Assembly (NCBI RefSeq): GCF_000009625.1
Contig: NC_002678.2
Span: forward strand, 3,938,001-4,002,000
Reading direction: 5' to 3'
DNA from: Mesorhizobium japonicum MAFF 303099
GTDB lineage: Bacteria; Pseudomonadota; Alphaproteobacteria; Rhizobiales; Rhizobiaceae
Length of the DNA stretch: 64,000 nucleotides
Of this stretch, positions 1-64,000 are shown in pieces. Made by a program: the position numbers and the translations under genes. The notes below the pieces were generated by a model. That model had not been told where the DNA came from and made no database searches. It saw nothing but the letters and a program-made list of their open reading frames with translations. Position 1 is the first letter of the stretch; each line of letters begins with the position of its first letter.

Positions 1-52
1 TAGTGAGCAAGACGGTCCAGCCCGACGGCTGAACCAAAACGGGAGGTTGAAC

Positions 53-1015
53 ATGAAGTCCTTGATACGCAATGCATCCGTGGCCGCCGCGGCCCTGGCT
101 GTCGGCCTGACGGCGACGGCCATCGCGCGCGCCGACGACAAGCCGACGCTGGCTTTCGTCGTCAACGGCGCTTCCGATTTCTGGAAAGCGGCCGAAGCCG
201 GCGTCAAGAAGGCGCAGGGCGAACTGCCCGACTACAATCTCGAACTCAAATATCCCGAACAATCCTCGGTCGCCATCCAGCAGCGCCTGATGGACGATCT
301 GGTGACGGCCGGCGTCAAGGGCATCATGGTCTCGGCCGTTGATCCCAAGACCTCGACCGATGGCCTGAACAAGATCGCCTCGCAAACCGCGCTGTTCACC
401 ACCGACAGTGACGCGCCGCAGACCAAGCGCGTCGCCTATATCGGCTCGTCCAATGTCGATGCCGGCAAGCAGGCGGCCGAAATCGCCAAGAAGGCGATGC
501 CCAATGGCGGCAAGTGCCTCGGCTTCGTCGGCCTGCTCGGCGCCGACAATGCCAAGGAGCGCATCCAGGGCATGAAGGATGGTCTGGCCGGCACCAAGAT
601 CGAACTCGTCGACGTGCGTGGCGACGATATCGATCAGGCGCGCGCCAAGAAGAATGTCGAGGACGCGCTGGTCGCCAGCCCCGACGTCACCTGCATGGTC
701 GGCTTCTACTCCTACAACACGCCGCGCATCTATGAGGCGCTGCGCGATGCCGGCAAGCTCGGCCAGATCACGGTCGTCGGTTTCGATGACGATCCGATCA
801 CGCTGGGCGGCGTCAAGGAAGGCACCGTTGCCGCCACCGTCGTGCAGCAGCCCTTCGAATGGGCCTATCAGGGCATGAAGCTGATGGCTGCCTATCTCAA
901 GGGCGACAAGTCAGGCATCCCGGCCGGCAATCTCATCATCATCCCGACGAAGATCATCGGCAAGGATGATGTCGACGCCTACGCCGCCAATCTGAAGGCG
1001 ATGGCCGGAAAGTAA
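53..1015 (+). CDS. Sugar ABC transporter substrate-binding protein
   Basis: Periplasmic binding protein of the ribose/LacI-like type 1 fold, expected to deliver a sugar to the permease and ATPase encoded just downstream. Length (320 aa) is normal for the family. The N-terminus carries basic residues, a hydrophobic Ala/Val/Leu stretch and an Ala-Arg-Ala cleavage site near residue 27, so it is exported. The ATG at 53 is chosen over the in-frame TTG at 47 because GGGAGG at 41-46 sits 6 bases before it. It is the first gene of a three-gene transporter set. The substrate cannot be told from the sequence; ribose, fructose or a polyol are all possible. Confidence 0.9.
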   Translation: MKSLIRNASVAAAALAVGLTATAIARADDKPTLAFVVNGASDFWKAAEAGVKKAQGELPDYNLELKYPEQSSVAIQQRLMDDLVTAGVKGIMVSAVDPKTSTDGLNKIASQTALFTTDSDAPQTKRVAYIGSSNVDAGKQAAEIAKKAMPNGGKCLGFVGLLGADNAKERIQGMKDGLAGTKIELVDVRGDDIDQARAKKNVEDALVASPDVTCMVGFYSYNTPRIYEALRDAGKLGQITVVGFDDDPITLGGVKEGTVAATVVQQPFEWAYQGMKLMAAYLKGDKSGIPAGNLIIIPTKIIGKDDVDAYAANLKAMAGK

Positions 1016-1030
1016 GACCACAGGCAGTTC

Positions 1031-1058
1031 AGCCGGCTCAACTTCGCTTGAGCCGGCT
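1031..1058 (+). other. Intercistronic hairpin after binding-protein gene
   Basis: A perfect 11-bp inverted repeat (1031-1041 with 1048-1058) encloses a 6-base CUUCGC loop. No T-run follows, so it is more likely an mRNA-stabilising or processing hairpin than a terminator. Such hairpins are common after the binding-protein gene of ABC operons, where that protein is made in excess over the membrane parts. Confidence 0.6.
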
Positions 1059-1127
1059 GCGCGCATTGACGAACCCTTCGAGGATCGTCAGTCTGCCGGA
1101 AGGCCGGCCCGCTAACTGCTGTCAGGC

Positions 1128-2669
<1,542 letters not shown>

Positions 2670-2723
2670 TTTTTGCGCTGCGAGACCGCGCAACCTGCCC
2701 AGGCAGGAATTGGGGAGACGACG

Positions 2724-3719
2724 ATGAGCAAGAAAGATCTCGGCCTGCTGATCCTGATCCTGGTGGTCGGCGCGATCGTGGCCATCATCAATCCGCGCTT
2801 CCTCTTGCCGATCAACCTTGCCAACACCTCGAACCTGATCGGCCTGTTCGGCATCCTGTCGATCGGCCAGGCCTTCGTCATCATCACCGGCGGCATCGAG
2901 CTGTCGGTCGGCTCGGTGGTGGCGCTGCTGGGAACACTGTTCATCGACTTCATCGCCGTGCGCGAACTGGACTGGCCGCTGGCCTTCGTGCTGATCATCG
3001 CGCTTGGCGCCATCATCGGCCTGGTGCATGGCTGGCTGATCACCAGGCTGAAGCTGCAGCCCTTCGTCGTCACCTTGTGCGGCCTCTTGATCTATCGCGG
3101 CGTCGCCCGCTTCTACACCGCCGACGGCACCGCCGGTTTCGCCTTCGGCCAGAATTTTCCCGAGCTCGAATTCCTGACGGCCGGGCGGTCCTATGGCGTG
3201 CCCAACAGTTTCATCGCGCTGATCGTCATCGCCATCGTCATGTGGGTGGTGCTGCACCGGTCGGTGTTCGGCCGCTATCTCTACGCCATCGGCAAGAATG
3301 AGGAGGCGGCGAAATATTCCGGCATCCGCACCGGCCGCATCGTCATGGCCGCCTATGTCATCTGCGGCGTGCTGACGGCGCTGTCGGCGATCTATTTCGC
3401 CATGTACACGCGTTCGATCTCGCCGGCCAGCCATGGCCAGTTCTATGAGCTCTACGCCATCGCCGCCGCCGTGCTCGGCGGCTTCTCGCTGCGCGGCGGC
3501 GAGGGCTCGCTGATCGGCGTCATCCTCGGAACGGTGCTGTTGCAGGAACTGCAGAACCTGGTCAATCTGCTCGGCATCCCGTCCTCCCTCAACTTCGCGG
3601 TGATGGGCGGCGTCATTCTCATCGGCGTGCTCGTCGACCAGCAATGGGGTGTGTTCCGCGCACGGCGGCTGATGGTCGATGCCGCCCGCAAGAACATTGC
3701 CGGCGCGCCGGCGGAATAA
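2724..3719 (+). CDS. Sugar ABC transporter permease
   Basis: Integral inner-membrane permease of the branched-chain/ribose type (BPD_transp_2), about 331 aa with eight or more hydrophobic segments. The conserved loop with ELSVGSV near the N-terminus and AVLGGFSLRGGEGS in the C-terminal third match RbsC-like proteins. The ATG at 2724 is preceded by GGGGAG at 2712-2717 and starts MSKKDLG; an in-frame upstream TTG at 2673 would add a non-conserved 17-residue tail, so it was rejected. It completes the transporter with the two genes before it. Confidence 0.92.
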   Translation: MSKKDLGLLILILVVGAIVAIINPRFLLPINLANTSNLIGLFGILSIGQAFVIITGGIELSVGSVVALLGTLFIDFIAVRELDWPLAFVLIIALGAIIGLVHGWLITRLKLQPFVVTLCGLLIYRGVARFYTADGTAGFAFGQNFPELEFLTAGRSYGVPNSFIALIVIAIVMWVVLHRSVFGRYLYAIGKNEEAAKYSGIRTGRIVMAAYVICGVLTALSAIYFAMYTRSISPASHGQFYELYAIAAAVLGGFSLRGGEGSLIGVILGTVLLQELQNLVNLLGIPSSLNFAVMGGVILIGVLVDQQWGVFRARRLMVDAARKNIAGAPAE

Positions 3720-3744
3720 TCGCGCGGGCGACGCTGCCGCACGA

Positions 3745-3761
3745 AAAGCGCGTAGCGCTTT
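3745..3761. terminator. Hairpin between convergent genes
   Basis: A 7-bp perfect stem AAAGCGC/GCGCTTT with a GTA loop lies between the end of the permease and the end of the convergent small membrane gene. The surrounding text resembles a common rhizobial intergenic repeat. No clear T-run is present, so a terminator role is inferred from position only. Confidence 0.4.
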
Positions 3762-3815
3762 CCCTTGGGAATTGCGTCAAAACAAAGCGTTAAAGCAACC
3801 GCGCCAGCGCCAGCC

Positions 3816-4031
3816 CTACCGTTTGGTCCCGCGGGCCGCGCGGCGAACGCTTTGCAGCAGGATGGCGAGGCAGCCGACCAGCAGCAGCGCACCACCGAGC
3901 AGCGGCGGCAGGGCGAGCAGCTTCACAGCCGCCGCGACAGCGGCCACCAGCACCAGCGCCAGCAGCGCCAGATTGCCGTCATCGACGAACATGCCGAGGA
4001 ATTCCTTGGCAACAAAACGGATGACGCTCAT
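3816..4031 (-). CDS. Small two-helix membrane protein
   Basis: A 71-residue protein of unknown function. After an N-terminal amphipathic part (residues 1-16) two hydrophobic segments cover roughly 20-39 and 43-60, followed by a basic tail rich in Arg, which predicts a cytoplasmic C-terminus. Its ATG overlaps the stop codon of the upstream membrane gene by the ATGA arrangement (4028-4031), so it is translationally coupled and probably works with that protein. I do not recognise a family. Confidence 0.65.
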   Translation of the reverse strand: MSVIRFVAKEFLGMFVDDGNLALLALVLVAAVAAAVKLLALPPLLGGALLLVGCLAILLQSVRRAARGTKR

Positions 4032-4783
4032 CGGGCGAGCCCTCCAGCCGATACGGGATAGGTGCCGCGCAGCCAGCGCACCATGGCAAGGGACGCCAGC
4101 GCGACAATGGCGAAGATGGCGAGCAGAGCGAGATCGGCGCCCGGCCAGTCGGCGCCGATGCCTTCGCCGGTCCAGAAGATGCCGAAGCTGGTCAGCATCA
4201 GCCCGACCACGAATTTGAGCGCATTCTCCGGCACACGTGCCAGCGGCCGGTGCACCGCCAGGCCGATAGCCATCACCAGGACAAACGCCGCCAGCGCGCC
4301 GAGGCTGGCATAAAGCGTCTGCCCGTGCGCCGCGCCAACGGCAATGACGATGAACACCACCTCGACACCTTCGAGCAGCACCGCCTTGAACGAGGCCAGC
4401 CCGGCGAGATAGTCGGCGCGGCGGTCATTGGCCTGCTGGTTGAGGGTAGCGGTCTCCTTGGAGAAGGCCGCCTCTTCGTCATGCAGCGCGACGACGCCGA
4501 CGCTGCGCAGGATCGCCTTTCGCAGCCAGCGCATGCCGAACAGGATCAGCAGCACGCCGACGACGAACTGCAGCACGGTGATCGGCACCAGCGCCAGCAG
4601 CGGTCCGAACACGAGCACCAGCGCCGCCAGCAACGCCAGCGCCAGGGCGGCGCCCGTCAGCGCCGGGCGCCAGCTGCGCGTCACGCCGACCGCGAGCACG
4701 ATGGTGAAGGCTTCGACGACCTCAACGAAGGAGGCGAGAAATGCCGCCGTGACTGTCGAGAGAATGGGCGTCAGCGTCTGCAT
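4028..4783 (-). CDS. COG4280-type predicted membrane protein
   Basis: A 251-residue polytopic membrane protein built as two similar halves. Each half carries a Glu-containing helix: SFVEVVEAFTIVLAVG at about residues 18-33 and LLEGVEVVFIVIAVGA in the second half. These recall the Glu-rich helices of FTR1-type iron permeases and the duplicated LysE/GDT1 cation transporters, so metal ion transport is possible but not shown. The family is usually called COG4280. Downstream lies the coupled 71-aa membrane protein. The phosphonate genes upstream run the same way but are 170 bases off, so a shared transcript is uncertain. Confidence 0.7.
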   Translation of the reverse strand: MQTLTPILSTVTAAFLASFVEVVEAFTIVLAVGVTRSWRPALTGAALALALLAALVLVFGPLLALVPITVLQFVVGVLLILFGMRWLRKAILRSVGVVALHDEEAAFSKETATLNQQANDRRADYLAGLASFKAVLLEGVEVVFIVIAVGAAHGQTLYASLGALAAFVLVMAIGLAVHRPLARVPENALKFVVGLMLTSFGIFWTGEGIGADWPGADLALLAIFAIVALASLAMVRWLRGTYPVSAGGLAR

Positions 4784-4953
4784 AAAACTTCCTGTCCTGC
4801 TGAGCGGGTGTCCCGGACGCGTGGCCCGGAATCACTTGCGCGGCCAGCACCACATAGCGCTCCGCAGGCAGCAGGAAAGCAAGTGGGCGCCGATGGGCAG
4901 CGCTTCAGGCCAATCCCGCCGCGCACGCCGCTGCTGCGGGACACACGCGTAAA

Positions 4954-5583
4954 TCAGATCAGGCCCGATATGTCGGAGAAGGCCATTGCCTTGCGCAGCA
5001 GCTCGGCGAAGCGCTCGCCGGCCACCTCGCGCGGGCCACTATTGTCGATCGTGGTGACGCCGGGACCGGTCAGGGTGACGTTGGCGCTGCGCGCCAGCCG
5101 CGCCAGCACTTCGCCGCGCGACTCGCGGCCGCGCATCGCCAGCCGCTCGGCCAGCACATCGGCCGAGGCGGTGATCTCGACAATGGCCAGGTTGGCATAG
5201 CGCTCGCGCAAGGTGGGAATGACCGCGCGCGACACGTTCGCCACCGCCACATGGCCATTGGCGACCGACCAGTCGACATCGGCAGGCAGGCCGTAGCGCA
5301 AGCCATGCGCTTCCCAGGAAATGGCGAAGGCGCCGTCGGCCTCGGCCTCGACGAAGGCGGCGTCGGCCAGTGTGTCGTGATCCTCGCTCGCCGCATCGCT
5401 CGGCCGGGTGATGACGCGGCGAACGAATTCCAGCCGGGTCTCATCGGCGAAGAGCGCACGGGCGTAGCCGATCACCGTGTCCTTGCCGGCGCCGCTAGGC
5501 CCCACGACGGCGACAAAAACGCCATGACGGACAGGGAACGTTTCAGCGGATAACTCGCGCTCGATCAAGGCCGACACCATCAT
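4954..5583 (-). CDS. phnN: Ribose 1,5-bisphosphate phosphokinase PhnN
   Basis: Makes PRPP from ribose 1,5-bisphosphate and ATP at the end of C-P lyase phosphonate breakdown. The 209-residue protein has a guanylate-kinase-like fold with Walker A GPSGAGKDT near residue 28 and the RRVITRPSD segment typical of PhnN. Its ATG overlaps the phnM stop (ATGA at 5580-5583), so the two are coupled; a second ATG three bases on is also possible. The C-P lyase core (phnGHIJKL) is not in this window. Confidence 0.9.
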   Translation of the reverse strand: MMVSALIERELSAETFPVRHGVFVAVVGPSGAGKDTVIGYARALFADETRLEFVRRVITRPSDAASEDHDTLADAAFVEAEADGAFAISWEAHGLRYGLPADVDWSVANGHVAVANVSRAVIPTLRERYANLAIVEITASADVLAERLAMRGRESRGEVLARLARSANVTLTGPGVTTIDNSGPREVAGERFAELLRKAMAFSDISGLI

Positions 5584-6719
5584 GCGACCCGGCGTCCCTG
5601 CCGCCAGACGGTGCGCACCACCGGAACATGGTCGTCGACGCGCACACGTACCAGGTCGGCGCGGCGGCCCTGTTCGATGGTGCCGCGGTCGGTCAGGCCA
5701 ACGGCCTCGGCCGGGTTCTTCGACACCATGGCGACCGCATGCGGCAGCGAAATGCCTTCGACCATGTCGCCGAGGAAGAAGGCCGACTGGATCAGGCTGA
5801 AGGGGATATAGTCCGAAGACAGGATATCGAGCAGGCCGTCGCCGGCCAGCGTGCGCGCCGAGACATTGCCCGAATGCGAGGCGCCGCGCATGACGTTGGG
5901 CGCGCCCATCAGCACGCCCAGGCCCGCGGCCTTCGAAGCACGCGCCGCTTCCTCGGTCGTCGGGAACTCGGCAACGCGCACGCCTTGCTCGATCGCCTCG
6001 TCGACATGGCCTGAAGTGGCATCGTCATGGCTGGCGAGCACGATGCCGCGCTCATGGCAGGCAGCCGCGATCACCGCCCGGTTCGGCGCCGAATTGCGCG
6101 CCGATTCCGCCATCCGCTTCTCGCAGAACAATTTGAAGTCGCGGTCGCTCAGCTTCAGCTTGCGCTGGTAGTAGTAGGCATAGGTTTCGAGATTGACGAA
6201 CTGGCGCTGGCCGGGCGCATGATCCATCAGCGAGGCCAGCTTGACCCGGTCGTCCTGGTCGAAACTGGCGAAGGCTTGCAGGCAATCCGGCGCCGAGACC
6301 TCGCAGCGCAGATGCAGGAAGTGATCGGCGCGCAAACGATCCTGCGCGACGCTGTCCTCGATCGCATCGGCCAGCTTGCGGATATCGGCCAAGGTGAGAT
6401 CGGCGTCCTCGTCCATGCCGACACGCAAGGCGTCGAGCACGGTGGTGATGCCGGCCGTCGCCACCTGCGCGTCATGGGCAAGCACGGCTGCGATCGGGTT
6501 CCAGCGCACCTTCGGCCGGGGTGCGTAATGGCCTTCGAGGTGGTCGGTGTGCAACTCGACCAGCCCGGGAGTGACATAGTCACCGCCCATGTCCTCGCCG
6601 ATCCGGCTGCTGCCCGCGTCGATGCCGGCGATAAAGCCGTCACGCAGCACCAGCGACCCCTCGACGATTTCGTCGGCTAGCACGATGCGGGCGTTGGAAA
6701 GAACGGTCTCGGCGGTCAT
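5580..6719 (-). CDS. phnM: RPnTP diphosphatase PhnM
   Basis: Amidohydrolase-fold enzyme that removes pyrophosphate from alpha-D-ribose 1-methylphosphonate 5-triphosphate in the C-P lyase pathway. The 379-residue length fits PhnM. The metal site is seen in VELHTDHLEGHY near residue 55, and SHDDATSGHV gives later His and Asp ligands. It is followed directly by phnN with a 4-base overlap and preceded at 35 bases by the DUF1045 gene, so all three form one operon. The cytoplasmic pathway needs the C-P lyase complex, which must be encoded elsewhere. Confidence 0.93.
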   Translation of the reverse strand: MTAETVLSNARIVLADEIVEGSLVLRDGFIAGIDAGSSRIGEDMGGDYVTPGLVELHTDHLEGHYAPRPKVRWNPIAAVLAHDAQVATAGITTVLDALRVGMDEDADLTLADIRKLADAIEDSVAQDRLRADHFLHLRCEVSAPDCLQAFASFDQDDRVKLASLMDHAPGQRQFVNLETYAYYYQRKLKLSDRDFKLFCEKRMAESARNSAPNRAVIAAACHERGIVLASHDDATSGHVDEAIEQGVRVAEFPTTEEAARASKAAGLGVLMGAPNVMRGASHSGNVSARTLAGDGLLDILSSDYIPFSLIQSAFFLGDMVEGISLPHAVAMVSKNPAEAVGLTDRGTIEQGRRADLVRVRVDDHVPVVRTVWRQGRRVA

Positions 6720-6754
6720 TTCGGGCAGTCCTTTGATTCTTCGAGCAAGGGTGT

Positions 6755-7462
6755 TCAGGCGGTTTTTCTCGCCGGGCGGCGTCCCAGCGCGTGCTGCGAA
6801 AGCACCATGAACGGCGCACCAGGTTCAGGTTCGACAAACAGCGTCAGCGCGTCGACCAGCACCGGCTGCCGCAGTATATCCGCGAACAGGCTGTTGATTG
6901 CTGCGCGCAAACGAGGGCTTTCCTGTGGCCCGGCCCGGCCTGACAGCGTCATGTGGAAGCGGAAAGTCTCGAAGACATAGGGGTAGCCCCATTGGCAGAG
7001 ATTGCGGAACTCGGCCGGCTTCAGCGAATCCGGGCTGCGCCGCTCGATTTCGGCCTCGGTCAGCGGCGCGCGGAACCGGTCGAAGTCGCGCACCACCTCG
7101 TCGGCGAAACGGTTGAGTGGCGGCAGCGGCCCCTCCGGCACCAGCGCGAAGAAGCTGTCGATCTGGCTGACGACGAGACGCGGGATCGTCACGACAGGCG
7201 TCGCTTCGGCAAAATGGTCGAGCCCCGCGCGCAGCGAAGCCTCGGTCTCGCTGGCGGCCAGGCGGAAGGGGGCTTTCAGCGTCGCGTGGAAGCCATAGCG
7301 GCGGGCCGAGGCGGTGTGGAAGGCAACTTCCTCCGCCGCCAGATCGGCCACGGCCTCGACCGGCCTTGTCGCCGCGCCGAACGGGTCACGGCCCAGCCAG
7401 TTGGCGGCGATCCGCGCCAGCGGTTCGTCCTGCCGGGGGGTGAAGTAGATGGCATAACGCAT
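6755..7462 (-). CDS. DUF1045 phosphonate metabolism protein (2H phosphoesterase-like)
   Basis: A 235-residue protein of the DUF1045 family, found with phn genes in many alphaproteobacteria. Two HxT motifs (FHATLKAPF and FHMTLSG) are those of the 2H phosphoesterase superfamily, whose members open cyclic phosphates. PhnP, which hydrolyses the ribosyl cyclic phosphate made by C-P lyase, is absent from this cluster, so DUF1045 may do that step; this is inference. The start at 7462 is preceded by GAGGA. A 28-base perfect palindrome lies just upstream of that site. Confidence 0.85.
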   Translation of the reverse strand: MRYAIYFTPRQDEPLARIAANWLGRDPFGAATRPVEAVADLAAEEVAFHTASARRYGFHATLKAPFRLAASETEASLRAGLDHFAEATPVVTIPRLVVSQIDSFFALVPEGPLPPLNRFADEVVRDFDRFRAPLTEAEIERRSPDSLKPAEFRNLCQWGYPYVFETFRFHMTLSGRAGPQESPRLRAAINSLFADILRQPVLVDALTLFVEPEPGAPFMVLSQHALGRRPARKTA

Positions 7463-7474
7463 CGAAAATCCTCG

Positions 7475-7502
7475 TTAAAGCGCGCCCCGGGGCGCGCTTT
7501 AA
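7475..7502. repeat. Perfect 28-base palindrome ahead of the DUF1045 gene
   Basis: Two 14-base arms (7475-7488 and 7489-7502) with no spacer form a perfect GC-rich palindrome flanked by T/A. It ends 12 bases before the DUF1045 start codon. It could be an operator, or an RNA hairpin limiting access to the ribosome site. Its AAAGCGC arms resemble the hairpin at 3745-3761, which favours an interspersed repeat. Confidence 0.6.
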
Positions 7503-7516
7503 GTCTTCTATTTGGT

Positions 7517-7567
7517 GCGCATGTCGTCGCCCCCAAAAACCGCTGCACACTTTTGGGCGACATGCAC
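7517..7567. repeat. Imperfect palindromic intergenic repeat
   Basis: Arms around GCATGTCGTCGCCC and GGGCGACATGC with inner CCAAAA/TTTTGGG enclose a short loop. A close relative lies at 50895-50942, and a more distant one at 54797-54862. This family is widespread in rhizobial intergenic DNA. The rest of 7568-7706 shows nothing I can name. Confidence 0.65.
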
Positions 7568-7706
7568 TAGCCCCGCTGCCATAGGCGATTTCCATGACGA
7601 ATTGACGAAGCTTTGAAGGGTTTTCGAAGGCAAATCGACCCAATAGGTCCTTAGCCGACGATTTTTCCGAGCTGGACCAACAGGTTCAGGAGGAATCTCG
7701 GACCGG

Positions 7707-8519
7707 TCAGGCCTTCATCAACCATTCGTGCTCGGGCGCATTGTGGAATTTCCACGTCCGCTTCGGCCCGGCCATGACGTTGAGATAGTAGAGATCGTAG
7801 CCATGGCAGGCGGCGCAGGGGTGATAACCCCTGGGCACCAGCACGACATCGCCATCCTCGATCGCCATGGCTTCGTCGAGCGCGCGATGGCCATTCGTGT
7901 CCGCATCAGTGTAGACGCGCTGGAAGGCAAAGCCCTGCGGCGGGTTGAGGCGGTGGTAATAGGTCTCCTCGAGATAGGATTCTGCGGGCAGATTGTCCTG
8001 GTCATGCTTGTGCGGCGGATAGCTCGACGTGTGGCCGCCTGGCGTGATGACCTCGACCACCAGCAAGGAATCGGCCGGCTTGCCCTCCGGCAGGATGTTG
8101 GTGACGTAGCGCGTGTTGGTGCCCTTGCCGCGCACTTCCTGGCCGAGATCGTCGGGTCCGATCACGCGAACCGGCAGTCCGCCGCCAAGGCCGGGGGCCG
8201 AGCAGACCGCGAGCTCCAATTCGGTGTCCGCTGTCACCGACCAGTCCGATCCCTCGGGCACATAGACCGACCACGGCTTGCCCTCGAAAGGCGACATACG
8301 CGCGCCGAGCAGGCCGAGATCCTTGCCGCCGGCTGTCGCGGTGCCCTTGCCGGTGACGAACACCAGGCAGACTTCGCGGTCTTGCGTCTTTCCCGAGGCG
8401 CTTTCGCCGGGTTGCAGCCGATGCAGGTCGAAACCGACATAAGTCCAGCCGGCGCTTTTCGGCGTCACATGGGCAACGCGGCCATGGCCCTTGTCGGCTT
8501 TGACGAGCAGTTTCGACAT
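7707..8519 (-). CDS. iolB: 5-deoxy-glucuronate isomerase IolB
   Basis: Converts 5-deoxy-D-glucuronate to 5-dehydro-2-deoxy-D-gluconate in myo-inositol breakdown. The 270-residue bicupin has the metal-site segment SYPPHKHDQDN and a Glu-rich YLEETYYHRLNPPQGF stretch typical of IolB, plus the HPCAACHGYDLYYLNVMAG C-terminal motif. AGGAG lies just before the ATG. It is the last iol gene of the series that starts at iolC, separated from iolE by a small membrane gene and a 197-base gap with a palindromic repeat, so it might have its own promoter. Confidence 0.95.
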   Translation of the reverse strand: MSKLLVKADKGHGRVAHVTPKSAGWTYVGFDLHRLQPGESASGKTQDREVCLVFVTGKGTATAGGKDLGLLGARMSPFEGKPWSVYVPEGSDWSVTADTELELAVCSAPGLGGGLPVRVIGPDDLGQEVRGKGTNTRYVTNILPEGKPADSLLVVEVITPGGHTSSYPPHKHDQDNLPAESYLEETYYHRLNPPQGFAFQRVYTDADTNGHRALDEAMAIEDGDVVLVPRGYHPCAACHGYDLYYLNVMAGPKRTWKFHNAPEHEWLMKA

Positions 8520-8611
8520 TTTTGTCTCCTATTCCGTTGGCTCGAAGGGCTCCGTGAAGCCAAGCCGTCTGTTTGAAAGGGCCATCGCAAAATCTTCGAC
8601 CGGCGCCCTCC

Positions 8612-8678
8612 AACTTCGTCATCCTAGGGTCTGCGCTGCGTCGTTACGCTCCTTGCTCCGCCCTAGGATGACGAAGTT
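8612..8678. repeat. Palindromic repeat element with 18-bp arms
   Basis: Perfect 18-base inverted arms (8612-8629 and 8661-8678) enclose a 31-base core. A related copy with nearly the same core occurs at 19090-19148, so this is an interspersed repeat, not a gene-specific signal. It sits in the gap between the small membrane gene and iolB. Confidence 0.75.
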
Positions 8679-8716
8679 AGAAGCACTGCAAGCTAATCGC
8701 CAACGCATGCGATCGG

Positions 8717-8935
8717 TCACTCCTTCGGTTCGGACTCGGCCGTCGCCTTGTTCTCGTCGGCCGGCTTGTAGAGATAGAAGAACTGCCAGACGGCATAGCC
8801 GGCGAAGCCGAGCGCGATGGTGCCCCAGAATGGCGTGCCGGTGGCGAACTCGATGATCGACCAGATGACGCAGACCGCGACGACGGCGACGCGCCGCCAC
8901 AACGGCCGGAAGAACGGGTGCTCGGAATCTTTCAT
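8717..8935 (-). CDS. Small membrane protein in iol operon (DUF3329-like)
   Basis: A 72-residue protein with two hydrophobic helices (about residues 15-31 and 35-52) and a charged Glu/Lys tail. It resembles the short DUF3329-type proteins of rhizobia, but that match is from memory of the pattern. It lies between iolE and iolB on the same strand, 43 bases after the iolE stop would begin. The ribosome site is weak. A role in inositol use is not known. Confidence 0.6.
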   Translation of the reverse strand: MKDSEHPFFRPLWRRVAVVAVCVIWSIIEFATGTPFWGTIALGFAGYAVWQFFYLYKPADENKATAESEPKE

Positions 8936-8978
8936 CCGACCAACCTACAGCAACCCGGCTTCGCCGAGAACCAGCGAG

Positions 8979-9896
8979 TCAGGCATTGGGAAAGCCCTGT
9001 GTCTCGACCGTGTAGCCGGCCGCCGTCATCACCCGCATCAATTCCTTGTGGCCGACCTGGGCCATCCTGAGCGGCGGGTTCTTTTTCGGATCCTGCTCGG
9101 CCTCGACCACGAACCAGCCCTCATAGCCATCGTCGGCGAACCGTTGCACGATGGCGCCGAAATCCAGCGAGCCGTCGCCCGGCACCGTGAAGGCGCCCAG
9201 CGCCACGGCGTCGAGGAAGGACTGTTTCGTGCGGTCGAGCTTGTCGATCACGCCCATGCGCACGTCCTTCACATGCACATGGCTGATGCGCGCGTGATGG
9301 TTGTCGATGGCACGCAGCACATCGCCGCCGGCAAAGGCCAGATGTCCGGCATCGAGCAGCAGCGGAATGCCTTCGCCGGAATGGCGCATGAAGGCGTCGA
9401 GTTCCGGCTCGGTCTCGACCACCGCCGCCATGTGATGGTGGTAGGACAGCGGCATGCCTTGTTCGGCGCACCATTCGCCGAATTCGGTCAGGCGCCTTGC
9501 ATAGGCCTTCATCTCGTCGCCGGTGAGTTTCGGCTTGGTGGCCAGCGGCTTCGAGCGGTCGCCCTGGATCGAGCGGCCGACCTCGCCATAGACGATGCAA
9601 GGCGCGTCGACCGCCTTGAACAGTTCGATCATCGGCTGGATGCGATCCTTGTTCTTGCTCATCTCCTCATCGACCAGCGTGCCGGAAAACCAGCCGCCGC
9701 ACAGCGTCACGTCGGCGGCCTTCAGGATCGGCAGCATGATTGCGGGATCGTTGGGGAAACGCCGCCCCATCTCCATGCCGGTGAAGCCGGCCGAACGCGA
9801 CTGGCGCAAGCATTCTTCCAGCGACACGTCATCGCTGAGTTCCGCAAGATCGTCGTTCCACCACGCGATGGGGGACATGCCCAGTTTGGCTTTCAA
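8979..9896 (-). CDS. iolE: Myo-inosose-2 dehydratase IolE
   Basis: Dehydrates 2-keto-myo-inositol to 3D-(3,5/4)-trihydroxycyclohexane-1,2-dione, the second step of inositol catabolism. The 305-residue TIM barrel (xylose isomerase-like) shows metal ligands in YHHHMAAVVE, LLLDAGHLAFAG and SHVHVKDVR, and the C-terminal VVEAEQDP motif. Start and length match rhizobial IolE. It is separated from iolD by a 186-base gap filled with a GC-rich repeat, which is unusual inside this otherwise tight operon. Confidence 0.95.
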   Translation of the reverse strand: MKAKLGMSPIAWWNDDLAELSDDVSLEECLRQSRSAGFTGMEMGRRFPNDPAIMLPILKAADVTLCGGWFSGTLVDEEMSKNKDRIQPMIELFKAVDAPCIVYGEVGRSIQGDRSKPLATKPKLTGDEMKAYARRLTEFGEWCAEQGMPLSYHHHMAAVVETEPELDAFMRHSGEGIPLLLDAGHLAFAGGDVLRAIDNHHARISHVHVKDVRMGVIDKLDRTKQSFLDAVALGAFTVPGDGSLDFGAIVQRFADDGYEGWFVVEAEQDPKKNPPLRMAQVGHKELMRVMTAAGYTVETQGFPNA

Positions 9897-9927
9897 GTCG
9901 TCACTCCAGTTTCAGTTCGTATCTGTC

Positions 9928-10061
9928 CTCCCCCTTGTGGGGGTCCGAAGGACGGGCGAGACCCGTGGCTCGCCCCGGCAAGTCGCTGCGAAGCAGCGGG
10001 GTGGGGGTGCGGCGCCGACCCCCACCCGGACCTTCGGTCCGACCTCCCCACAAGGGGGAGG
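9928..10061. repeat. GC-rich palindromic repeat between iolD and iolE
   Basis: Outer arms CTCCCCCTTGTGGGG and its complement near 10045-10060 bound a core with further inverted segments such as GGTCCGAAG/CTTCGGTCC-type pairs. Similar elements lie at 57741-57848 and 62851-62889. It interrupts the iol operon and could form a strong RNA structure between the two genes. Confidence 0.7.
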
Positions 10062-10082
10062 TGGGGGCTGCCAGCGCCGGCA

Positions 10083-11933
10083 TCAATCGCCGACGCTCTG
10101 CATCTGGCGCTTTTCGTCATAGGCCTTGCGCGCCGCGATGACCTGCGGCCGCGCGGAGACTTCCGGCACCGCCACATCCCACCAATGACCGCCGGCATCG
10201 GTGGAGACCAGCGGGTCGGTGTCGATGACCAGCACCGTGGTGCGGTCGTTTGTCTTGGCCTTCTGCAGCGCGTTTTCCAGGCCGGCGATCGACGGCACCT
10301 TCTCGGCGATCGCGCCCATGCTCGCCGCATGCGCGGCGAAGTCGATGTCGGGCAGGATTTCGTGGCGCGAATCCTTCAGGAGATTGTTGAAATTGGCGCC
10401 GCCGGTCGCCATCTGCAGCCGATTGATGCAGCCATAGCCACGGTTGTCGAGCAGCACGATGATGAGCTTCAAACCCAGCATCACAGAGGTGGCGATCTCC
10501 GAATTCAGCATCAGATAGGAGCCGTCGCCGATCATGACGACCACCTCTTCGCCGGGCTTGGCCATCTTGGTGCCGAGTCCGCCGGCAATCTCGTAGCCCA
10601 TGGTCGAGAAACCGTATTCGGCGTGGTAGGAACCCGGCGTGCCGGCCTGCCAAAGCTTGTGCAATTCGCCGGGCAGACCGCCGGCGGCATGCAGCAGCGT
10701 CACGCCGGAGCCCATGGCCCGCTGCACGCCGCCGATCACCTGCGCGTCGGACGGGAAGGCGGCGTTGGTCGACGCCGTCACCTTGGCCGCGTCGGCCTGC
10801 CAGGCCTTCTTGCCCTTGGCGGCATTGTCGGTCCAGCCGGCAGGCGCCTTCCAGCCTTTCAGCGCCGCGCCAAGTTCGGCGATACCCTCGGCCGCGTCCG
10901 CGACCAGCGGCAGGGCGCGGTGTTTGCCGGCGTCGAAAGGTTGGACGTTCAGCCCGATGATGGTCTTGCCGGAATTCTTGAACAGCGCCCATGAGCCGGT
11001 GGTGAAATCCTGCAGGCGCGTGCCGATGGCGAGCACGACATCGGCTTCTTCCGCCAGCCGGTTGGCGGCAGACGTGCCGGTCACGCCGACCGCCGCCATG
11101 TTGAGCGGATGATCGTCCGGCAGCGAGGATTTGCCGCCTTGCGTCTCGCAGACCGGGATGCCGGCGCCTTCGACGAATTTGGCCAGCGCATCGGAGGCCT
11201 GCGAATAGAGAACGCCGCCGCCGGCGATGACCAGCGGCTTCTTCGCACCCTTGAGTGCCGTCACAGCGGCGGCGAGTTCGTGGCGGTCCGGGCGCGGCCG
11301 GCGCTGGTGCCAGACCCGTTCGGCGAAGAAGCTCTCGGGATAATCATAGGCCTCGGCCTGCACATCCTGGCACAGCGACAGCGTCACCGGGCCGCAATCG
11401 GCCGGATCGGTCAGCACCTGCATGGCACGGCTCAGCGCCGGAATGATCTGCTCGGGCCGCGTGATGCGGTCGAAATAGCGCGACACCGGACGGAAGCAGT
11501 CATTGACCGTCGCCGTGCCGTCGGAAAAGTCCTCGGCCTGCTGCAGCACCGGATCGGGAATGCGGTTGGCGAAGACGTCGCCGGGCAAAAACAGGACAGG
11601 CAATCTGTTTACATGCGCAAGTGCCGCCGCCGTCACCATGTTGAGCGCGCCGGGACCGATCGACGAGGTCGCGGCCATGAAGCGGCGGCGGAAATTGGCC
11701 TTGGCATAGGCGATCGCCGCATGCGCCATCGCCTGTTCGTTGTGGGCGCGGAAGGTCGGCAGTTCGTCGCGCACCTGGTAGAGCGCCTCGCCCATGCCAG
11801 CGACGTTACCGTGGCCGAAGATCGCCCAGACACCGCCGAAGATCGGCATTTTCTTGCCGTCGATCTCGGTCATCTGGCGGGACAGGAAGCGGGTCAGCGC
11901 CTGCGCCATCGTCAGGCGGATTGTCTTGCTCAT
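10083..11933 (-). CDS. iolD: Trihydroxycyclohexane-1,2-dione hydrolase IolD
   Basis: Thiamine diphosphate enzyme that opens the cyclohexanedione ring to 5-deoxy-D-glucuronate. The 616-residue protein has the usual three-domain layout of ThDP enzymes, with the cofactor motif starting at MIGDGSYLML and ending in VLLDNRGYG in the C-terminal third. The ATG at 11933 is preceded by GGAGGAA; an in-frame extension upstream to 12002 lacks conserved sequence. It follows iolC by 35 bases and is in the same operon. Confidence 0.95.
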   Translation of the reverse strand: MSKTIRLTMAQALTRFLSRQMTEIDGKKMPIFGGVWAIFGHGNVAGMGEALYQVRDELPTFRAHNEQAMAHAAIAYAKANFRRRFMAATSSIGPGALNMVTAAALAHVNRLPVLFLPGDVFANRIPDPVLQQAEDFSDGTATVNDCFRPVSRYFDRITRPEQIIPALSRAMQVLTDPADCGPVTLSLCQDVQAEAYDYPESFFAERVWHQRRPRPDRHELAAAVTALKGAKKPLVIAGGGVLYSQASDALAKFVEGAGIPVCETQGGKSSLPDDHPLNMAAVGVTGTSAANRLAEEADVVLAIGTRLQDFTTGSWALFKNSGKTIIGLNVQPFDAGKHRALPLVADAAEGIAELGAALKGWKAPAGWTDNAAKGKKAWQADAAKVTASTNAAFPSDAQVIGGVQRAMGSGVTLLHAAGGLPGELHKLWQAGTPGSYHAEYGFSTMGYEIAGGLGTKMAKPGEEVVVMIGDGSYLMLNSEIATSVMLGLKLIIVLLDNRGYGCINRLQMATGGANFNNLLKDSRHEILPDIDFAAHAASMGAIAEKVPSIAGLENALQKAKTNDRTTVLVIDTDPLVSTDAGGHWWDVAVPEVSARPQVIAARKAYDEKRQMQSVGD

Positions 11934-11968
11934 GATGGTTTCCTCCGCAGTCCTTGTGCCGCGCCTTC

Positions 11969-13903
11969 TTATGCCGCCTTGCGGCCGCGCGCGGCAAGCC
12001 ACGCCTCGGTCAACTGTTCAAAGCGCGAGGCCATGTCGGCGACAGCCTCGTCATCCGACATCCTGCCGGCCAGCCACTCTTCGGCCGCGTGCACGAAGAT
12101 CGTGCGGCCGACGGCAAAGCCCTTGACGATCGGCGCCTTGGCGGTGGCGGCGAAAGCCGCCTCCAGCTCGTCCTGCGGCGCTTCCAGGCCAAGCAGCACG
12201 ATGCCACGGCACCAGGGATCATGCTTCAGGATGACCGCTTCGATCCTGGTCCAGGCACCGGCTGAAGCCTGCGGTTCGAGCTTCCACCAATCCGGCTTGA
12301 TGCCGAGTGCATAAAGCTCTTCCAGCGCGCGCGGAATGGTCGTGTTGTCGAGCTTGCCGTGCTTGCCGGCGATGATCTCGACGAGCAGTTCCCGGCCAAC
12401 TTTCCGCGCCGCCTCAAACAGCGCGCGCAATTTCTGCTGCTGTTCTTCCTTCAAGGCCGCCGGATCGTCGGGATGGTAGAAGCACAGGCACTTGATGCAA
12501 TGGTCGACCGGCCATTCCACCAGTTGCGAGCCGATATCCTGCGAGAACTCGAAGCGCAGCGGCCGCGAGCCCGGCAGTTCCACCGGGCGCCCGAGCCAGG
12601 CGAAGGGATGCCTGGCGAATTCGAACATCGCCTCGCGGCCATGTTTCTCGTCGATCAGCATGCCATAGCCGTCACGGCCGGCGGCGACCTTCGCCGCCGC
12701 CTTGACCGCCAGCACCTTGAAGTCGCGGATGCGCGCCGGATCGGCGCCGGCCTTCGCCGCCACGTCCTCGAGCTGCACGCGGTGGTCGCAGGCGAGCGCC
12801 ATCAGCGAGGGGATGTCGCGCCGCCGGGTCGTTGCCCAATGAATGTGGTTGATCGCCTCGTCCTTGCGCAGCGCCCTGTATTTGCTGCCGTTCTTGAGGA
12901 AGAACTGCAGCTCCTCGAAGGTCGGATATTCCGGTGCGCACAGCAGTCGCGACACGGCGAAGGCGCCGCAGGCATTGGCCCAGGTCGCCGCCGTCGCATG
13001 ATCTTCGCCGCCCAGCCAGCCGCGCAGGAAGCCGGACATGAAGGCGTCGCCGGCGCCCAGCACATTGTAGATCTCGATCGGGAAACCCTTGCCGACGATA
13101 CCGTCTTCGAGATCGTCGCTGATCGGTCCGTCATAGACGATGCAGCCCATGGCGCCGCGCTTGAGCACGATCGTCGCCGCCGACAGCGCGCGGATCGTCT
13201 TCAGCGCGCTCAGGCAATCGTCGGCACCCGAGGCGATCATGATCTCTTCCTCGGTGCCGACGATGAGATCGCAATCGGGCAGAACCGTCTTCAGCTGCGC
13301 CGAGACCCGGTCCGATTTGACATAGCGCTCGAAGCCTTCGGCATGGCCGGCGAGGCCCCACAGATTGGGCCGATAGTCGATGTCGAAGACAACCTTGCCG
13401 CCCTTGGCTTTCATGATGCGGATCGCCTTGCGCTGGGCGGCGTCGCTGTTGGGGCGGGAAAAATGCGTGCCGGTGACGACGATCGAACGCGCCGAGGCGA
13501 TAAACGCCTCGTCAATGTCCTCCGGCGCAAGCGCCATGTCGGCGCAGTCTGAGCGGTAGAAGATCATCGGCGACACGCCTTCGCTCTCGACCGAAAGCAG
13601 CACCAGCGCGGTCAACCGCTCCTTGTCGGTCTTCAGCCCGTCGGTGTTGACGCCTTCGCGCCTCAGCTGTTCGCGGATGAAGCGGCCCATCTGCTCGTCG
13701 CCGACGCGCGTCAGCAGCGCCGAGCGCAGGCCGAGCCTTGCGGTCCCGACCGAAATGTTGGCCGGGCAACCACCGACCGACTTGGCGAAAGAGGTGATGT
13801 CCTCCAGCCGCGAGCCGATCTGCTGGCCGTAGAGGTCGACGGAAGCGCGACCGATGGTGATGACGTCGAGCGGCGCCTGTTTGGCGTCCACGGCTTCGCT
13901 CAT
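11969..13903 (-). CDS. iolC: IolC-DUF2090 fusion: 5-dehydro-2-deoxygluconokinase plus aldolase-like domain
   Basis: Bifunctional 644-residue protein. Residues about 1-330 are a PfkB-family kinase, with GGCPANISVGTARLG near residue 43 and the signature NVLGAGDAFMSGFL near residue 285, phosphorylating 5-dehydro-2-deoxygluconate. Residues about 345-640 are DUF2090, an aldolase-like TIM barrel thought to cleave the phosphorylated product in organisms without IolJ. This fusion is typical of rhizobia. GGGAGG precedes the ATG. It heads the iol catabolic operon, with operator-like sites 82-125 bases upstream and iolR beyond. Confidence 0.93.
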   Translation of the reverse strand: MSEAVDAKQAPLDVITIGRASVDLYGQQIGSRLEDITSFAKSVGGCPANISVGTARLGLRSALLTRVGDEQMGRFIREQLRREGVNTDGLKTDKERLTALVLLSVESEGVSPMIFYRSDCADMALAPEDIDEAFIASARSIVVTGTHFSRPNSDAAQRKAIRIMKAKGGKVVFDIDYRPNLWGLAGHAEGFERYVKSDRVSAQLKTVLPDCDLIVGTEEEIMIASGADDCLSALKTIRALSAATIVLKRGAMGCIVYDGPISDDLEDGIVGKGFPIEIYNVLGAGDAFMSGFLRGWLGGEDHATAATWANACGAFAVSRLLCAPEYPTFEELQFFLKNGSKYRALRKDEAINHIHWATTRRRDIPSLMALACDHRVQLEDVAAKAGADPARIRDFKVLAVKAAAKVAAGRDGYGMLIDEKHGREAMFEFARHPFAWLGRPVELPGSRPLRFEFSQDIGSQLVEWPVDHCIKCLCFYHPDDPAALKEEQQQKLRALFEAARKVGRELLVEIIAGKHGKLDNTTIPRALEELYALGIKPDWWKLEPQASAGAWTRIEAVILKHDPWCRGIVLLGLEAPQDELEAAFAATAKAPIVKGFAVGRTIFVHAAEEWLAGRMSDDEAVADMASRFEQLTEAWLAARGRKAA

Positions 13904-13984
13904 TGGAACCTCCCTTCAGACTTGTTGTCAGGAACAACATTGTTTGGGTAACACGCGCGAGCGGCAGCGTGGTGCCGGGAATAT

Positions 13985-14028
13985 GAAATAATAATTCCAA
14001 TCCATAGTCAATATGGAATGAGCATTCC
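13985..14028. promoter_or_regulatory. Two putative IolR operators upstream of iolC
   Basis: GAAA-N6-TTCC occurs at 13985-13998 and GGAA-N6-TTCC at 14015-14028, with centres 30 bases apart, close to three helical turns. GGAA-N6-TTCC is, to my recollection, the site reported for IolR of Sinorhizobium meliloti. The position between iolR and iolC fits repression of iolC. Similar sites lie before the inositol transporter gene at 24162-24219. Confidence 0.6.
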
Positions 14029-14058
14029 CGGATCTAAAATTGGCTTTTAGGTGCCCGA

Positions 14059-14925
14059 TCAGGCTTTGCGCCTGCGGGCGGTATCGCGCCGCTTCTCGCC
14101 GACGCCAACGGTCAACGCCATGGCCAGGGCCATCGTCGCCGACAGCGAACGGAAGCCGGCGAAATCCGCCTCGGCAACCTCGAACCAGACCCTGGCGAAC
14201 TGGGCGAGCGGCGAAAACGAACTGTCGGTGATGGCGACGATCGGCACGCCCTGTTCCGAAATGGTGCGTGCTTCCTCGATGGTGGCCGGCGCATAGGGCG
14301 AGAAGGAGATGGCGATGACGGCGTCCGCCGGCGTGGCGAAGGCGATCATCTCGGCGTTCAGGCCGGCGGCCGATTCGATCAGCTGGTTGCGGATCTTCAG
14401 CTTGCCCAGCGCATAGGCGATATAGGTCGCCACCGGATAGGAGCGCCGCTTGGCTAAGACATAAATGGTCTGCGCCTTTGCCAGCAGCGAAATCGCCTCT
14501 TCCAGATGCGCATCGTCCAGCGTGCGCGAAATGTCGTTGAGCGAGGTGCTGGCGGCGGCGACGAAGCCGTCGAAGATCGCGCGGTGACCGGCGCCGCCCT
14601 CGGCCTTGGCGCGCAGCGCCTGCAGCCGCTCGTCATAGGATGAGTTGCGCTCGCGCAGCCGCTCGCGGAACACCTGCTGCAGGCTGGTGAAGCCGTCGAA
14701 GCCGAGCTGCTGGGCAAAGCGGATCAGGGTGGAGGGCTGCACGCCGGCCGAGGCGGCGATGCTGGCGGCGGTACCGAAGGCGATGTCGTCGGGATTGTCG
14801 AGCGCGTAGGCGGCGATCTGGGCGATGCGCTTGGGCAGGCTTTCGCGCCGGTCCAGGATGGTGGCGCGCAGCGTCTCGAAGTCGCGAGGTACCCGTTCGT
14901 CCATCGTCGGCCCGTCCAAGCTCAT
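14059..14925 (-). CDS. iolR: RpiR-family regulator of inositol catabolism IolR
   Basis: Transcription factor of 288 residues with an N-terminal RpiR helix-turn-helix (about residues 10-85, ASAGVQPSTLIRFAQQLGF) and a C-terminal SIS sugar-phosphate-binding domain (about 120-260; YVLAKRRSYPVATYIAYAL and AITDSSFSPLAQ). In rhizobia the RpiR gene beside iolC represses the iol genes and senses a pathway phosphate; that role is inferred here from position and operators. It lies upstream of iolC on the same strand, and the Gfo/Idh gene is divergent. A start at the internal ATG eight codons later is possible. Confidence 0.9.
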   Translation of the reverse strand: MSLDGPTMDERVPRDFETLRATILDRRESLPKRIAQIAAYALDNPDDIAFGTAASIAASAGVQPSTLIRFAQQLGFDGFTSLQQVFRERLRERNSSYDERLQALRAKAEGGAGHRAIFDGFVAAASTSLNDISRTLDDAHLEEAISLLAKAQTIYVLAKRRSYPVATYIAYALGKLKIRNQLIESAAGLNAEMIAFATPADAVIAISFSPYAPATIEEARTISEQGVPIVAITDSSFSPLAQFARVWFEVAEADFAGFRSLSATMALAMALTVGVGEKRRDTARRRKA

Positions 14926-15060
14926 CCGTGAAACGTCCTCTCTGCCCCATCATAGCGAGCCTGCGCAAGAACGCCATAAAAAATGAGGCAGACATTCCAT
15001 TTGGAGAGAAAATGGACTAATTCATCCACGCAGTGCTTCAGCCAGCGGAGGAAACGGAAA

Positions 15061-16170
15061 ATGGTCGGCGTCGGTCTTATCGGCACGGGTTTCATGGGCA
15101 AGTGCCACGCCATTGCGTGGAGTGCCGTCGGCGCCGTCTTTCCCGACGTGGCCAAGCCCAGGCTCGTCCATCTCGGCGAGGTCAATGAGGAGCTTGCCCG
15201 GCGCAAGGCCGGGGAGTTCGGCTTCGCCAAGGCCTCAGGCGACTGGCGCGCCGTCGTCAACGATCCGGAAGTCGATATCGTCTCGCTGACCACGCCCAAC
15301 CAGTTCCATCCGGAAATGGCCATCGCCATCCTCCAGGCCGGCAAGCATCTGTGGTGCGAAAAGCCGATGGCGCCGAGCTTTGCCGAAGCCGAGGCGATGG
15401 CGGAAGCGGCCAGGAAATCCGGCAAGGTCGCTGCCCTTGGCTACAATTACATCCAGAGCCCGGCCATCCGTCACATCGGCGCGCTGCTCGACGAGAAGAT
15501 CATCGGCGAGGTCAATCATCTGCGCATCGAGATGGACGAGGATTTCATGGCCGATCCCGAGGCGCTGTTCTTCTGGAAGCACGAAGCCGCCTCCGGCTAC
15601 GGCGCGCTCGACGACTTCGCCGTGCATCCGCTGTCGCTGGTCTCGGTCCTGTTCGGTCGCGTCGCCAGCGTCATCTGCGATATGGCCAAGCCTTATGCCG
15701 ACCGCAAGCTGGCGGCGGGCGGACGCCGCGCGGTCGAGACCTATGATATCGCCAGCGTCTTGATGCATCTCGAAAACGGCATTGCCGGCACGCTCCAGGT
15801 CAATCGCTCGGCCTGGGGCCGCAAGGGCCGCATCGCCATCCAGATCTTCGGCTCCAAGGGCTCGATCCTGTTCGATCAGGAGCGGATGAACGAATTGCAG
15901 CTCTATCTCACCGCTGATCGCCCGACCGAGCAGGGCTACCGCACCATCCTGGTGGCGCCGCACCACAAGCCCTACGACGCCTTCCTGCCGGCGCCCGGCC
16001 ATGGCCTGGGCTTCAACGACCTCAAGATCATCGAATGCCACGAATTGCTGACGCGGCTCGCCGGCAGACGGGCGCGGCTCATCGAATTCGCCGAAGGTCT
16101 GGAGATAGAGCGCACCGTCCACGCCATGGCGCGCTCCTTTGAGGAGAAGCGCTGGATGGATGTGCGGTAA
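15061..16170 (+). CDS. Gfo/Idh/MocA family oxidoreductase next to iolR
   Basis: NAD(P)-dependent dehydrogenase of 369 residues. The Rossmann motif GLIGTGFMGKCHA is at the N-terminus and the catalytic EKPMAPS near residue 100, followed by YNYIQSPA and the C-terminal substrate domain. Divergent placement beside iolR suggests an inositol-related substrate (myo-, scyllo- or chiro-inositol or a derivative), but the exact one is unknown; another enzyme at 20009-21004 is the better inositol 2-dehydrogenase. The ATG at 15061 has GGAGG 8 bases upstream; the longer frame from 14983 was rejected. Confidence 0.88.
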   Translation: MVGVGLIGTGFMGKCHAIAWSAVGAVFPDVAKPRLVHLGEVNEELARRKAGEFGFAKASGDWRAVVNDPEVDIVSLTTPNQFHPEMAIAILQAGKHLWCEKPMAPSFAEAEAMAEAARKSGKVAALGYNYIQSPAIRHIGALLDEKIIGEVNHLRIEMDEDFMADPEALFFWKHEAASGYGALDDFAVHPLSLVSVLFGRVASVICDMAKPYADRKLAAGGRRAVETYDIASVLMHLENGIAGTLQVNRSAWGRKGRIAIQIFGSKGSILFDQERMNELQLYLTADRPTEQGYRTILVAPHHKPYDAFLPAPGHGLGFNDLKIIECHELLTRLAGRRARLIEFAEGLEIERTVHAMARSFEEKRWMDVR

Positions 16171-16181
16171 TACCGCTCGTC

Positions 16182-16877
16182 TTAGCCGCCGACGGCCGGG
16201 GTCTCCCAGCCCTCGACCCAGATCTGGCGCAGGCGGTCGCCTTCGCCCTTGAAGTGCAGCCCGGTCGGCTGGCAACCCTCGATGCGGTCGCTGCGGAAAT
16301 TGCGGATGGCCTGGCGCAGCTCGCACCAGGCCACCGTGTTCACCGCCTCCGCGTAATAGATCAGCGCGATCGGCCGGATGATGCGTTGCGTGGTCCGGCC
16401 TGCTTCGTCGCGGTAGGAGAGGTCGAGCTTCTCCTCGTCGCGGATGGCGCGGCGCACCAGCGCCAGGTCGATCGTGCCGGCCGAGGGTGCGGCAAAACCC
16501 CAGGCATGCAGCGCATTGGCGTCGAAGGTCTGGCGCAGCGGCGGCGGCACCGCGCCGGCGATCTTGCTGCTGACGCGCTTGGCCGCCTGCTTGAGTTCGT
16601 CGTCGCCGGTGCGCTCCAGCAGCGCCAGCGAGAGCACAATCGCCTCCATCTCCTCGATCGAAAACATCAGCGGCGGCAGGTCGAAACCGGGGCGCAAGAT
16701 GTAGCCGATGCCGCGCCCGCCCTCGATCGGCACGCGCATCGCCTGAAGTGCGGCGATGTCGCGATAGATCGAACGTATCGTCACTTCCAGCCGCTCGGCG
16801 ATCATGGCCGCCGTCACCGGCTGCCGCGCCAGCCGCAGGATCTGGATGATCTCGAACAGGCGTGACGCCTTGCGCAT
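16182..16877 (-). CDS. YafY-type HTH/WYL transcriptional regulator
   Basis: A 231-residue regulator with an N-terminal winged helix (residues about 6-60, MIAERLEVTIRSIYRDIAAL) and a C-terminal WYL domain (about 135-225), where VNTVAWCELRQAIRNFRSDR is the core motif. It is divergent from a LysE-family exporter with an inverted-repeat operator between them, so it probably controls that exporter and itself. The ATG at 16877 has GAGGA directly upstream; the GTG at 16886 would overlap this ribosome site. The ligand is unknown. Confidence 0.88.
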   Translation of the reverse strand: MRKASRLFEIIQILRLARQPVTAAMIAERLEVTIRSIYRDIAALQAMRVPIEGGRGIGYILRPGFDLPPLMFSIEEMEAIVLSLALLERTGDDELKQAAKRVSSKIAGAVPPPLRQTFDANALHAWGFAAPSAGTIDLALVRRAIRDEEKLDLSYRDEAGRTTQRIIRPIALIYYAEAVNTVAWCELRQAIRNFRSDRIEGCQPTGLHFKGEGDRLRQIWVEGWETPAVGG

Positions 16878-16900
16878 TTTCCTCACCCGGCTCCGACCGC

Positions 16901-16922
16901 AACTGACACACCATTGTCAGTT
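16901..16922. promoter_or_regulatory. Operator for the WYL regulator
   Basis: AACTGACA-N6-TGTCAGTT is a perfect inverted repeat between the divergent regulator and LysE genes. A third AACTGACA half-site at 17000-17007 overlaps the LysE start codon. TGACA/TGTCA palindromes fit the sites expected for YafY-like regulators. Confidence 0.65.
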
Positions 16923-17006
16923 GGGTCGACCTATAGGACTGCCTATCGAATTGAAAATCAACAGGTTCCGCTACGGCTTGGTGGAACGAGGCGACAGGCA
17001 ACTGAC

Positions 17007-17642
17007 ATGGGTTACGCTGAAAATCTCTGGCTTTTCTTTATCCTGCTGTTCGGCATCATCGCCGTTCCAGGCATGGATATGCTGTTCGTGCTGGCCAATG
17101 CGCTGACCGGCGGGCGCGACAGGGGCCTGGCCGCGACCGGCGGCATCATGGTCGGCGGCATGGTGCACACGCTGAACGGTGCCATCGGCGTCGGCCTTCT
17201 CATGCATTTCGTGCCGATCCTGTTCAAGCCGCTGCTGATCGTCGGCGCCGCCTACATGGCCTTCATCGGCATCACGCTGATGCGCAGCTCCATCACCGTC
17301 GGTCGCGATGGGCCTGTCGGCAGCCGCTCGGCATGGAAGGCGTTTCGCCAGGGGCTGGTGACCTGCCTGATCAATCCGAAGGCCTATCTGTTCGTGCTTG
17401 CCGTCTATCCGCAGTTCCTGAAGCCGGCCTACGGCCCGATCTGGGTGCAGGCGACTGTCATGGGCCTGATGACGGTCATCACCCAGGCCGCGATCTATGG
17501 CGGGCTCGCGATATCAGCCGGCCGCAGCCGCAAGCTTCTGATCGCCAATCCGCGGGCGACCATTCTTGCCGGCCGGGCGGCCGGGCTGCTGCTTTTTGCC
17601 GTCTCGGTGTTCACCGCCTGGGAAGGGCTGAGGGCGGCGTAA
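17007..17642 (+). CDS. LysE-family translocator
   Basis: A 211-residue inner-membrane exporter with about six hydrophobic helices and the LysE-family pattern of small residues (PGMDMLFVLANALTGGRDRGL near residue 20 and LINPKAYLFVLAVYPQF mid-protein). Such proteins export amino acids or related compounds; the substrate is unknown. The ATG at 17007 is chosen because the longer frame from 16914 would run through the operator and lacks family similarity. Control by the divergent WYL regulator is likely. Confidence 0.85.
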   Translation: MGYAENLWLFFILLFGIIAVPGMDMLFVLANALTGGRDRGLAATGGIMVGGMVHTLNGAIGVGLLMHFVPILFKPLLIVGAAYMAFIGITLMRSSITVGRDGPVGSRSAWKAFRQGLVTCLINPKAYLFVLAVYPQFLKPAYGPIWVQATVMGLMTVITQAAIYGGLAISAGRSRKLLIANPRATILAGRAAGLLLFAVSVFTAWEGLRAA

Positions 17643-17675
17643 TCTAGCGCCGCCCTTCCGATATCGTCAGCCGTG

Positions 17676-18767
17676 TCAGGCAGCACCCTGCCGGCTTTCC
17701 AGCATGGCGCGGCGTGCCGACCGGCGCCACTCGACGGCACCGGCAAGGCCATGCAGCACGGTCTCGGTGGTCGCCCAGTCGATGCAGCCATCGGTGATGC
17801 TCTGGCCATAGACGAGCGGCTTGCCGGGCACCACGTCCTGCCGGCCGGCGACGAGATTGCTCTCGATCATCAGGCCGATGATGCGCTCGTCGCCCGCCGC
17901 CACCTGGCCGGCCACATCGGCCGCCACCTTCGGCTGGTTCTCAGGCTTCTTGGCGGAGTTGGCGTGGCTGACATCGATCATCAGCCGCGGCGCGACACCG
18001 ATGCGGGCGAGTTCGACCGAGGCCGCCTCGACGCTCGCCGCGTCGTAGTTGGGCTGAACGCCGCCGCGCAGGATGACATGGCAGTCCTCATTGCCGGTGG
18101 TGGTGGCGATGCCGCTGCGTCCGCCCTTGGTCACCGCCATGAAATGATGCGGCTGGGCGGCCGATTTCACCGCCTCGCCGGCGATCCTGAGATTGCCGTC
18201 GGTGCCGTTCTTGAAACCGACCGGGCAGGACAGGCCCGAGGCCAGCTCACGGTGGATTTGGCTTTCGGTGGTGCGCGCGCCGATGGCACCCCAGGCGACG
18301 AGGTCGGCAATGTATTGCGGCGTGGTCATGTCGAGGAATTCGGTGGCCGCCGGCAGGCCGAGATTGTTGACGGCGGAAAGCACGTTGCGTGCCATCCTGA
18401 GCCCCTTGTCGATGTTGAAGCTGCCGTCAAGGTCGGGATCGTTGATCAGGCCCTTCCAGCCGACCGTGGTGCGCGGCTTCTCGAAATACACCCGCATCAC
18501 GATCTCAAGCCGGTCGGACAGGGTCTCGCGCAGCGCCGCCAGACGGCTGGCATAGTCAACGGCCGCGACCGGATCGTGGATCGAACAGGGACCGACGACG
18601 ACAAGCAGCCGGTCGTCGGTGCCGTTCAGAATAGCGTGGATCGCATTGCGTGAGGCGCTCACGGTGCGCGTCGCCGTCAGCGTGCGCGGGATTTCCCGCA
18701 TCACCTGGTCCGGCGTGCTCAGTTCTCGGATTTCCTTGACCCGGAGGTCGTCTGTGGTGGTCAACAC
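17676..18767 (-). CDS. aroG: 3-deoxy-7-phosphoheptulonate synthase, class I (AroG type)
   Basis: Joins phosphoenolpyruvate and erythrose 4-phosphate in the first step of aromatic amino acid synthesis. The 363-residue protein is the class I AroF/G/H type: VVVGPCSIHDP near residue 55, YFEKPRTTVGWKGLINDPDLDGSFNI in pieces near 95-120, and SHANSAKKPENQP near the C-terminal third. The start is a GTG at 18767 with AGGAG 9 bases upstream. A leader peptide rich in aromatic codons and an attenuator hairpin lie upstream (18803-18961), so expression is probably set by charged aromatic tRNA levels. Confidence 0.94.
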   Translation of the reverse strand: MLTTTDDLRVKEIRELSTPDQVMREIPRTLTATRTVSASRNAIHAILNGTDDRLLVVVGPCSIHDPVAAVDYASRLAALRETLSDRLEIVMRVYFEKPRTTVGWKGLINDPDLDGSFNIDKGLRMARNVLSAVNNLGLPAATEFLDMTTPQYIADLVAWGAIGARTTESQIHRELASGLSCPVGFKNGTDGNLRIAGEAVKSAAQPHHFMAVTKGGRSGIATTTGNEDCHVILRGGVQPNYDAASVEAASVELARIGVAPRLMIDVSHANSAKKPENQPKVAADVAGQVAAGDERIIGLMIESNLVAGRQDVVPGKPLVYGQSITDGCIDWATTETVLHGLAGAVEWRRSARRAMLESRQGAA

Positions 18768-18802
18768 GGCTTTCTGCTCCTGTTAGGAGACCTGCCGGCT
18801 GA

Positions 18803-18830
18803 AACAAAAAAGCCGCCAGGTCTGGCGGCT
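18803..18830 (-). terminator. Attenuator terminator upstream of aroG
   Basis: On the minus strand AGCCGCCA and TGGCGGCT form a perfect 8-bp stem with a four-base loop, followed by six T residues and more T. It is an intrinsic terminator placed between the leader peptide and the aroG start. Its 5' arm can instead pair 8 bp with CTGGCGGC inside the leader (18877-18884), giving an antiterminator. Confidence 0.85.
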
Positions 18831-18854
18831 GTTCGGATCTTGTTGCTGCAATCT

Positions 18855-18926
18855 TCAGATCGAGCGCAATCCTCCCGCCGCCAGCGAGCTGCTAAAGTAC
18901 CAATAGGTGGCGGACAGGTGGATCAT
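18855..18926 (-). CDS. aroG leader peptide with Tyr-Trp-Tyr-Phe
   Basis: A short frame of 23 residues starting at the ATG at 18926 (26 residues if the ATG at 18935 is used) contains the run Tyr-Trp-Tyr-Phe, with three kinds of aromatic codon in four positions. A promoter-like pair (GTGACA, 17 bases, TATATG) ends 6 bases before the 18926 ATG, so the message may begin at that ATG and be leaderless, as known for the trpL leader of Sinorhizobium. There is no ribosome-binding site. The frame overlaps the first two attenuator segments: CCGCCA just before the aromatic codons and TGGCGG after them. It ends 24 bases before the terminator stem. Confidence 0.82.
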   Translation of the reverse strand: MIHLSATYWYFSSSLAAGGLRSI

Positions 18927-18932
18927 GCGGCT

Positions 18933-18961
18933 CATATAGTCGAAGCGGAGGCGTTTGTCAC
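18933..18961 (-). promoter_or_regulatory. Putative sigma-70 promoter of the aroG leader
   Basis: On the minus strand GTGACA (18961-18956), a 17-base spacer and TATATG (18938-18933) give a good -35/-10 pair. The predicted transcription start is the A of the leader ATG at 18926. Confidence 0.55.
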
Positions 18962-18998
18962 GTCCCCTCGACGACGGTCAATTCCGAAGGCCGAAGTC

Positions 18999-19148
18999 CC
19001 CGATTTCGCCATCCCTGGGCGGAGCAGCCGCGAAGCGGCGTCGCGAAGACCCTGGGATCCATTCCGTGACCTTGGCCGTGGAGTGCGGCGGATCCTCGGG
19101 TCTGCGCTGCGTCGCTTCGCTTCTTGCCCCGCCCGTGGATGACGAAGT
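18999..19148. repeat. Composite palindromic intergenic repeat
   Basis: The left part has CCCTGGG-bounded inverted segments with GCCGCGAAGCGGC inside. The right part (19090-19148) matches the core and right arm of the element at 8612-8678. It fills most of the gap between the SDR gene and the aroG leader and contains no gene that I can support. Confidence 0.6.
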
Positions 19149-19176
19149 GAGGAGCATTTCCGCCAGACCGTCGGCC

Positions 19177-19971
19177 CTACTCCGGCGACGACCCCGCAAC
19201 ACTCTGGTCGTAGTCGACCAACGACCCGGTCATGACGCCCGATTGCGGGCTGACCATGTAGCTGATCAGCCGCGCGAGCTGGTCCGGTTTGACCAATTGG
19301 CCCATCGGTTGCGCGGCTTCGGCCTTCGCCAGCCAATCGTCCGGGGCGTCGTGCCATTTCTTTTGCACGATGTCCTCGCCCTCGGTATCCATCCAGCCGG
19401 GCAGCACGGCGTTGCAGCGGATGCGGTCGAAGCGATAGGCGTTGGCGACGTTCTTGGTCAGCGTCATCAGCGCGCCCTTGCTGGTCGAATAGGGCGTCAG
19501 GAACGACTGGCCACAATGTGCCGACATCGACAGCACGTTGACGATCGAGCCCGGCGCCTTGCGCTCCAGCAGATGGGCAACCAGTCCCTGCATCAGGAAG
19601 AAAGGTCCGCGCACATTGGTTGCGAATATCTGGTCGAAAAGCTCTTCCGAGGTTTCGACCAATGAGCCGCGTGCCGAGGTGGCGGCGGCGTTGACCAGCG
19701 CATTCAGCGTGCCGAAATGCGCGAGCGCGGTCGCCACCGCGCGCTTGCAATCCGCCACCTTCGAGACGTCGGCGCTGATGAAGATCGCGTCGACGCCGGC
19801 CTTTTTGAAGTGGGCGACGGCCTTGTCGCCCTTCTCCTGCGAACGGCCGATGAGCGCCAATGCCCGGCAGCCCTCGTCGGCCAGCGCCTCGGCGACGGCA
19901 AAGCCGATGCCTTGCGCGCCACCGGTGACGATGGCGCGTGTCTCATGATTGCGATCGGAAGATGCGCTCAT
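19177..19971 (-). CDS. SDR-family oxidoreductase, last gene of inositol transporter operon
   Basis: Short-chain dehydrogenase of 264 residues. It has the NAD(P) motif TGGAQGIG near residue 16, NAAATS near 93 and the catalytic Ser with YSTSK near residue 163. It follows the inositol dehydrogenase by 37 bases, so it probably oxidises or reduces an inositol-derived or related polyol. The exact substrate is unknown. The C-terminus is slightly extended compared with the classical 250-residue SDR. RBS and ATG lie at 19971. Confidence 0.87.
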   Translation of the reverse strand: MSASSDRNHETRAIVTGGAQGIGFAVAEALADEGCRALALIGRSQEKGDKAVAHFKKAGVDAIFISADVSKVADCKRAVATALAHFGTLNALVNAAATSARGSLVETSEELFDQIFATNVRGPFFLMQGLVAHLLERKAPGSIVNVLSMSAHCGQSFLTPYSTSKGALMTLTKNVANAYRFDRIRCNAVLPGWMDTEGEDIVQKKWHDAPDDWLAKAEAAQPMGQLVKPDQLARLISYMVSPQSGVMTGSLVDYDQSVAGSSPE

Positions 19972-20008
19972 CGTTTTGCTCCTGTGGCTTGGGCCTGGAT
20001 TCCGGTTC

Positions 20009-21004
20009 TTACTTGTCGAGACGAACGGTCTTGCCTGTTGTCGCCGACTTCAGCGCCGCATCCGCCAGCTTCAGCGCCACGAGGCCGTCGGCGCCGCTCG
20101 GCGCCGCCTTCTTGCCGGACGTCGCGGCAGCGATGAACGAGGCGATCTCGATGGCATAGGCGTCGAGATAGCGGGTCATGAAGAAATCGTGCAGCGGCGG
20201 GCGCGTATAGCCCTTCTCGTTGGCCAGTTCGATCGACACCGGCCGCTGGTTCTCGGCCGCGATCATGCCTTTCGAGCCATGCACCTCGATGCGCTGATCA
20301 TAGCCATAGGTGGCGCGGCGCGAATTGGAGATGACGGCCTGCTTGCCGGAAGCCGTCTCCAGGATGACGCTGACGCTATCGAAATCGCCGGCCTCGCCAA
20401 TCTTCTTGTCGACCAGCACCGAAGCATGCGCGGAGACCGCCACCGGCTCTTCGCCGAGCAGGAAGCGCGCCATGTCGAAATCATGAATGGTCATGTCGCG
20501 GAAAATGCCGCCCGAGCGCTTGATGTAGTCGATCGGCGGCGCGCCGGGATCGCGCGAGGTGATGGTGACCATCTCGACCGTGCCGATGGCGCCGTCGTCG
20601 ATCGCCTTGCGCACGGCGGCGAAATGCGGGTCGAAGCGGCGGTTGAAGCCGACCATCAGCGTCGCCTTGGCCTTCTCGACCACGGCCAGGCATTTCTCGA
20701 CGCGCTTAACGTTCAGGTCGATCGGCTTCTCGCAGAAGATCGCCTTGCCGGCCTTGGCGAAACGCTCGATCAGATCGGCATGGGTGTCGGTCGGCGTGCA
20801 GATGACGACGGCGTCGATGTCCTTGGATTTTTCGATGGCGTCGATGGTGCGTACCTCGGCGCCATAGGCGCTCGCCAGCTCCTTTGCCGCCTTCTCGAAG
20901 GCATCGGCCACCGCCACCAGTTTTGCATCGGGGTTGGAGCCGACGGCGCGGGCGTGGACCTTGCCGATGCGGCCGGCACCGAGGAGGGCGAAACGAACAG
21001 TCAT
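20009..21004 (-). CDS. idhA: Inositol 2-dehydrogenase
   Basis: Oxidises myo-inositol to 2-keto-myo-inositol with NAD, feeding IolE. The 331-residue Gfo/Idh/MocA protein has GAGRIGKVHARAV at the N-terminus, the catalytic EKPIDLNVKRVE near residue 95 and the GGIFRDMTIHDFDMARFL motif near 165-185 that is characteristic of IdhA/IolG. Length matches rhizobial IdhA. The ATG at 21004 has AAAGGAAA upstream; the frame from 21049 was rejected. It sits in an operon after the inositol-type ABC transporter. Confidence 0.92.
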   Translation of the reverse strand: MTVRFALLGAGRIGKVHARAVGSNPDAKLVAVADAFEKAAKELASAYGAEVRTIDAIEKSKDIDAVVICTPTDTHADLIERFAKAGKAIFCEKPIDLNVKRVEKCLAVVEKAKATLMVGFNRRFDPHFAAVRKAIDDGAIGTVEMVTITSRDPGAPPIDYIKRSGGIFRDMTIHDFDMARFLLGEEPVAVSAHASVLVDKKIGEAGDFDSVSVILETASGKQAVISNSRRATYGYDQRIEVHGSKGMIAAENQRPVSIELANEKGYTRPPLHDFFMTRYLDAYAIEIASFIAAATSGKKAAPSGADGLVALKLADAALKSATTGKTVRLDK

Positions 21005-21125
21005 GGATATTTCCTTTGAGGGATGGGTTCGAGAGCGTTGTGTCCGCACCTTCCTGTCAGGGAAAGGTGGCTGGGGTATTTTCTAGGCGCGGCAGATCGT
21101 CCCGGAACCGGGCAATCGCCTAGCC

Positions 21126-21893
21126 TCAAGCCGCGAGTTCCGCCTCCCCGGTCTTGGCGCCGGTGATGTAAGAGACAATGTCCTGACCGTCGGTATTCTC
21201 CTTGCGCAGATTGGCGACGATGCGGCCGCGCCGGAACACCACGATGCGGTCGCACAGGTCGAACACCTGGCGCATATTGTGGCTGATCAGGATCAGCGGC
21301 TCGCCATTGTCCTTCAGCGTGCGGATGATGTTTTCGACCTGCGCCGTCTCCTGCACGCCGAGTGCGGCCGTCGGCTCGTCCATGATGATCAACTTGGAAG
21401 CGAAGGTCGCCGTCCGGGCGATCGCCACGCACTGCCGCTGGCCGCCCGACATGTGGCGGATGGTGTTGGAAAGATTGGGGATCTTCACCGCCGTGCGCAC
21501 CAGTGCCGCCTCGGTCGCCTTGCGCATATATTTGCGGTCGAGGATCGAGAAGGGGCCCAGATTGAACAGCACCTTTTCGCGGCCGAGGAAAAGGTTCGAC
21601 GGCACGTCGAGATCATCGGCCAGCGCCAGGTTCTGGAACACGGTCTCGATGCCCGCGGTGCGGGCCTCGATCGGCCCGGCAAAATTCACTTCCTTGCCGT
21701 CGAACCAGATCTGGCCGCTGGTGCGCTGCTCGACAGCGGTGATCTGGCGCACGAAGGTCGACTTGCCGGCGCCATTGTCGCCCATGATGGCGACATGCTC
21801 GCCCTTGCGCAGCTCGAAATTGGCGCCTTCCAGCGCATGCACGCCGCCATAGCGCTTGGTCAGGTTTTCGGTCTTCAGGACGATGTCTGACAT
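21126..21893 (-). CDS. Inositol-type ABC transporter ATP-binding protein
   Basis: Single-domain ATPase of 255 residues that drives uptake with the permease and binding protein upstream. Walker A is GDNGAGKST near residue 38, the signature is MSGGQRQCVAIAR and Walker B is LIIMDEPTAALG. Being a single domain it resembles FrcA- and IatA-like sugar ATPases of rhizobia, unlike the double ATPase at 1128-2669. Its ATG follows the permease stop after two bases (TGACCATG), so it is translationally coupled. Confidence 0.91.
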   Translation of the reverse strand: MSDIVLKTENLTKRYGGVHALEGANFELRKGEHVAIMGDNGAGKSTFVRQITAVEQRTSGQIWFDGKEVNFAGPIEARTAGIETVFQNLALADDLDVPSNLFLGREKVLFNLGPFSILDRKYMRKATEAALVRTAVKIPNLSNTIRHMSGGQRQCVAIARTATFASKLIIMDEPTAALGVQETAQVENIIRTLKDNGEPLILISHNMRQVFDLCDRIVVFRRGRIVANLRKENTDGQDIVSYITGAKTGEAELAA

Positions 21894-21895
21894 GG

Positions 21896-22972
21896 TCAAG
21901 CCCTCAATGCCCGCAAGCGTTGGCGCCACTGGTCGAGAACGACCGCACCGACGATGATCACGCCCTTGACCATCTCCTGGTAGTAGGCGTCGAGGCGCAG
22001 GAAGGTGAAGCCGGAGATGATGACTCCGAAGATCAGCGAGCCGATCACCGTACCGACGATCGAGCCGCGGCCGCCCGACAGCGAGACGCCGCCGATGACC
22101 GCCATGGCGATGGCGTCGAGTTCATACATCACGCCCATGCCGGCCTGGGCGGTGAGGTTCTTGGAGCAGAGCACCACGGCGGCGAGCGAGGCGAGAATGC
22201 CAGCGATGACATAGACCAGGATCTTGTGGTTGGCGATCTTGATGCCGGACATGCGCGCGGCGTCCTCATTGGAGCCGATCGCGTAACAATGCTTGCCGTA
22301 GCGTGTGTAGCTCATGATGAGCTGGAACAGCACGGCCAGCGACAGGAAGATGATGACTGGCATCAGGCCTTTGCCGATCGCCGCGAAACTGTCGGTGGGA
22401 AACGAGATCGGCTGGCCCTTCGACCACCATTTGGCGATGCCGCGCGCGGTGACCATCATGCCAAGCGTGGCGATGAAGGGCGGAATGCGCGTGTAGGCGA
22501 TCAAAGAGCCATTGACCAGGCCGGCGAGCAGCCCACAGCCGATCGCCACCAGCAGCGGCACGATGACGGGCAGGTCGGTCCAGCCTTGCGCCAGGAACAT
22601 CGCCTTCGGGTTGGGATTGCCGTTGACGGTCGCCACCTGGGCGAAACTCATGGCGATCATGGCGGTGGCGCCGACGATCGAACCCGAAGACAGGTCGATG
22701 CCGCCGCAAATGATCACCTGCGTCACGCCGATGGCGATGATGCCGACGATCGACACCTGCAGGATGATGATCTGCAGGCGGGCCTCATTGAAGATCCCCG
22801 AGACGTCGCTGCGGGTGTTGAACAGGAAACTGTCGCCGAGAAAGATGCGGCCGATCGCTTCGAAGATGACGACGAGAATGACGAGCGCCAGGAAAACGTT
22901 GAATTCGGCGGGCCAGGCGCGCTTCTTCGCATCGTAGGTGAGCCCTCCGACGCCATGAGATGTCTGTGCCAA
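21896..22972 (-). CDS. Inositol-type ABC transporter permease
   Basis: Inner-membrane permease of about 358 residues with a longer N-terminal cytoplasmic part than the permease at 2724-3719. GGIDLSSGSIVGATA and the C-terminal AVIGGVSLSGGRGS are the family motifs. The best start is the TTG at 22972, with GGAGG 8 bases before it (22981-22985); no ATG in this frame is as well placed. It lies between the binding-protein gene and the ATPase and forms one operon with them. Confidence 0.9.
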   Translation of the reverse strand: MAQTSHGVGGLTYDAKKRAWPAEFNVFLALVILVVIFEAIGRIFLGDSFLFNTRSDVSGIFNEARLQIIILQVSIVGIIAIGVTQVIICGGIDLSSGSIVGATAMIAMSFAQVATVNGNPNPKAMFLAQGWTDLPVIVPLLVAIGCGLLAGLVNGSLIAYTRIPPFIATLGMMVTARGIAKWWSKGQPISFPTDSFAAIGKGLMPVIIFLSLAVLFQLIMSYTRYGKHCYAIGSNEDAARMSGIKIANHKILVYVIAGILASLAAVVLCSKNLTAQAGMGVMYELDAIAMAVIGGVSLSGGRGSIVGTVIGSLIFGVIISGFTFLRLDAYYQEMVKGVIIVGAVVLDQWRQRLRALRA

Positions 22973-23081
22973 TCTTCTATCCTCCGTCAGCCGCGGTCGC
23001 ACCTCGAGCGCCGTCAGGCGCCGAGGGAAAGGGGAGCGGCGCTGTCTTTTGCGCGACAGCGCCGCTCCCTATGTCCGCGGC

Positions 23082-24023
23082 TCAGTTCTTCTTCAGGAAC
23101 TTGTCGATGTTCGCCGGGGTCACAAGCTGGAACGGCACGTAAACCTTGTGCTCGACCTTCTCGCCCTTGGACAGTTTCAGCGCCGCATCCAGCGCGCCCG
23201 CGCCCTGGCCGGCCGCGTCCTGGAACACGGTTGCGTCGAGGTCGCCGGCCTGCATGGCGGCCAGCGCGTCCTGCGTGGCGTCGACGCCGCCGACGACAAC
23301 CGACTTCATGTCGATGTTGGCGGCTTTCATCGCCTGGATGGCGCCGATGGCGCTTTCGTCATTGTTGGCGATGACACCGTCGAACTTCTTGCCGGTCGAC
23401 AGCCAGTTGGTCATCAGGTTTTGCGCCTGGTCGCGATCCCAGTTCGACGTCTGCTTGTCGATGATCTTGATGAAGCTGCAGTCCGGCGTGGCGATCACCT
23501 CTTCAATGTCCTTGGTGCGCTGCACGGCGGCCTGGTTGGAAAGCTCGCCCATGATCACATAGACATTGGCTTCCTTCTTGCCGGCTTCCTTGAACAGACG
23601 GCAGACTTCCTTGGTCTCGAGCGTGCCGGAATCGGATTCGTTCGAGGCGACGAAGGCCTGGTTGTCGGGCAGCGAGTTCACATTGACCGGCTCGCGGTTG
23701 ACATAGACCAGCGGGATCTTGGCGGCGGCCGCAGCGTCGGACATCGCCTGCGTGGCCGAGGTGTCGACCGGGTTGACGATGATGGCGTCGACGCCCGAAG
23801 CGGCGAAGTTCTTGATCTGGTCGAGCTGCTTGGCAACGTCGTTCTGTGCGTCTTCGACCTGCAGCTCGACGCCGCTCATGCCCTTGGCCTGGGCGATCAT
23901 GCCGTTGCGCAGCACGGTGAGGAAGTTGTCATCGAACTTGGCCATCGATACGCCGATCTTGGCGGCAAAAGCCGATGAACTCATCAGCGCCGCGAAGGCG
24001 ACGCCCAAAAGCAGTTTCTTCAT
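23082..24023 (-). CDS. Inositol-type ABC transporter substrate-binding protein
   Basis: Periplasmic binding protein of 313 residues with a signal peptide ending near residue 20 (AFA-AK). The type 1 periplasmic fold is clear, with VNPVDTSATQAMS and VIANNDESAIGAIQAMKAA as family landmarks. The operon ends with inositol dehydrogenase and the order matches ibpA-iatA-iatP-like inositol transporters of Caulobacter and rhizobia, so myo-inositol is the likely ligand; a methylated inositol or rhizopine is an alternative given the oxygenase genes nearby. The 297-base upstream region holds several operator-like sites. Confidence 0.88.
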   Translation of the reverse strand: MKKLLLGVAFAALMSSSAFAAKIGVSMAKFDDNFLTVLRNGMIAQAKGMSGVELQVEDAQNDVAKQLDQIKNFAASGVDAIIVNPVDTSATQAMSDAAAAAKIPLVYVNREPVNVNSLPDNQAFVASNESDSGTLETKEVCRLFKEAGKKEANVYVIMGELSNQAAVQRTKDIEEVIATPDCSFIKIIDKQTSNWDRDQAQNLMTNWLSTGKKFDGVIANNDESAIGAIQAMKAANIDMKSVVVGGVDATQDALAAMQAGDLDATVFQDAAGQGAGALDAALKLSKGEKVEHKVYVPFQLVTPANIDKFLKKN

Positions 24024-24152
24024 TGTATCTCTCCTCCACTTTTGGTGTCCGGTTGCACCGATCTATCCGGAATCCCCGATCTCCCCGGGGAATCTCTCCC
24101 TGATATCGCTTCGCTCCGTGTGGCATTCCCTGTTTGAGCTGGAACGCCAAAC

Positions 24153-24219
24153 CATCTGTTTGAAACAGATGTTCCGGAACGAAAGAACCAAAATACACAG
24201 CTAGTGAAATATTTATTCC
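24153..24219. promoter_or_regulatory. Operator-like cluster before the inositol transporter operon
   Basis: GAAA-N6-TTCC occurs at 24162-24175 and 24206-24219; the second (GAAATATTTATTCC) closely matches the iolC site at 13985-13998. A perfect palindrome CATCTGTTT-G-AAACAGATG spans 24153-24171 and GTTCCGGAAC lies at 24171-24180. Together they suggest IolR control of the transporter. Confidence 0.55.
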
Positions 24220-24282
24220 ATTCCAGCGGAACGTCAAGGGCGATTCCGCGGCGTGCCGCCGGATTTTCGGATCGTTCTGATG

Positions 24283-24297
24283 GATTCTATCATTTCC
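24283..24297 (-). promoter_or_regulatory. Putative LacI-type operator half, copy 2
   Basis: On the minus strand this reads GGAAATGATAGAATC, 14 of 15 bases identical to GGAAATGATAGAAAC at 25398-25412 in the lacI-mocD promoter. It lies downstream of the LacI gene and about 260 bases upstream of the inositol binding-protein start. Confidence 0.5.
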
Positions 24298-24320
24298 GCG
24301 GCTGCTCTCGCCCGAAAAGC

Positions 24321-25352
24321 TTAGATATTTTCCGGCAGATAGATGTCGAAGGGCAGGAAGGTCTGGCCAGGCGCGTTGGCCGCGCCGGTTTCGATGGCAT
24401 GCACCATGCGATCGACCAGTTCGCGGCAGAGCGCGGCCAGCGGCGTCGAGATCACCATGGTGAGGATGTTATCGGCGAGTGCCGCCCGCGACTCGGCGTT
24501 GATCTCGTTGCAGACGACCACAGGCATATTTAGGGGCCTTGCCGCCCGCAGCGCCGAGACCGCGCCTTCCATGCCGCCGCCCGCGACGTAGCAGCCTGCA
24601 AGATCCGGATAGCGCGCCAGAAGATCGATCATCGCATCATGGGTTACCTGGTTTGCCTCCAGATTGACCAGCGTTTCCAGCACGTTGAAGTCGGGTGCAT
24701 GCTCGCGAAAGAAAGAGCGGAAGCCGATCTCGCGCAACTCGTGGCCATGGAAGCGGTGGCTGCCGACGAAGAGGGCGACTTTGCCGGGCTGCCGCGCCGC
24801 CCTGGCGATCATCCAGGCCGCGGTACGACCGACCTTGCGGTTGTCGAGGCCGACATAGCCCTCGCGGATACCGGCGGCAAAGTCCGACAACAGCGAGAAC
24901 ACCGGTTGCCCTCTCGCCTTCAACGCCTCGACCGCCGCCGTCAGGGTTGGATGGTCCGGGCCGACAACGGCGATGGCCCTCGATTTTGCCGCCAGCTTGC
25001 GCATCTGGGCGGCGATCTCGTCGGGGACCAGGGAGCTGGCGAAGTCGATGGTTGCGGCGCCACGGAACCGCTGCGATTGCGACACCGCCAGTTCGAGCTC
25101 CGCTGCGAAATCGCCGTAGAAGACGTCATTGCCCCGCAAAAGCAGGAAGCCGAGCCGGTACTCCGGCAGTTCATGGCGCATCCGCTGCTTGATCAGGCCG
25201 GCTGCGTGATAGCCGATCTCGGTCGCGGTCTCATAGACGCGCCGTGCGGTCTCCTCGCGCACCGGCAGGCGATTGTTGAGCACCCGATCCACCGTGGCAA
25301 CGCTGACGCCGGAGATGCGCGCCAGATCGGATATGGTCGGCCGTTTCGCCAT
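24321..25352 (-). CDS. LacI-family regulator of the mocDEF-like operon
   Basis: Transcription factor of 343 residues. Residues about 4-55 are a LacI helix-turn-helix (ISDLARISGVSVATVDRVLN), and the rest is a type 1 periplasmic-fold sugar-binding domain with GYVGLDNRKVGRTAAWMIAR. The start at 25352 is the ATG giving MAKRP; the frame continues upstream through the mocD promoter and was rejected there. It is divergent from the desaturase-like oxygenase gene, with palindromic sites in between. An inositol derivative or rhizopine is a likely inducer, which is inference. Confidence 0.9.
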   Translation of the reverse strand: MAKRPTISDLARISGVSVATVDRVLNNRLPVREETARRVYETATEIGYHAAGLIKQRMRHELPEYRLGFLLLRGNDVFYGDFAAELELAVSQSQRFRGAATIDFASSLVPDEIAAQMRKLAAKSRAIAVVGPDHPTLTAAVEALKARGQPVFSLLSDFAAGIREGYVGLDNRKVGRTAAWMIARAARQPGKVALFVGSHRFHGHELREIGFRSFFREHAPDFNVLETLVNLEANQVTHDAMIDLLARYPDLAGCYVAGGGMEGAVSALRAARPLNMPVVVCNEINAESRAALADNILTMVISTPLAALCRELVDRMVHAIETGAANAPGQTFLPFDIYLPENI

Positions 25353-25397
25353 GATCGCCCTCGGTTCCGTTTCCTGGCACGATACACCAGTCTGATA

Positions 25398-25442
25398 GGA
25401 AATGATAGAAACTATCTTTGTGATATTGAGTCTATCATAGAC
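25398..25442. promoter_or_regulatory. Palindromic operators in the lacI-mocD promoter
   Basis: GATAG-AAA-CTATC (25404-25416) and GTCTAT-C-ATAGAC (25430-25442) are perfect inverted repeats with centres 26 bases apart. They lie 75-120 bases before the oxygenase start and 46-90 bases before the regulator start, a usual place for LacI-family sites. Confidence 0.65.
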
Positions 25443-25517
25443 AAGCGGTACTTTCAGGCTGGAAGGCATATGGGTAACCGGCATTCGCTTGGGCGGGTGC
25501 CTGCCGAGGAGGCAATC

Positions 25518-26609
25518 ATGACCACTGCGCCGTCCCGGCGGGACTACAGCCTGATCGGTCGCGACGCCAAGCTCGCCGTGGAAAACGGCCTGTCGGCGGC
25601 CGAGTGGTATCACACCGACGTGCCCCGCAAGCAGATGAAGGAGCTGATGCAGCGCTCCGACGGGCCGGCGATCCGCGACACCGCGATCTGGCTGGCCGCC
25701 CTCATCGCCAGCGGCGCCGGCGGCGCCTGGTTCTGGGGCAGCTGGTGGTGCGTGCCGTTCTTCTTCGCCTATGGCGTCCTCTACGGCTCATCGACGGATT
25801 CACGCTGGCATGAATGCGGCCACGGCACGGCGTTCCGCACGCAGTGGATGAACGATGCGGTCTATCAGATCGCCTGCTTCATGATCATGCGCAATCCGGT
25901 GACCTGGCGCTGGAGCCACACGCGCCATCACACCGACACCATCATCGTCGGCCGCGACCCGGAAATCTCGGTCATGCGGCCGCCGGACCTGGTGCGCGCG
26001 CTCCTCGGCTTCGTCGGTGTCCTCGACGCCTGGCATGCGATGTCGGACATGCTCCGCAACGCCGCCGGCAACATCAGCGCGGCCGAAAAGACCTTCATTC
26101 CCGAGCAGGAACAGGGCAAGGCGATCCGCATTGCCCGCATCTGGACCGCGATCTATGCCGCAACCATCGCGCTGGCGCTCTATTCCGGCTCGTTCCTGCC
26201 CTTGATGCTGGTCGGCCTGCCCAGGCTCTATGGCGCTTGGCATCACGTCATGGTCGGCCTGCTGCAGCATGGCGGCCTGGCCGACAATGTCATCGACCAT
26301 CGGCTGAACAGCCGCACCGTCTACATGAACCCGATCAGCCGTTTCATCTACTGGAACATGAACTACCACGTCGAGCATCACATGTTCCCGATGGTGCCCT
26401 ACCATGCGCTGCCCAGGCTGCATGCGCTGATCAAGCATGATCTGCCGGCGCCGACGCCGTCGATCCTGGCTGGCTACCGCGAGATGATCCCGGTCTTCCT
26501 GCGCCAGCTGCGCAACGAGGACTATTTCCTCAAGCGCGAACTGCCGCCGACCGCCAGGCCGTATCGCGAGGAATTCCACAGCGATGCCATCGCCGCCGCG
26601 GCGGAATGA
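25518..26609 (+). CDS. Desaturase-fold membrane oxygenase (MocD-like)
   Basis: Di-iron membrane oxygenase of 363 residues. The three His boxes of the desaturase/hydroxylase family are present: HECGH (98-102), HTRHH (134-138) and HVEHH (284-288), with extra His at 251 and 261. Hydrophobic segments at about 54-90 and 205-240 anchor it in the inner membrane. A Rieske ferredoxin and ferredoxin reductase follow, as in mocDEF, which Rhizobium leguminosarum needs to use the rhizopine 3-O-methyl-scyllo-inosamine. O-demethylation of a methylated inositol is therefore the favoured role. GAGGAGG precedes the ATG; the longer frame upstream is spurious. Other hydroxylase roles are possible. Confidence 0.8.
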   Translation: MTTAPSRRDYSLIGRDAKLAVENGLSAAEWYHTDVPRKQMKELMQRSDGPAIRDTAIWLAALIASGAGGAWFWGSWWCVPFFFAYGVLYGSSTDSRWHECGHGTAFRTQWMNDAVYQIACFMIMRNPVTWRWSHTRHHTDTIIVGRDPEISVMRPPDLVRALLGFVGVLDAWHAMSDMLRNAAGNISAAEKTFIPEQEQGKAIRIARIWTAIYAATIALALYSGSFLPLMLVGLPRLYGAWHHVMVGLLQHGGLADNVIDHRLNSRTVYMNPISRFIYWNMNYHVEHHMFPMVPYHALPRLHALIKHDLPAPTPSILAGYREMIPVFLRQLRNEDYFLKRELPPTARPYREEFHSDAIAAAAE

Positions 26610-26643
26610 TCGCGGCGAATCCATTTTTCCAGGGAGTGCTGAA

Positions 26644-26958
26644 ATGAGCGACTGGGTCGAGGCCTGTGCTACCGACGACATCGATGAAGAGGATGTGATG
26701 CGCTTCGATCATGGCGGGCGCACCTTCGCCATCTATCGCAGCCCCGACGACGAATATTTCGCCACGGACGGGCTCTGCACGCATGAGAAGGTGCATCTCG
26801 CCGACGGTCTGGTGATGGACGACATCATCGAATGCCCCAAGCACAATGGCCGCTTCAACTACAAGACCGGCGCGGCCAGGGGCGCCCCGGTCTGCGTCAA
26901 CCTGAAAACCTATCCGGTCAAGGTCGACGCCGGCAAAGTTCTCGTTCAGGTCGGATGA
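26644..26958 (+). CDS. Rieske-type 2Fe-2S ferredoxin (MocE family)
   Basis: Small electron carrier of 104 residues. The Rieske ligands are complete: Cys45-Thr-His47 and Cys64-Pro-Lys-His67, in CTHEKVHL and CPKHNGRF. It should pass electrons from the reductase encoded next to the membrane oxygenase encoded before it. The gene starts 34 bases after the oxygenase stop with AGGGAG upstream and overlaps the reductase start by 4 bases. The MocE name rests on family resemblance and gene order. Confidence 0.9.
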   Translation: MSDWVEACATDDIDEEDVMRFDHGGRTFAIYRSPDDEYFATDGLCTHEKVHLADGLVMDDIIECPKHNGRFNYKTGAARGAPVCVNLKTYPVKVDAGKVLVQVG

Positions 26959-28193
26959 CGGAGATGGCGCGAGGAATGGTCATCATCGGCGCCGGCGAAT
27001 GCGGCGGGCGGGCAGCTCTCACGCTGCGCGATCTCGGCTATGATGGGCCGGTGACGCTGGTCGGCGACGAGCCGCATCTGCCCTACGAACGGCCGCCTCT
27101 GTCCAAGGAGGCGATGGCCAGCGACGCGCCGGAAATCAAGGCGATCGCCAGCGACGCGGTGCTGGCCGAGAGGTCGATCCGGCATATCCATTCCGTCCAG
27201 GCCGCGGCGATCGATCGCGCGGCGCATTCGGTGCGCCTTTCGGACGGTTCGGTGCTGCCCTACGACAAACTCCTGCTGGCCACCGGCGCGACCCCGCGCA
27301 AACTGTCGATGCCTGGCCTTGGCGCGCGCTGCGTGTATCTCAGAACCTTCGCCGATGCGCTGGCCATTCGCGGCCATCTCCGTGCCGGCAGCCGCATTGC
27401 CGTCATCGGTGGCGGCTTCATCGGCCTCGAACTCGCTGCCGCTTCCCGCAGGCTCGGCGCTGCGGTCACGGTCATCGAGGCGCAGCCGCGCATCCTGATG
27501 CGCGGCGTGCCGGCCGAGATCGCCGAGATCGTCCATGATGCGCATATCGCCGAGGGCGTCGACATCGTGTGCGGTCAAGGTATTGCCTCCATCGCCGACG
27601 ACGGTAGGCAAGTGCGCGTGACGCTCGCCGGCGGGCGCGAAGTATCAGCCGATCTCGCCATCATCGGCATCGGCGCGGTGCCGGTGACCGGGCTCGCGGC
27701 CGACGCCGGCTTGATGATCGACAATGGTATTGCGGTCGATGCCGAGCTGTGCAGCAGCGATCCCGACATCTTTGCCGCCGGCGATTGCTGTTCGTTCCCG
27801 CTTGCCGTCTATGGTGGCCGCCGTGTGCGGCTGGAGGCCTGGCGCAACGCGCAGGAACAAGGTGCGCTGGCAGCGAAAAACATGCTCGATGCCGGCGAGG
27901 CGCATGCGGCCGTGCCATGGTTCTGGTCGGATCAGTATGGCTTGTCACTGCAGATCGCAGGGCTTTCGGACGAAGGCAAAAACACCGTGCGCCGCGATCT
28001 CGACGATGGTGCCTTCATCCTCTTCCATCTCGCCGAAGATGGCACGCTGGTGGCGGCCAGCGGCATCGGCCCCGGCAATGCGGTCGCCCGCGACATCCGG
28101 CTAGCCGAAATGCTGATCGGCAAGCGCGCCAAGCCGGCGCCGGAAGCGCTGGGGTCGCAGGCGGTCAAGTTGAAATCGTTGCTGGCGGCGTGA
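26955..28193 (+). CDS. FAD-dependent ferredoxin reductase (MocF-like)
   Basis: NAD(P)H-dependent flavoprotein of 412 residues. The FAD motif is VIIGAGECGGRAAL (residues 9-22), the NAD motif IAVIGGGFIGLELAAA lies near residue 148, and DIFAAGDCCSFP near residue 270 closes the FAD site. It is of the rubredoxin/ferredoxin reductase type used in oxygenase systems. The ATG overlaps the ferredoxin stop (ATGA). It ends only 6 bases from the convergent DUF1402 gene, leaving no room for a separate terminator. Confidence 0.9.
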   Translation: MTEMARGMVIIGAGECGGRAALTLRDLGYDGPVTLVGDEPHLPYERPPLSKEAMASDAPEIKAIASDAVLAERSIRHIHSVQAAAIDRAAHSVRLSDGSVLPYDKLLLATGATPRKLSMPGLGARCVYLRTFADALAIRGHLRAGSRIAVIGGGFIGLELAAASRRLGAAVTVIEAQPRILMRGVPAEIAEIVHDAHIAEGVDIVCGQGIASIADDGRQVRVTLAGGREVSADLAIIGIGAVPVTGLAADAGLMIDNGIAVDAELCSSDPDIFAAGDCCSFPLAVYGGRRVRLEAWRNAQEQGALAAKNMLDAGEAHAAVPWFWSDQYGLSLQIAGLSDEGKNTVRRDLDDGAFILFHLAEDGTLVAASGIGPGNAVARDIRLAEMLIGKRAKPAPEALGSQAVKLKSLLAA

Positions 28194-28199
28194 AACGAT

Positions 28200-29174
28200 C
28201 TAGAACAGTGCCTTCAGCTCCGGCAGCTTGTCGTTGACCAGCCAGCCGTAATAATTCTCCTCCGGCAATTTTTCCGGCTCGCCGGCGGCATGGCGCCTGT
28301 CGTTTTCCGCCTTCAGCGCATCGGCGCGCTGCTCCGGATTGCCGACATTGTAGAGCGTGGCGGTCAGCCCGGGATTGCCCGAAATGTCGAAGCCGGCAAT
28401 GTTCTTGTAGGCATCGATCGATTTCCTGATCGTCGCGGCGACATAAGGCAGCGTCAGGTCGGGATCCATGATGGTCTTGTAGACCGAATTGGGGTCGCCG
28501 ACATCGAGCTTCGGCAGGCCCGACACTTTGTGCACGAGATCGCTCATCTGCAATGCGGTCAGCGGGTTCAGCTGGCCGAGCCCAAAAGTCTGGCCGGCAT
28601 AATAGGGCTGGAAGAAGGTGGCGCCGAAACGGTCGTCGGGAAAGTCCTCGCCGCCGACGTTCTTGCCGCGAAACGCATGGTTCCACACCTGCTCGCGGCA
28701 TTCCCACAAATCATAGCTGTCCGACATTCCGGCGCATTTCTTGAATTCCGGCCGCTGCACGAAATCGGTGATGTCCTCGCCGTCATAGGCGAAGGACAGC
28801 TTGCTGGAGAGGTAGGAGATCGCCTTGACGTAATAGGTTTGCAGCCGGTCATAGGCGTCGACATTGTACGTGTGCTCGCCGACGATGGCGCCGACGATAT
28901 GCATCGGATCGATGCCATAGGCGGCAGCGGCCTTCTTGATCTTGCCGCGCAGATCGGGGTCGTTCTGCAGCAAGGCATATACCTTGCGGTATTTCGCCTG
29001 GAAGGTGGTGTTGGTCGCCTGCGTGCGCCGGCTCGAGGCGCCGGGGATATCGGGCTGCTCGGCATTGCGGTTTCCCGGCGGCACGAGTGTCGCCGCCTCA
29101 GCCGCGAACAGCGTCGCCGCCAGCGTCAAGCCGAGAATGACTGGCCTGAGAATGATTGGGATGAGTTTTTTCAT
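28200..29174 (-). CDS. Exported DUF1402 protein, lysozyme-like
   Basis: A 324-residue secreted protein of the DUF1402 family. The signal peptide covers about residues 1-27 (cleavage near AEA-AT). VGAIVGEHTYN near residue 95 supplies a Glu like the catalytic Glu of lytic transglycosylases, and QTFGLGQLNPLTALQMSD near residue 190 resembles their GxGQ motif, so action on peptidoglycan in the periplasm is plausible. It is monocistronic and convergent with the ferredoxin reductase gene. Confidence 0.82.
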   Translation of the reverse strand: MKKLIPIILRPVILGLTLAATLFAAEAATLVPPGNRNAEQPDIPGASSRRTQATNTTFQAKYRKVYALLQNDPDLRGKIKKAAAAYGIDPMHIVGAIVGEHTYNVDAYDRLQTYYVKAISYLSSKLSFAYDGEDITDFVQRPEFKKCAGMSDSYDLWECREQVWNHAFRGKNVGGEDFPDDRFGATFFQPYYAGQTFGLGQLNPLTALQMSDLVHKVSGLPKLDVGDPNSVYKTIMDPDLTLPYVAATIRKSIDAYKNIAGFDISGNPGLTATLYNVGNPEQRADALKAENDRRHAAGEPEKLPEENYYGWLVNDKLPELKALF

Positions 29175-29260
29175 GCGTCCGCCGCCTGCAATCTTGCGGG
29201 CAAACTAGGGTAGTGCTCTGGGTCGAGTCGAGAGCGCCCCTTCACCCGGCAAGACGAAAG

Positions 29261-29286
29261 GTGGCCAGATGGTACCATCTGGCCAC
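29261..29286. repeat. Perfect 26-base palindrome between DUF1402 and hslU
   Basis: GTGGCCAGATGGT and its exact complement meet without a spacer. An outer pair CCCGGCA (29245-29251) and TGCCGGG surrounds it. It may be the terminator of the hslVU operon or an operator of the DUF1402 gene; there is no T-run next to it. Confidence 0.55.
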
Positions 29287-29342
29287 ACATGATTGTTCTG
29301 CCGGGTTGCCTGAACCGGCGCCGAAATAGCCGGCGTCGTGCT

Positions 29343-30653
29343 TTAAAGGATGAATCGCGACAAATCTGTGTTTCGCGAGAGGTCGCCGACATGCTTTTCC
29401 ACATAGGCGGCGTCGATGGTGACCGATGTGCCGTTGCGGTCGGGCGCGTCGTAGGAAATCTCGTCCAGCACCCGCTCCATCACGGTCTGCAGCCGCCGGG
29501 CGCCGATATTCTCGACGCTGTCATTGAGGTCGACGGCAATGCCGGCCAGCGAATCGATGGCGTCGTCGGTGAAGGTCAGGTCGACACCCTCGGTCTTCAT
29601 CAGCGCGATATATTGCTTGATCAGGCTGGCTTCCGTCTCGGTCAGGATGCGGACGAAATCTTGCTTCTCCAAGGCCCGCAGTTCGACGCGAATCGGCAGG
29701 CGGCCCTGCAATTCCGGCAACAGATCGGACGGCTTCGACACGTGGAACGCGCCCGAGGCGATGAACAATATGTGGTCCGTCTTCACCGGTCCGTATTTGG
29801 TCGCCACCGTGGTGCCTTCGACCAGCGGCAGCAGGTCGCGCTGCACGCCTTCGCGCGAAGGGCCGCCGGAAATGTCGGATCTCGCGGCGATCTTGTCGAT
29901 CTCGTCGAGGAAGACGATGCCGTCATTTTCCGTCGCGTCAAGCGCCCGGCGCACCACCTCGTCCTGGTCGAGCAGCTTGTCGGACTCGTCGCTGACCAGC
30001 AGATCGTAGGACTCCTTCACCGTCGTCTTGCGCGATTTGGTCTTCTTGCCGCCCATCGCCTTCGACAGCATGTCGTTGATGTTGAGCACGCCGATATTGG
30101 CGCCCGGCATGCCGGGAATCTCGAAGCCGGGCATGCCGCCATTGCCGGTGTCGGCCACTTCGATCTCGATTTCCTTGTCGTCGAGTTCGCCGTCGCGCAG
30201 CTTCTTGCGGAAAGAGTCGCGGGTCGCCGGGCTGGCAGTCTTGCCGACCAGCGCTTCCAGGACGCGTTCCTCGGCATTGATGTGGGCACGTGCCTTGACG
30301 TCCTCACGCATCTTTTCGCGCACCAGGCCGATGGCGATCTCGACGAGATCGCGGATGATCTGCTCGACGTCACGGCCGACATAGCCGACCTCGGTGAATT
30401 TGGTGGCCTCGACCTTGACGAAAGGCGCGCCTGCCAGCCGCGCCAGGCGGCGCGAGATTTCGGTCTTGCCGACGCCGGTTGGCCCGATCATCAGGATGTT
30501 CTTCGGCATCACCTCTTCGCGCATCTGGCCTTCCAGCTGCTGGCGGCGCCAGCGGTTGCGCAAGGCGATGGCCACGGCGCGCTTGGCGTCCTTCTGGCCG
30601 ATGATGAAGCGGTCGAGTTCCGAAACGATTTCGCGGGGAGAAAAAGTCGTCAT
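29343..30653 (-). CDS. hslU: ATP-dependent protease ATPase subunit HslU
   Basis: AAA+ unfoldase of 436 residues that feeds proteins to the HslV peptidase. Walker [10 protein letters not shown] is near residue 58, Walker [12 protein letters not shown] near 245, and the protein ends in LSRFIL, the C-terminal tail that inserts into HslV. The I-domain lies between about residues 110 and 230. The ATG at 30653 gives [10 protein letters not shown] as in other HslU proteins; the longer frame was rejected. Its start lies 2 bases after the DUF2585 stop, so it belongs to the hslV operon. Confidence 0.97.
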
Positions 30654-30655
30654 AG

Positions 30656-31255
30656 CTAAATTCCACTTTGCCACTGCTTGATGGCCTCGAACGGATGCAG
30701 CAGCATGATCACGTTGAGTGTCAGATTGTCCCGGATGAGATAGCCGGTACCGAGTTCGAAAAGGATGGCGAGGCTGACGATCACCCATATAGGTAGCCTT
30801 CGCGCCATCACAAATCCCAGCACCATGGCCAGTGTGTCGGACACCGAATTGATGATGCTGTCGCCGTAATAATCGAGCGAGATGGTGCCGGCGCGGTAGC
30901 GGTCGATGATGAACGGGCTGTTCTCGAGCAATTCCCAGCCGCCCTCGATGAGGACGGCGAAGGCCAGCCGCAATCCGATCGGCGAACGCGGGAAGAGGAA
31001 CCTCACCAAGGCATAGAAGAGGAAGCCGTGGATGATGTGCGAGAAGGTGTACCAGTCGGCGATATGCTGGGAGTTCTCCGAACTGTTCACCACGCCATGC
31101 CAGAGTTTCACATAGCCGCAGGTGCAGATCGGCGTCCGACCCATGCCATAGAGAGCCCCGGCCTGGAAGATGAGCAGGCCAAGGACGAGCAGAAGACCCA
31201 TGCGCCAGCTGTCTTCATAGGCCGAGTAGCCATCGTCCGCGGCCGGCTTGCTCAT
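30656..31255 (-). CDS. DUF2585 membrane protein
   Basis: Membrane protein of 199 residues with about five hydrophobic helices. The loop [14 protein letters not shown] followed by [16 protein letters not shown] carries conserved Cys and His, typical of DUF2585 (UPF0314), whose function is unknown. It lies inside the hslV-hslU operon, starting 4 bases after the acetyltransferase stop, with GGGGGAA as ribosome site inside that gene. A link to proteolysis is only positional. Confidence 0.85.
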
Positions 31256-31259
31256 CTGA

Positions 31260-31781
31260 TTATTCCCCCTCTTGCTCATCGTCGGCATCGATCGCCATCA
31301 GCACGACGTCGCCATAGACCGATTGCCTGCGGTCTATGGCCCGGAATCCGGCCTTTTCATAGGCGCGGATGGCCCTGAGATTGGCTGGGTCGGGGTCGAT
31401 GATGACGCGGGGCACGCCTTCCCTAAACAGATCTTCGACGAACTGACGCACGATTGCCGAGCCATGGCCGATGCCTAGCAGCTCCGGCCGGCCGATCGAC
31501 AAATCGATGCCGAGCGTGCCGAACGGCTGGTCGGCATAGGGATGGTCGTCTTCCAGATGCGGGTCGTAGCTCTGCAGATAGGCGATCGGCTTGCCGTCGA
31601 GTTCGACGATCAGCGGCTCGACCGAAATCGAGTCGATATGATCGCGAATCTCGGCGATCTCCGTGTCCGGATCGTTCCACCACTCGGCCACTTCAGGCTC
31701 GGCCAGCCAGCCGGCGATCATCGGCAGGTCCTTTTCGGTAACCGGCCGAAAATCGTAGAGCACCACCTTCTCAGGCGGCAT
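31260..31781 (-). CDS. GNAT acetyltransferase resembling AAC(6')
   Basis: Acetyl-CoA-dependent N-acetyltransferase of 173 residues. AEWWNDP near residue 30, [17 protein letters not shown] (acetyl-CoA loop) and [18 protein letters not shown] match the pattern of aminoglycoside 6'-N-acetyltransferases of the AAC(6')-Ib type. Whether it acts on aminoglycosides is unknown; chromosomal genes of this kind between hslV and hslU are usual in rhizobia. The ATG at 31781 overlaps the end of hslV by 11 bases. Confidence 0.85.
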
Positions 31782-32322
31782 CGAGCGTTTCGACGACGAA
31801 ATTGTTGTTGGTGTAGACACAGATGTCGGAGGCGATCTGCATCGCCTTGCGGGCGATCTCCTCGGCATCCTTGTCGGTGTCCATCAGCGCGCGGGCAGCA
31901 GCCAGCGCGTAATTGCCGCCTGAACCGATGGCCATGACCCCGTGTTCGGGTTCGAGCACGTCGCCGGTGCCGGTCAGCGCCAGCGAAACCGACTTGTCGG
32001 CCACCAGCATCATCGCCTCCAGCCGGCGCAGATAGCGGTCGGTGCGCCAGTCCTTGGCAAGCTCGACGCAGGCGCGCGTCAGCTGGTCGGGATATTGTTC
32101 GAGCTTGGCTTCCAGCCGCTCCAGCAGCGTGAAGGCGTCCGCCGTAGCGCCGGCGAAACCGGCGATCACATTGCCGCCCTTGCCGATGCGGCGCACCTTG
32201 CGGGCATTGCCCTTCATGATGGTCTGGCCAAGGCTGACCTGGCCGTCGCCGGCGATCACCACCTTGTTGCCCTTGCGCACCGTCACGATGGTCGTGGCGT
32301 GCATGGTCAGATTATCAGACAT
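31771..32322 (-). CDS. hslV: ATP-dependent protease peptidase subunit HslV
   Basis: Threonine peptidase of 183 residues forming the core of the HslVU protease. The catalytic Thr is Thr10 in HATTIVTV, so a nine-residue propeptide (ending His-Ala) must be removed, whereas E. coli HslV loses only Met. [14 protein letters not shown] and [17 protein letters not shown] are family motifs. It is the first gene of the operon hslV-GNAT-DUF2585-hslU, divergent from hisB across a 237-base gap with no clear heat-shock promoter that I could fix. Confidence 0.96.
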
Positions 32323-32559
32323 TTATTGGCTCCGATTCGCGCGATCCCAAAAGGCGATTGGCGCGGTACGAGTGATTTTATCGGCCATATGTATGCATGG
32401 GACCAATGATTGCAAATCGCCTCTCCGGCAAGGCCGATACCTCTGTCCGAGGCAACTGGCAATCGCCGGATCATGCTGATAGAAGGCTTTCGTTTTCAAG
32501 CCGGTGAATGTTCGAAGCTCGTCCGCGGAGCTTTGAAACCCTGAGACAAGGACAAGGTC

Positions 32560-33159
32560 ATGGCGCCCCGTTCCGCCGAAGCCAGCCGCAAGACCAAGGA
32601 AACCGATATCTCGGTGTCGGTCCATGTCGACGGCTCGGGCAAATCCGATATCGCGACGGGCGTCGGCTTCTTCGACCATATGCTCGACCAGCTGTCGCGC
32701 CATTCGCTGATCGACATGACGGTGAGGGCCAAGGGCGACCTGCACATAGACGACCACCACACGGTCGAGGACACCGGCATCGCGCTCGGCCAGGCCTTGA
32801 CGAAGGCGCTGGGTGAGCGGCGCGGCATCATGCGATATGCCTCGATCGACCTTGCCATGGACGAGACGCTGACACGCGCGGCGATCGACGTGTCGGGCCG
32901 GCCGTTCCTGGTCTGGAACGTGTCTTTCTCGTCGCCCAAGATCGGCACCTTCGACACCGAGCTGGTGCGGGAATTCTTCCAGGCGCTGGCCCAAAATGCC
33001 GGCATCACGCTGCATGTCACCAACCATTATGGCGCCAACAACCACCATATCGCCGAGACCTGCTTCAAGGCGGTGGCGCGCGCGTTGCGTGCCGCGCTCG
33101 AGCCCGACCCGCGCCAGCCGGACGCGGTTCCCTCCACCAAGGGATCGTTGAAGGGATAG
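32560..33159 (+). CDS. hisB: Imidazoleglycerol-phosphate dehydratase HisB
   Basis: Dehydrates imidazole glycerol phosphate to imidazole acetol phosphate, sixth step of histidine synthesis. The 199-residue protein is the monofunctional type without a phosphatase domain. Metal-binding repeats DDHHTVED and NNHHIAET and the GFFDHML segment are intact. It opens the his operon; AAGGACAAGG precedes the ATG. Confidence 0.96.
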
Positions 33160-33162
33160 GCC

Positions 33163-33639
33163 ATGGCCACCTATGTCGTGATGGAACCGCCCAGCCGCAG
33201 CGAAAAGGTCGATGCAACGGCCTTTGTCCGCGACGGCTTCACCTGGCTCGGCCTGCTGGTACCGCCGCTATGGCTCGCCTGGCATCGGCTGTGGATCGAG
33301 GCCGGACTTGCCTTCGTCGTCATGGGCCTGCTTTCGATGGCTGGGGAAAACCTTGGCCTCGGATTGGCAAGTTCACTGCTGTCGCTCCTGGTTTCGTTCT
33401 ATATCGGCCTGGAAGGGCAGGGGTTGCGCATCGCGGCCCTGCGCCGGCGCGGCTGGCATGAATGGGGCGTGGTTCAGGCCGGCCGGCTCGACGATGCCGA
33501 CATTCGCTATGCGCTGGAGGTCGAGGCGCATGGGGACAACACCACACCCGCGCCGCGCATCGTTCCGGATGCCGCCCTGGCGCGCCGGGCGCAGCCGGGC
33601 ATAGCGCTGGGCCTGACCCACATACCGGGACGGCCCTGA
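33163..33639 (+). CDS. DUF2628 membrane protein in his operon
   Basis: A 158-residue protein of the DUF2628 family. A hydrophobic block at about residues 28-85 forms two or three helices, and the remainder is soluble. It starts 3 bases after hisB and ends 1 base before hisH, so it is part of the transcript. Its function is unknown; the same gene is regularly found between hisB and hisH in rhizobia. Confidence 0.85.
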
Positions 33640-33640
33640 C

Positions 33641-34291
33641 ATGCGGGTAGCAATCATCGACTACGGCTCGGGCAATCTGCGCTCGGCCACCAAGGCCTTC
33701 GAGCGCGCCGCGCGCGAAGGAGGCATATCGGCCGAGATCGACCTGACGGCCGATGCCGACCGGGTGCGCACGGCCGACCGCATCGTCCTGCCTGGCGTCG
33801 GCGCCTATGCCGACTGCGCGGCCGGCCTGCGTGCCGTCGACGGCATGTGGGAAGCGGTCGAGGACGTCGCCATCGCTCAGAGCCGGCCCTTCCTCGGCAT
33901 CTGCGTCGGTATGCAGCTGATGTCTGAGCGCGGCCTGGAAAAGACCGTCACCCATGGCTTCGGCTGGATCTCGGGCGACGTCAAGGAGATCACGCCCACC
34001 GATCCGGCGCTGAAAATCCCGCAGATCGGCTGGAACACGATCGAGCTCAGGCGCCAACACCCGCTGTTTGCCGGCATCCCGACCGGACCAGAGGGGCTGC
34101 ACGCCTATTTCGTGCATTCCTACCATCTCGACGCGAAAAAGCCGGACGAGATTCTGGCCGTCGCCGACTATGGCGGTCCGGTGACGGCGGCCGTCGCCCG
34201 CGACAATCTCGTCGGCACGCAGTTCCATCCCGAAAAGAGCCAGGCGCTGGGTCTGGCGCTGATCACCAATTTCCTGCGGTGGAGGCCCTGA
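33641..34291 (+). CDS. hisH: Imidazole glycerol phosphate synthase glutaminase subunit HisH
   Basis: Glutaminase that supplies ammonia to HisF. The 216-residue class I amidotransferase has the nucleophile in [11 protein letters not shown] (Cys near residue 88) and the His-Glu pair in [10 protein letters not shown] near the C-terminus. The stop overlaps the next start by one base (TGATG). Confidence 0.97.
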
Positions 34292-34584
34292 TGGTGAGCA
34301 AGAAAGGGTATTGGATGGTGATGCTCACGGTGACCGATGCCGAGGGTTACCAGCGCTATCGTGAAGCCATTGGCGATGCCATTTCGCACTTTGGCGGCCG
34401 CTACCTTGTGCGCGGCGGAGAGGTCACAAACCCCGAAGGATCCGATTTTGGCAGGCATGTGGTGGTCGAATTCGACTCCTATGAAACGGCCCTGAGTTGC
34501 TATCGGTCGCAGGGCTACCAGACGGCGTTGCAGCATCGAGTGGCAGCTTCAACCGGTCATTTCGCGATCGTAGAGGGTGCCTAG
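34291..34584 (+). CDS. DUF1330 protein in his operon
   Basis: A 97-residue ferredoxin-like fold (dimeric alpha-beta barrel) protein of the DUF1330 family. RYLVRGGE and the [13 protein letters not shown] segment are the family core. GGAGG at 34281-34285 lies 5 bases before its ATG, itself overlapping the hisH stop; the GTG at 34279 was rejected. It ends one base before hisA. No enzymatic role is known. Confidence 0.88.
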
Positions 34585-34585
34585 A

Positions 34586-35329
34586 ATGATCCTGTTTCCT
34601 GCCATCGACCTCAAGGACGGCCAGTGCGTGCGCCTGAAGCACGGCGACATGGCGACCGCGACCATCTACAATGATGATCCCGCCGCGCAGGCAAAAGCCT
34701 TCGAGGACCAGGGCTTCGAATGGCTGCATGTCGTCGACCTCAACGGCGCCTTCAAGGGCCAGAGCGTCAACAGCGCGGCGGTCGGCGCCATCCTCAAGGC
34801 GACGAAGAACCCGGTGCAGCTCGGCGGCGGCATCCGCACGCTGGCGCAGATCGAGGACTGGCTCGACCGGGGGCTGGCCCGCGTCATCCTCGGCACGGTG
34901 GCGGTGCGCGATCCCGACCTGGTCAGGCAGGCCTGCAAGGCTTTCCCGGGCAAGGTGGCCGTCGGCATCGACGCCAAGGGCGGCAAGGTGGCCGTCGAGG
35001 GCTGGGCCGAGGCGTCGAGCCTCGGCGTCGTCGAACTGGCCAGGAAATTCGAGGGTGCCGGCGTCGCCGCCATCATCTACACCGATATTGATCGCGACGG
35101 CGTGCTGACCGGCATCAACTGGGACGCCACCATCGACCTCGCCGAGGCAGTATCGATCCCGGTCATCGCTTCCGGCGGCCTCGCCTCGATCGCCGACATC
35201 GTGCGCATGACCATGCCCGATGCACAGAAGCTCGAAGGCGCCATCTCCGGTCGCGCGCTCTATGACGGCCGCATCGATCCGGCCGAGGCGCTGGCGATCC
35301 TGCAGGGTCGGCCGGAGGCGAAATCGTGA
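34586..35329 (+). CDS. hisA: ProFAR isomerase HisA
   Basis: Isomerises ProFAR to PRFAR, fourth step of histidine synthesis. The 247-residue half-barrel duplication shows the catalytic Asp in [14 protein letters not shown] and the second in [12 protein letters not shown], with phosphate loops LGGGIR and ASGGLAS. The ATG at 34586 is chosen (MILFPAID). The stop overlaps the next gene (GTGA). Confidence 0.97.
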
Positions 35330-36162
35330 AGATCACCATCATCCTCGCCTCCTATGACAGCGGCCACTATCATGGCGGCATGGGCCAGGGCCCGGATGCG
35401 CTGATCGCAGGCGGTCTGGTCGACGCCCTGACCATTGCCGGCCACGAGGTCGCGGTCGCGGATATCGGCAGGGTTGGTGACGACCAGGAGCGCGAGATCG
35501 CCACCGGTTTTGCCGTCTGCAACGCCGTCTCGGGCGAGGTTCGCATTGCCATCGACAGGGGACGGTTCCCCATCGTGCTCGCCGGAAACTGCCTGACATC
35601 AGCCGGCGCGGTCGCCGGCGAGGGTGCCGACGCGATCATCTGGGCCGACCAGCATGGCGACCTCAACACGCCCGAAACCTCGGTTTATGGCTTTCTCGAC
35701 GGCATGGCGCTGGCGACCGTGCTTGGCCTGTGCTGGCGTCCGATGGCAGGGGCCATTCCAGGCTTCAAGCCGATCGACCCGTCACGCTGCGTGCTCGTCA
35801 ATGCCCGCGATCTCGATCCGGCCGAGGAAGAACTCCTCAAGACCTTGCCGGTCATCCGCACCGAATGTCCAGGCATTGGACCGGCAACCGCAAAGCTGAA
35901 GGCCGTAGGCGCCAAAAGCGTGCACATGCATCTCGATCTCGACGTGCACGACCCCAAGGAACTGCAGGCCAATCGATACGTCACGTCAGGCGGGCCAAGC
36001 CCCGGACAATTGCGCGACGCGGCCTGCGCCATGGCGCTTGCGGTGCCAGTCGTCGGCATCACCGTTTCCGCTTACGATCCGGCCTTCGACGCGCGGGGTG
36101 ACGTCCCGCCGTTGGTCGGCGAGCTGCTCAACGATCTCATCGCCACGATAGAGGGCCGCTGA
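35326..36162 (+). CDS. Arginase/agmatinase-fold protein in his operon
   Basis: A 278-residue protein of the arginase superfamily between hisA and hisF, overlapping both by 1-4 bases (GTG start in GTGA; TGATG at the end). The family metal motifs are present but altered: AGNC at 86-89 in place of GG(D/N)H, so the first His ligand is Cys; DQHGD at 108-112; HLDLDVHDP at 202-210. Members cleave guanidino or formimino compounds. A role in a side reaction of histidine metabolism is possible but unproven. Substitution of one ligand could change the metal or the activity. Confidence 0.85.
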
Positions 36163-36953
36163 TGCTGAAAGCCCGTGTCATCCCGTGCCTCGACGTCAAG
36201 GACGGCCGCGTCGTCAAGGGCGTCAACTTCGTCGACCTCATCGACGCCGGCGACCCGGTCGAAGCGGCCAAGGCCTATGACGCCGCCGGCGCCGACGAAC
36301 TCTGCTTTCTCGACATCACCGCCTCGTCCGACAACCGTGAAACCATCTTCGATGTCATCGCCCGCACCGCCGAACAGTGCTTCATGCCGCTGACCGTCGG
36401 CGGCGGCGTGCGCCAGGTCGCCGACATCAGGAAGCTGCTTCTGGCCGGCGCCGACAAGGTGTCGATCAACACGGCGGCGGTGAAGAATCCGGATTTCGTC
36501 GCCGAAGCCGCCGACAAGTTCGGCAATCAATGCATCGTCGTCGCCATCGACGCCAAGAAGGTCTCCGGCGCCGGCGAGGCCGACCGCTGGGAGATCTTCA
36601 CCCATGGCGGACGCGAGAAGACCGGCATCGACGCCGTCGAATTCGCCCGCAAAATGGTCGATCGCGGCGCCGGCGAGATCCTGCTGACATCGATGGACCG
36701 CGACGGCACCAAGGCCGGCTACGATATCGCGCTGACGCGTGCGATCGCCGATGCGGTGCGCGCGCCGATCATCGCTTCGGGCGGCGTCGGCACGCTGGAT
36801 CACCTGGTCGAAGGCATTCGCGACGGCCACGCCGGCGCGGTGCTGGCTGCCTCCATCTTCCATTTTGGCACCTACACCATCGCGCAGGCCAAGGCGCATA
36901 TGGCCGCCGCGGGCCTGCCGATGCGGCTGGACTCCTCGGGCGATCGGCCCTAG
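36162..36953 (+). CDS. hisF: Imidazole glycerol phosphate synthase cyclase subunit HisF
   Basis: Uses ammonia from HisH to convert PRFAR to imidazole glycerol phosphate and AICAR. The 263-residue barrel has the catalytic Asp in [14 protein letters not shown] (near residue 11) and in [13 protein letters not shown] (near residue 175), and the VGGGVR and ASGGVG phosphate sites. Its ATG shares one base with the preceding stop. Confidence 0.97.
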
Positions 36954-36986
36954 AGCCTGTCCGGCTAAGAAAAGGGCCCAGGCGCC

Positions 36987-37310
36987 ATGGCTGAATTTTC
37001 GTTCTCCGATCTGGAGGCAATCATCAGGGACCGCGCCCATTCCGGCGACCCGGATTCCTGGACGGCGAAACTGTTCGCGCGCGGCATCGACAAGGCGGCC
37101 CAGAAACTCGGCGAGGAGGCGGTCGAGACGGCGATTGCCGCCGTCAAGGGCGACAGACAGGGCCTCGTTTCCGAAAGTGCCGATCTTATATATCATTGGC
37201 TCGTCGTTCTCGGCCTCTCGGGTGTTCCGTTGAGCGACGTGCTCAAGGAGCTCGAAAGCCGCACCGGGCGTTCGGGCATCGCCGAAAAGGCGTCACGGCC
37301 CAAGGGCTGA
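36987..37310 (+). CDS. hisE: Phosphoribosyl-ATP pyrophosphatase HisE
   Basis: Removes pyrophosphate from phosphoribosyl-ATP, second step of histidine synthesis. The 107-residue all-helical MazG-like protein has [13 protein letters not shown] and [11 protein letters not shown] as metal-binding helices. It follows hisF by 33 bases. HisI, hisG and hisD are not in the window. Confidence 0.95.
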
Positions 37311-37334
37311 CCGCGAGGGAGGGCAGGTATCTCG

Positions 37335-38294
37335 ATGGATCAGCTCGCGCAAACCGAGAAATATTCCCCCTTTCGTTTCTTTTCGGCCGAGCAATGGTCG
37401 CGATTCCGCGCCGACACGCCACTGACGCTGAGCGAGGACGAGTTCCGCCGCTTGCGTTCGCTTAACGACCCGGTCGACCTCGAGGAGGTCAAGCGCATCT
37501 ATTTGTCGCTGTCGCGGCTTCTGTCCGCCCATGTCGAGGCGAGCCAGCTCTTGTTCCGGCAGCGCCAGGCCTTCTTCAACGCCGTCGATATCGTCAAGAC
37601 GCCGTTCATCATCGGCATCGCCGGCTCCGTCGCCGTCGGCAAATCGACCACCGCGCGCGTGCTGAAGGAGCTTCTGGCGCGCTGGCCGTCGAGCCCCAAG
37701 GTCGATCTCATCACCACCGACGGCTTCCTGCTGCCCAACGAGGTGCTGCGCCGTGAGAACCTGATGGAACGCAAGGGTTTTCCCGACAGTTACGATGTCG
37801 GCGCGCTGCTGCGCTTCCTCTCGGGCATCAAGTCGGCGCTGCCCGATGTCCGCGCGCCGGTCTATTCGCACCTCACCTATGACGTCATTCCGGGCGAGTT
37901 CGTCACCATCGACCGGCCCGACATATTGATCTTCGAAGGCATCAATGTCCTGCAGCCGGGCAAGCTGCCGCAGGACGGCAAGATCGTGCCCTTCCTGTCC
38001 GACTTTTTCGACTTTGCCATCTATATCGATGCCGACGAGAAGCTGATCCATGAGTGGTATATCTCGCGCTTCATGCGGCTGCGCGAGACCGCCTTCCGCA
38101 ATCCGGACTCCTTCTTCCACCGCTACTCGCAGCTTTCGGAGGAAGCGGCGCGCGCCATCGCCGAAGGCCTGTGGTCCAACATCAATCTGAAGAATTTGCG
38201 CGAGAACATCTTGCCGACGCGCGCCCGCGCCGACCTCATCCTGCGCAAGGGCGCCGACCATCTGGTCGAGGAAGTGGCGCTGCGCAAACTTTAG
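37335..38294 (+). CDS. coaA: Pantothenate kinase type I CoaA
   Basis: Phosphorylates pantothenate in the first step of coenzyme A synthesis. The 319-residue protein has Walker [17 protein letters not shown] near residue 96, TTDGFLLPN, and the [10 protein letters not shown] segment of type I kinases. It follows hisE by 24 bases on the same strand, as often in rhizobia. A hairpin terminator follows. Confidence 0.95.
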
Positions 38295-38310
38295 GGCAAT
38301 TCCAGGAAAT

Positions 38311-38341
38311 GTGGCGGCCCTGCCACCGGCAGGCCCGCCAC
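38311..38341. terminator. Bidirectional hairpin after coaA
   Basis: GTGGCGG-C-CCTGCC and GGCAGG-C-CCGCCAC pair with one mismatch around an ACC loop. It lies between convergent coaA and the protease gene and fits a shared terminator, although no strong T-run follows. Confidence 0.55.
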
Positions 38342-38370
38342 CTCGACGTTCATGTCATCGGCGTCGCGGC

Positions 38371-39912
38371 TCAGCCATTGGCGAACGGCACGGCGACATA
38401 GAGCTGGCCGCCGTCGCGTTCGACCAAAAGCAGCACCGACTTGCGGCCCGATTTGCTGGCCTGCGCAATCGCCTGCGTGACCTGCCTGGCGCTCTTCACC
38501 GGGGCCTGGTTGACGGCGACGATGATGTCGCCCGGCTGAATGCCGGCAGCGGCGGCCGCCTTGTCGGGATTGACGCGCGCAACCACCGCGCCATGCTCAT
38601 TGCCGGCGAGGTTCATTTCCTGGCGAATGTCAGGCGTGATGTCCATCAGGCCAAGGCCAATCGCCGGCGCACGCGAGCCCTGCTCGGCGCTCGGTGCGCC
38701 GGATTCGCCGGCCGACGCCGTCTTCACATCGTCGCTGTTTTGCCCGACTTCGACGGAAATCTGCATCGCCTTGCCCTTGCGCCAGACATCCAGCGTTTCC
38801 TTGGCGCCGGGTGCGACATCGGCGACGGCGCGCGACAGATCCTTGGGGTCTTTCACGTCCTGACCGGCGAAGCCGGTGATGACGTCGCCGGCCTCGACGC
38901 CGGCGCTGGCGGCGGGCGAGCTGTCATTGACCTTGGAAACCAGCGCGCCGCCGGCATGATCGAGCCCGATGGCGCTTGCCACGTCCGGCGTCACCTCTTG
39001 GATCTCGACGCCGAGATAGCCGTACTGGATGGAACCGTCCTTCATCAGCTTGGCGACGACCTTTTGGGCCTGGTCCGACGGGATGGCGAAGCCGACGCCG
39101 ACACTGCCGCCATTGGGCGAATAGATCGCCGTGTTGATGCCGACGACATTGCCGTTCACATCCACAAGCGGGCCGCCGGAATTGCCGTGGTTGATCGGCG
39201 CGTCGATCTGGATGAAGTCGTCGAACGGCCCGCTATGCAGGTCGCGGCCGCGTGCCGAAACGATGCCGGCGGTGACCGTGGTGCCGATGCCGAACGGATT
39301 GCCGATCGCCAGCACCTGATCGCCGGTCATCAGCCTGTCGGAATCGCCCCATTTGACCGTCGGCAAGGGCTTGTCGGATTTGATCTTGAGCACGGCGAGG
39401 TCGTTCTTGGCGTCGCGGCCGACAAGCTTGGCGGGAAGTTCGGTGCCGTCATCGAGCGTCACCTTGATCGAAGAGGCGCCGTCGACGACGTGATTGTTGG
39501 TGACGACGGTGCCGTCGGCTGTGACAATGAAGCCGGAACCGAGCGCTTCGGCCCGTTGCGCCTGTTGCGGCGGCGTCTGCGGAGCGGGCATGCCCTGGTC
39601 GCCGAAGAACTGGCGGAAATACTGGTCGAACGGCGAGTTGCCGAGAGGCATGCCGTCGTCGTCACTTGCCGGCTGCCCCTTCATGATGCTGGTGACCGTG
39701 ACCACCGCCGGCTTGTCGGCCGCCACGATCGGCGCGAACGAGCCGTTGGGGGCGGTGATGCCGGCAACCGGGGTCTGGGTCGTCGCGACAATTTTGCTGA
39801 CGCCGGTGCTGTTCGCGCTCTGGGCGAACGAGACGACGACGGGGGAGATGATCAGCGCAGCGCCCAGCAGGGCCGCGACGCGATGCCTACGAAGAATACC
39901 AAGAGGTGACAT
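38371..39912 (-). CDS. DegP/HtrA-type periplasmic serine protease
   Basis: Serine endoprotease of 513 residues for envelope protein quality control. A signal sequence covers the first ~35 residues. The triad is seen as His in VVTNNHVV, Asp in KNDLAVLKI and Ser in NHGNSGGPLVD. Two PDZ domains follow (about residues 290-380 and 400-505). It resembles the Do family; which of DegP, DegQ or MucD cannot be told. The 197-base upstream gap holds its promoter, which I could not fix. Confidence 0.93.
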   Translation of the reverse strand: MSPLGILRRHRVAALLGAALIISPVVVSFAQSANSTGVSKIVATTQTPVAGITAPNGSFAPIVAADKPAVVTVTSIMKGQPASDDDGMPLGNSPFDQYFRQFFGDQGMPAPQTPPQQAQRAEALGSGFIVTADGTVVTNNHVVDGASSIKVTLDDGTELPAKLVGRDAKNDLAVLKIKSDKPLPTVKWGDSDRLMTGDQVLAIGNPFGIGTTVTAGIVSARGRDLHSGPFDDFIQIDAPINHGNSGGPLVDVNGNVVGINTAIYSPNGGSVGVGFAIPSDQAQKVVAKLMKDGSIQYGYLGVEIQEVTPDVASAIGLDHAGGALVSKVNDSSPAASAGVEAGDVITGFAGQDVKDPKDLSRAVADVAPGAKETLDVWRKGKAMQISVEVGQNSDDVKTASAGESGAPSAEQGSRAPAIGLGLMDITPDIRQEMNLAGNEHGAVVARVNPDKAAAAAGIQPGDIIVAVNQAPVKSARQVTQAIAQASKSGRKSVLLLVERDGGQLYVAVPFANG

Positions 39913-40109
39913 GGTCGTTCTGTCCGGGCGAGGGTTGATCCGGCGCCGCGGGCACCTTGGGAGGAGCGCCCGCCGGCGTGTCGACGACCGGATTGCCTGT
40001 CTCGCCGTACATGGCGGCCGGCCGGATCGACACCAGGCTATCTAGGGTGCCGATCGGCCCGAATTAGGGTTTTTGGCCGACCTTACGAAGATTTAATTCA
40101 GGAGAGCGC

Positions 40110-40826
40110 TTACGGATCGTCATGCCGGCGCAGATAGTCGGTCGCAATCTCACGCATACGCTTGCCGTCGAAACTCGGCCCGTGGCCGCCATGGCCGATG
40201 CGGATCAGCAGGTCGAGCAGGCGTCGCATGGTGCTGACATAGGCGGCCCGGTCGGAATCCTGCAGCGAGTCGATCAGCGTGTCGTCGTAGATGGCGTCGC
40301 CGCTGAAAAACAGCCCGTCGGCCTCGTCGAACAGAGCGATCGAATCCGGCGAATGCCCAGGCAGATGCAGCACGCGGAATTGCCGGTCGCCGAGATCGAT
40401 CACGTCGCCCTCGTCAAGCGTTCGCGTCAGCGGCGCCGAGGGGATTTTGTAATCCGCCGACCGCCAACCCGGCGCCGGCAATTTCGACACGGCGCCTTCG
40501 AGATCGTGGAACATCCAGGCATAGGTCGCCGCCTCATCCATGCTCTCGAATTGCGCGGCACTCATCCTCGGCCCGGCCCGCCACGAAAATTCATGCAGCG
40601 AGCCGACATGGTCGAGATGGATATGTGTGGCGACCACCAACAGCGGCTTGCCCCGAGGCGTTTCGATCTGCGGCGCCAGCGGACAGATGCCCATGCCGGT
40701 ATCGACCAGGAGGTCGGCGTCGCGGCCGCGCAGATGCCAGATGTTGGCGCGCACATAGTCATGCACGAACGGCTCGGTCAGCATCGTCGTCCTGTCGTCG
40801 ACGATGCTCTTGCTGAACCACTCCAT
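40110..40826 (-). CDS. MBL-fold metallo-hydrolase
   Basis: A 238-residue zinc hydrolase of the metallo-beta-lactamase superfamily. THIHLDHVGSL is the HxHxDH site, HLPGHSPDSIAL gives the next His, and FSGDAIYDD the bridging Asp. It resembles glyoxalase II-like and lactonase-like members, but the substrate is unknown. Its ATG overlaps the stop of the phosphofructokinase gene by one base (TAATG), so the two are co-translated. Confidence 0.88.
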   Translation of the reverse strand: MEWFSKSIVDDRTTMLTEPFVHDYVRANIWHLRGRDADLLVDTGMGICPLAPQIETPRGKPLLVVATHIHLDHVGSLHEFSWRAGPRMSAAQFESMDEAATYAWMFHDLEGAVSKLPAPGWRSADYKIPSAPLTRTLDEGDVIDLGDRQFRVLHLPGHSPDSIALFDEADGLFFSGDAIYDDTLIDSLQDSDRAAYVSTMRRLLDLLIRIGHGGHGPSFDGKRMREIATDYLRRHDDP

Positions 40827-41992
40827 TAAACGAAAGGCTTCCCGACCTTGTACTTTTCCGGCACCAGCCGCTTGAGATAGGCCATGCCGGCTTCGGACAG
40901 CTGGTTGACGTCGGGCTTCATGAAATCGTCAGGCATGTGGCGGGTCTTGCCGGCGACATTCTTCAGCGGCACCTTTTTCAGCACCGTCTTTGTCCCGTCA
41001 TACTGCAGCGCCACCGAGCCGCCGCCCTGTTCGGCGACGGAGACGGCGAAGGCGCCGGCATCGAACGCCTCCTGCGCGTCGACGGCGCTGATGGCGCCGA
41101 CATAGCCGCGCGGCATGTAGCCGAGCGCGTCGACGCGGGCCCGCTTGCCGGGCAGGCCTTCGGCCAGCGCGCGCTCAAGCGCGGCTGGCAGGTCGCTGCC
41201 CGACAGCTTGACGTTACCATGGGCGTCACGCTCGAGCTTCTCCGGCGGCACCAGGCTTTCGACCAGCGCCTTGCCGTCGGCGGTGCTTACCCCTTCCGAC
41301 ACGGCGACGATGCAGCGCTTGTGCCGGTCAAGCGTGGCGCGCACATCATCGATGAAGCCGGCGGCCGAGAACGGCCGCTCCGGCACATAGACCAGATGCG
41401 GGCCGCTGTCGGGATCGAGCTGCCAGGCGGCCGCCGCCGCGGTGAGAAAACCGGCATGCCGGCCCATGACGATGCCGACATAGATGCCAGGCAAAGCGCG
41501 GAAATCGAGATCGACGGAGAGGAAGGCGCCGGCGACGAACTCGGCCGCCGAGATGAAGCCCGGCGTGTGGTCGTTCTCCTCCAGATCATTGTCGATGGTC
41601 TTGGGTGCATGGACGAAAGCAATCGAGCCGCCGGCGGCATCGGTCAGGATCTGCTGCGTGCCCGACGTGTCGTTGCCGCCGATATAGATGAAGGCGTCGG
41701 CGCCGGCCTTCTTCAGGCCTTTGAGGATGACGTCGCAATAGGCGGCATCCGGCTTGTCGCGCGTCGAGCCAAGGGCGGCGCTTGGCGTTCCCGCTATCAG
41801 CCGCAGCCGATCCTCGGGGATGGCCGAGAGGTCGACATAATTGCCGTCGCGGATGCCGCGCACGCCATGGATGGAGCCCAGGACCTTGGCGCCCGGATGC
41901 CGCTTGCGGATCTCCAGCGTGGCGCCGACCACCGTCTGGTTGATGACGGCGGTCGGGCCGCCGCCCTGCGCGATGATAAAAGTTCCGGCCAT
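40826..41992 (-). CDS. pfp: Pyrophosphate-type 6-phosphofructokinase
   Basis: Phosphorylates fructose 6-phosphate, reversibly if pyrophosphate is the donor. In the 388-residue protein GGND (105-108) has Asp where ATP-dependent enzymes have Gly, and PKTIDND (130-136) has Lys where they have Gly; both point to pyrophosphate use. GGGPTAVIN lies at 10-18. The ATG at 41992 gives MAGTFIIAQ; the upstream extension was rejected. The downstream MBL hydrolase is translationally coupled. Confidence 0.9.
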   Translation of the reverse strand: MAGTFIIAQGGGPTAVINQTVVGATLEIRKRHPGAKVLGSIHGVRGIRDGNYVDLSAIPEDRLRLIAGTPSAALGSTRDKPDAAYCDVILKGLKKAGADAFIYIGGNDTSGTQQILTDAAGGSIAFVHAPKTIDNDLEENDHTPGFISAAEFVAGAFLSVDLDFRALPGIYVGIVMGRHAGFLTAAAAAWQLDPDSGPHLVYVPERPFSAAGFIDDVRATLDRHKRCIVAVSEGVSTADGKALVESLVPPEKLERDAHGNVKLSGSDLPAALERALAEGLPGKRARVDALGYMPRGYVGAISAVDAQEAFDAGAFAVSVAEQGGGSVALQYDGTKTVLKKVPLKNVAGKTRHMPDDFMKPDVNQLSEAGMAYLKRLVPEKYKVGKPFV

Positions 41993-42078
41993 TCCTGACG
42001 TCTCCCGAGCGATGGTTTTCAAGGCACCTTGGCCTGTCTTGCCGCATCACGCAACGGGAGAAACAGAGGGATAAAGGA

Positions 42079-42846
42079 TCACATGACGACGACCGGGTTT
42101 TTCTTCGAAACGCGGCTGTAGAGGTCGATAATGTCCTGGTTGATCAGCCGCACGCAGCCCGACGACATCGCCTGGCCGATGCTCCACCATTCGGGCGAGC
42201 CGTGGATGCGATAGCCGGTGTCCTTGCCGTCCTGATAGATGTAGAGCGCGCGCGCGCCGAGCGGATTGGTGAGGCCGCCGGGCTGGCCGCCCTGCCACTT
42301 CACCAGTTCGGGCTTGCGCTGGATCATCTCCGGTGGCGGCGTCCAGGTCGGCCATTCCCTGCCGTACTGGATGTTGGCGCGGCCGGACCAGCGGAAGCCG
42401 TCCTTGCCGATGCCGACGCCGTAGCGGATGGCGTCGCCGCCCGGCTGGACGAGATAGAGCATGCGCTCCTTGAGATGGACGACGATGGTGCCGGGCGCTT
42501 CGCCGGTCGTGTCGACGACGATCTGGCGGCGGAATTCCGGCTTGACCTTGAGATACGGCACTTCAGGCACGTTGAAACCGTTGTCCGTCAAAGCGGCGTA
42601 CATCAGGTCGGGGCTGGTGATGTTCTTGTCGACGCTGATCGCCGGCCGCATCGGCGGCACGGAACCGGTGACAGTATTGTCGAGTTCCAGCACCGGCATT
42701 CCACCGCCGGACGTCGAGCAGCCGGCGGCGCTGAGCAGCGCCAGCGCGCCTGCCCCTGAGAGGACGGCGCGGCGGGAAAGAGGATGATCGGTTTCGATTG
42801 CGTCGCCGTTTCGTGGCGGCGTCAGACCTTGCGGCAACTCACGCAT
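42079..42846 (-). CDS. L,D-transpeptidase (YkuD), exported lipoprotein
   Basis: Peptidoglycan cross-linking enzyme of about 255 residues. The N-terminus has twin Arg in SRRAVLSGAG followed by a hydrophobic stretch and a lipobox-like SAAGC near residue 43, so it may be a Tat-exported lipoprotein. The catalytic site is HGSPEWWSIGQAMSSGCVR, with His and Cys in the standard YkuD spacing. The start at 42846 (MRELPQG) is preferred over the upstream frame but not proven. Confidence 0.9.
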   Translation of the reverse strand: MRELPQGLTPPRNGDAIETDHPLSRRAVLSGAGALALLSAAGCSTSGGGMPVLELDNTVTGSVPPMRPAISVDKNITSPDLMYAALTDNGFNVPEVPYLKVKPEFRRQIVVDTTGEAPGTIVVHLKERMLYLVQPGGDAIRYGVGIGKDGFRWSGRANIQYGREWPTWTPPPEMIQRKPELVKWQGGQPGGLTNPLGARALYIYQDGKDTGYRIHGSPEWWSIGQAMSSGCVRLINQDIIDLYSRVSKKNPVVVM

Positions 42847-43085
42847 ATACCCAAACCCTACGCTGTCGGCGGGAAGCACGGTCCGGCCGGATAGCGGGCA
42901 TTTTCATCATTCATGGTTGATAAAGCGTGAATGCCTTGCGCTGCCTGCATTTGCGCCAGGCCTGGCGGCATCGAGTCGTGCCGAATGAGGCTGCAACCGG
43001 GCGTTCCTGCACAAAAACACCCAGGTCGGGTCATAATCCCGGCACCGGCCTTTCCTACGCATCAGGCGATCAGCGAGGGGCCTCC

Positions 43086-43208
43086 ATGTGCAAGACGTTA
43101 AAAACCGACATCACGCTTTTTGCCGCTGCCATTGTCGCGGCCGCACTGGTTCTCGGTGCCGATGTCAGCCTGGCCGATATCGTGAGCACGCTGGGCGGCG
43201 CGAACTGA
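43086..43208 (+). CDS. Possible small membrane or secreted peptide
   Basis: A 40-residue frame with GAGGGG (43074-43079) upstream of the ATG. Residues about 9-29 are hydrophobic and rich in Ala and Val, resembling a signal or transmembrane segment. No family is recognised. It lies in an otherwise empty gap between the transpeptidase and LysE genes. Confidence 0.4.
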   Translation: MCKTLKTDITLFAAAIVAAALVLGADVSLADIVSTLGGAN

Positions 43209-43355
43209 CGCCAACCTGCCTTTGGCGCAATTGATTCCGTGGCAATTCCGGCGCGGCGGTTGCTGTTCGTAACCGCGCAAAAACAGAGATCAGACCTCTT
43301 TACATTCCCCCTGGGCTGAGGATTTATCCTTTTCCTTAACCCAAGGGAGACAGAC

Positions 43356-43979
43356 ATGTCCTTCGAGAACTGGGCCGCTTTCGCCGCCGCGTCGACCATC
43401 CTGCTCGTCATTCCGGATCCAACCATCCTGCTGGTCGTGTCCTATGCGCTGGGCCAGGGCTGGCGCACAGCTTTGCCGATGGCGGTTGGCGTGGCGCTCG
43501 GCGACTTCACCGCCATGACCTTGTCGATGCTCGGCATCGGCGCGCTGCTTGCCGCTTCGGCGACCGTCTTCACCGTCCTGAAGCTGATCGGCGCCGGCTA
43601 TCTGATCTATCTCGGCGTAAAACTGTTCCGCGCCGGCGGCGCGCTGAAGGCCGAGCCGCGAACCGATGTGGTCTCTTCGGCCAAGATGATGGCGCACGCC
43701 TGGCTGGTCACCGCGCTCAACCCGAAAAGCATCACTTTCTTTGTCGCCTTCCTGCCGCAGTTCCTCGACCGGCATGCCGATTTCTGGACGCAGATGCTGA
43801 TCTTCGAGACGACGTTCCTGGCGCTCGCCTTTGCCAATGCCTTCGGCTACGCGCTGATCGCGGCACGCGCCCGCAATGTCGTGCGCAATCCCAAGGCGAT
43901 CCGCATCTTCAACCGCACCGGCGGCACGCTGCTGGTCGGCGCCGGCATCGCCACCGTGGCGATGCGTTCGGGGAATTAG
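43356..43979 (+). CDS. LysE-family translocator
   Basis: A 207-residue exporter with about six hydrophobic helices. IPDPTILLVVSYALGQGWRTALPMA and TALNPKSITFFVAFLPQFLD (in parts) are LysE/RhtB landmarks. Amino acid or homoserine-lactone-like substrates are typical; none can be assigned. AAGGGAG precedes the ATG. A strong hairpin ends the gene. Confidence 0.88.
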   Translation: MSFENWAAFAAASTILLVIPDPTILLVVSYALGQGWRTALPMAVGVALGDFTAMTLSMLGIGALLAASATVFTVLKLIGAGYLIYLGVKLFRAGGALKAEPRTDVVSSAKMMAHAWLVTALNPKSITFFVAFLPQFLDRHADFWTQMLIFETTFLALAFANAFGYALIAARARNVVRNPKAIRIFNRTGGTLLVGAGIATVAMRSGN

Positions 43980-43990
43980 GCCTTTTATTC

Positions 43991-44024
43991 GACCATTCGA
44001 AACCGGTTCCGGTTTCGAATGGTC
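43991..44024. terminator. Perfect 16-bp hairpin between convergent genes
   Basis: GACCATTCGAAACCGG and CCGGTTTCGAATGGTC with a TT centre form a perfect inverted repeat, 11 bases after the LysE stop and 4 bases before the stop of the autotransporter remnant. It probably ends transcription from both sides. Confidence 0.7.
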
Positions 44025-44028
44025 TGGT

Positions 44029-44391
44029 TCACCACTTCATGCTGATACCGACATTGCCCTCGAGGATGCGGCGCTTGTCGCCGCCGAGATTGGTGGTGTA
44101 GTCGCCGGTGGCAAAGAGGCTGACCTTGTCGGTCACTTTGGCGACCACGCCGCCGCCGAACTCGAAGGAGGTCGACCGGCCCTCGGTGGTGATGTCGGTG
44201 GTATCGAAGCTGACACGGTCGGTGCCGCCGAAATCGTGCCAGATGTTGGCTTTGAGGTAGGGCTGCAGCGCGATACCGTTGATCGTGGTCTCGCCCTGCA
44301 GCCGCGCACCCCGCCGGCCGCTGACGCTCTCATCGGTGACGAAGGAAACCGACGAGAAACGGTCGTTGGTGTCGTCGAGCGACAGGCTCCA
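44029..44391 (-). pseudogene. Remnant of an autotransporter beta-barrel
   Basis: About 120 residues (from SLSLDDTNDRF to GNVGISMKW) match the end of an outer-membrane autotransporter barrel: alternating hydrophobic/polar strands and a terminal aromatic residue used for outer-membrane insertion. A full barrel needs about 260-280 residues plus a passenger domain, neither of which is present; upstream the frame runs into unrelated sequence before the TTC38-like gene. No signal peptide or start is left, so it is a decayed 3' fragment. Confidence 0.75.
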
Positions 44392-44524
44392 TGGTTGATG
44401 AACTGCAAAGGCTGCTGGGATAGACCTTATGCAGTGCGTGATTGGCACGTCCGTGGCCCATGATTTAAGATCGCCTTGGCCTGAAGGGCCGCGAGCTTGT
44501 CCAAGGTCGATCAGAGGATGTTGC

Positions 44525-45847
44525 ATGGCAATCAGGGACGCATTCGGCCTGACATTTTCGGGCGCCACCGAAACCGGGTTCACGCCCTACAGCCAGGCCG
44601 TGCGTGAACTGTTGTGCTTCATCGGCGATCCCGTCGCCTCCGTCGACCGTGCCATATTGGCGGATCCCGGTTTCGTCATGGCGCATGTCTTCAAGGGCTA
44701 TCTCTTCGGCCTCGCCACCGAGCGCGATGCAACGGCGGTGGCCAGGGCTTGCCACGAGGCGGCGCTGCCGCTTGCCGCGACGACGCGCGAAGAGGCGCAT
44801 GTTCTGGCCCTCGGCCACCTCGCCAATGGGCGCTGGCATGACGCCGCCAGGATCCTCGAGGATGTCGCCATCGAGACCCCGCTCGACGCGCTGGCGCTGC
44901 AGGTCGGGCACCAGATCGACTTCTTCACAGGCAATGCGCGAATGCTGCGTGACCGCATCGCCCGCGCCTTGCCGTCATGGCAGAGCGGCATGCCGGGCTA
45001 CCACGCCATCCTCGGCATGCAGGCCTTCGGGCTGGAGGAAATGGGCGACTATACCAGGGCCGAAAAGCTTGGTCGCACGGCGGTCGAGATCGAGCCGCGC
45101 GATGGCTGGGCGCAGCATGCGGTCGCGCATGTCATGGAAATGCAAAGCCGGCAAAGGGACGGTATCGTCTGGATGCGCGCCAATCCCGAAGCCTGGACAA
45201 AGGAAAGCTTCCTGCAGGTGCACAATTGGTGGCACTTGGCGCTGTTCCACTACGATCTCGGTGAGATCGACCAGGTGCTGGCGCTCTATGACGGACCGAT
45301 CTATGGCGCGCCATCGGCGATGGCGCTGAACATGGTCGATGCGTCGGCGCTCCTGTGGCGGCTGCATCTCGGCGGCATCGATGTCGGCGACCGCTGGGCG
45401 GCGCTCGCCGCCAATTGGCCCAAGGCCGGCGCCGGCGATTATGCCTTCAACGATGCGCATGCGATGATGGCCTTCGTCGGCGCCGGCCTCGACGGACCCG
45501 CCCTTGCCTTGCTCGAGGCGCAGCGCGAGGCGATGCACGGCAGCGGCGACAACGCCGCTTTCACGCGGGATGTCGGCCATCCGCTGACGCTGGCAATCAA
45601 GGCATTCGGCGAGGCCAACTACACCGAGGCCGTGCAGCTGATCCGGCCGATCCGGGCGATCGCCAATCGCTTCGGCGGCAGCCACGCGCAGCGCGACGTC
45701 ATCGACCTGACGCTGATCGAAGCGGCCTTGCGGGCCGGTGACCGCGCGCTCGCCGGGGCGCTCACGGCCGAGCGTTCGATGGCGCGGCCGGATAGCCCGC
45801 TCTCTGTGCTGCTTGCGCGACGCGCGGCCGATTTGTCAGAGAATTGA
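44525..45847 (+). CDS. TTC38-like tetratricopeptide protein
   Basis: A 440-residue soluble protein of the TTC38 type. Helical repeat pairs run through the chain, with VHNWWHLALFHYDLGEIDQVLALYD near residue 225 (in parts) and HAVAHVMEMQ near residue 198 as landmarks. The role is unknown; family members are thought to be protein-interaction platforms. The ATG at 44525 is chosen; the upstream frame overlaps the autotransporter remnant's antisense. A terminator follows. Confidence 0.85.
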   Translation: MAIRDAFGLTFSGATETGFTPYSQAVRELLCFIGDPVASVDRAILADPGFVMAHVFKGYLFGLATERDATAVARACHEAALPLAATTREEAHVLALGHLANGRWHDAARILEDVAIETPLDALALQVGHQIDFFTGNARMLRDRIARALPSWQSGMPGYHAILGMQAFGLEEMGDYTRAEKLGRTAVEIEPRDGWAQHAVAHVMEMQSRQRDGIVWMRANPEAWTKESFLQVHNWWHLALFHYDLGEIDQVLALYDGPIYGAPSAMALNMVDASALLWRLHLGGIDVGDRWAALAANWPKAGAGDYAFNDAHAMMAFVGAGLDGPALALLEAQREAMHGSGDNAAFTRDVGHPLTLAIKAFGEANYTEAVQLIRPIRAIANRFGGSHAQRDVIDLTLIEAALRAGDRALAGALTAERSMARPDSPLSVLLARRAADLSEN

Positions 45848-45867
45848 CCGCAAGCCGATCTTGCCTT

Positions 45868-45892
45868 AAAAACTGGCTCGGCCAGATTTTTT
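45868..45892 (+). terminator. Intrinsic terminator after the TTC38-like gene
   Basis: Stem CTGGC/GCCAG (45873-45877 and 45881-45885) with a TCG loop is flanked by five A and six T, giving a classical intrinsic terminator 20 bases after the stop. A second hairpin TTTTTTCG/CGAAAAAA (45887-45907) overlaps it and lies upstream of xylB. Confidence 0.7.
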
Positions 45893-45929
45893 CGAGACCC
45901 GAAAAAAATAAATGGCATGGGAGGATGAC

Positions 45930-47384
45930 ATGTATCTCGGCCTCGACCTAGGCACGTCGGGCGTCAAGGCGCTGCTGATCGATGCCGGACAGACCGTCGT
46001 CGGTTCCGGCCACGGCTCGCTTGACGTTTCGCGGCCGCATCCCGGCTGGTCCGAACAGGACCCGTCCCACTGGATACGCGCCTGCGAAGACGCGATCGCA
46101 GAACTGAAGGCCTCTCATCCCAGGCAGTTCGCGGCGGTGAAGGGCATCGGCCTGTCCGGCCAGATGCACGGCGCCACCTTGCTCGATGCGGCTGATCATG
46201 TGCTGCGCCCCTGCATCCTGTGGAACGACACGCGCAGCCATGTCGAGGCAGCAGTGCTCGACGCCGATCCACGCTTCCGCAAGTTGACCGGCAACATCGT
46301 CTTCCCCGGCTTCACCGCGCCCAAGCTCGCCTGGGTGAAGAACAACGAACCCGCCGTCTTCGCCAAAGTGGCGAAGGTGCTGCTGCCGAAGGATTTCCTG
46401 CGGCTATGGCTCACCGGCGAGCACATTTCCGAAATGTCCGACTCCGCGGGCACGTCCTGGCTCGACGTCGGCAAGCGCCGCTGGTCGGCCGAATTGCTGG
46501 CGGCTACGTCGCTCGACGAGAAGCAGATGCCGTCCCTGGTCGAGGGCACTGAGAAGGCTGGCGGTTTGCGCGCCGAACTGGCGTCGAAATGGGGCGTCGA
46601 GGCCGGCATCCCGGTTGCCGGCGGCGCCGGCGACAATGCTGCCTCGGCCTGCGGCATGGGCACGGTCGGCGCCGGCCATGCGTTTGTCTCTCTCGGCACC
46701 TCTGGCGTGCTGTTTGCCGCCAACGCGTCCTATCTGCCCAACCCGGCGAGTGCTGTCCACACCTTCTGTCATGCGCTGCCCGACACCTGGCACCAGATGG
46801 GTGTCATCCTGTCGGCAACCGATTCGCTCAACTGGCTGTCGGAGATCACTGGAAAGGGCGCGGGTGAACTGACCGCTGAACTCGGCGATACGCTGAAGGC
46901 GCCGACCGGCGTGTCTTTCCTGCCCTACCTCTCGGGCGAGCGCACGCCGCACAATGATTCGGCCATTCGCGGCTCCTTCACCGGCCTGGCGCATGAATCG
47001 AGCCGCGCAGTGCTGACGCAGGCTGTGCTCGAGGGCGTCGCCTTCGCCTTCCGCGATAGTCTCGAAGCCCTGAAGACCGCCGGCACCACATTGACACGGG
47101 TGACGGCGATCGGCGGCGGCTCACGCTCGCGCTACTGGCTGAAATCGATCGCCACCGCGCTGCAAGTGCCGGTGGACATTCCCGCCGACGGTGATTTCGG
47201 CGCCGCCTTCGGCGCTGCCAGGCTCGGTCTGATCGCGGCGACGGGTGCCGATCCGCTGGCCGTCTGCTCCGCGCCAAGGACGGATGCCACGATCGAACCG
47301 GATGCCAAGCTCGGCGGCGCCTATGCGGACGCCTATCATCGCTACCGGGCGCTCTATCCGGCAATCAGGGGTGCCACGGCGTGA
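45930..47384 (+). CDS. xylB: Xylulokinase XylB
   Basis: Phosphorylates D-xylulose to xylulose 5-phosphate. The 484-residue FGGY kinase begins with the ATP-binding GLDLGTSGVKALL, has LSGQMHGATLLD near residue 77 and the second FGGY motif region GGGSRSRYWLKSIATALQ near residue 390. The ATG at 45930 has GGGAGG upstream; the in-frame ATG at 45912 lies before that site. It is separated from xylA by a convergent NTF2-like gene, an unusual interruption. Confidence 0.95.
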   Translation: MYLGLDLGTSGVKALLIDAGQTVVGSGHGSLDVSRPHPGWSEQDPSHWIRACEDAIAELKASHPRQFAAVKGIGLSGQMHGATLLDAADHVLRPCILWNDTRSHVEAAVLDADPRFRKLTGNIVFPGFTAPKLAWVKNNEPAVFAKVAKVLLPKDFLRLWLTGEHISEMSDSAGTSWLDVGKRRWSAELLAATSLDEKQMPSLVEGTEKAGGLRAELASKWGVEAGIPVAGGAGDNAASACGMGTVGAGHAFVSLGTSGVLFAANASYLPNPASAVHTFCHALPDTWHQMGVILSATDSLNWLSEITGKGAGELTAELGDTLKAPTGVSFLPYLSGERTPHNDSAIRGSFTGLAHESSRAVLTQAVLEGVAFAFRDSLEALKTAGTTLTRVTAIGGGSRSRYWLKSIATALQVPVDIPADGDFGAAFGAARLGLIAATGADPLAVCSAPRTDATIEPDAKLGGAYADAYHRYRALYPAIRGATA

Positions 47385-47416
47385 ACGATTTCTCGCCCAC
47401 GCCGCGACTTCCGGCC

Positions 47417-47779
47417 TCACTGCGCCGGAACCTTGTCGAGGAAGCCGGTGATGCTCTTCAGGCGGCCGTTTTCGATGATACCGATGTCGGTGCCTTCTAT
47501 GACCGAAGCAACGCCCTCAGGCCCGAGGTTCCAGGAGAAGCGGATCTTGTCGGCGAACCCGTCCGGCGTGCCCTTCAGCGAGAAGCGGAAGCCGGCAAAG
47601 CGCTGCTGCACGCCGTCGATCAGTGCCGCGACGCCGTCATGGCCGTCGCCCTGCATCAGCGGATCGCGATAGCTGACGTCTTCGGTGAAAGTGGCCTTCA
47701 GCAATTCGGCGCGGCGGCCGGCATCGCTTTCGTTCCAGGCGGTGATGTAGCCCTCGGCGATTTTGTTGAGGTCGGTCAT
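47417..47779 (-). CDS. NTF2/SnoaL-like protein between xylB and xylA
   Basis: A 120-residue protein with the cone-like NTF2 fold pattern (AWNESDAGRRAELLKATFTEDVSYRDPLMQGDG in pieces). Such proteins bind small molecules or act as isomerases and hydrolases; no function can be assigned. It points towards xylB and away from xylA. The ATG at 47779 gives MTDLNKIAEG; AGGAGAC lies upstream. Confidence 0.85.
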   Translation of the reverse strand: MTDLNKIAEGYITAWNESDAGRRAELLKATFTEDVSYRDPLMQGDGHDGVAALIDGVQQRFAGFRFSLKGTPDGFADKIRFSWNLGPEGVASVIEGTDIGIIENGRLKSITGFLDKVPAQ

Positions 47780-47892
47780 GGTCTGTCTCCTTTGCTTGAT
47801 GGCTTTGACACGACCCTTTTCACCCCACGGCAGACCGAAACCAATTACGCCTGAGGTAATCAAGGCGAACTATTCGAGAGAGGACAGAAATC

Positions 47893-49218
47893 ATGAGCAG
47901 CGGATTTTTCGGCGACATCCAGAAGATCAAATATGAGGGGCCGGATTCGACCAATCCGCTGGCCTACCGCTTCTACAATCCGGACGAGGTGGTGGCCGGC
48001 AAGCGGCTGGAAGACCATCTGCGCTTCGCTGTCGCCTACTGGCATTCCTTCGCCTGGCCGGGTGGCGACCCCTTCGGCGGCCAGACCTTCGACCGCCCCT
48101 GGTTCCCCAAGGCTGGCGGCATCGACACGATGGAACTGGCGAAGCTCAAGGCCGATGTTGCCTTCGAGATGTTCTCGCTGCTCGGCGCGCCCTATTTCTG
48201 CTTCCACGACGCCGACGTCCGCCCCGAGGGCAAGGACTTTTCCGAAAGTGCCGCCCGCCTCGACGAGATCGCGGACTACTTTGCCGGCAAGATGAAGCAG
48301 ACCGGGGTCAAGCTGCTCTGGGGTACCGCGAACCTCTTCTCGCACCGCCGCTTCATGTCAGGCGCCGCCACCAATCCCGATCCGGATGTCTTTGCCTATG
48401 CGGCGGCGACGGTGAAAAGCTGCATCGACGTCACCAAGCGGCTGAAAGGCGAGAACTATGTGCTGTGGGGCGGGCGCGAAGGCTATGAGACGCTGCTCAA
48501 CACCGACCTTGCCCGCGAGCAGGAACAGGCGGGCCGCTTCCTCAGCCTCGTCGTCGACTACAAGCACAAGATCGGTTTCAAGGGCACCATCCTGATCGAG
48601 CCGAAGCCGCAGGAGCCGACAAAGCATCAGTACGACTATGACGTCGCAACCGTCTATGGCTTCCTCAAGCGCTTCGGCCTGGAGAAGGAGGTCAAGCTCA
48701 ACATCGAGCAGGGCCACGCCATCCTTGCCGGCCACTCCTTCGAGCACGAGCTGGCGCTCGCCAATGCCCTCGGCGTCTTCGGTTCGATCGATATGAACCG
48801 CAACGACTACCAGTCGGGCTGGGACACCGACCAGTTCCCCAACAACGTGCCGGAAATGGCGCTGGCCTACTACCAGATCCTGCAGGCCGGTGGCTTCAAG
48901 ACCGGCGGCACCAATTTCGACGCCAAGCTGCGCCGCCAGTCGCTCGACCCGCAGGACCTGCTGATCGGCCATATCGGCGGCATGGATGCCTGCGCACGCG
49001 GTCTCAAGGCCGCGGCCCGCATGGTCGAGGACAAGGCGCTGTCGGCGCCGCTGGCCGAGCGCTATGCCGGTTGGAACTCGGCAGAGGGCAAGGCGATGCT
49101 GTCAGGCAAGCGCACGCTGGAGGACATCGCCGAGCGCGTGGTCAAGAAGAAGATCGAACCGCAGCCGCGCTCCGGCCGCCAGGAATTGCTGGAAAACATC
49201 GTCAACCGCTACGTCTGA
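47893..49218 (+). CDS. xylA: Xylose isomerase XylA
   Basis: Converts D-xylose to D-xylulose. The 441-residue type II enzyme has [10 protein letters not shown] (catalytic His-Asp), [31 protein letters not shown] and the metal segment [10 protein letters not shown]. Motif set and length are complete. AGAGGAC precedes the ATG. With xylB it completes entry of xylose into the pentose phosphate pathway; no xylose transporter or regulator lies in the window. Confidence 0.97.
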
Positions 49219-49640
49219 GGTGTCTTGCAGTGCCCGATTCGGGCGCCACAGAGCTGAAAATTGCATTCCGCACGGGGTGGAACCACACGAGCATGATGGG
49301 GCTCGGCGAGGCGTTGGACCGCCTCGCCGGCGGTCGGTGCTGGGCGTGGACGCGTCGGGACGAGCCTGTCGCCGGAACACCGCGCTGAGGGTTGCGCCGG
49401 CCTTATAGCACTGCGCCGCGTCAGGGAATTCCGCCAGTGCCGGAATGCGTCTCGTTGCGTCTTCTCGAAGGATTGTCAGCCCGCCGGCCCACGCCGGAAT
49501 GTCCGAAGTTAATGTAGCGCAATGCCAAAAGGTTTTGCCCGCGCCGCCCCTCAATGACCTCGCTCTTGCCTTCAAACTGCCGTCACGTATCTCGTATAAA
49601 AGGGACCTGTGGCGGGTGAAAAGGAAGGAGGCGAACCGAT
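49219..49640 (+). other. Gene-poor stretch after xylA
   Basis: No gene is supported in this 422-base stretch. A perfect 9-bp hairpin (49305-49313 with 49320-49328, loop TTGGAC) could end xylA transcription. TTCAAA (49571-49576), an 18-base spacer and TATAAA (49595-49600) are a possible promoter of the small gene that follows. Confidence 0.4.
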
Positions 49641-49844
49641 ATGCAGCACGAACGCGAAATCGACGCCCTACTCTCATCCGGTGAGACCGGATCGATCATC
49701 GACCGGCTGATGGCGCTGCCGCGGCCGACCGACGACGTGAAAAACCAATGGGATCGCGCCGTCAGCAACCGCTTTGAAATCCGGCTGGTGAGACAGATGC
49801 GCTCGCAGATCGATGCCGGCAGCGATAGGCAAAACGCCGCCTAA
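49641..49844 (+). CDS. Small hypothetical protein (67 aa)
   Basis: A 67-residue soluble protein with an excellent ribosome site (AAGGAGG at 49624-49630) and a plausible promoter upstream. It is charged and predicted helical. No family is recognised. It is convergent with the CdhR-type regulator, from which it is separated by 8 bases. Confidence 0.6.
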   Translation: MQHEREIDALLSSGETGSIIDRLMALPRPTDDVKNQWDRAVSNRFEIRLVRQMRSQIDAGSDRQNAA

Positions 49845-49852
49845 TCCCAGAC

Positions 49853-50833
49853 CTAACCCCGGCGAAGCCTCACCGGGGCTTCGCCAAACGCTCTTGAAAA
49901 CGCTCTGGAAAATGCCGCGGCGGACGAGAATCCCGTCCGCCCGGCAATATCCGCCATGGCCACGCGCGTGTCGACCACCAGCCGGCGCGCCGCCCCCAGC
50001 CGCAGCCTCAGATAATAGGCGCCCGGCGTCTCGCCGATCGACTTGCGAAAGATGCTCTCCAATGTCCGCGCCGTTACCCCGGCACGCTTGCCTATGGCCT
50101 CGATGGTCAGCGGCTGGTCGACATGCGCTTCCATCAGCCGGATGGCCTGCGCCAGGCGTGGATCGTAGCCATCGAGCCGGCCAAGCGAGACCAGCGGCTG
50201 CGCATCGGTCGCCACGCGCGCCTGATCGTAGATGAACGCGCTTGCCACATCGAGCGCCACGGCCATGCCGAGCCGGGTGCGAATCAGGTGCAGCATCAGG
50301 TCCAGGGTCGGCGACGCACCACCCGTGGTGAACACCGGCCCATCGATGATGTATCGATCGGGGCGCACGTCGACGCCCGGAAAGGCCGACGAAAAATCCT
50401 CCATGTCCTCCCAATGGGTGGTGGCGCTGCGTCCTTCCAGCAAGCCTGCGCGCGCCACCAGCCATGTGCCCGCCTCGACGCCGCCGCAGGCGCGGGCCGC
50501 CCGCGCCGCGCGGCGCAGCCCGGCGAGCAGGGCCGACGTCGCATAATTCTGTGTGCCGAAGCCCGCGACCACGACCAGGACATCGGTCGGTTCCGTCGCA
50601 TCGAACCGGCCGCTGACCGCCACGGGCAGGCCGCATGTCGTGACCGGCGCCTCCCCGGTCACCGAAACCAGTTTGAAGTCGAACAGCGTTTCGCCGGCGA
50701 TGCGGTTGGCGGCCCGCAGCGGATCGACGGCGCACGCCACGCACATGATGGATGCACCGGAAAACACCAGCAACGTCACCTTGAGCGGCGACTGCTCGGC
50801 GCGAAAGATTGTCGCCTTTTCGTTTTTTGTCAT
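49853..50833 (-). CDS. GlxA-family AraC regulator of carnitine operon (CdhR-like)
   Basis: Transcription factor of 326 residues. Residues about 20-190 are a DJ-1/PfpI (class I amidotransferase-like) domain and 215-320 an AraC helix-turn-helix pair with IRLMEAHVDQPLTIEAIGKRAG in two parts and SSAAAFSRAF. Divergent placement beside the carnitine genes matches CdhR of Pseudomonas, which activates carnitine degradation. The ATG at 50833 gives MTKNEKATIF; the long upstream frame crosses the divergent promoter and was rejected. Confidence 0.88.
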   Translation of the reverse strand: MTKNEKATIFRAEQSPLKVTLLVFSGASIMCVACAVDPLRAANRIAGETLFDFKLVSVTGEAPVTTCGLPVAVSGRFDATEPTDVLVVVAGFGTQNYATSALLAGLRRAARAARACGGVEAGTWLVARAGLLEGRSATTHWEDMEDFSSAFPGVDVRPDRYIIDGPVFTTGGASPTLDLMLHLIRTRLGMAVALDVASAFIYDQARVATDAQPLVSLGRLDGYDPRLAQAIRLMEAHVDQPLTIEAIGKRAGVTARTLESIFRKSIGETPGAYYLRLRLGAARRLVVDTRVAMADIAGRTGFSSAAAFSRAFSRAFGEAPVRLRRG

Positions 50834-50894
50834 GCAGCCTTCGTAAAGCGCAAAACAGTTGCCTGCAAGTCGCGCAATGTTATGGGGGTCCCTG

Positions 50895-50942
50895 TGCATG
50901 TCGTTGTCCCAAAACCGGTTCCCACTTTTGGGCGATATGCAT
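50895..50942. repeat. Palindromic repeat in the divergent carnitine promoter
   Basis: Arms TGCATGTCGTTGTCCCAAAA and TTTTGGGCGATATGCA surround a short loop. It is a relative of the element at 7517-7567, so it is a dispersed repeat lying in the space where the CdhR-like operator is expected. Confidence 0.65.
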
Positions 50943-50969
50943 GGCTGTTCGAATTGGGAGGAGAATTCC

Positions 50970-51893
50970 ATGCCGCTTGCGATGAACCGTGAGGTTTTCA
51001 TTACCTGTGCCGTGACCGGGTCCGGCGGTTCGCAGGATCGCTCTCCGCATGTGCCGCGTTCGCCCAAGCAGATCGCCGATTCGGCCATCGACGCGGCCAA
51101 GGCCGGCGCGGCCATCGTCCACTGCCATGTCCGCGACCCCGAGACCGGCAAGCCCAGGCGCGATGTGCATCTCTATCGCGAAGTGACCGAGCGCATCCGT
51201 GATGCGAACGTCGATGTCGTGCTGAACCTCACCGCCGGCATGGGCGGCGACATGGTGTTTGGCTCGCCGGAAGCACCGCTGCCGCTCAACGAAAAGGGCA
51301 CCGACATGGGCGGCGCCACCAACCGCATGGAACATGTGCGCCAATGCCTGCCGGAAATCTGCACGCTCGACTGCGGCACTATGAACTTCGCCGAAGCCGA
51401 CTATGTCATGACCAATACGCCCGGCATGCTGCGCGCCATGGGCGGCATGATGACGGCGCTCGGCGTCAAGCCGGAGATCGAGGCTTTCGATACCGGCCAT
51501 CTCTGGTTCGCCAAGCAGCTGGTCGAGGAAAAGGTGCTCAATCCCGACGCGCTGGTGCAGCTCTGCATGGGCGTGCCGTGGGGCGCGCCCGACGATCTCA
51601 ACACCTTCATGGCCATGGTCAACAACGTGCCGTCGACGTGGAACTGGTCGGCGTTCGCCATCGGCCGTAATCAGATGGCCTATGCCGCTGCGGCCGTGCT
51701 CGCCGGCGGCAATGTCCGCGTCGGTCTCGAAGACAATCTCTGGCTCGACAAGGGCGTGCTGGCCACCAACGCGCAACTCGTCGAGCGCGCTGCCAGCATC
51801 GTCACCAATCTCGGCGCCAGGATCCTCGGCCCGGAGGAAGTGCGCAAGAAACTCAACCTGACCAAGCGGGCGCCGATCGCAGCTGCGGCGTAA
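50970..51893 (+). CDS. BKACE enzyme, 3-dehydrocarnitine cleaving type
   Basis: A 307-residue zinc enzyme of the beta-keto acid cleavage family (DUF849). HCHVRDPETG near residue 49 carries the zinc-binding His pair, and TAGMGGDMVFG and PWGAPDDLNTFMAMV follow. In carnitine operons this enzyme converts 3-dehydrocarnitine and acetyl-CoA to betainyl-CoA and acetoacetate (CdhC). The ATG at 50970 has GGGAGGAG before it; the longer frame from 50859 runs through the repeat and was rejected. It heads the operon. Confidence 0.9.
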   Translation: MPLAMNREVFITCAVTGSGGSQDRSPHVPRSPKQIADSAIDAAKAGAAIVHCHVRDPETGKPRRDVHLYREVTERIRDANVDVVLNLTAGMGGDMVFGSPEAPLPLNEKGTDMGGATNRMEHVRQCLPEICTLDCGTMNFAEADYVMTNTPGMLRAMGGMMTALGVKPEIEAFDTGHLWFAKQLVEEKVLNPDALVQLCMGVPWGAPDDLNTFMAMVNNVPSTWNWSAFAIGRNQMAYAAAAVLAGGNVRVGLEDNLWLDKGVLATNAQLVERAASIVTNLGARILGPEEVRKKLNLTKRAPIAAAA

Positions 51894-51907
51894 AAACGGG
51901 GTCTGAT

Positions 51908-52537
51908 ATGGCTACCGTCAAATTCACCGCGATGAAGGATGGCGACAGGCAAGACTACGAGTTCCTGACCGCCCATGAAATCGACTACGCAGCCAAGACC
52001 GGCGAGCGGCTGCTCGAAGCGCTGGTCCAGCTCGACGAGGGCCTGTCCGGCTACAAGATCACCCGGCTTGGCCATTCGTTGCAGGCGGCGACGCGCGCCT
52101 GGCGCGACGGGGCCGACACCGACTGGATCGCCTGCGCGCTGCTGCACGACATTGGCGACATCTACGCACCCTACAATCACGATGAGTACGCCGCTTCGAT
52201 CCTGAAGCCTTTCGTGCGCGAGCAGTGCACCTGGGTGGTGGAAAAGCATGGCGACTTCCAGCGCCTCTATTACGCCCACCATCTCGGCGGCAACCGCCAT
52301 GCCCGCGACCGCTTCGCCGGCCACGCCTATTTCGACGATTGCGACCAGTTTTGCGAGCGCTGGGACCAGTCGAGCTTCGATCCCGATTACGAGACGCTGC
52401 CGATCGATTTCTTCCGGCCCTTCGTGCTCGAGGTCTTCGCCCGCAAGGCCTACGACGCATCCGTGATCCGCGCCGGCGAGCGCGTGCCTCTCATCGATCC
52501 CGAAACAGCCAGGACAAGAACCGGAGCTTCCGCATGA
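51908..52537 (+). CDS. HD-domain protein, possible mixed-valent di-iron oxygenase
   Basis: A 209-residue HD-domain protein between the BKACE and carnitine dehydrogenase genes. Candidate metal ligands are His56 (LGHSLQAAT), His80-Asp81 (LLHDIGD), His91, His114, His124/125 and Asp153. The His56-to-HD spacing of 24 and the LGHSLQ text match PhnZ-like oxygenases, which oxidise phosphonates, and TmpB, which acts on a trimethylammonio phosphonate. A quaternary-ammonium substrate would fit the operon. It is usually labelled a phosphohydrolase, which may be wrong. Its stop overlaps the next start (ATGA). Confidence 0.8.
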   Translation: MATVKFTAMKDGDRQDYEFLTAHEIDYAAKTGERLLEALVQLDEGLSGYKITRLGHSLQAATRAWRDGADTDWIACALLHDIGDIYAPYNHDEYAASILKPFVREQCTWVVEKHGDFQRLYYAHHLGGNRHARDRFAGHAYFDDCDQFCERWDQSSFDPDYETLPIDFFRPFVLEVFARKAYDASVIRAGERVPLIDPETARTRTGASA

Positions 52538-53628
52538 GCATCATCAACAAGGCGGCCGCCATTGGCGGCGGTGTCATCGGCGCCGGCTGGGTGGCGCGGC
52601 TGCTGCTCAACGGCATCGACGTGTCGATCTTCGATCCCGATCCGGAAGCCTCGCGCAAGGTCTCGGAAGTGATGAAAGGCGCGCGCCGCGCCTACAAGCA
52701 GATGGTCCCCGGCGGCCTGCCGAAAGAGGGCAAGCTGACCTTCGCCAAGACCATCGCCGAGGCGGTCGCGGACGCCGACTTCATCCAGGAAAGCGTGCCG
52801 GAACGCCTCGATCTCAAGCACAGGGTGCTGGCCGAGATCGATGCCCACGCGCCGGCCAACGCCATTGTCGGCTCCTCGACCTCCGGCATCAAGCCGACCG
52901 ACATGCAGGTGGCGATGAAGAAGCATCCGGAGCGGCTGGTCGTCGGCCATCCATTCAACCCGGTCTACCTCCTGCCGCTGGTAGAGATCGTCGGCGGCGA
53001 CCAGACCTTTCCCGAGGCGATCGAAGTCGCCAAGGAGATCTATGCCTCGATCGGCATGAAGCCTGTCGTCATCCGCAAGGAGATCGAGGCCTTCGTCGGC
53101 GACCGCCTGCTCGAAGCGGCATGGCGCGAGGCGCTGTGGCTGATCAAGGACGGCATCTGCACGGTCGAGGAACTCGACGACATCATGCGCTACGGCTTCG
53201 GCCTGCGCTGGGCGCAGATGGGCATGTTCCAGGTCTATCGCGTCGCTGGCGGCGAGGCCGGCATGCGCCACTTCATGGCGCAGTTCGGGCCGTGCCTGAA
53301 ATGGCCGTGGACCAAGCTGATGGACGTGCCGGAATTCAACGACGAGCTGGTCGACCTGATCGCCACCCAGTCGGACGACCAGGCGCATGGCCTGTCGATC
53401 CGCGAGCTGGAAAAGATCCGCGACGACAATCTGGTCGCGATCATGGATGCGCTGTCGAAGCAGAACAAGGGCAAGGGTTGGGGCGCCGGCGCCTTGCACA
53501 AGGATTATACGAAGCAATTGGCCAAGCTGGCGGCGAAGAAGCCGGCGGCTTCCACTGCGGCCGAGAAGGCCAAGGCCTCCAAGCCGGTGAAGAAGGCGGA
53601 AAAACCGAAGAAAAAGAAGAAGGGCTGA
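52534..53628 (+). CDS. lcdH: L-carnitine dehydrogenase (3-hydroxyacyl-CoA dehydrogenase family)
   Basis: Oxidises L-carnitine to 3-dehydrocarnitine with NAD. The 364-residue protein has the Rossmann motif AIGGGVIGAGWVARLLL near residue 9 and HPFNPVYLLPLVEIVGG near residue 142. The last ~40 residues are a Lys/Ala-rich low-complexity tail (KKAEKPKKKKKG). Some relatives carry a fused thioesterase C-terminal domain; none is seen here. It overlaps the HD gene by 4 bases. Confidence 0.9.
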   Translation: MSIINKAAAIGGGVIGAGWVARLLLNGIDVSIFDPDPEASRKVSEVMKGARRAYKQMVPGGLPKEGKLTFAKTIAEAVADADFIQESVPERLDLKHRVLAEIDAHAPANAIVGSSTSGIKPTDMQVAMKKHPERLVVGHPFNPVYLLPLVEIVGGDQTFPEAIEVAKEIYASIGMKPVVIRKEIEAFVGDRLLEAAWREALWLIKDGICTVEELDDIMRYGFGLRWAQMGMFQVYRVAGGEAGMRHFMAQFGPCLKWPWTKLMDVPEFNDELVDLIATQSDDQAHGLSIRELEKIRDDNLVAIMDALSKQNKGKGWGAGALHKDYTKQLAKLAAKKPAASTAAEKAKASKPVKKAEKPKKKKKG

Positions 53629-53632
53629 GGCC

Positions 53633-54796
53633 ATGGATTTTGGTCTTTCGGAGGAACAAAAACTCATCGTCGAGACGACGCGCGCTTTCGTGGAGAACGA
53701 GCTTTACCCGCATGAGCGCGAGGTCGAGCGCACCGGCGTGCTGCGCCGCGAGCTGATCGAAGAGCTCAAGGCCAAGGCGATCGAGGCAGGGCTCTACGCA
53801 GCCAATATGCCGGCGGATGTCGGCGGCGCGGGCCTCGATACGGTGACCTGGCTGCTCTACGAAAAGGAACTCGGCCGCGCCAATTACGCGCTGCACTGGA
53901 CCTGCGTCGCACGCCCCTCCAACATCCTCTTGGCTGGCACGCCGGAGCAGCGCGAAAAATATCTCTTCCCGTGCATCCGTGGCGAGAAATGGGACTGCCT
54001 GGCGATGACCGAGCCGGGCGCCGGCTCCGACCTGCGCGGCATGAAGGCTTCAGCCGTGCAGGACGGCGACGACTGGGTGCTGAACGGCACCAAACATTTC
54101 ATCAGCCACGCCGATCTCGCCGATTTCGCCATCGTCTTCATGGCTTCGGGCGAAGAGGATTCGCCGCGCGGCAAGCGCAAGAAGATCACCGCCTTCTTCG
54201 TCGACAAAGGCACCAAGGGTTTCACGGTTCGCGATGGCTATCGCAACGTCTCGCATCGCGGCTACACCAACGCCATCCTCGAATTCGACGATTGCCGGCT
54301 GCCGGCGAGCCAGGTGCTCGGCGAAGTGCACAAGGGCTTCGACGTCGCCAATTCCTGGCTCGGCGCCACCCGTCTGCAGGTCGGCGCCACCTGTCTCGGC
54401 CGCGCCGAGCGGGCGCTTGGCCACGCGGTCGAGTACGCCGCGCAGCGCCAGCAATTCGGCCAGCAGATCGGCAAGTTCCAGGGCGTGTCGTTCAAGCTCG
54501 CAGACATGGCGACCGAATTGAAGGCCGCCGACCTGATGGTGTTCGAAGCCGGCTGGAAGTACGATCAGGGCACCGTCACCGACCAGGACATGGCCATGGC
54601 CAAGCTGAAAGCCACCGAAATGCTGGCTTTCGTTGCCGACGAAGCCATCCAGATCCATGGCGGCATGGGGCTGATGGACGACCTGCCGCTGGAGCGCATC
54701 TGGCGCGACGCCCGCGTCGAGCGCATCTGGGAGGGCACGTCGGAGATTCAGCGACATATTATTTCGCGGGCGCTGCTGCGTCCGTTCGGTGCTTAG
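53633..54796 (+). CDS. Acyl-CoA dehydrogenase (CaiA-like role)
   Basis: Flavin enzyme of 387 residues. CLAMTEPGAGSD near residue 120 is the substrate/FAD segment, GLMDDLPLERIWRDARVERIWEGTSEIQ (in parts) the C-terminal catalytic region. In this operon it could interconvert gamma-butyrobetainyl-CoA and crotonobetainyl-CoA, as CaiA does in enteric bacteria. It starts 4 bases after the carnitine dehydrogenase stop; the assignment to carnitine is contextual. Confidence 0.88.
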   Translation: MDFGLSEEQKLIVETTRAFVENELYPHEREVERTGVLRRELIEELKAKAIEAGLYAANMPADVGGAGLDTVTWLLYEKELGRANYALHWTCVARPSNILLAGTPEQREKYLFPCIRGEKWDCLAMTEPGAGSDLRGMKASAVQDGDDWVLNGTKHFISHADLADFAIVFMASGEEDSPRGKRKKITAFFVDKGTKGFTVRDGYRNVSHRGYTNAILEFDDCRLPASQVLGEVHKGFDVANSWLGATRLQVGATCLGRAERALGHAVEYAAQRQQFGQQIGKFQGVSFKLADMATELKAADLMVFEAGWKYDQGTVTDQDMAMAKLKATEMLAFVADEAIQIHGGMGLMDDLPLERIWRDARVERIWEGTSEIQRHIISRALLRPFGA

Positions 54797-54862
54797 AGCA
54801 TGATCGCCCAAAGCCGAGATTCGGTTTTGTCGGGCAAACGAGATCGTTTGTCCTGAGATGCT
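54797..54862. repeat. Degenerate palindromic repeat between ACAD and CoA ligase genes
   Basis: The element begins GAGCATGATCGCCC directly after the dehydrogenase stop and ends with GAGATGCTC. It belongs, with variation, to the GCATG-type repeat family of rhizobia. It opens the only gap of note (77 bases) in the carnitine operon. Confidence 0.5.
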
Positions 54863-54873
54863 CAAACGAAAAG

Positions 54874-56958
54874 ATGACCATGCATAAACTTGAACGCCTC
54901 CTGCGCCCGAAATCGATCGCCGTCTTCGGTGGCGTGCAGGCCGCCGCCGTCGTCGCGCAATCGATCAAGATGGGTTTTGCTGGCGAGATCTGGCCGGTGC
55001 ACCCGACCAAGGACGAGGTTGCCGGACGCAAGGCCTACCGGTCCGTCGCCGATCTGCCCGGCGCGCCGGATGCCGCCTTTGTCGGCGTCAACCGGCATCT
55101 GACCATCGAGGTCGTCAAGGCGCTGGCCGAACGCGGCGCCGGCGGCGCCGTCTGCTTTGCCGCCGGCTTCCTCGAGACCGAGGCCTATGACGATGACGGC
55201 GAGCGGCTGCAGGCCGAACTGGTTGCCGCGGCTGGCGAGATGCCGATCATCGGGCCGAACTGCTATGGTCTGATCAACTATGCCGACGGCGCGCTTTTGT
55301 GGCCCGACCAGCATGGCGGCATCCGGCTGGAAGAGGGCGGCAAGGGCGCCGCCATCATCACGCAGTCGTCCAACATCGCCATCAACATGACGATGCAGAA
55401 GCGCGGCCTGCCGATCGCCTTCCTGATGACCGCCGGCAACCAGGCGCAGACCGGCCTCTCCGAAATGGCGCTCGGCCTGATCGAGGATGATCGCGTCACC
55501 TCACTCGGCTTGCACATCGAGGCTTTCGATTCGGTAGCCGGCTTCGAGCGACTGGCGGCACGGGCGCGAGAGCTAAGAAAACCGATCATCGCCATGAAGG
55601 TCGGCCGCTCCGAACAGGCACGGCAGGCCACCGTGTCGCACACCGCCTCGCTGGCCGGCTCGGACGCGGCCTCGGGCGCTTTCCTGAGGCGACTCGGCAT
55701 TGCGCGCGTCGATTCCATCCCCGCCTTCATCGAGGCGCTGAAGCTGCTGCACATCACCGGGCCGCTGCCCGGCTATCGCCTGTCGTCGATGAGCTGTTCG
55801 GGCGGCGAAGCTTCCGTCATGGCCGACAGCGCCGAAGGGCGCTGGGTGAACTTCCCGGTTCTGACGGAAAAACATCGCGCCCATGTCAAGTCGACGCTCG
55901 GGCCGCTGGTCGCGGTGGCCAACCCGTTGGACTACCACACCTTCATCTGGAACAACGAGCCGGCGATGACCGCCACCTTCACCGCCATGGTGTCGGGCGG
56001 CTTCGACCTGAACATGCTGGTGCTCGACTTTCCGCGCCCCGACCGCTGCTCGGTCACCGACTGGTGGGCGACGCTGCGCGCCTTCGAATCGGCGCTGAAG
56101 ACCAACGAGGCACATGGCGCGATCGTCTCCTCGCTGCCGGAGAACCTGCCCGAGGAATACACCGCAGAGCTGATGGCGCGCGGCATGGTGCCGTTGTTCG
56201 GCATTTCCGAGGCCATGGATGCCGCAGGCGCGGCAGCCTTCATCGGCTGGGCATGGGCTGAACCGCAGGCGCAGCCGGTCGACACATCCGCTGCCGGCGC
56301 CGCCGGCGGCGGGCATGTCACGCCCGACGAGGCCGAAGCCAAGGCGCGGCTGATCAAGGCCGGGCTTCCCGTGCCCAAGGGCGAGCGCGCCGGCAATGCG
56401 GTCGAGGCGGTGATTTCCTCGATGGCGCTCGGCTTTCCCGTTGCCCTGAAGGCGCTGGGCGTCACCCATAAATCCGAGGTCGGCGCTGTCCGGCTCAACC
56501 TCAAGGACGCCGAATCCGTCAGCACGGCGGCGCATGATCTGCTGCCGCTCGGCACTGGCCTCTATGTCGAGCGCATGGTGCGCGACGGCGTCGCTGAACT
56601 GATCGTCGGCTTCACCAGGGATCCGATGTTCGGTGCAGTCATGACGCTGGGCACTGGCGGCGTACTGGTCGAATTGCTGCGCGACAGCGTCACCTTGATG
56701 CTGCCGGCGACCCGCGACGACATCGAGGCGGCTTTGCGCGGCCTGAAGCTGTTCCCGCTGCTCGAAGGCTATCGCGGCCGGCCGAAGGCCGATGTCGCGG
56801 CCGCCATCGATGCTATCGCGGGCATTGCCGACTTCGTGCAGAAGAATGCCGGCGAGATCGAGGAACTCGACATCAATCCGCTGATCGTCTGCGTCGAAGG
56901 CAAGGGTGCCTGGATCGCCGACGCGCTGCTGGTGCTCGGAGAAAACAAGAATGTCTGA
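54874..56958 (+). CDS. ADP-forming acyl-CoA ligase (carnitine/crotonobetaine role)
   Basis: Acid-CoA ligase of 694 residues in the ADP-forming superfamily. Domains in order: CoA-binding Rossmann domain (about 5-130), succinyl-CoA synthetase-like domains (140-450) with the phosphohistidine site SHTASLAGSD near residue 252, and an ATP-grasp domain (475-690) with KALGVTHKSEVGAV. In the operon it is expected to activate carnitine, crotonobetaine or gamma-butyrobetaine, replacing AMP-forming CaiC. ATG codons at 54874 and 54880 are both possible; the ribosome site is weak. The long upstream frame is spurious. Confidence 0.85.
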   Translation: MTMHKLERLLRPKSIAVFGGVQAAAVVAQSIKMGFAGEIWPVHPTKDEVAGRKAYRSVADLPGAPDAAFVGVNRHLTIEVVKALAERGAGGAVCFAAGFLETEAYDDDGERLQAELVAAAGEMPIIGPNCYGLINYADGALLWPDQHGGIRLEEGGKGAAIITQSSNIAINMTMQKRGLPIAFLMTAGNQAQTGLSEMALGLIEDDRVTSLGLHIEAFDSVAGFERLAARARELRKPIIAMKVGRSEQARQATVSHTASLAGSDAASGAFLRRLGIARVDSIPAFIEALKLLHITGPLPGYRLSSMSCSGGEASVMADSAEGRWVNFPVLTEKHRAHVKSTLGPLVAVANPLDYHTFIWNNEPAMTATFTAMVSGGFDLNMLVLDFPRPDRCSVTDWWATLRAFESALKTNEAHGAIVSSLPENLPEEYTAELMARGMVPLFGISEAMDAAGAAAFIGWAWAEPQAQPVDTSAAGAAGGGHVTPDEAEAKARLIKAGLPVPKGERAGNAVEAVISSMALGFPVALKALGVTHKSEVGAVRLNLKDAESVSTAAHDLLPLGTGLYVERMVRDGVAELIVGFTRDPMFGAVMTLGTGGVLVELLRDSVTLMLPATRDDIEAALRGLKLFPLLEGYRGRPKADVAAAIDAIAGIADFVQKNAGEIEELDINPLIVCVEGKGAWIADALLVLGENKNV

Positions 56959-57733
56959 CGTCATTTCGACCCGCCGCGAAGGCTCGATTCTCGAGGTCAC
57001 GCTCGACCGGCCCAAGGCCAACGCCATCGACCTGAAGACCTCGCGGCTGATGGGGCAAACCTTCAAGGCGTTCCGCGACGATCCGGAACTGCGCGTCGCC
57101 ATCGTCAAGACATCAGGCGACAAGTTCTTCTGCGCCGGCTGGGACCTGAAGGCCGCCGCCGGCGGCGACGCGGTCGACGGCGACTACGGCGTCGGCGGCT
57201 TCGCCGGCCTGCAGGAATTGCGCGACTTGAACAAGCCGGTCATCGCTTGCGTAAACGGCATGGCGGTGGGCGGCGGCTTCGAACTGGCGCTGTCCTGCGA
57301 TCTCATCTACGCCTCCGACCACTCCTCCTTCGCGCTGCCCGAAATTCGCGCCGGCACGCTGGCCGACGCGGCGACGATCAAGCTGCCGAAGCGCATTCCC
57401 TACCATGTCGCCATGGACCTCCTGCTCACCGGCCGCTGGATGGATGTCGCGGAGGCACATCGCTGGGGCCTGGTCAACGAGGTGCTGCCCAAGGAAAAGC
57501 TCGAGGACCGCGTCTGGGAGATCGCCCGCCTGCTCGCCAGCGGCCCGCCGCTGGTCTTTGCCGCGATCAAGGAGACCGCGCGGGTGGCCGAAGCGCTGAC
57601 CTTCCAGGACGCCATGAACAGGGTAACGCGCCGCCAGTTGGCGACGGTCGATGCGCTCTACGGCTCCGAGGACAATATGGAAGGGTTCCGCGCCTTCGCC
57701 GAAAAGCGCGATCCGGTGTGGAAGGGAAAGTGA
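56951..57733 (+). CDS. Enoyl-CoA hydratase, CaiD-like
   Basis: Crotonase-fold enzyme of 260 residues, the length of CaiD, which hydrates crotonobetainyl-CoA to carnitinyl-CoA. NGMAVGGGFELALSCDLIYAS near residue 100 (oxyanion hole, in parts) and LPEIRAGTLADAATIKLP with the catalytic Glu are clear. Its ATG overlaps the ligase stop by 8 bases. It is the last gene of the carnitine operon; a repeat follows. Confidence 0.88.
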   Translation: MSDVISTRREGSILEVTLDRPKANAIDLKTSRLMGQTFKAFRDDPELRVAIVKTSGDKFFCAGWDLKAAAGGDAVDGDYGVGGFAGLQELRDLNKPVIACVNGMAVGGGFELALSCDLIYASDHSSFALPEIRAGTLADAATIKLPKRIPYHVAMDLLLTGRWMDVAEAHRWGLVNEVLPKEKLEDRVWEIARLLASGPPLVFAAIKETARVAEALTFQDAMNRVTRRQLATVDALYGSEDNMEGFRAFAEKRDPVWKGK

Positions 57734-57740
57734 GCCGCCT

Positions 57741-57848
57741 TACCCTCCCCTTGATGGGGAGGGTCGGACCGAAGGTCCGGGGTGGGGTGAAGCGCCGCCA
57801 CCCCCACCCGCCGCTCCGCGGCGACCTCCCCCCATCAAGGGGAAGGTA
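57741..57848. repeat. GC-rich palindromic repeat after the carnitine operon
   Basis: Outer arms TACCCTCCCCTTGATGGGG and CCCCATCAAGGGGAAGGTA bound a GC-rich core with GGACCGAAGGTCC. It is related to the element between iolD and iolE. It ends right at the ribosome site of the next gene. Confidence 0.7.
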
Positions 57849-57858
57849 AAGGAGTTCC

Positions 57859-58797
57859 ATGACCGACTACACAAAACTCATCGATGCCGAGACCTGGGCC
57901 TTCATCGAGCGGACCAATTCCTATTATCCGCCCGACACGATCGACTACACGATCACCCAGCAGCGCGAGATCTACGACCGCATGTGCCGGGAGTTCTTTG
58001 CCGGCTATCCCCAGGGCGTGACGGTCGAAACCTCGGCCATTGCCACGCCCACGCACGATATCCCGATCCGTATCTACCGAAGCGCCCCGCAACCGGCGGC
58101 GACGGTGCTCTGCATCCATGGCGGCGGCTTCATGCTTGGCGGGCTGGACAGCCATGACGACGTCTGCGCCGAGCTTTGCGCCCGCACCGGCTACGAAGTT
58201 GTCTCGGTCGACTATCGGCTGGCGCCGGAGCATTTGCATCCTGCCGCCTTCGACGACGCGATGACCGCCTTCGCATGGGTTGCATCCACCCGCGATCGCC
58301 CCATCCTGCTCTGCGGCGACAGCGCCGGCGGCAATCTCTGCGCCGCCGTCAGCCACGCCACGCGCGGCCACGTGAAACGGCCGGTCGGTCAGGTGCTGAT
58401 CTATCCCGGTCTCGGCGGCGACCGCTCGAAGGACTCCTATGTCACGCATGCCGAAGCACCGATGCTGACCATGCGCGATCTTGAATTCTACAAGCACATT
58501 CGCACCGGCGGGCAGGATCGCAGCGGCGATGCCACACTGGCGCCGCTGGCCGACACCGACTTCGCCAACCTGCCGCCGACCGTGCTGGTCACCGCGCAGT
58601 GCGACCCGCTGTCTTCAGACGGCGAGACCTATCGCGACCGCATCATCGCGGCGGGCGGGAGAGCCACCTGGTTCGAGGAACCGGGCCTGGTGCATGGCTA
58701 TCTCAGGGCCCGGCACACGGTCGGCCGCGCCCGCGAAAGTTTCACACGGATCGTCGGCGCGGCGGCCGCGCTTGGGCAGGGCGCCTGGCTCTGGTAA
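57859..58797 (+). CDS. Alpha/beta hydrolase, HSL-type
   Basis: A 312-residue serine hydrolase of the hormone-sensitive-lipase family. HGGGFMLGG near residue 94 forms the oxyanion hole, GDSAGGN near 153 carries the nucleophile, VTAQCDPLSSDG the Asp and LVHGYLRA the His. It might act on an ester linked to the pathway upstream, but the repeat between them suggests separate expression. Not a thioesterase type by its motifs. Confidence 0.88.
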   Translation: MTDYTKLIDAETWAFIERTNSYYPPDTIDYTITQQREIYDRMCREFFAGYPQGVTVETSAIATPTHDIPIRIYRSAPQPAATVLCIHGGGFMLGGLDSHDDVCAELCARTGYEVVSVDYRLAPEHLHPAAFDDAMTAFAWVASTRDRPILLCGDSAGGNLCAAVSHATRGHVKRPVGQVLIYPGLGGDRSKDSYVTHAEAPMLTMRDLEFYKHIRTGGQDRSGDATLAPLADTDFANLPPTVLVTAQCDPLSSDGETYRDRIIAAGGRATWFEEPGLVHGYLRARHTVGRARESFTRIVGAAAALGQGAWLW

Positions 58798-58835
58798 GCG
58801 GTTTCCGTCTCACGACGGGCCACCGCACCGTCGTT

Positions 58836-60494
58836 TCACGCCACCGAGCGTCCCGCCGCTCGGCCGGCGCTGCGGCCGGAGAAGATGCAGCCGCCGAGGA
58901 AGGTGCCTTCCAGCGCCGCATAGCCATGCACGCCGCCGCCGCCGAAACCGGCGGCCTCGCCAACGGCATAGAGCCCCGGTACCGGCTGGCCATCGGCGCC
59001 CAGCACGCGGCTGTCGAGATCGGTCTGCAGGCCGCCCAGCGTCTTGCGGGTCAGGATGTTGAGGCGCACCGCGATCAGCGGGCCGTTTGCTGGATCGAGC
59101 ATCTTGTGCGGCTTGGCCGTACGGATGAGCTTGTCGCCGAGATAGGCGCGGGCGCCGCGCAGCGCGGTGATCTGCATGTCCTTGGAAAACGGATTGTCGA
59201 GCTGGCGATCGCGGGCGCGGATCTCGCGTTCCACCTGCGCGACTTCAAGCAGCGGCTCGCCGCCGGCCAGCGCGTTCATGCGCGCCACCAGCTTCGAAAG
59301 GTCGGCCTCGACAATAAAGTCCTCGCCCTTCTCCATGAAGGCCTTCACCGGACCCGGAATGCCCGACGTGGCGCGGCCGAGCACCTGGCGCCAGCTCTTG
59401 CCGGTCAGGTCCGGATTCTGTTCGGAGCCCGACAGCGCGAACTCCTTCTGGATGATCTTCCTGGTCAGGATGAACCAGGAATAGTCGAAGCCGGTGCTCA
59501 TGATGTGGCTGAGCGTGCCCAGCGTGTCGAAACCGGGATAGAGCGGCACCGGCAGGCGTTTTCCCCTGGCATCGAGCCACAGTGACGAAGGGCCGGGCAG
59601 GATGCGGATCGCGTGTTCGGTCCAGATCGGCGCCCAGTTCCTGATGCCCTCGACATAGTGCCACATGCGGTCACGGTTGATGATCGAACCGCCGGCCTGT
59701 TCCGTGATGGCCAGCATGCGGCCGTCGACATGGTCGGGCACGCCGGTGATCATGCGCTTGGGCGCCGTACCAAGGCGCTTTGGCCAGTTTTCCCGCACCA
59801 GTCGATGGTTGCCGCCGATGCCGCCGGAGGCGACGATCACCGCTTGCGCATGCAGCTCGAAATCGCCAGATATGTCGCGCGAGCTCTTGTGGCCACGCTC
59901 GACCGTGCTCGGCTCAAGGACATCGCCGCGCACACCGGTCACGACGTCACCCGCCCGCGTCAATTCGTTGACCCGGTGGCGGAACTTGAAGCTGATCAAT
60001 CCGCGCTTCTGCGCCTCGCGCACGCGCTGCACGAAAGGCTCGAGAACGCCGGGGCCGGTGCCCCAGGTGATGTGGAAGCGCGGTACAGAATTGCCGTGGC
60101 CGATGGCATTGCCGCCGCCGCGCTCGGCCCAGCCGACCACGGGAAAGAATTTCAGGCCGCGCTCGATTAGCCAGGAGCGTTTCTCGCCGGCGGCAAAGCC
60201 GACATAGGCTTCCGCCCATTTGCGCGGCCAGAAATCCTCCGGCCGGTCGAAAGCGGCGGTGCCCATCCAGTCCTCGAGCGCCAGATCATGTGAATCGCGG
60301 ATGCGCATGCGCCGCTGCTCGGGCGAATCCACCAGGAAAAGCCCGCCGAACGACCAGAACGCCTGGCCGCCCAGCGACTGCTCCGGCTCCTGGTCGACGA
60401 TGATGACCTTCTTGCCGGCCTCGGCAAGCTCGGCGGCGGCAACCAACCCGGCCAGGCCCGCGCCGACAATGATCACGTCCGCATCGTCAGCCAT
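58836..60494 (-). CDS. FAD-binding dehydrogenase (KstD/fumarate reductase type)
   Basis: Flavoprotein of 552 residues. ADVIIVGAGLAGLVAAAELAEAG at the N-terminus (in parts) is the FAD motif, and GLYAVGEAAGFGGGGVHG near residue 510 the FAD-closing segment. It belongs to the group annotated as FAD-binding dehydrogenase, near 3-ketosteroid dehydrogenases. The substrate is unknown. It lies 39 bases after the Gfo/Idh gene and may share its transcript. Confidence 0.87.
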   Translation of the reverse strand: MADDADVIIVGAGLAGLVAAAELAEAGKKVIIVDQEPEQSLGGQAFWSFGGLFLVDSPEQRRMRIRDSHDLALEDWMGTAAFDRPEDFWPRKWAEAYVGFAAGEKRSWLIERGLKFFPVVGWAERGGGNAIGHGNSVPRFHITWGTGPGVLEPFVQRVREAQKRGLISFKFRHRVNELTRAGDVVTGVRGDVLEPSTVERGHKSSRDISGDFELHAQAVIVASGGIGGNHRLVRENWPKRLGTAPKRMITGVPDHVDGRMLAITEQAGGSIINRDRMWHYVEGIRNWAPIWTEHAIRILPGPSSLWLDARGKRLPVPLYPGFDTLGTLSHIMSTGFDYSWFILTRKIIQKEFALSGSEQNPDLTGKSWRQVLGRATSGIPGPVKAFMEKGEDFIVEADLSKLVARMNALAGGEPLLEVAQVEREIRARDRQLDNPFSKDMQITALRGARAYLGDKLIRTAKPHKMLDPANGPLIAVRLNILTRKTLGGLQTDLDSRVLGADGQPVPGLYAVGEAAGFGGGGVHGYAALEGTFLGGCIFSGRSAGRAAGRSVA

Positions 60495-60533
60495 TTTTCC
60501 TCCCAGAATTAGCCGGCTATTTATCGCAGAAAG

Positions 60534-61520
60534 TTAAACGGCCTCCCAACCGTCCTTGCCGCCGGCGCGGAAGATGGCGTCGATGACCTTCTGGTTGAGC
60601 ACGGATTCCTCCAGCGTGAAGACACGCTCCTTGCCGCCCTGTGCCGCCCGCGCGAAAGTCTCGACCTCCAGCCGGTACTGCTGCGTGCCGGGGAAGCGGA
60701 ACACCTGCGCCTCGGTGTGGTTCTGGTTGTGCAGTTCGACGCGGTGATGATCGTAAAGCCCGGCATTGAACGGCGAGAAGACCTCGATGAAACCCTTCTC
60801 GCCGTGGAACACCATCACCTGGCGCGCCGCCATCTGCGTCGACAAATAGAAGGACAGTTCGAAATCGCCGAAATCGGCGCGGATCGAGGAGTAGATGTCG
60901 GTGCCGAATTTCTTGTCGCGCTCGATCGTCGCCTGCACACGGCTAGGCTCCTTGCCGGTCGAAAACCGCGTCGAAACGGTGGGGTAAACGCCGATGTCGG
61001 GCAGTGCACCGCCGCCGAGATCGAGCTGGTTGCGCATGTTGTTGGGATCGACATTGTAGTAGGAGAACGCGCCCTGCACATGGCGCAGCCGGCCGATGGC
61101 GCCGCTGGCGATGAGATCGCGCACCTTGATCCATTGCGGGTGGTAGATCACCATGAAGGCTTCGCAAACCAGCACCTTCTTGGCATCGCGCAGCTTGATG
61201 AGGGGGAGGATGTCCTTGGCGTCGAGCGCGAGGGGCTTCTCGACCAGCACATGTTTTCCCGCCTCGATGGCCTTCGCCGTCCATTCGACATGCTGCGATG
61301 TCGGCAGCGGGATATAGACGCCGTCAATGTCCTTGGAGGCCAGCAGTTCCTCGTACGATCCGAACGCAAAGCGGGCGCCGAAACGCTCGGCCAGGGCCCT
61401 GGCTTTCGACAGGTCGCGGCTGGCGATCGCCGACAGCACGCCGTTCTCCGCCTCGACGATTGCCGGCAACAACTGCTCGCGACCGATCTTGGCCGTCGAC
61501 AACACACCCCATCGGAACAT
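60534..61520 (-). CDS. Gfo/Idh/MocA family oxidoreductase
   Basis: NAD(P)-dependent sugar dehydrogenase of 328 residues. [19 protein letters not shown] at the N-terminus, [12 protein letters not shown] near residue 92 (catalytic Lys) and [26 protein letters not shown] (in parts) near 150 resemble bacterial NADP-dependent xylose or glucose dehydrogenases. The substrate is unknown. The ATG at 61520 gives MFRWGVLST; the longer frame was rejected. Confidence 0.88.
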
Positions 61521-61599
61521 CACGCTTCTCCATGTCGGTAGTATCAGACGAGGTTTGCCCGAAATCGACGGAAAAGCCAATGACCGAGGCTGACCCAGC

Positions 61600-62175
61600 T
61601 CAGCCCCGCTTCCCCGTCAGCGTCATGTCGAAGTCGACGACGTTGGAATAGAGTGGCGTGCCGACATCCATGCCGTAGCGCGACCGCAGCACCTTGCCGG
61701 TGACATGGAATTTGATCGTGCCGCCCTTCAACCCATCGAGCTCGGCGGTGAACTTTTCCGCAAACGTCTTGCCGCGCGCCGTCAGCCTGCCGGTGACAAG
61801 GGCTGATGTGTCGCCGGTGCGGGTCACGCTGGTCGAGCGGAACTGGATTTCCGGGCTGTTGGCCGCGTCGAACACCGCGTCGGAGCGCAGGAAGGCATCG
61901 ATGCGGCTCTGGCCGGTGCCGACGCTTTCCGGATAGATGGTAAGATCGACCTTCGAGCGCCCGACATCGCCATTGTCGATGCGGATCGTGCCCTTGAAGC
62001 GGGCGAAGGCGCCATCGAAGCCGCCGCCGCCGGCCTTGCCTATGGTAAAACGGATGCTGGAGCTTGCCGGGCTGATCGTGTAGCTGCCGGCGGCGTCGTT
62101 CAATGCCACCGCCGCGGCTGCGGGCACGGCAAGGCATGCGGCAAAAGCCGCGAATCCAAGGATGCGCGCATGCAT
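61600..62175 (-). CDS. YceI-family periplasmic protein
   Basis: A 191-residue exported lipocalin-like protein. The signal peptide ends near residue 21 (AAA-VAL). [18 protein letters not shown] and [28 protein letters not shown] (in parts) are YceI features. The family binds isoprenoid quinone-like lipids. It lies 69 bases after cytochrome b on the same strand, the usual pairing. Confidence 0.9.
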
Positions 62176-62244
62176 GGGATTGTTCCTTTCCTGGAGGCAA
62201 CGCTTTTTGGCGTCCTCACCTCACAAACGCGCGTGCCGCCCGCT

Positions 62245-62814
62245 CTATTCCCCACCTGACGAAGGCGTGATCATACGCGTGAGCACGCTGTCGCGCAGCA
62301 GGAAGTGGTGGCGCAGGGCGGCTGCGACATGCAGCGCGACGAGCGCGATGCCCAGATAAGCGAGATACCAGTGCGCGGCCGCCCAGAAGCTTTCGGCGGC
62401 ATCGGATTCGGTGAGCGGCAGATTGGGCATAACGAACAGGTTGAACGGCATGGTCGGGATTTCCAGCGTCGAAACCGAAACCAGCGCCCAGCCCGACAAG
62501 GGCAAGGCCACCTGGAAGGCATAGAGCGCCAGATGCGCGAGCGGCGCCGTATGCCGTTCCAGCGTGCCGACCGAAGGCGGCAGAGGCGGCGTCGCATTGC
62601 CAAGCCGCCAGGCGATGCGCAGGATGATGAGGCCAAGCAGCAGAAAGCCCAACGATTTGTGCAACTGGATCAGCTCGAAAGCGGTGCGCTGGCTGGTCAG
62701 CCGCACCATGATGAAGCCGAGGGCGAACTGGCCGATGAAGATGATGCCGATCAGCCAGTGGAGGATGATGGTTGCCCAACCGTAGCGGGTCGTGGTGTTG
62801 GTGATTGACTGCAT
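62245..62814 (-). CDS. Cytochrome b561 family protein
   Basis: A 189-residue inner-membrane di-haem protein with four hydrophobic helices. Haem His candidates lie in ATIILHWLIGI (near residue 17), QLHKSLGF (near 52), AHWYLAYLGIALVALHVAAALRHH (in parts, near 145-165). It accepts electrons from quinol. The ATG at 62814 gives MQSITNTTT. The paired YceI gene downstream suggests a small redox operon. Confidence 0.9.
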   Translation of the reverse strand: MQSITNTTTRYGWATIILHWLIGIIFIGQFALGFIMVRLTSQRTAFELIQLHKSLGFLLLGLIILRIAWRLGNATPPLPPSVGTLERHTAPLAHLALYAFQVALPLSGWALVSVSTLEIPTMPFNLFVMPNLPLTESDAAESFWAAAHWYLAYLGIALVALHVAAALRHHFLLRDSVLTRMITPSSGGE

Positions 62815-62850
62815 TGTGTGTGAACGACGCTGGACAGAACTTTCTTCCAA

Positions 62851-62889
62851 CGCCCCTCACCCTCCCCACAAGGGGGAGGGTGAGGGGCG
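62851..62889. terminator. Strong 17-bp hairpin after the LysR gene
   Basis: Perfect 17-base arms (62851-62867 and 62873-62889) enclose a 5-base ACAAG loop, 4 bases after the LysR stop and before cytochrome b. It belongs to the CCTCCCC repeat family and could stop read-through from the LysR gene. Confidence 0.65.
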
Positions 62890-62893
62890 TGCC

Positions 62894-63784
62894 CTAACCG
62901 CTCACCTTGAAGAAATCCACGAACGCCCTGAGCGCCGGGCGCATCTGCCTGCGGCTGGGGTAATAGACGAAGAACCCCTCGAAGGGCGGGCACCAGTCCT
63001 CCAGCACGCGGATCAGCCTGCCGTCGGCGAGCGGCGCCCGCACATAAGGCTCGAAGACGAAGGCGAGGCCTGTGCCATCGATCGCGGCTTGCGCGATCAG
63101 ATGGTCCTCGTCGAGGATCAGCGGCCCCTGCGCGGCGATCTCGATTTCTTCGCCGCCCTTCGCGAATTCCCAGCGGTAGAGAATGCCGCTGGAGAAGCGG
63201 AAGCGGATGCAGCGATGATCGGCAAGGTCGCGCGGATGATGCGGCCTCGGCATGGCCGCGAAATAGGATGGCGCGCCGACCACTGCGCCGCGCATGTCCG
63301 GCCCGATACGCACCGCGATCATGTCACGCTGCAGGCTCTCGCCGAGCCGCACGCCGGCGTCGAAGCCGCCTTCCACCACATCGGTGAAACGATCCTCGAT
63401 GAGGATCTCCAGCACGATGTCGGGATAGGCCTTGGCAAATGCGCCGAGCCGTGGCGTCAGCACCAGATGCGCCGCCGTGCGCGGCACGCTGAGCCGCAGA
63501 TTCCCGGCCGGCCGGTCGCGCGCCTCAAGTGCCGTCTCCAGAGCCAGGTCGATTTCGGAAAGGGCAGGACGTAACCGCTCCAGCAATTGCGCGCCCTCTT
63601 CCGTCGGCGCGACGCTGCGCGTGCTGCGCGCAAGGAGCCGCACGCCGAGCCGTGCCTCCAGACTGGACACCGCATGGCTGACCGCCGACGGCGCGATGGC
63701 CAATTCCCTGGCCGCGCCGCGAAAACTGCCGCATTGGGCAACGGTCGCCAGCACGGCAAGCTGTGAGAGATGTGCTCGGTTCAT
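62894..63784 (-). CDS. LysR-family transcriptional regulator
   Basis: A 296-residue regulator: helix-turn-helix at residues about 5-62 (LATVAQCGSFRGAARELAIAPSAVSHAV in parts) and a LysR substrate-binding domain from 90 on. It is divergent from an aldo/keto reductase gene, which it probably controls. The ATG at 63784 gives MNRAHLSQL; the upstream extension was rejected. Confidence 0.9.
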   Translation of the reverse strand: MNRAHLSQLAVLATVAQCGSFRGAARELAIAPSAVSHAVSSLEARLGVRLLARSTRSVAPTEEGAQLLERLRPALSEIDLALETALEARDRPAGNLRLSVPRTAAHLVLTPRLGAFAKAYPDIVLEILIEDRFTDVVEGGFDAGVRLGESLQRDMIAVRIGPDMRGAVVGAPSYFAAMPRPHHPRDLADHRCIRFRFSSGILYRWEFAKGGEEIEIAAQGPLILDEDHLIAQAAIDGTGLAFVFEPYVRAPLADGRLIRVLEDWCPPFEGFFVYYPSRRQMRPALRAFVDFFKVSG

Positions 63785-63880
63785 TGATCTATTTCTTGGA
63801 ACGGGCCGTACGAAGAAGAGCCGATTATCGAACAGACTGCAAGGCGCTATTTCTGCTGCATCACAACAAGGAGACGCGTG

Positions 63881-64000
63881 ATGCAAACCCGCAAGCTAGG
63901 AACTGAATTGAACGTTTATCCCGTCGGCCTCGGCTGCATGGGTATGAGCTTCGCCTATGGCGGCCAGCCGGAGGCAGAGGCGATCTCCACGCTGCACCGC
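63881..64000 (+). CDS. Aldo/keto reductase, 5' part only
   Basis: The first 40 codons before the window ends. RKLGTELNVYPVGLGCMGMS is the typical N-terminal strand of aldo/keto reductases. AAGGAG lies at 63868-63873. It is divergent from the LysR gene. The rest lies outside the window. Confidence 0.85.
   Translation, partial: MQTRKLGTELNVYPVGLGCMGMSFAYGGQPEAEAISTLHR

Follow-up and report, generated by a model that had tools for sequence, protein, structure and literature searches.

The region preceding aroG on the minus strand of the DNA analysed (64 kb at full length, here called the window) most probably contains a ribosome-mediated transcription attenuator, the transcript of which is predicted to start at the leader AUG or within a base or two of it; the probability of this reading, which is based on sequence comparison, is put at about 0.88. 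The parts of such a device are present and their layout is conserved among relatives, the strands that have to pair co-vary, the promoter keeps its spacing from the leader, and Shine-Dalgarno pairing at the leader start is rare. These features support the attenuator which a preliminary description of the same DNA had placed before aroG. The parts identified are the following.

18956..18961, minus strand: -35 box GTGACA, read from the sequence; register kept in 90 leaders of the genus.
18933..18938, minus strand: -10 box TATATG, which starts 12 nt before the leader ATG and ends six bases before it.
18924..18926, minus strand: start codon of the leader (ATG), at which a leaderless message is predicted to have its +1, as judged by promoter spacing and weak Shine-Dalgarno pairing.
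18855..18926, minus strand: leader ORF of 23 codons, MIHLSATYWYFSSSLAAGGLRSI followed by the stop, read from the sequence; same type in relatives.
18894..18905, minus strand: sensor codons TAT TGG TAC TTT (Tyr-Trp-Tyr-Phe); aromatic residues in 58 leaders.
18906..18925, minus strand: segment 1, which pairs with segment 2; core CCGCCA at 18908-18913 (folding and swap test).
18868..18884, minus strand: segment 2, core TGGCGG at 18883-18878 (sequence and folding).
18877..18884, minus strand: antiterminator strand CTGGCGGC, 8 nt, within segment 2; core GGCGG in three frames across species.
18822..18829, minus strand: segment 3, GCCGCCAG, 5' arm of the terminator and partner of the antiterminator (sequence, alignment and folding).
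18812..18819, minus strand: segment 4, CTGGCGGC (sequence and 3:4 swap test).
18806..18811, minus strand: T run TTTTTT of the intrinsic terminator, read from the sequence.
18777..18781, minus strand: AGGAG, likely Shine-Dalgarno sequence of aroG, by eye.
17676..18767, minus strand: aroG, encoding a class I DAHP synthase and presumed to be the gene under control, with a GTG start at 18767 (profile match).

The spacer between GTGACA and TATATG is 17 nt long, and the intrinsic terminator, which consists of an 8-bp GC-rich stem and six T, lies between the leader ORF and aroG. A second in-frame ATG occurs at 18935, inside the -10 box. The four segments, the aromatic codons and the promoter pair had been described correctly, base for base, in every coordinate and pairing. 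One extension concerns helix 1:2, which is present as proposed and longer than the 6 bp given for it (duplex -24.5 kcal/mol, from the third base of the ATG).

The mechanism proposed for these parts is as follows. Since the message would be leaderless, the ribosome would have to load on its 5' end. When enough charged Phe-, Tyr- and Trp-tRNA is available, the ribosome would pass the sensor codons and cover segment 2, and when no ribosome is loaded helix 1:2 would form; with segment 2 either covered or held in 1:2, the terminator helix 3:4 would form and transcription would stop before aroG. A shortage of any one of these three amino acids would make the ribosome stall on TAT-TGG-TAC-TTT. The leading edge of a ribosome usually lies about 12 nt from its A site, and when that site is occupied by the last sensor codon it would just reach segment 2 (12 nt); segment 2, left free, would then capture segment 3 before segment 4 is made, and aroG would be transcribed. 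The actual 5' end, the stalling, the termination and the response to amino acids are thus all predictions from sequence.

The median number of aromatic residues per leader is 7 (58 leaders); Phe, Tyr and Trp occur together in 37 of the 58, and Phe and Tyr only in the other 21. The codon UUU accounts for 141 of the 192 Phe codons in these leaders, versus 121 of 528 in aroG ORFs. Counted from the first base of the final sensor codon, segment 2 starts at a distance of 12 nt in the window and of 10-14 nt in 43 of 60 leaders; the GGCGG core lies at 9-14 nt in 43 of 56. The combination of parts exceeds what chance would give. A strict rule (at least four aromatic codons in seven, an ORF end before an intrinsic terminator, and an antiterminator strand able to form 6 bp or more) gave one match on both strands of the 64-kb window, and it was satisfied by 50 of 79 aroG upstream regions; among 51 terminators in the 366 kb that surround other aroG genes it was satisfied by none. 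When the rule was relaxed to at least three aromatic codons, the figures were 51 of 79 and 3 of 51, respectively.

The start of the transcript was examined in a collection of 116 leaders, reduced to 59 non-redundant ones and to 58 after one (L186), whose match began outside a frame, had been dropped. In 38 of the 59 the end of the best -10 box lies 6-9 nt from the leader AUG; 300 rounds of shuffling gave 5.5 such leaders on average and never more than 14. Inside the genus the distance from the first base of the -10 box to the ATG is 12 nt in 83 of 90 leaders and 13 nt in 6. Shine-Dalgarno pairing of -4 kcal/mol or better was found at the leader AUG in 3 of 58 cases (shuffled mean 9.0), and at the same 32 loci it was found at 21 aroG starts versus 2 leader AUGs. 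Together with the promoter spacing, the scarcity of Shine-Dalgarno pairing leads to the prediction of a leaderless transcript, as had been put forward in the preliminary description, and the promoter-AUG distance is kept both in the genus and across classes. The same kept distance does not fit a transcript start downstream of the leader, the outcome which had been named there as refuting the proposal.

The attenuator might be real and yet not leaderless, transcription starting further upstream and the AUG, or the in-frame ATG at 18935, being reached through a 5'UTR. The 21 of 59 leaders with other promoter positions fit such an arrangement: in 13 of them the best -10 box lies 19-39 nt upstream, in six it lies at 3, 10, 10, 12, 13 and 44 nt, and in two none was found. 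The boxes at 19-39 nt belong to Oxalobacteraceae, Burkholderiaceae and two groups which stand beside them in the tree (f216 and f221). The near-constant register in the genus, the excess of boxes 6-9 nt from the AUG across classes and the scarcity of Shine-Dalgarno pairing relative to shuffled sequences all speak against this arrangement. The ATG at 18935 is present in the window, and TATATG stands there in 74 of 90 genus leaders; however, this ATG belongs to the -10 box, and TATATG is absent from the other 16. A start through a 5'UTR is therefore considered unlikely, and the start at the leader AUG is preferred.

Comparison of the regions upstream of aroG, proposed earlier for Hyphomicrobiales, revealed that the peptide type and the stems are conserved far beyond that group. 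A Phe/Tyr/Trp-rich ORF, a GGCGG antiterminator strand and a GC-rich terminator precede aroG at 60 of 80 loci of alpha-, beta- and gammaproteobacteria (79 relatives and the window; L033, with 52 nt upstream, was left out). Among the 60 are loci of Mesorhizobium, Bradyrhizobium, Devosia, Methylosinus and Phenylobacterium, as well as Bordetella, Burkholderia, Massilia, Dyella and Xanthomonas. No leader was detected at 20 of the 80 loci, including those of Erwinia, Pectobacterium and Serratia and three of Vibrionaceae; two of the 20 (L015 and L046) have a leader by eye. At L046 (Candidatus Burkholderia humilis) the leader ORF, unlike that of its relatives, extends to 48 codons through the terminator.

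A covariance model (R1) built from 32 leaders recognized one strong site in the genome analysed (108 bits, the next match scoring 24.9). Class I AroG (E<=1e-60) was found in 14 of 385 genomes of the class, and full-length leader matches of 45.5-108 bits occurred in the same 14, the cut of 45.5 bits full-length having been chosen after inspection of the list, in which the next match (39.4 bits) is a non-leader. In 13 of these genomes the leader lies directly before AroG; in the fourteenth (G332), whose low or odd match proved on reading to be a true leader, leader and AroG both lie at contig ends. Some R1 match at E<=0.01 was obtained in 127 of the 385 genomes, mostly to the terminator part of the model alone. 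The matches in G348, G367, G334 and G288 and the second full-length match of the genome analysed were read individually and are not leaders. At L147 (G311, 1501-1636) a GGCGG-type T-run site is preceded by Phe-rich sequence that has no in-frame AUG; this may be due to chance in an A+T-rich genome.

In a sample of the phylum AroG was present in 225 of 398 genomes, and 54 R1 matches (E<=1e-6) were obtained, 49 of them just upstream of AroG; by this measure 49 of the 225 AroG-bearing genomes carry the leader directly before the gene. The 45.5-bit cut is not transferable to this sample, in which matches of 39.4 (G705) and 35.7 bits (G722) lie directly before AroG. The remaining five matches consist of one bare terminator, two sites before a PheS-like ORF and two before a PheA-like ORF. 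The latter four (L219-L222, 39.8-45.2 bits) are Phe-rich leaders before ORFs which, from their protein sequences, we take to be PheS- and PheA-like, a hint of common ancestry with the pheM and pheL leaders or of strong convergence.

A quick tree of 100 AroG proteins, 82 of them with a leader (L015 and L046 being labelled by eye), contained one set (SH-aLRT 98) in which all 42 members, alphaproteobacterial or Xanthomonadales-type, have the leader. On this tree the leader label requires 7 changes versus a mean of 16.9 after shuffling, and leader and aroG seem to travel together, as far as a quick method and a tree with several long branches can indicate. Within the genus a leader DNA match was obtained in 139 of 146 genomes (own included; one match short and weak). 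Reading of the rows, in which the search expression found 88 of 89 leaders and the missed one (L281) visibly has a leader, indicated that the sequence is nearly invariant there; covariation within the genus was dropped because the leader hardly varies.

Pairing of the strands was assessed across species by a swap test, in which each strand was paired with that of another species (10000 permutations, 33 leaders less than 85% alike, relatedness being ignored). For helix 1:2 the mean energy was -17.87 kcal/mol with the own strand versus -16.67 kcal/mol after swapping, the own mean being reached in 70 of 10000 permutations; for 2:3 the values were -16.89 versus -15.85 kcal/mol (9 of 10000) and for 3:4 -18.53 versus -16.26 kcal/mol (0 of 10000). 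The control combination 1:3 was not weakened by swapping in the same 33 leaders (-5.17 versus -5.00 kcal/mol; 2202 of 10000). In this test, which ignores relatedness, 1:2, 2:3 and 3:4 co-vary, in agreement with the compensatory changes expected in the preliminary description. The consensus from RNAalifold comprised the terminator only, and 2 of 8 terminator pairs were changed on both sides. For helix 1:2 the own mean was reached in 2 of 10000 permutations with 58 leaders and in 36 of 10000 with 42 mostly leaderless-type ones. Swap support for 1:2 was missing in 16 leaders of the Oxalobacteraceae/Burkholderiaceae type (3323 of 10000), a hand-picked 5'UTR-type group that includes four leaders (L029, L040, L041 and L062) with the best -10 box outside the range of 19-39 nt upstream.

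A tentative possibility, still some way from being favoured, is that in the leaders of alphaproteobacteria, and in many of those of beta- and gammaproteobacteria, promoter placement makes the AUG the +1, and that leaderlessness is itself part of a mechanism with two inputs. These would be the charging of the aromatic tRNAs and initiation on the 5'-terminal AUG before helix 1:2 closes, a helix which in the window begins within that very codon, at its third base. Lineages of the Burkholderiaceae/Oxalobacteraceae type, with their promoter further up, would then have ceased to need 1:2, in line with the absence of swap support for it in that group.

The core of segment 2 lies in three reading frames (42, 7 and 7 of 58 leaders; 2 without core), and it is therefore the RNA, not the end of the peptide, that is conserved. 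This has a bearing on the possibility that the main product acts in trans, the terminated leader RNA or the peptide being directed at other genes and cis-attenuation being secondary. The leaderless trpL of S. meliloti is reported to yield such products, rnTrpL and peTrpL (PMC7298713), and the hardly variable leader within the genus would suit a trans-acting product; near-invariance is explained equally well by pairing in cis, and the three frames make a conserved peptide end unlikely. A trans-acting main product is thus regarded as quite improbable beside cis-attenuation of aroG.

The leader of the window, folded as a whole, adopts 1:2 and 3:4 (-48.1 kcal/mol, z -2.74), and its two parts stand out less when folded separately (z -1.65 and -1.74). 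Removal of the stretch that a stalled ribosome would cover led to a fold with 2:3 in which the terminator was gone (z -1.74). When segment 4 was included, equilibrium folding left the terminator at a probability of 0.5 or more in 53 of 58 leaders for a ribosome placed on the last sensor codon; for one placed on the first this held in 50, the other 8 falling below 0.5. The window is among the exceptions in both cases (0.01 and 0.00, respectively). With shuffled spacers the terminator fell below 0.5 in 20 of 1160 cases. Because the terminator wins at equilibrium in most leaders, the switch would have to be kinetic.

Kinetic control is generally held to operate in attenuators of this kind. A co-transcriptional version was computed after equilibrium folding had given the switch no support in most species. 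For RNA that does not yet include segment 4, the calculated capture of segment 3 by upstream RNA averaged 0.68 with a stall on the last codon (above 0.5 in 48 of 58 leaders), 0.42 with no ribosome (29 of 58) and 0.13 for a ribosome that had reached the stop codon (2 of 58), the stop-codon effect being partly trivial because less RNA is left free. Shuffled spacers gave a mean of 0.47, with 21-30 of 58 per round. A mutually exclusive 2:3 antiterminator was thus found in the window, in the swap test and in the co-transcriptional computation, and equilibrium folding was negative for it in most other species. A constitutive terminator with a spurious ORF, in which fixed read-through and not ribosome stalling sets the level of aroG, would account for the terminator retained in 53 of 58 leaders at equilibrium but is highly improbable in view of the aromatic codons and antiterminator strand absent from all 51 other terminators, the co-variation of 2:3 and the preference of the leaders for UUU.

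The aroG product was assigned to TIGR00034 (aroFGH) with 522.8 bits in a profile search; it is the single match of the AroG protein in its own genome, and the nearest named AroG is that of a Mesorhizobium ciceri locus (97% identical). A class II DAHP synthase is encoded elsewhere in the same genome (G000 C1:654909-656219, L112), so that the presumably attenuated AroG is one of two entry enzymes. The upstream neighbours on the minus strand (19177-21929) are an SDR oxidoreductase and inositol 2-dehydrogenase, with an ABC transporter ATPase recognized by eye only, and aroG does not seem to belong to any aromatic operon. In seven Mesorhizobium genomes (L299-L305) palindromic inserts of about 55-65 nt, of three kinds, occur between the aroG terminator and the Shine-Dalgarno sequence; they look like small repeat elements inserted independently.

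If the proposed attenuation is true, rhizobia and many other proteobacteria would control entry into aromatic biosynthesis by sensing the end-product tRNAs together, unlike E. coli, where aroG is controlled by TyrR. Leaderless attenuators would also be a recurring design that extends beyond the S. meliloti trp system. The leaderless and 5'UTR lineages offer a natural comparison of how ribosome loading times attenuation, and the leader is a candidate Rfam family.

At both Rfam thresholds no family reached its gathering score in the whole window; the leader scored far below the cut-offs of RNAI, Phe_leader and STnc70, the window giving 19.2 bits with Phe_leader (RF01859) versus a cut-off of 55. 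In full-text searches of an open-access library no aroG attenuator was found described for these bacteria, and the aroG leader is probably, by its sequence, a widely conserved and apparently undescribed case of a known attenuator type. The enterobacterial leaders pheL (before pheA) and pheM (before pheST) and the Phe_leader family RF01859 resemble it in having a Phe-rich leader with a GC-rich terminator, and differ in the genes that follow.

Attenuators precede pheA and trpE in E. coli (PMC11878033). In B. cenocepacia 82 short 5'UTRs were ascribed to processing or attenuation (PMC5688073), and the aroG leader may be among them. The trpL leader of S. meliloti (peTrpL/rnTrpL), likewise from an alphaproteobacterium, shares sensor codons, terminator and antiterminator with the aroG leader, and its ORF begins with an ATG that is the 5' end of the RNA, a property that for aroG is a prediction; it differs in its consecutive Trp codons, its peptide of 14 amino acids and its control of trpE(G) (PMC7298713), whereas the aroG leader has Tyr, Trp and Phe codons, precedes a DAHP synthase gene and shows its layout in three classes. 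A putative leader peptide with Phe-Tyr-Phe precedes the DAHP synthase gene aroF of C. glutamicum, an actinobacterium, the likeness being one of description only (PMC4046766). In Acholeplasma, uORFC-13-1 before aroF, also a DAHP synthase gene, has a Phe codon beside an apparent terminator; this uORF, again likened by description, has an RBS and is reported only from Acholeplasma and environmental sequences (PMC8632094). As described in these sources, the aroF genes of C. glutamicum and Acholeplasma are the DAHP-synthase precedents for the idea, and trpL of S. meliloti is the leaderless one.
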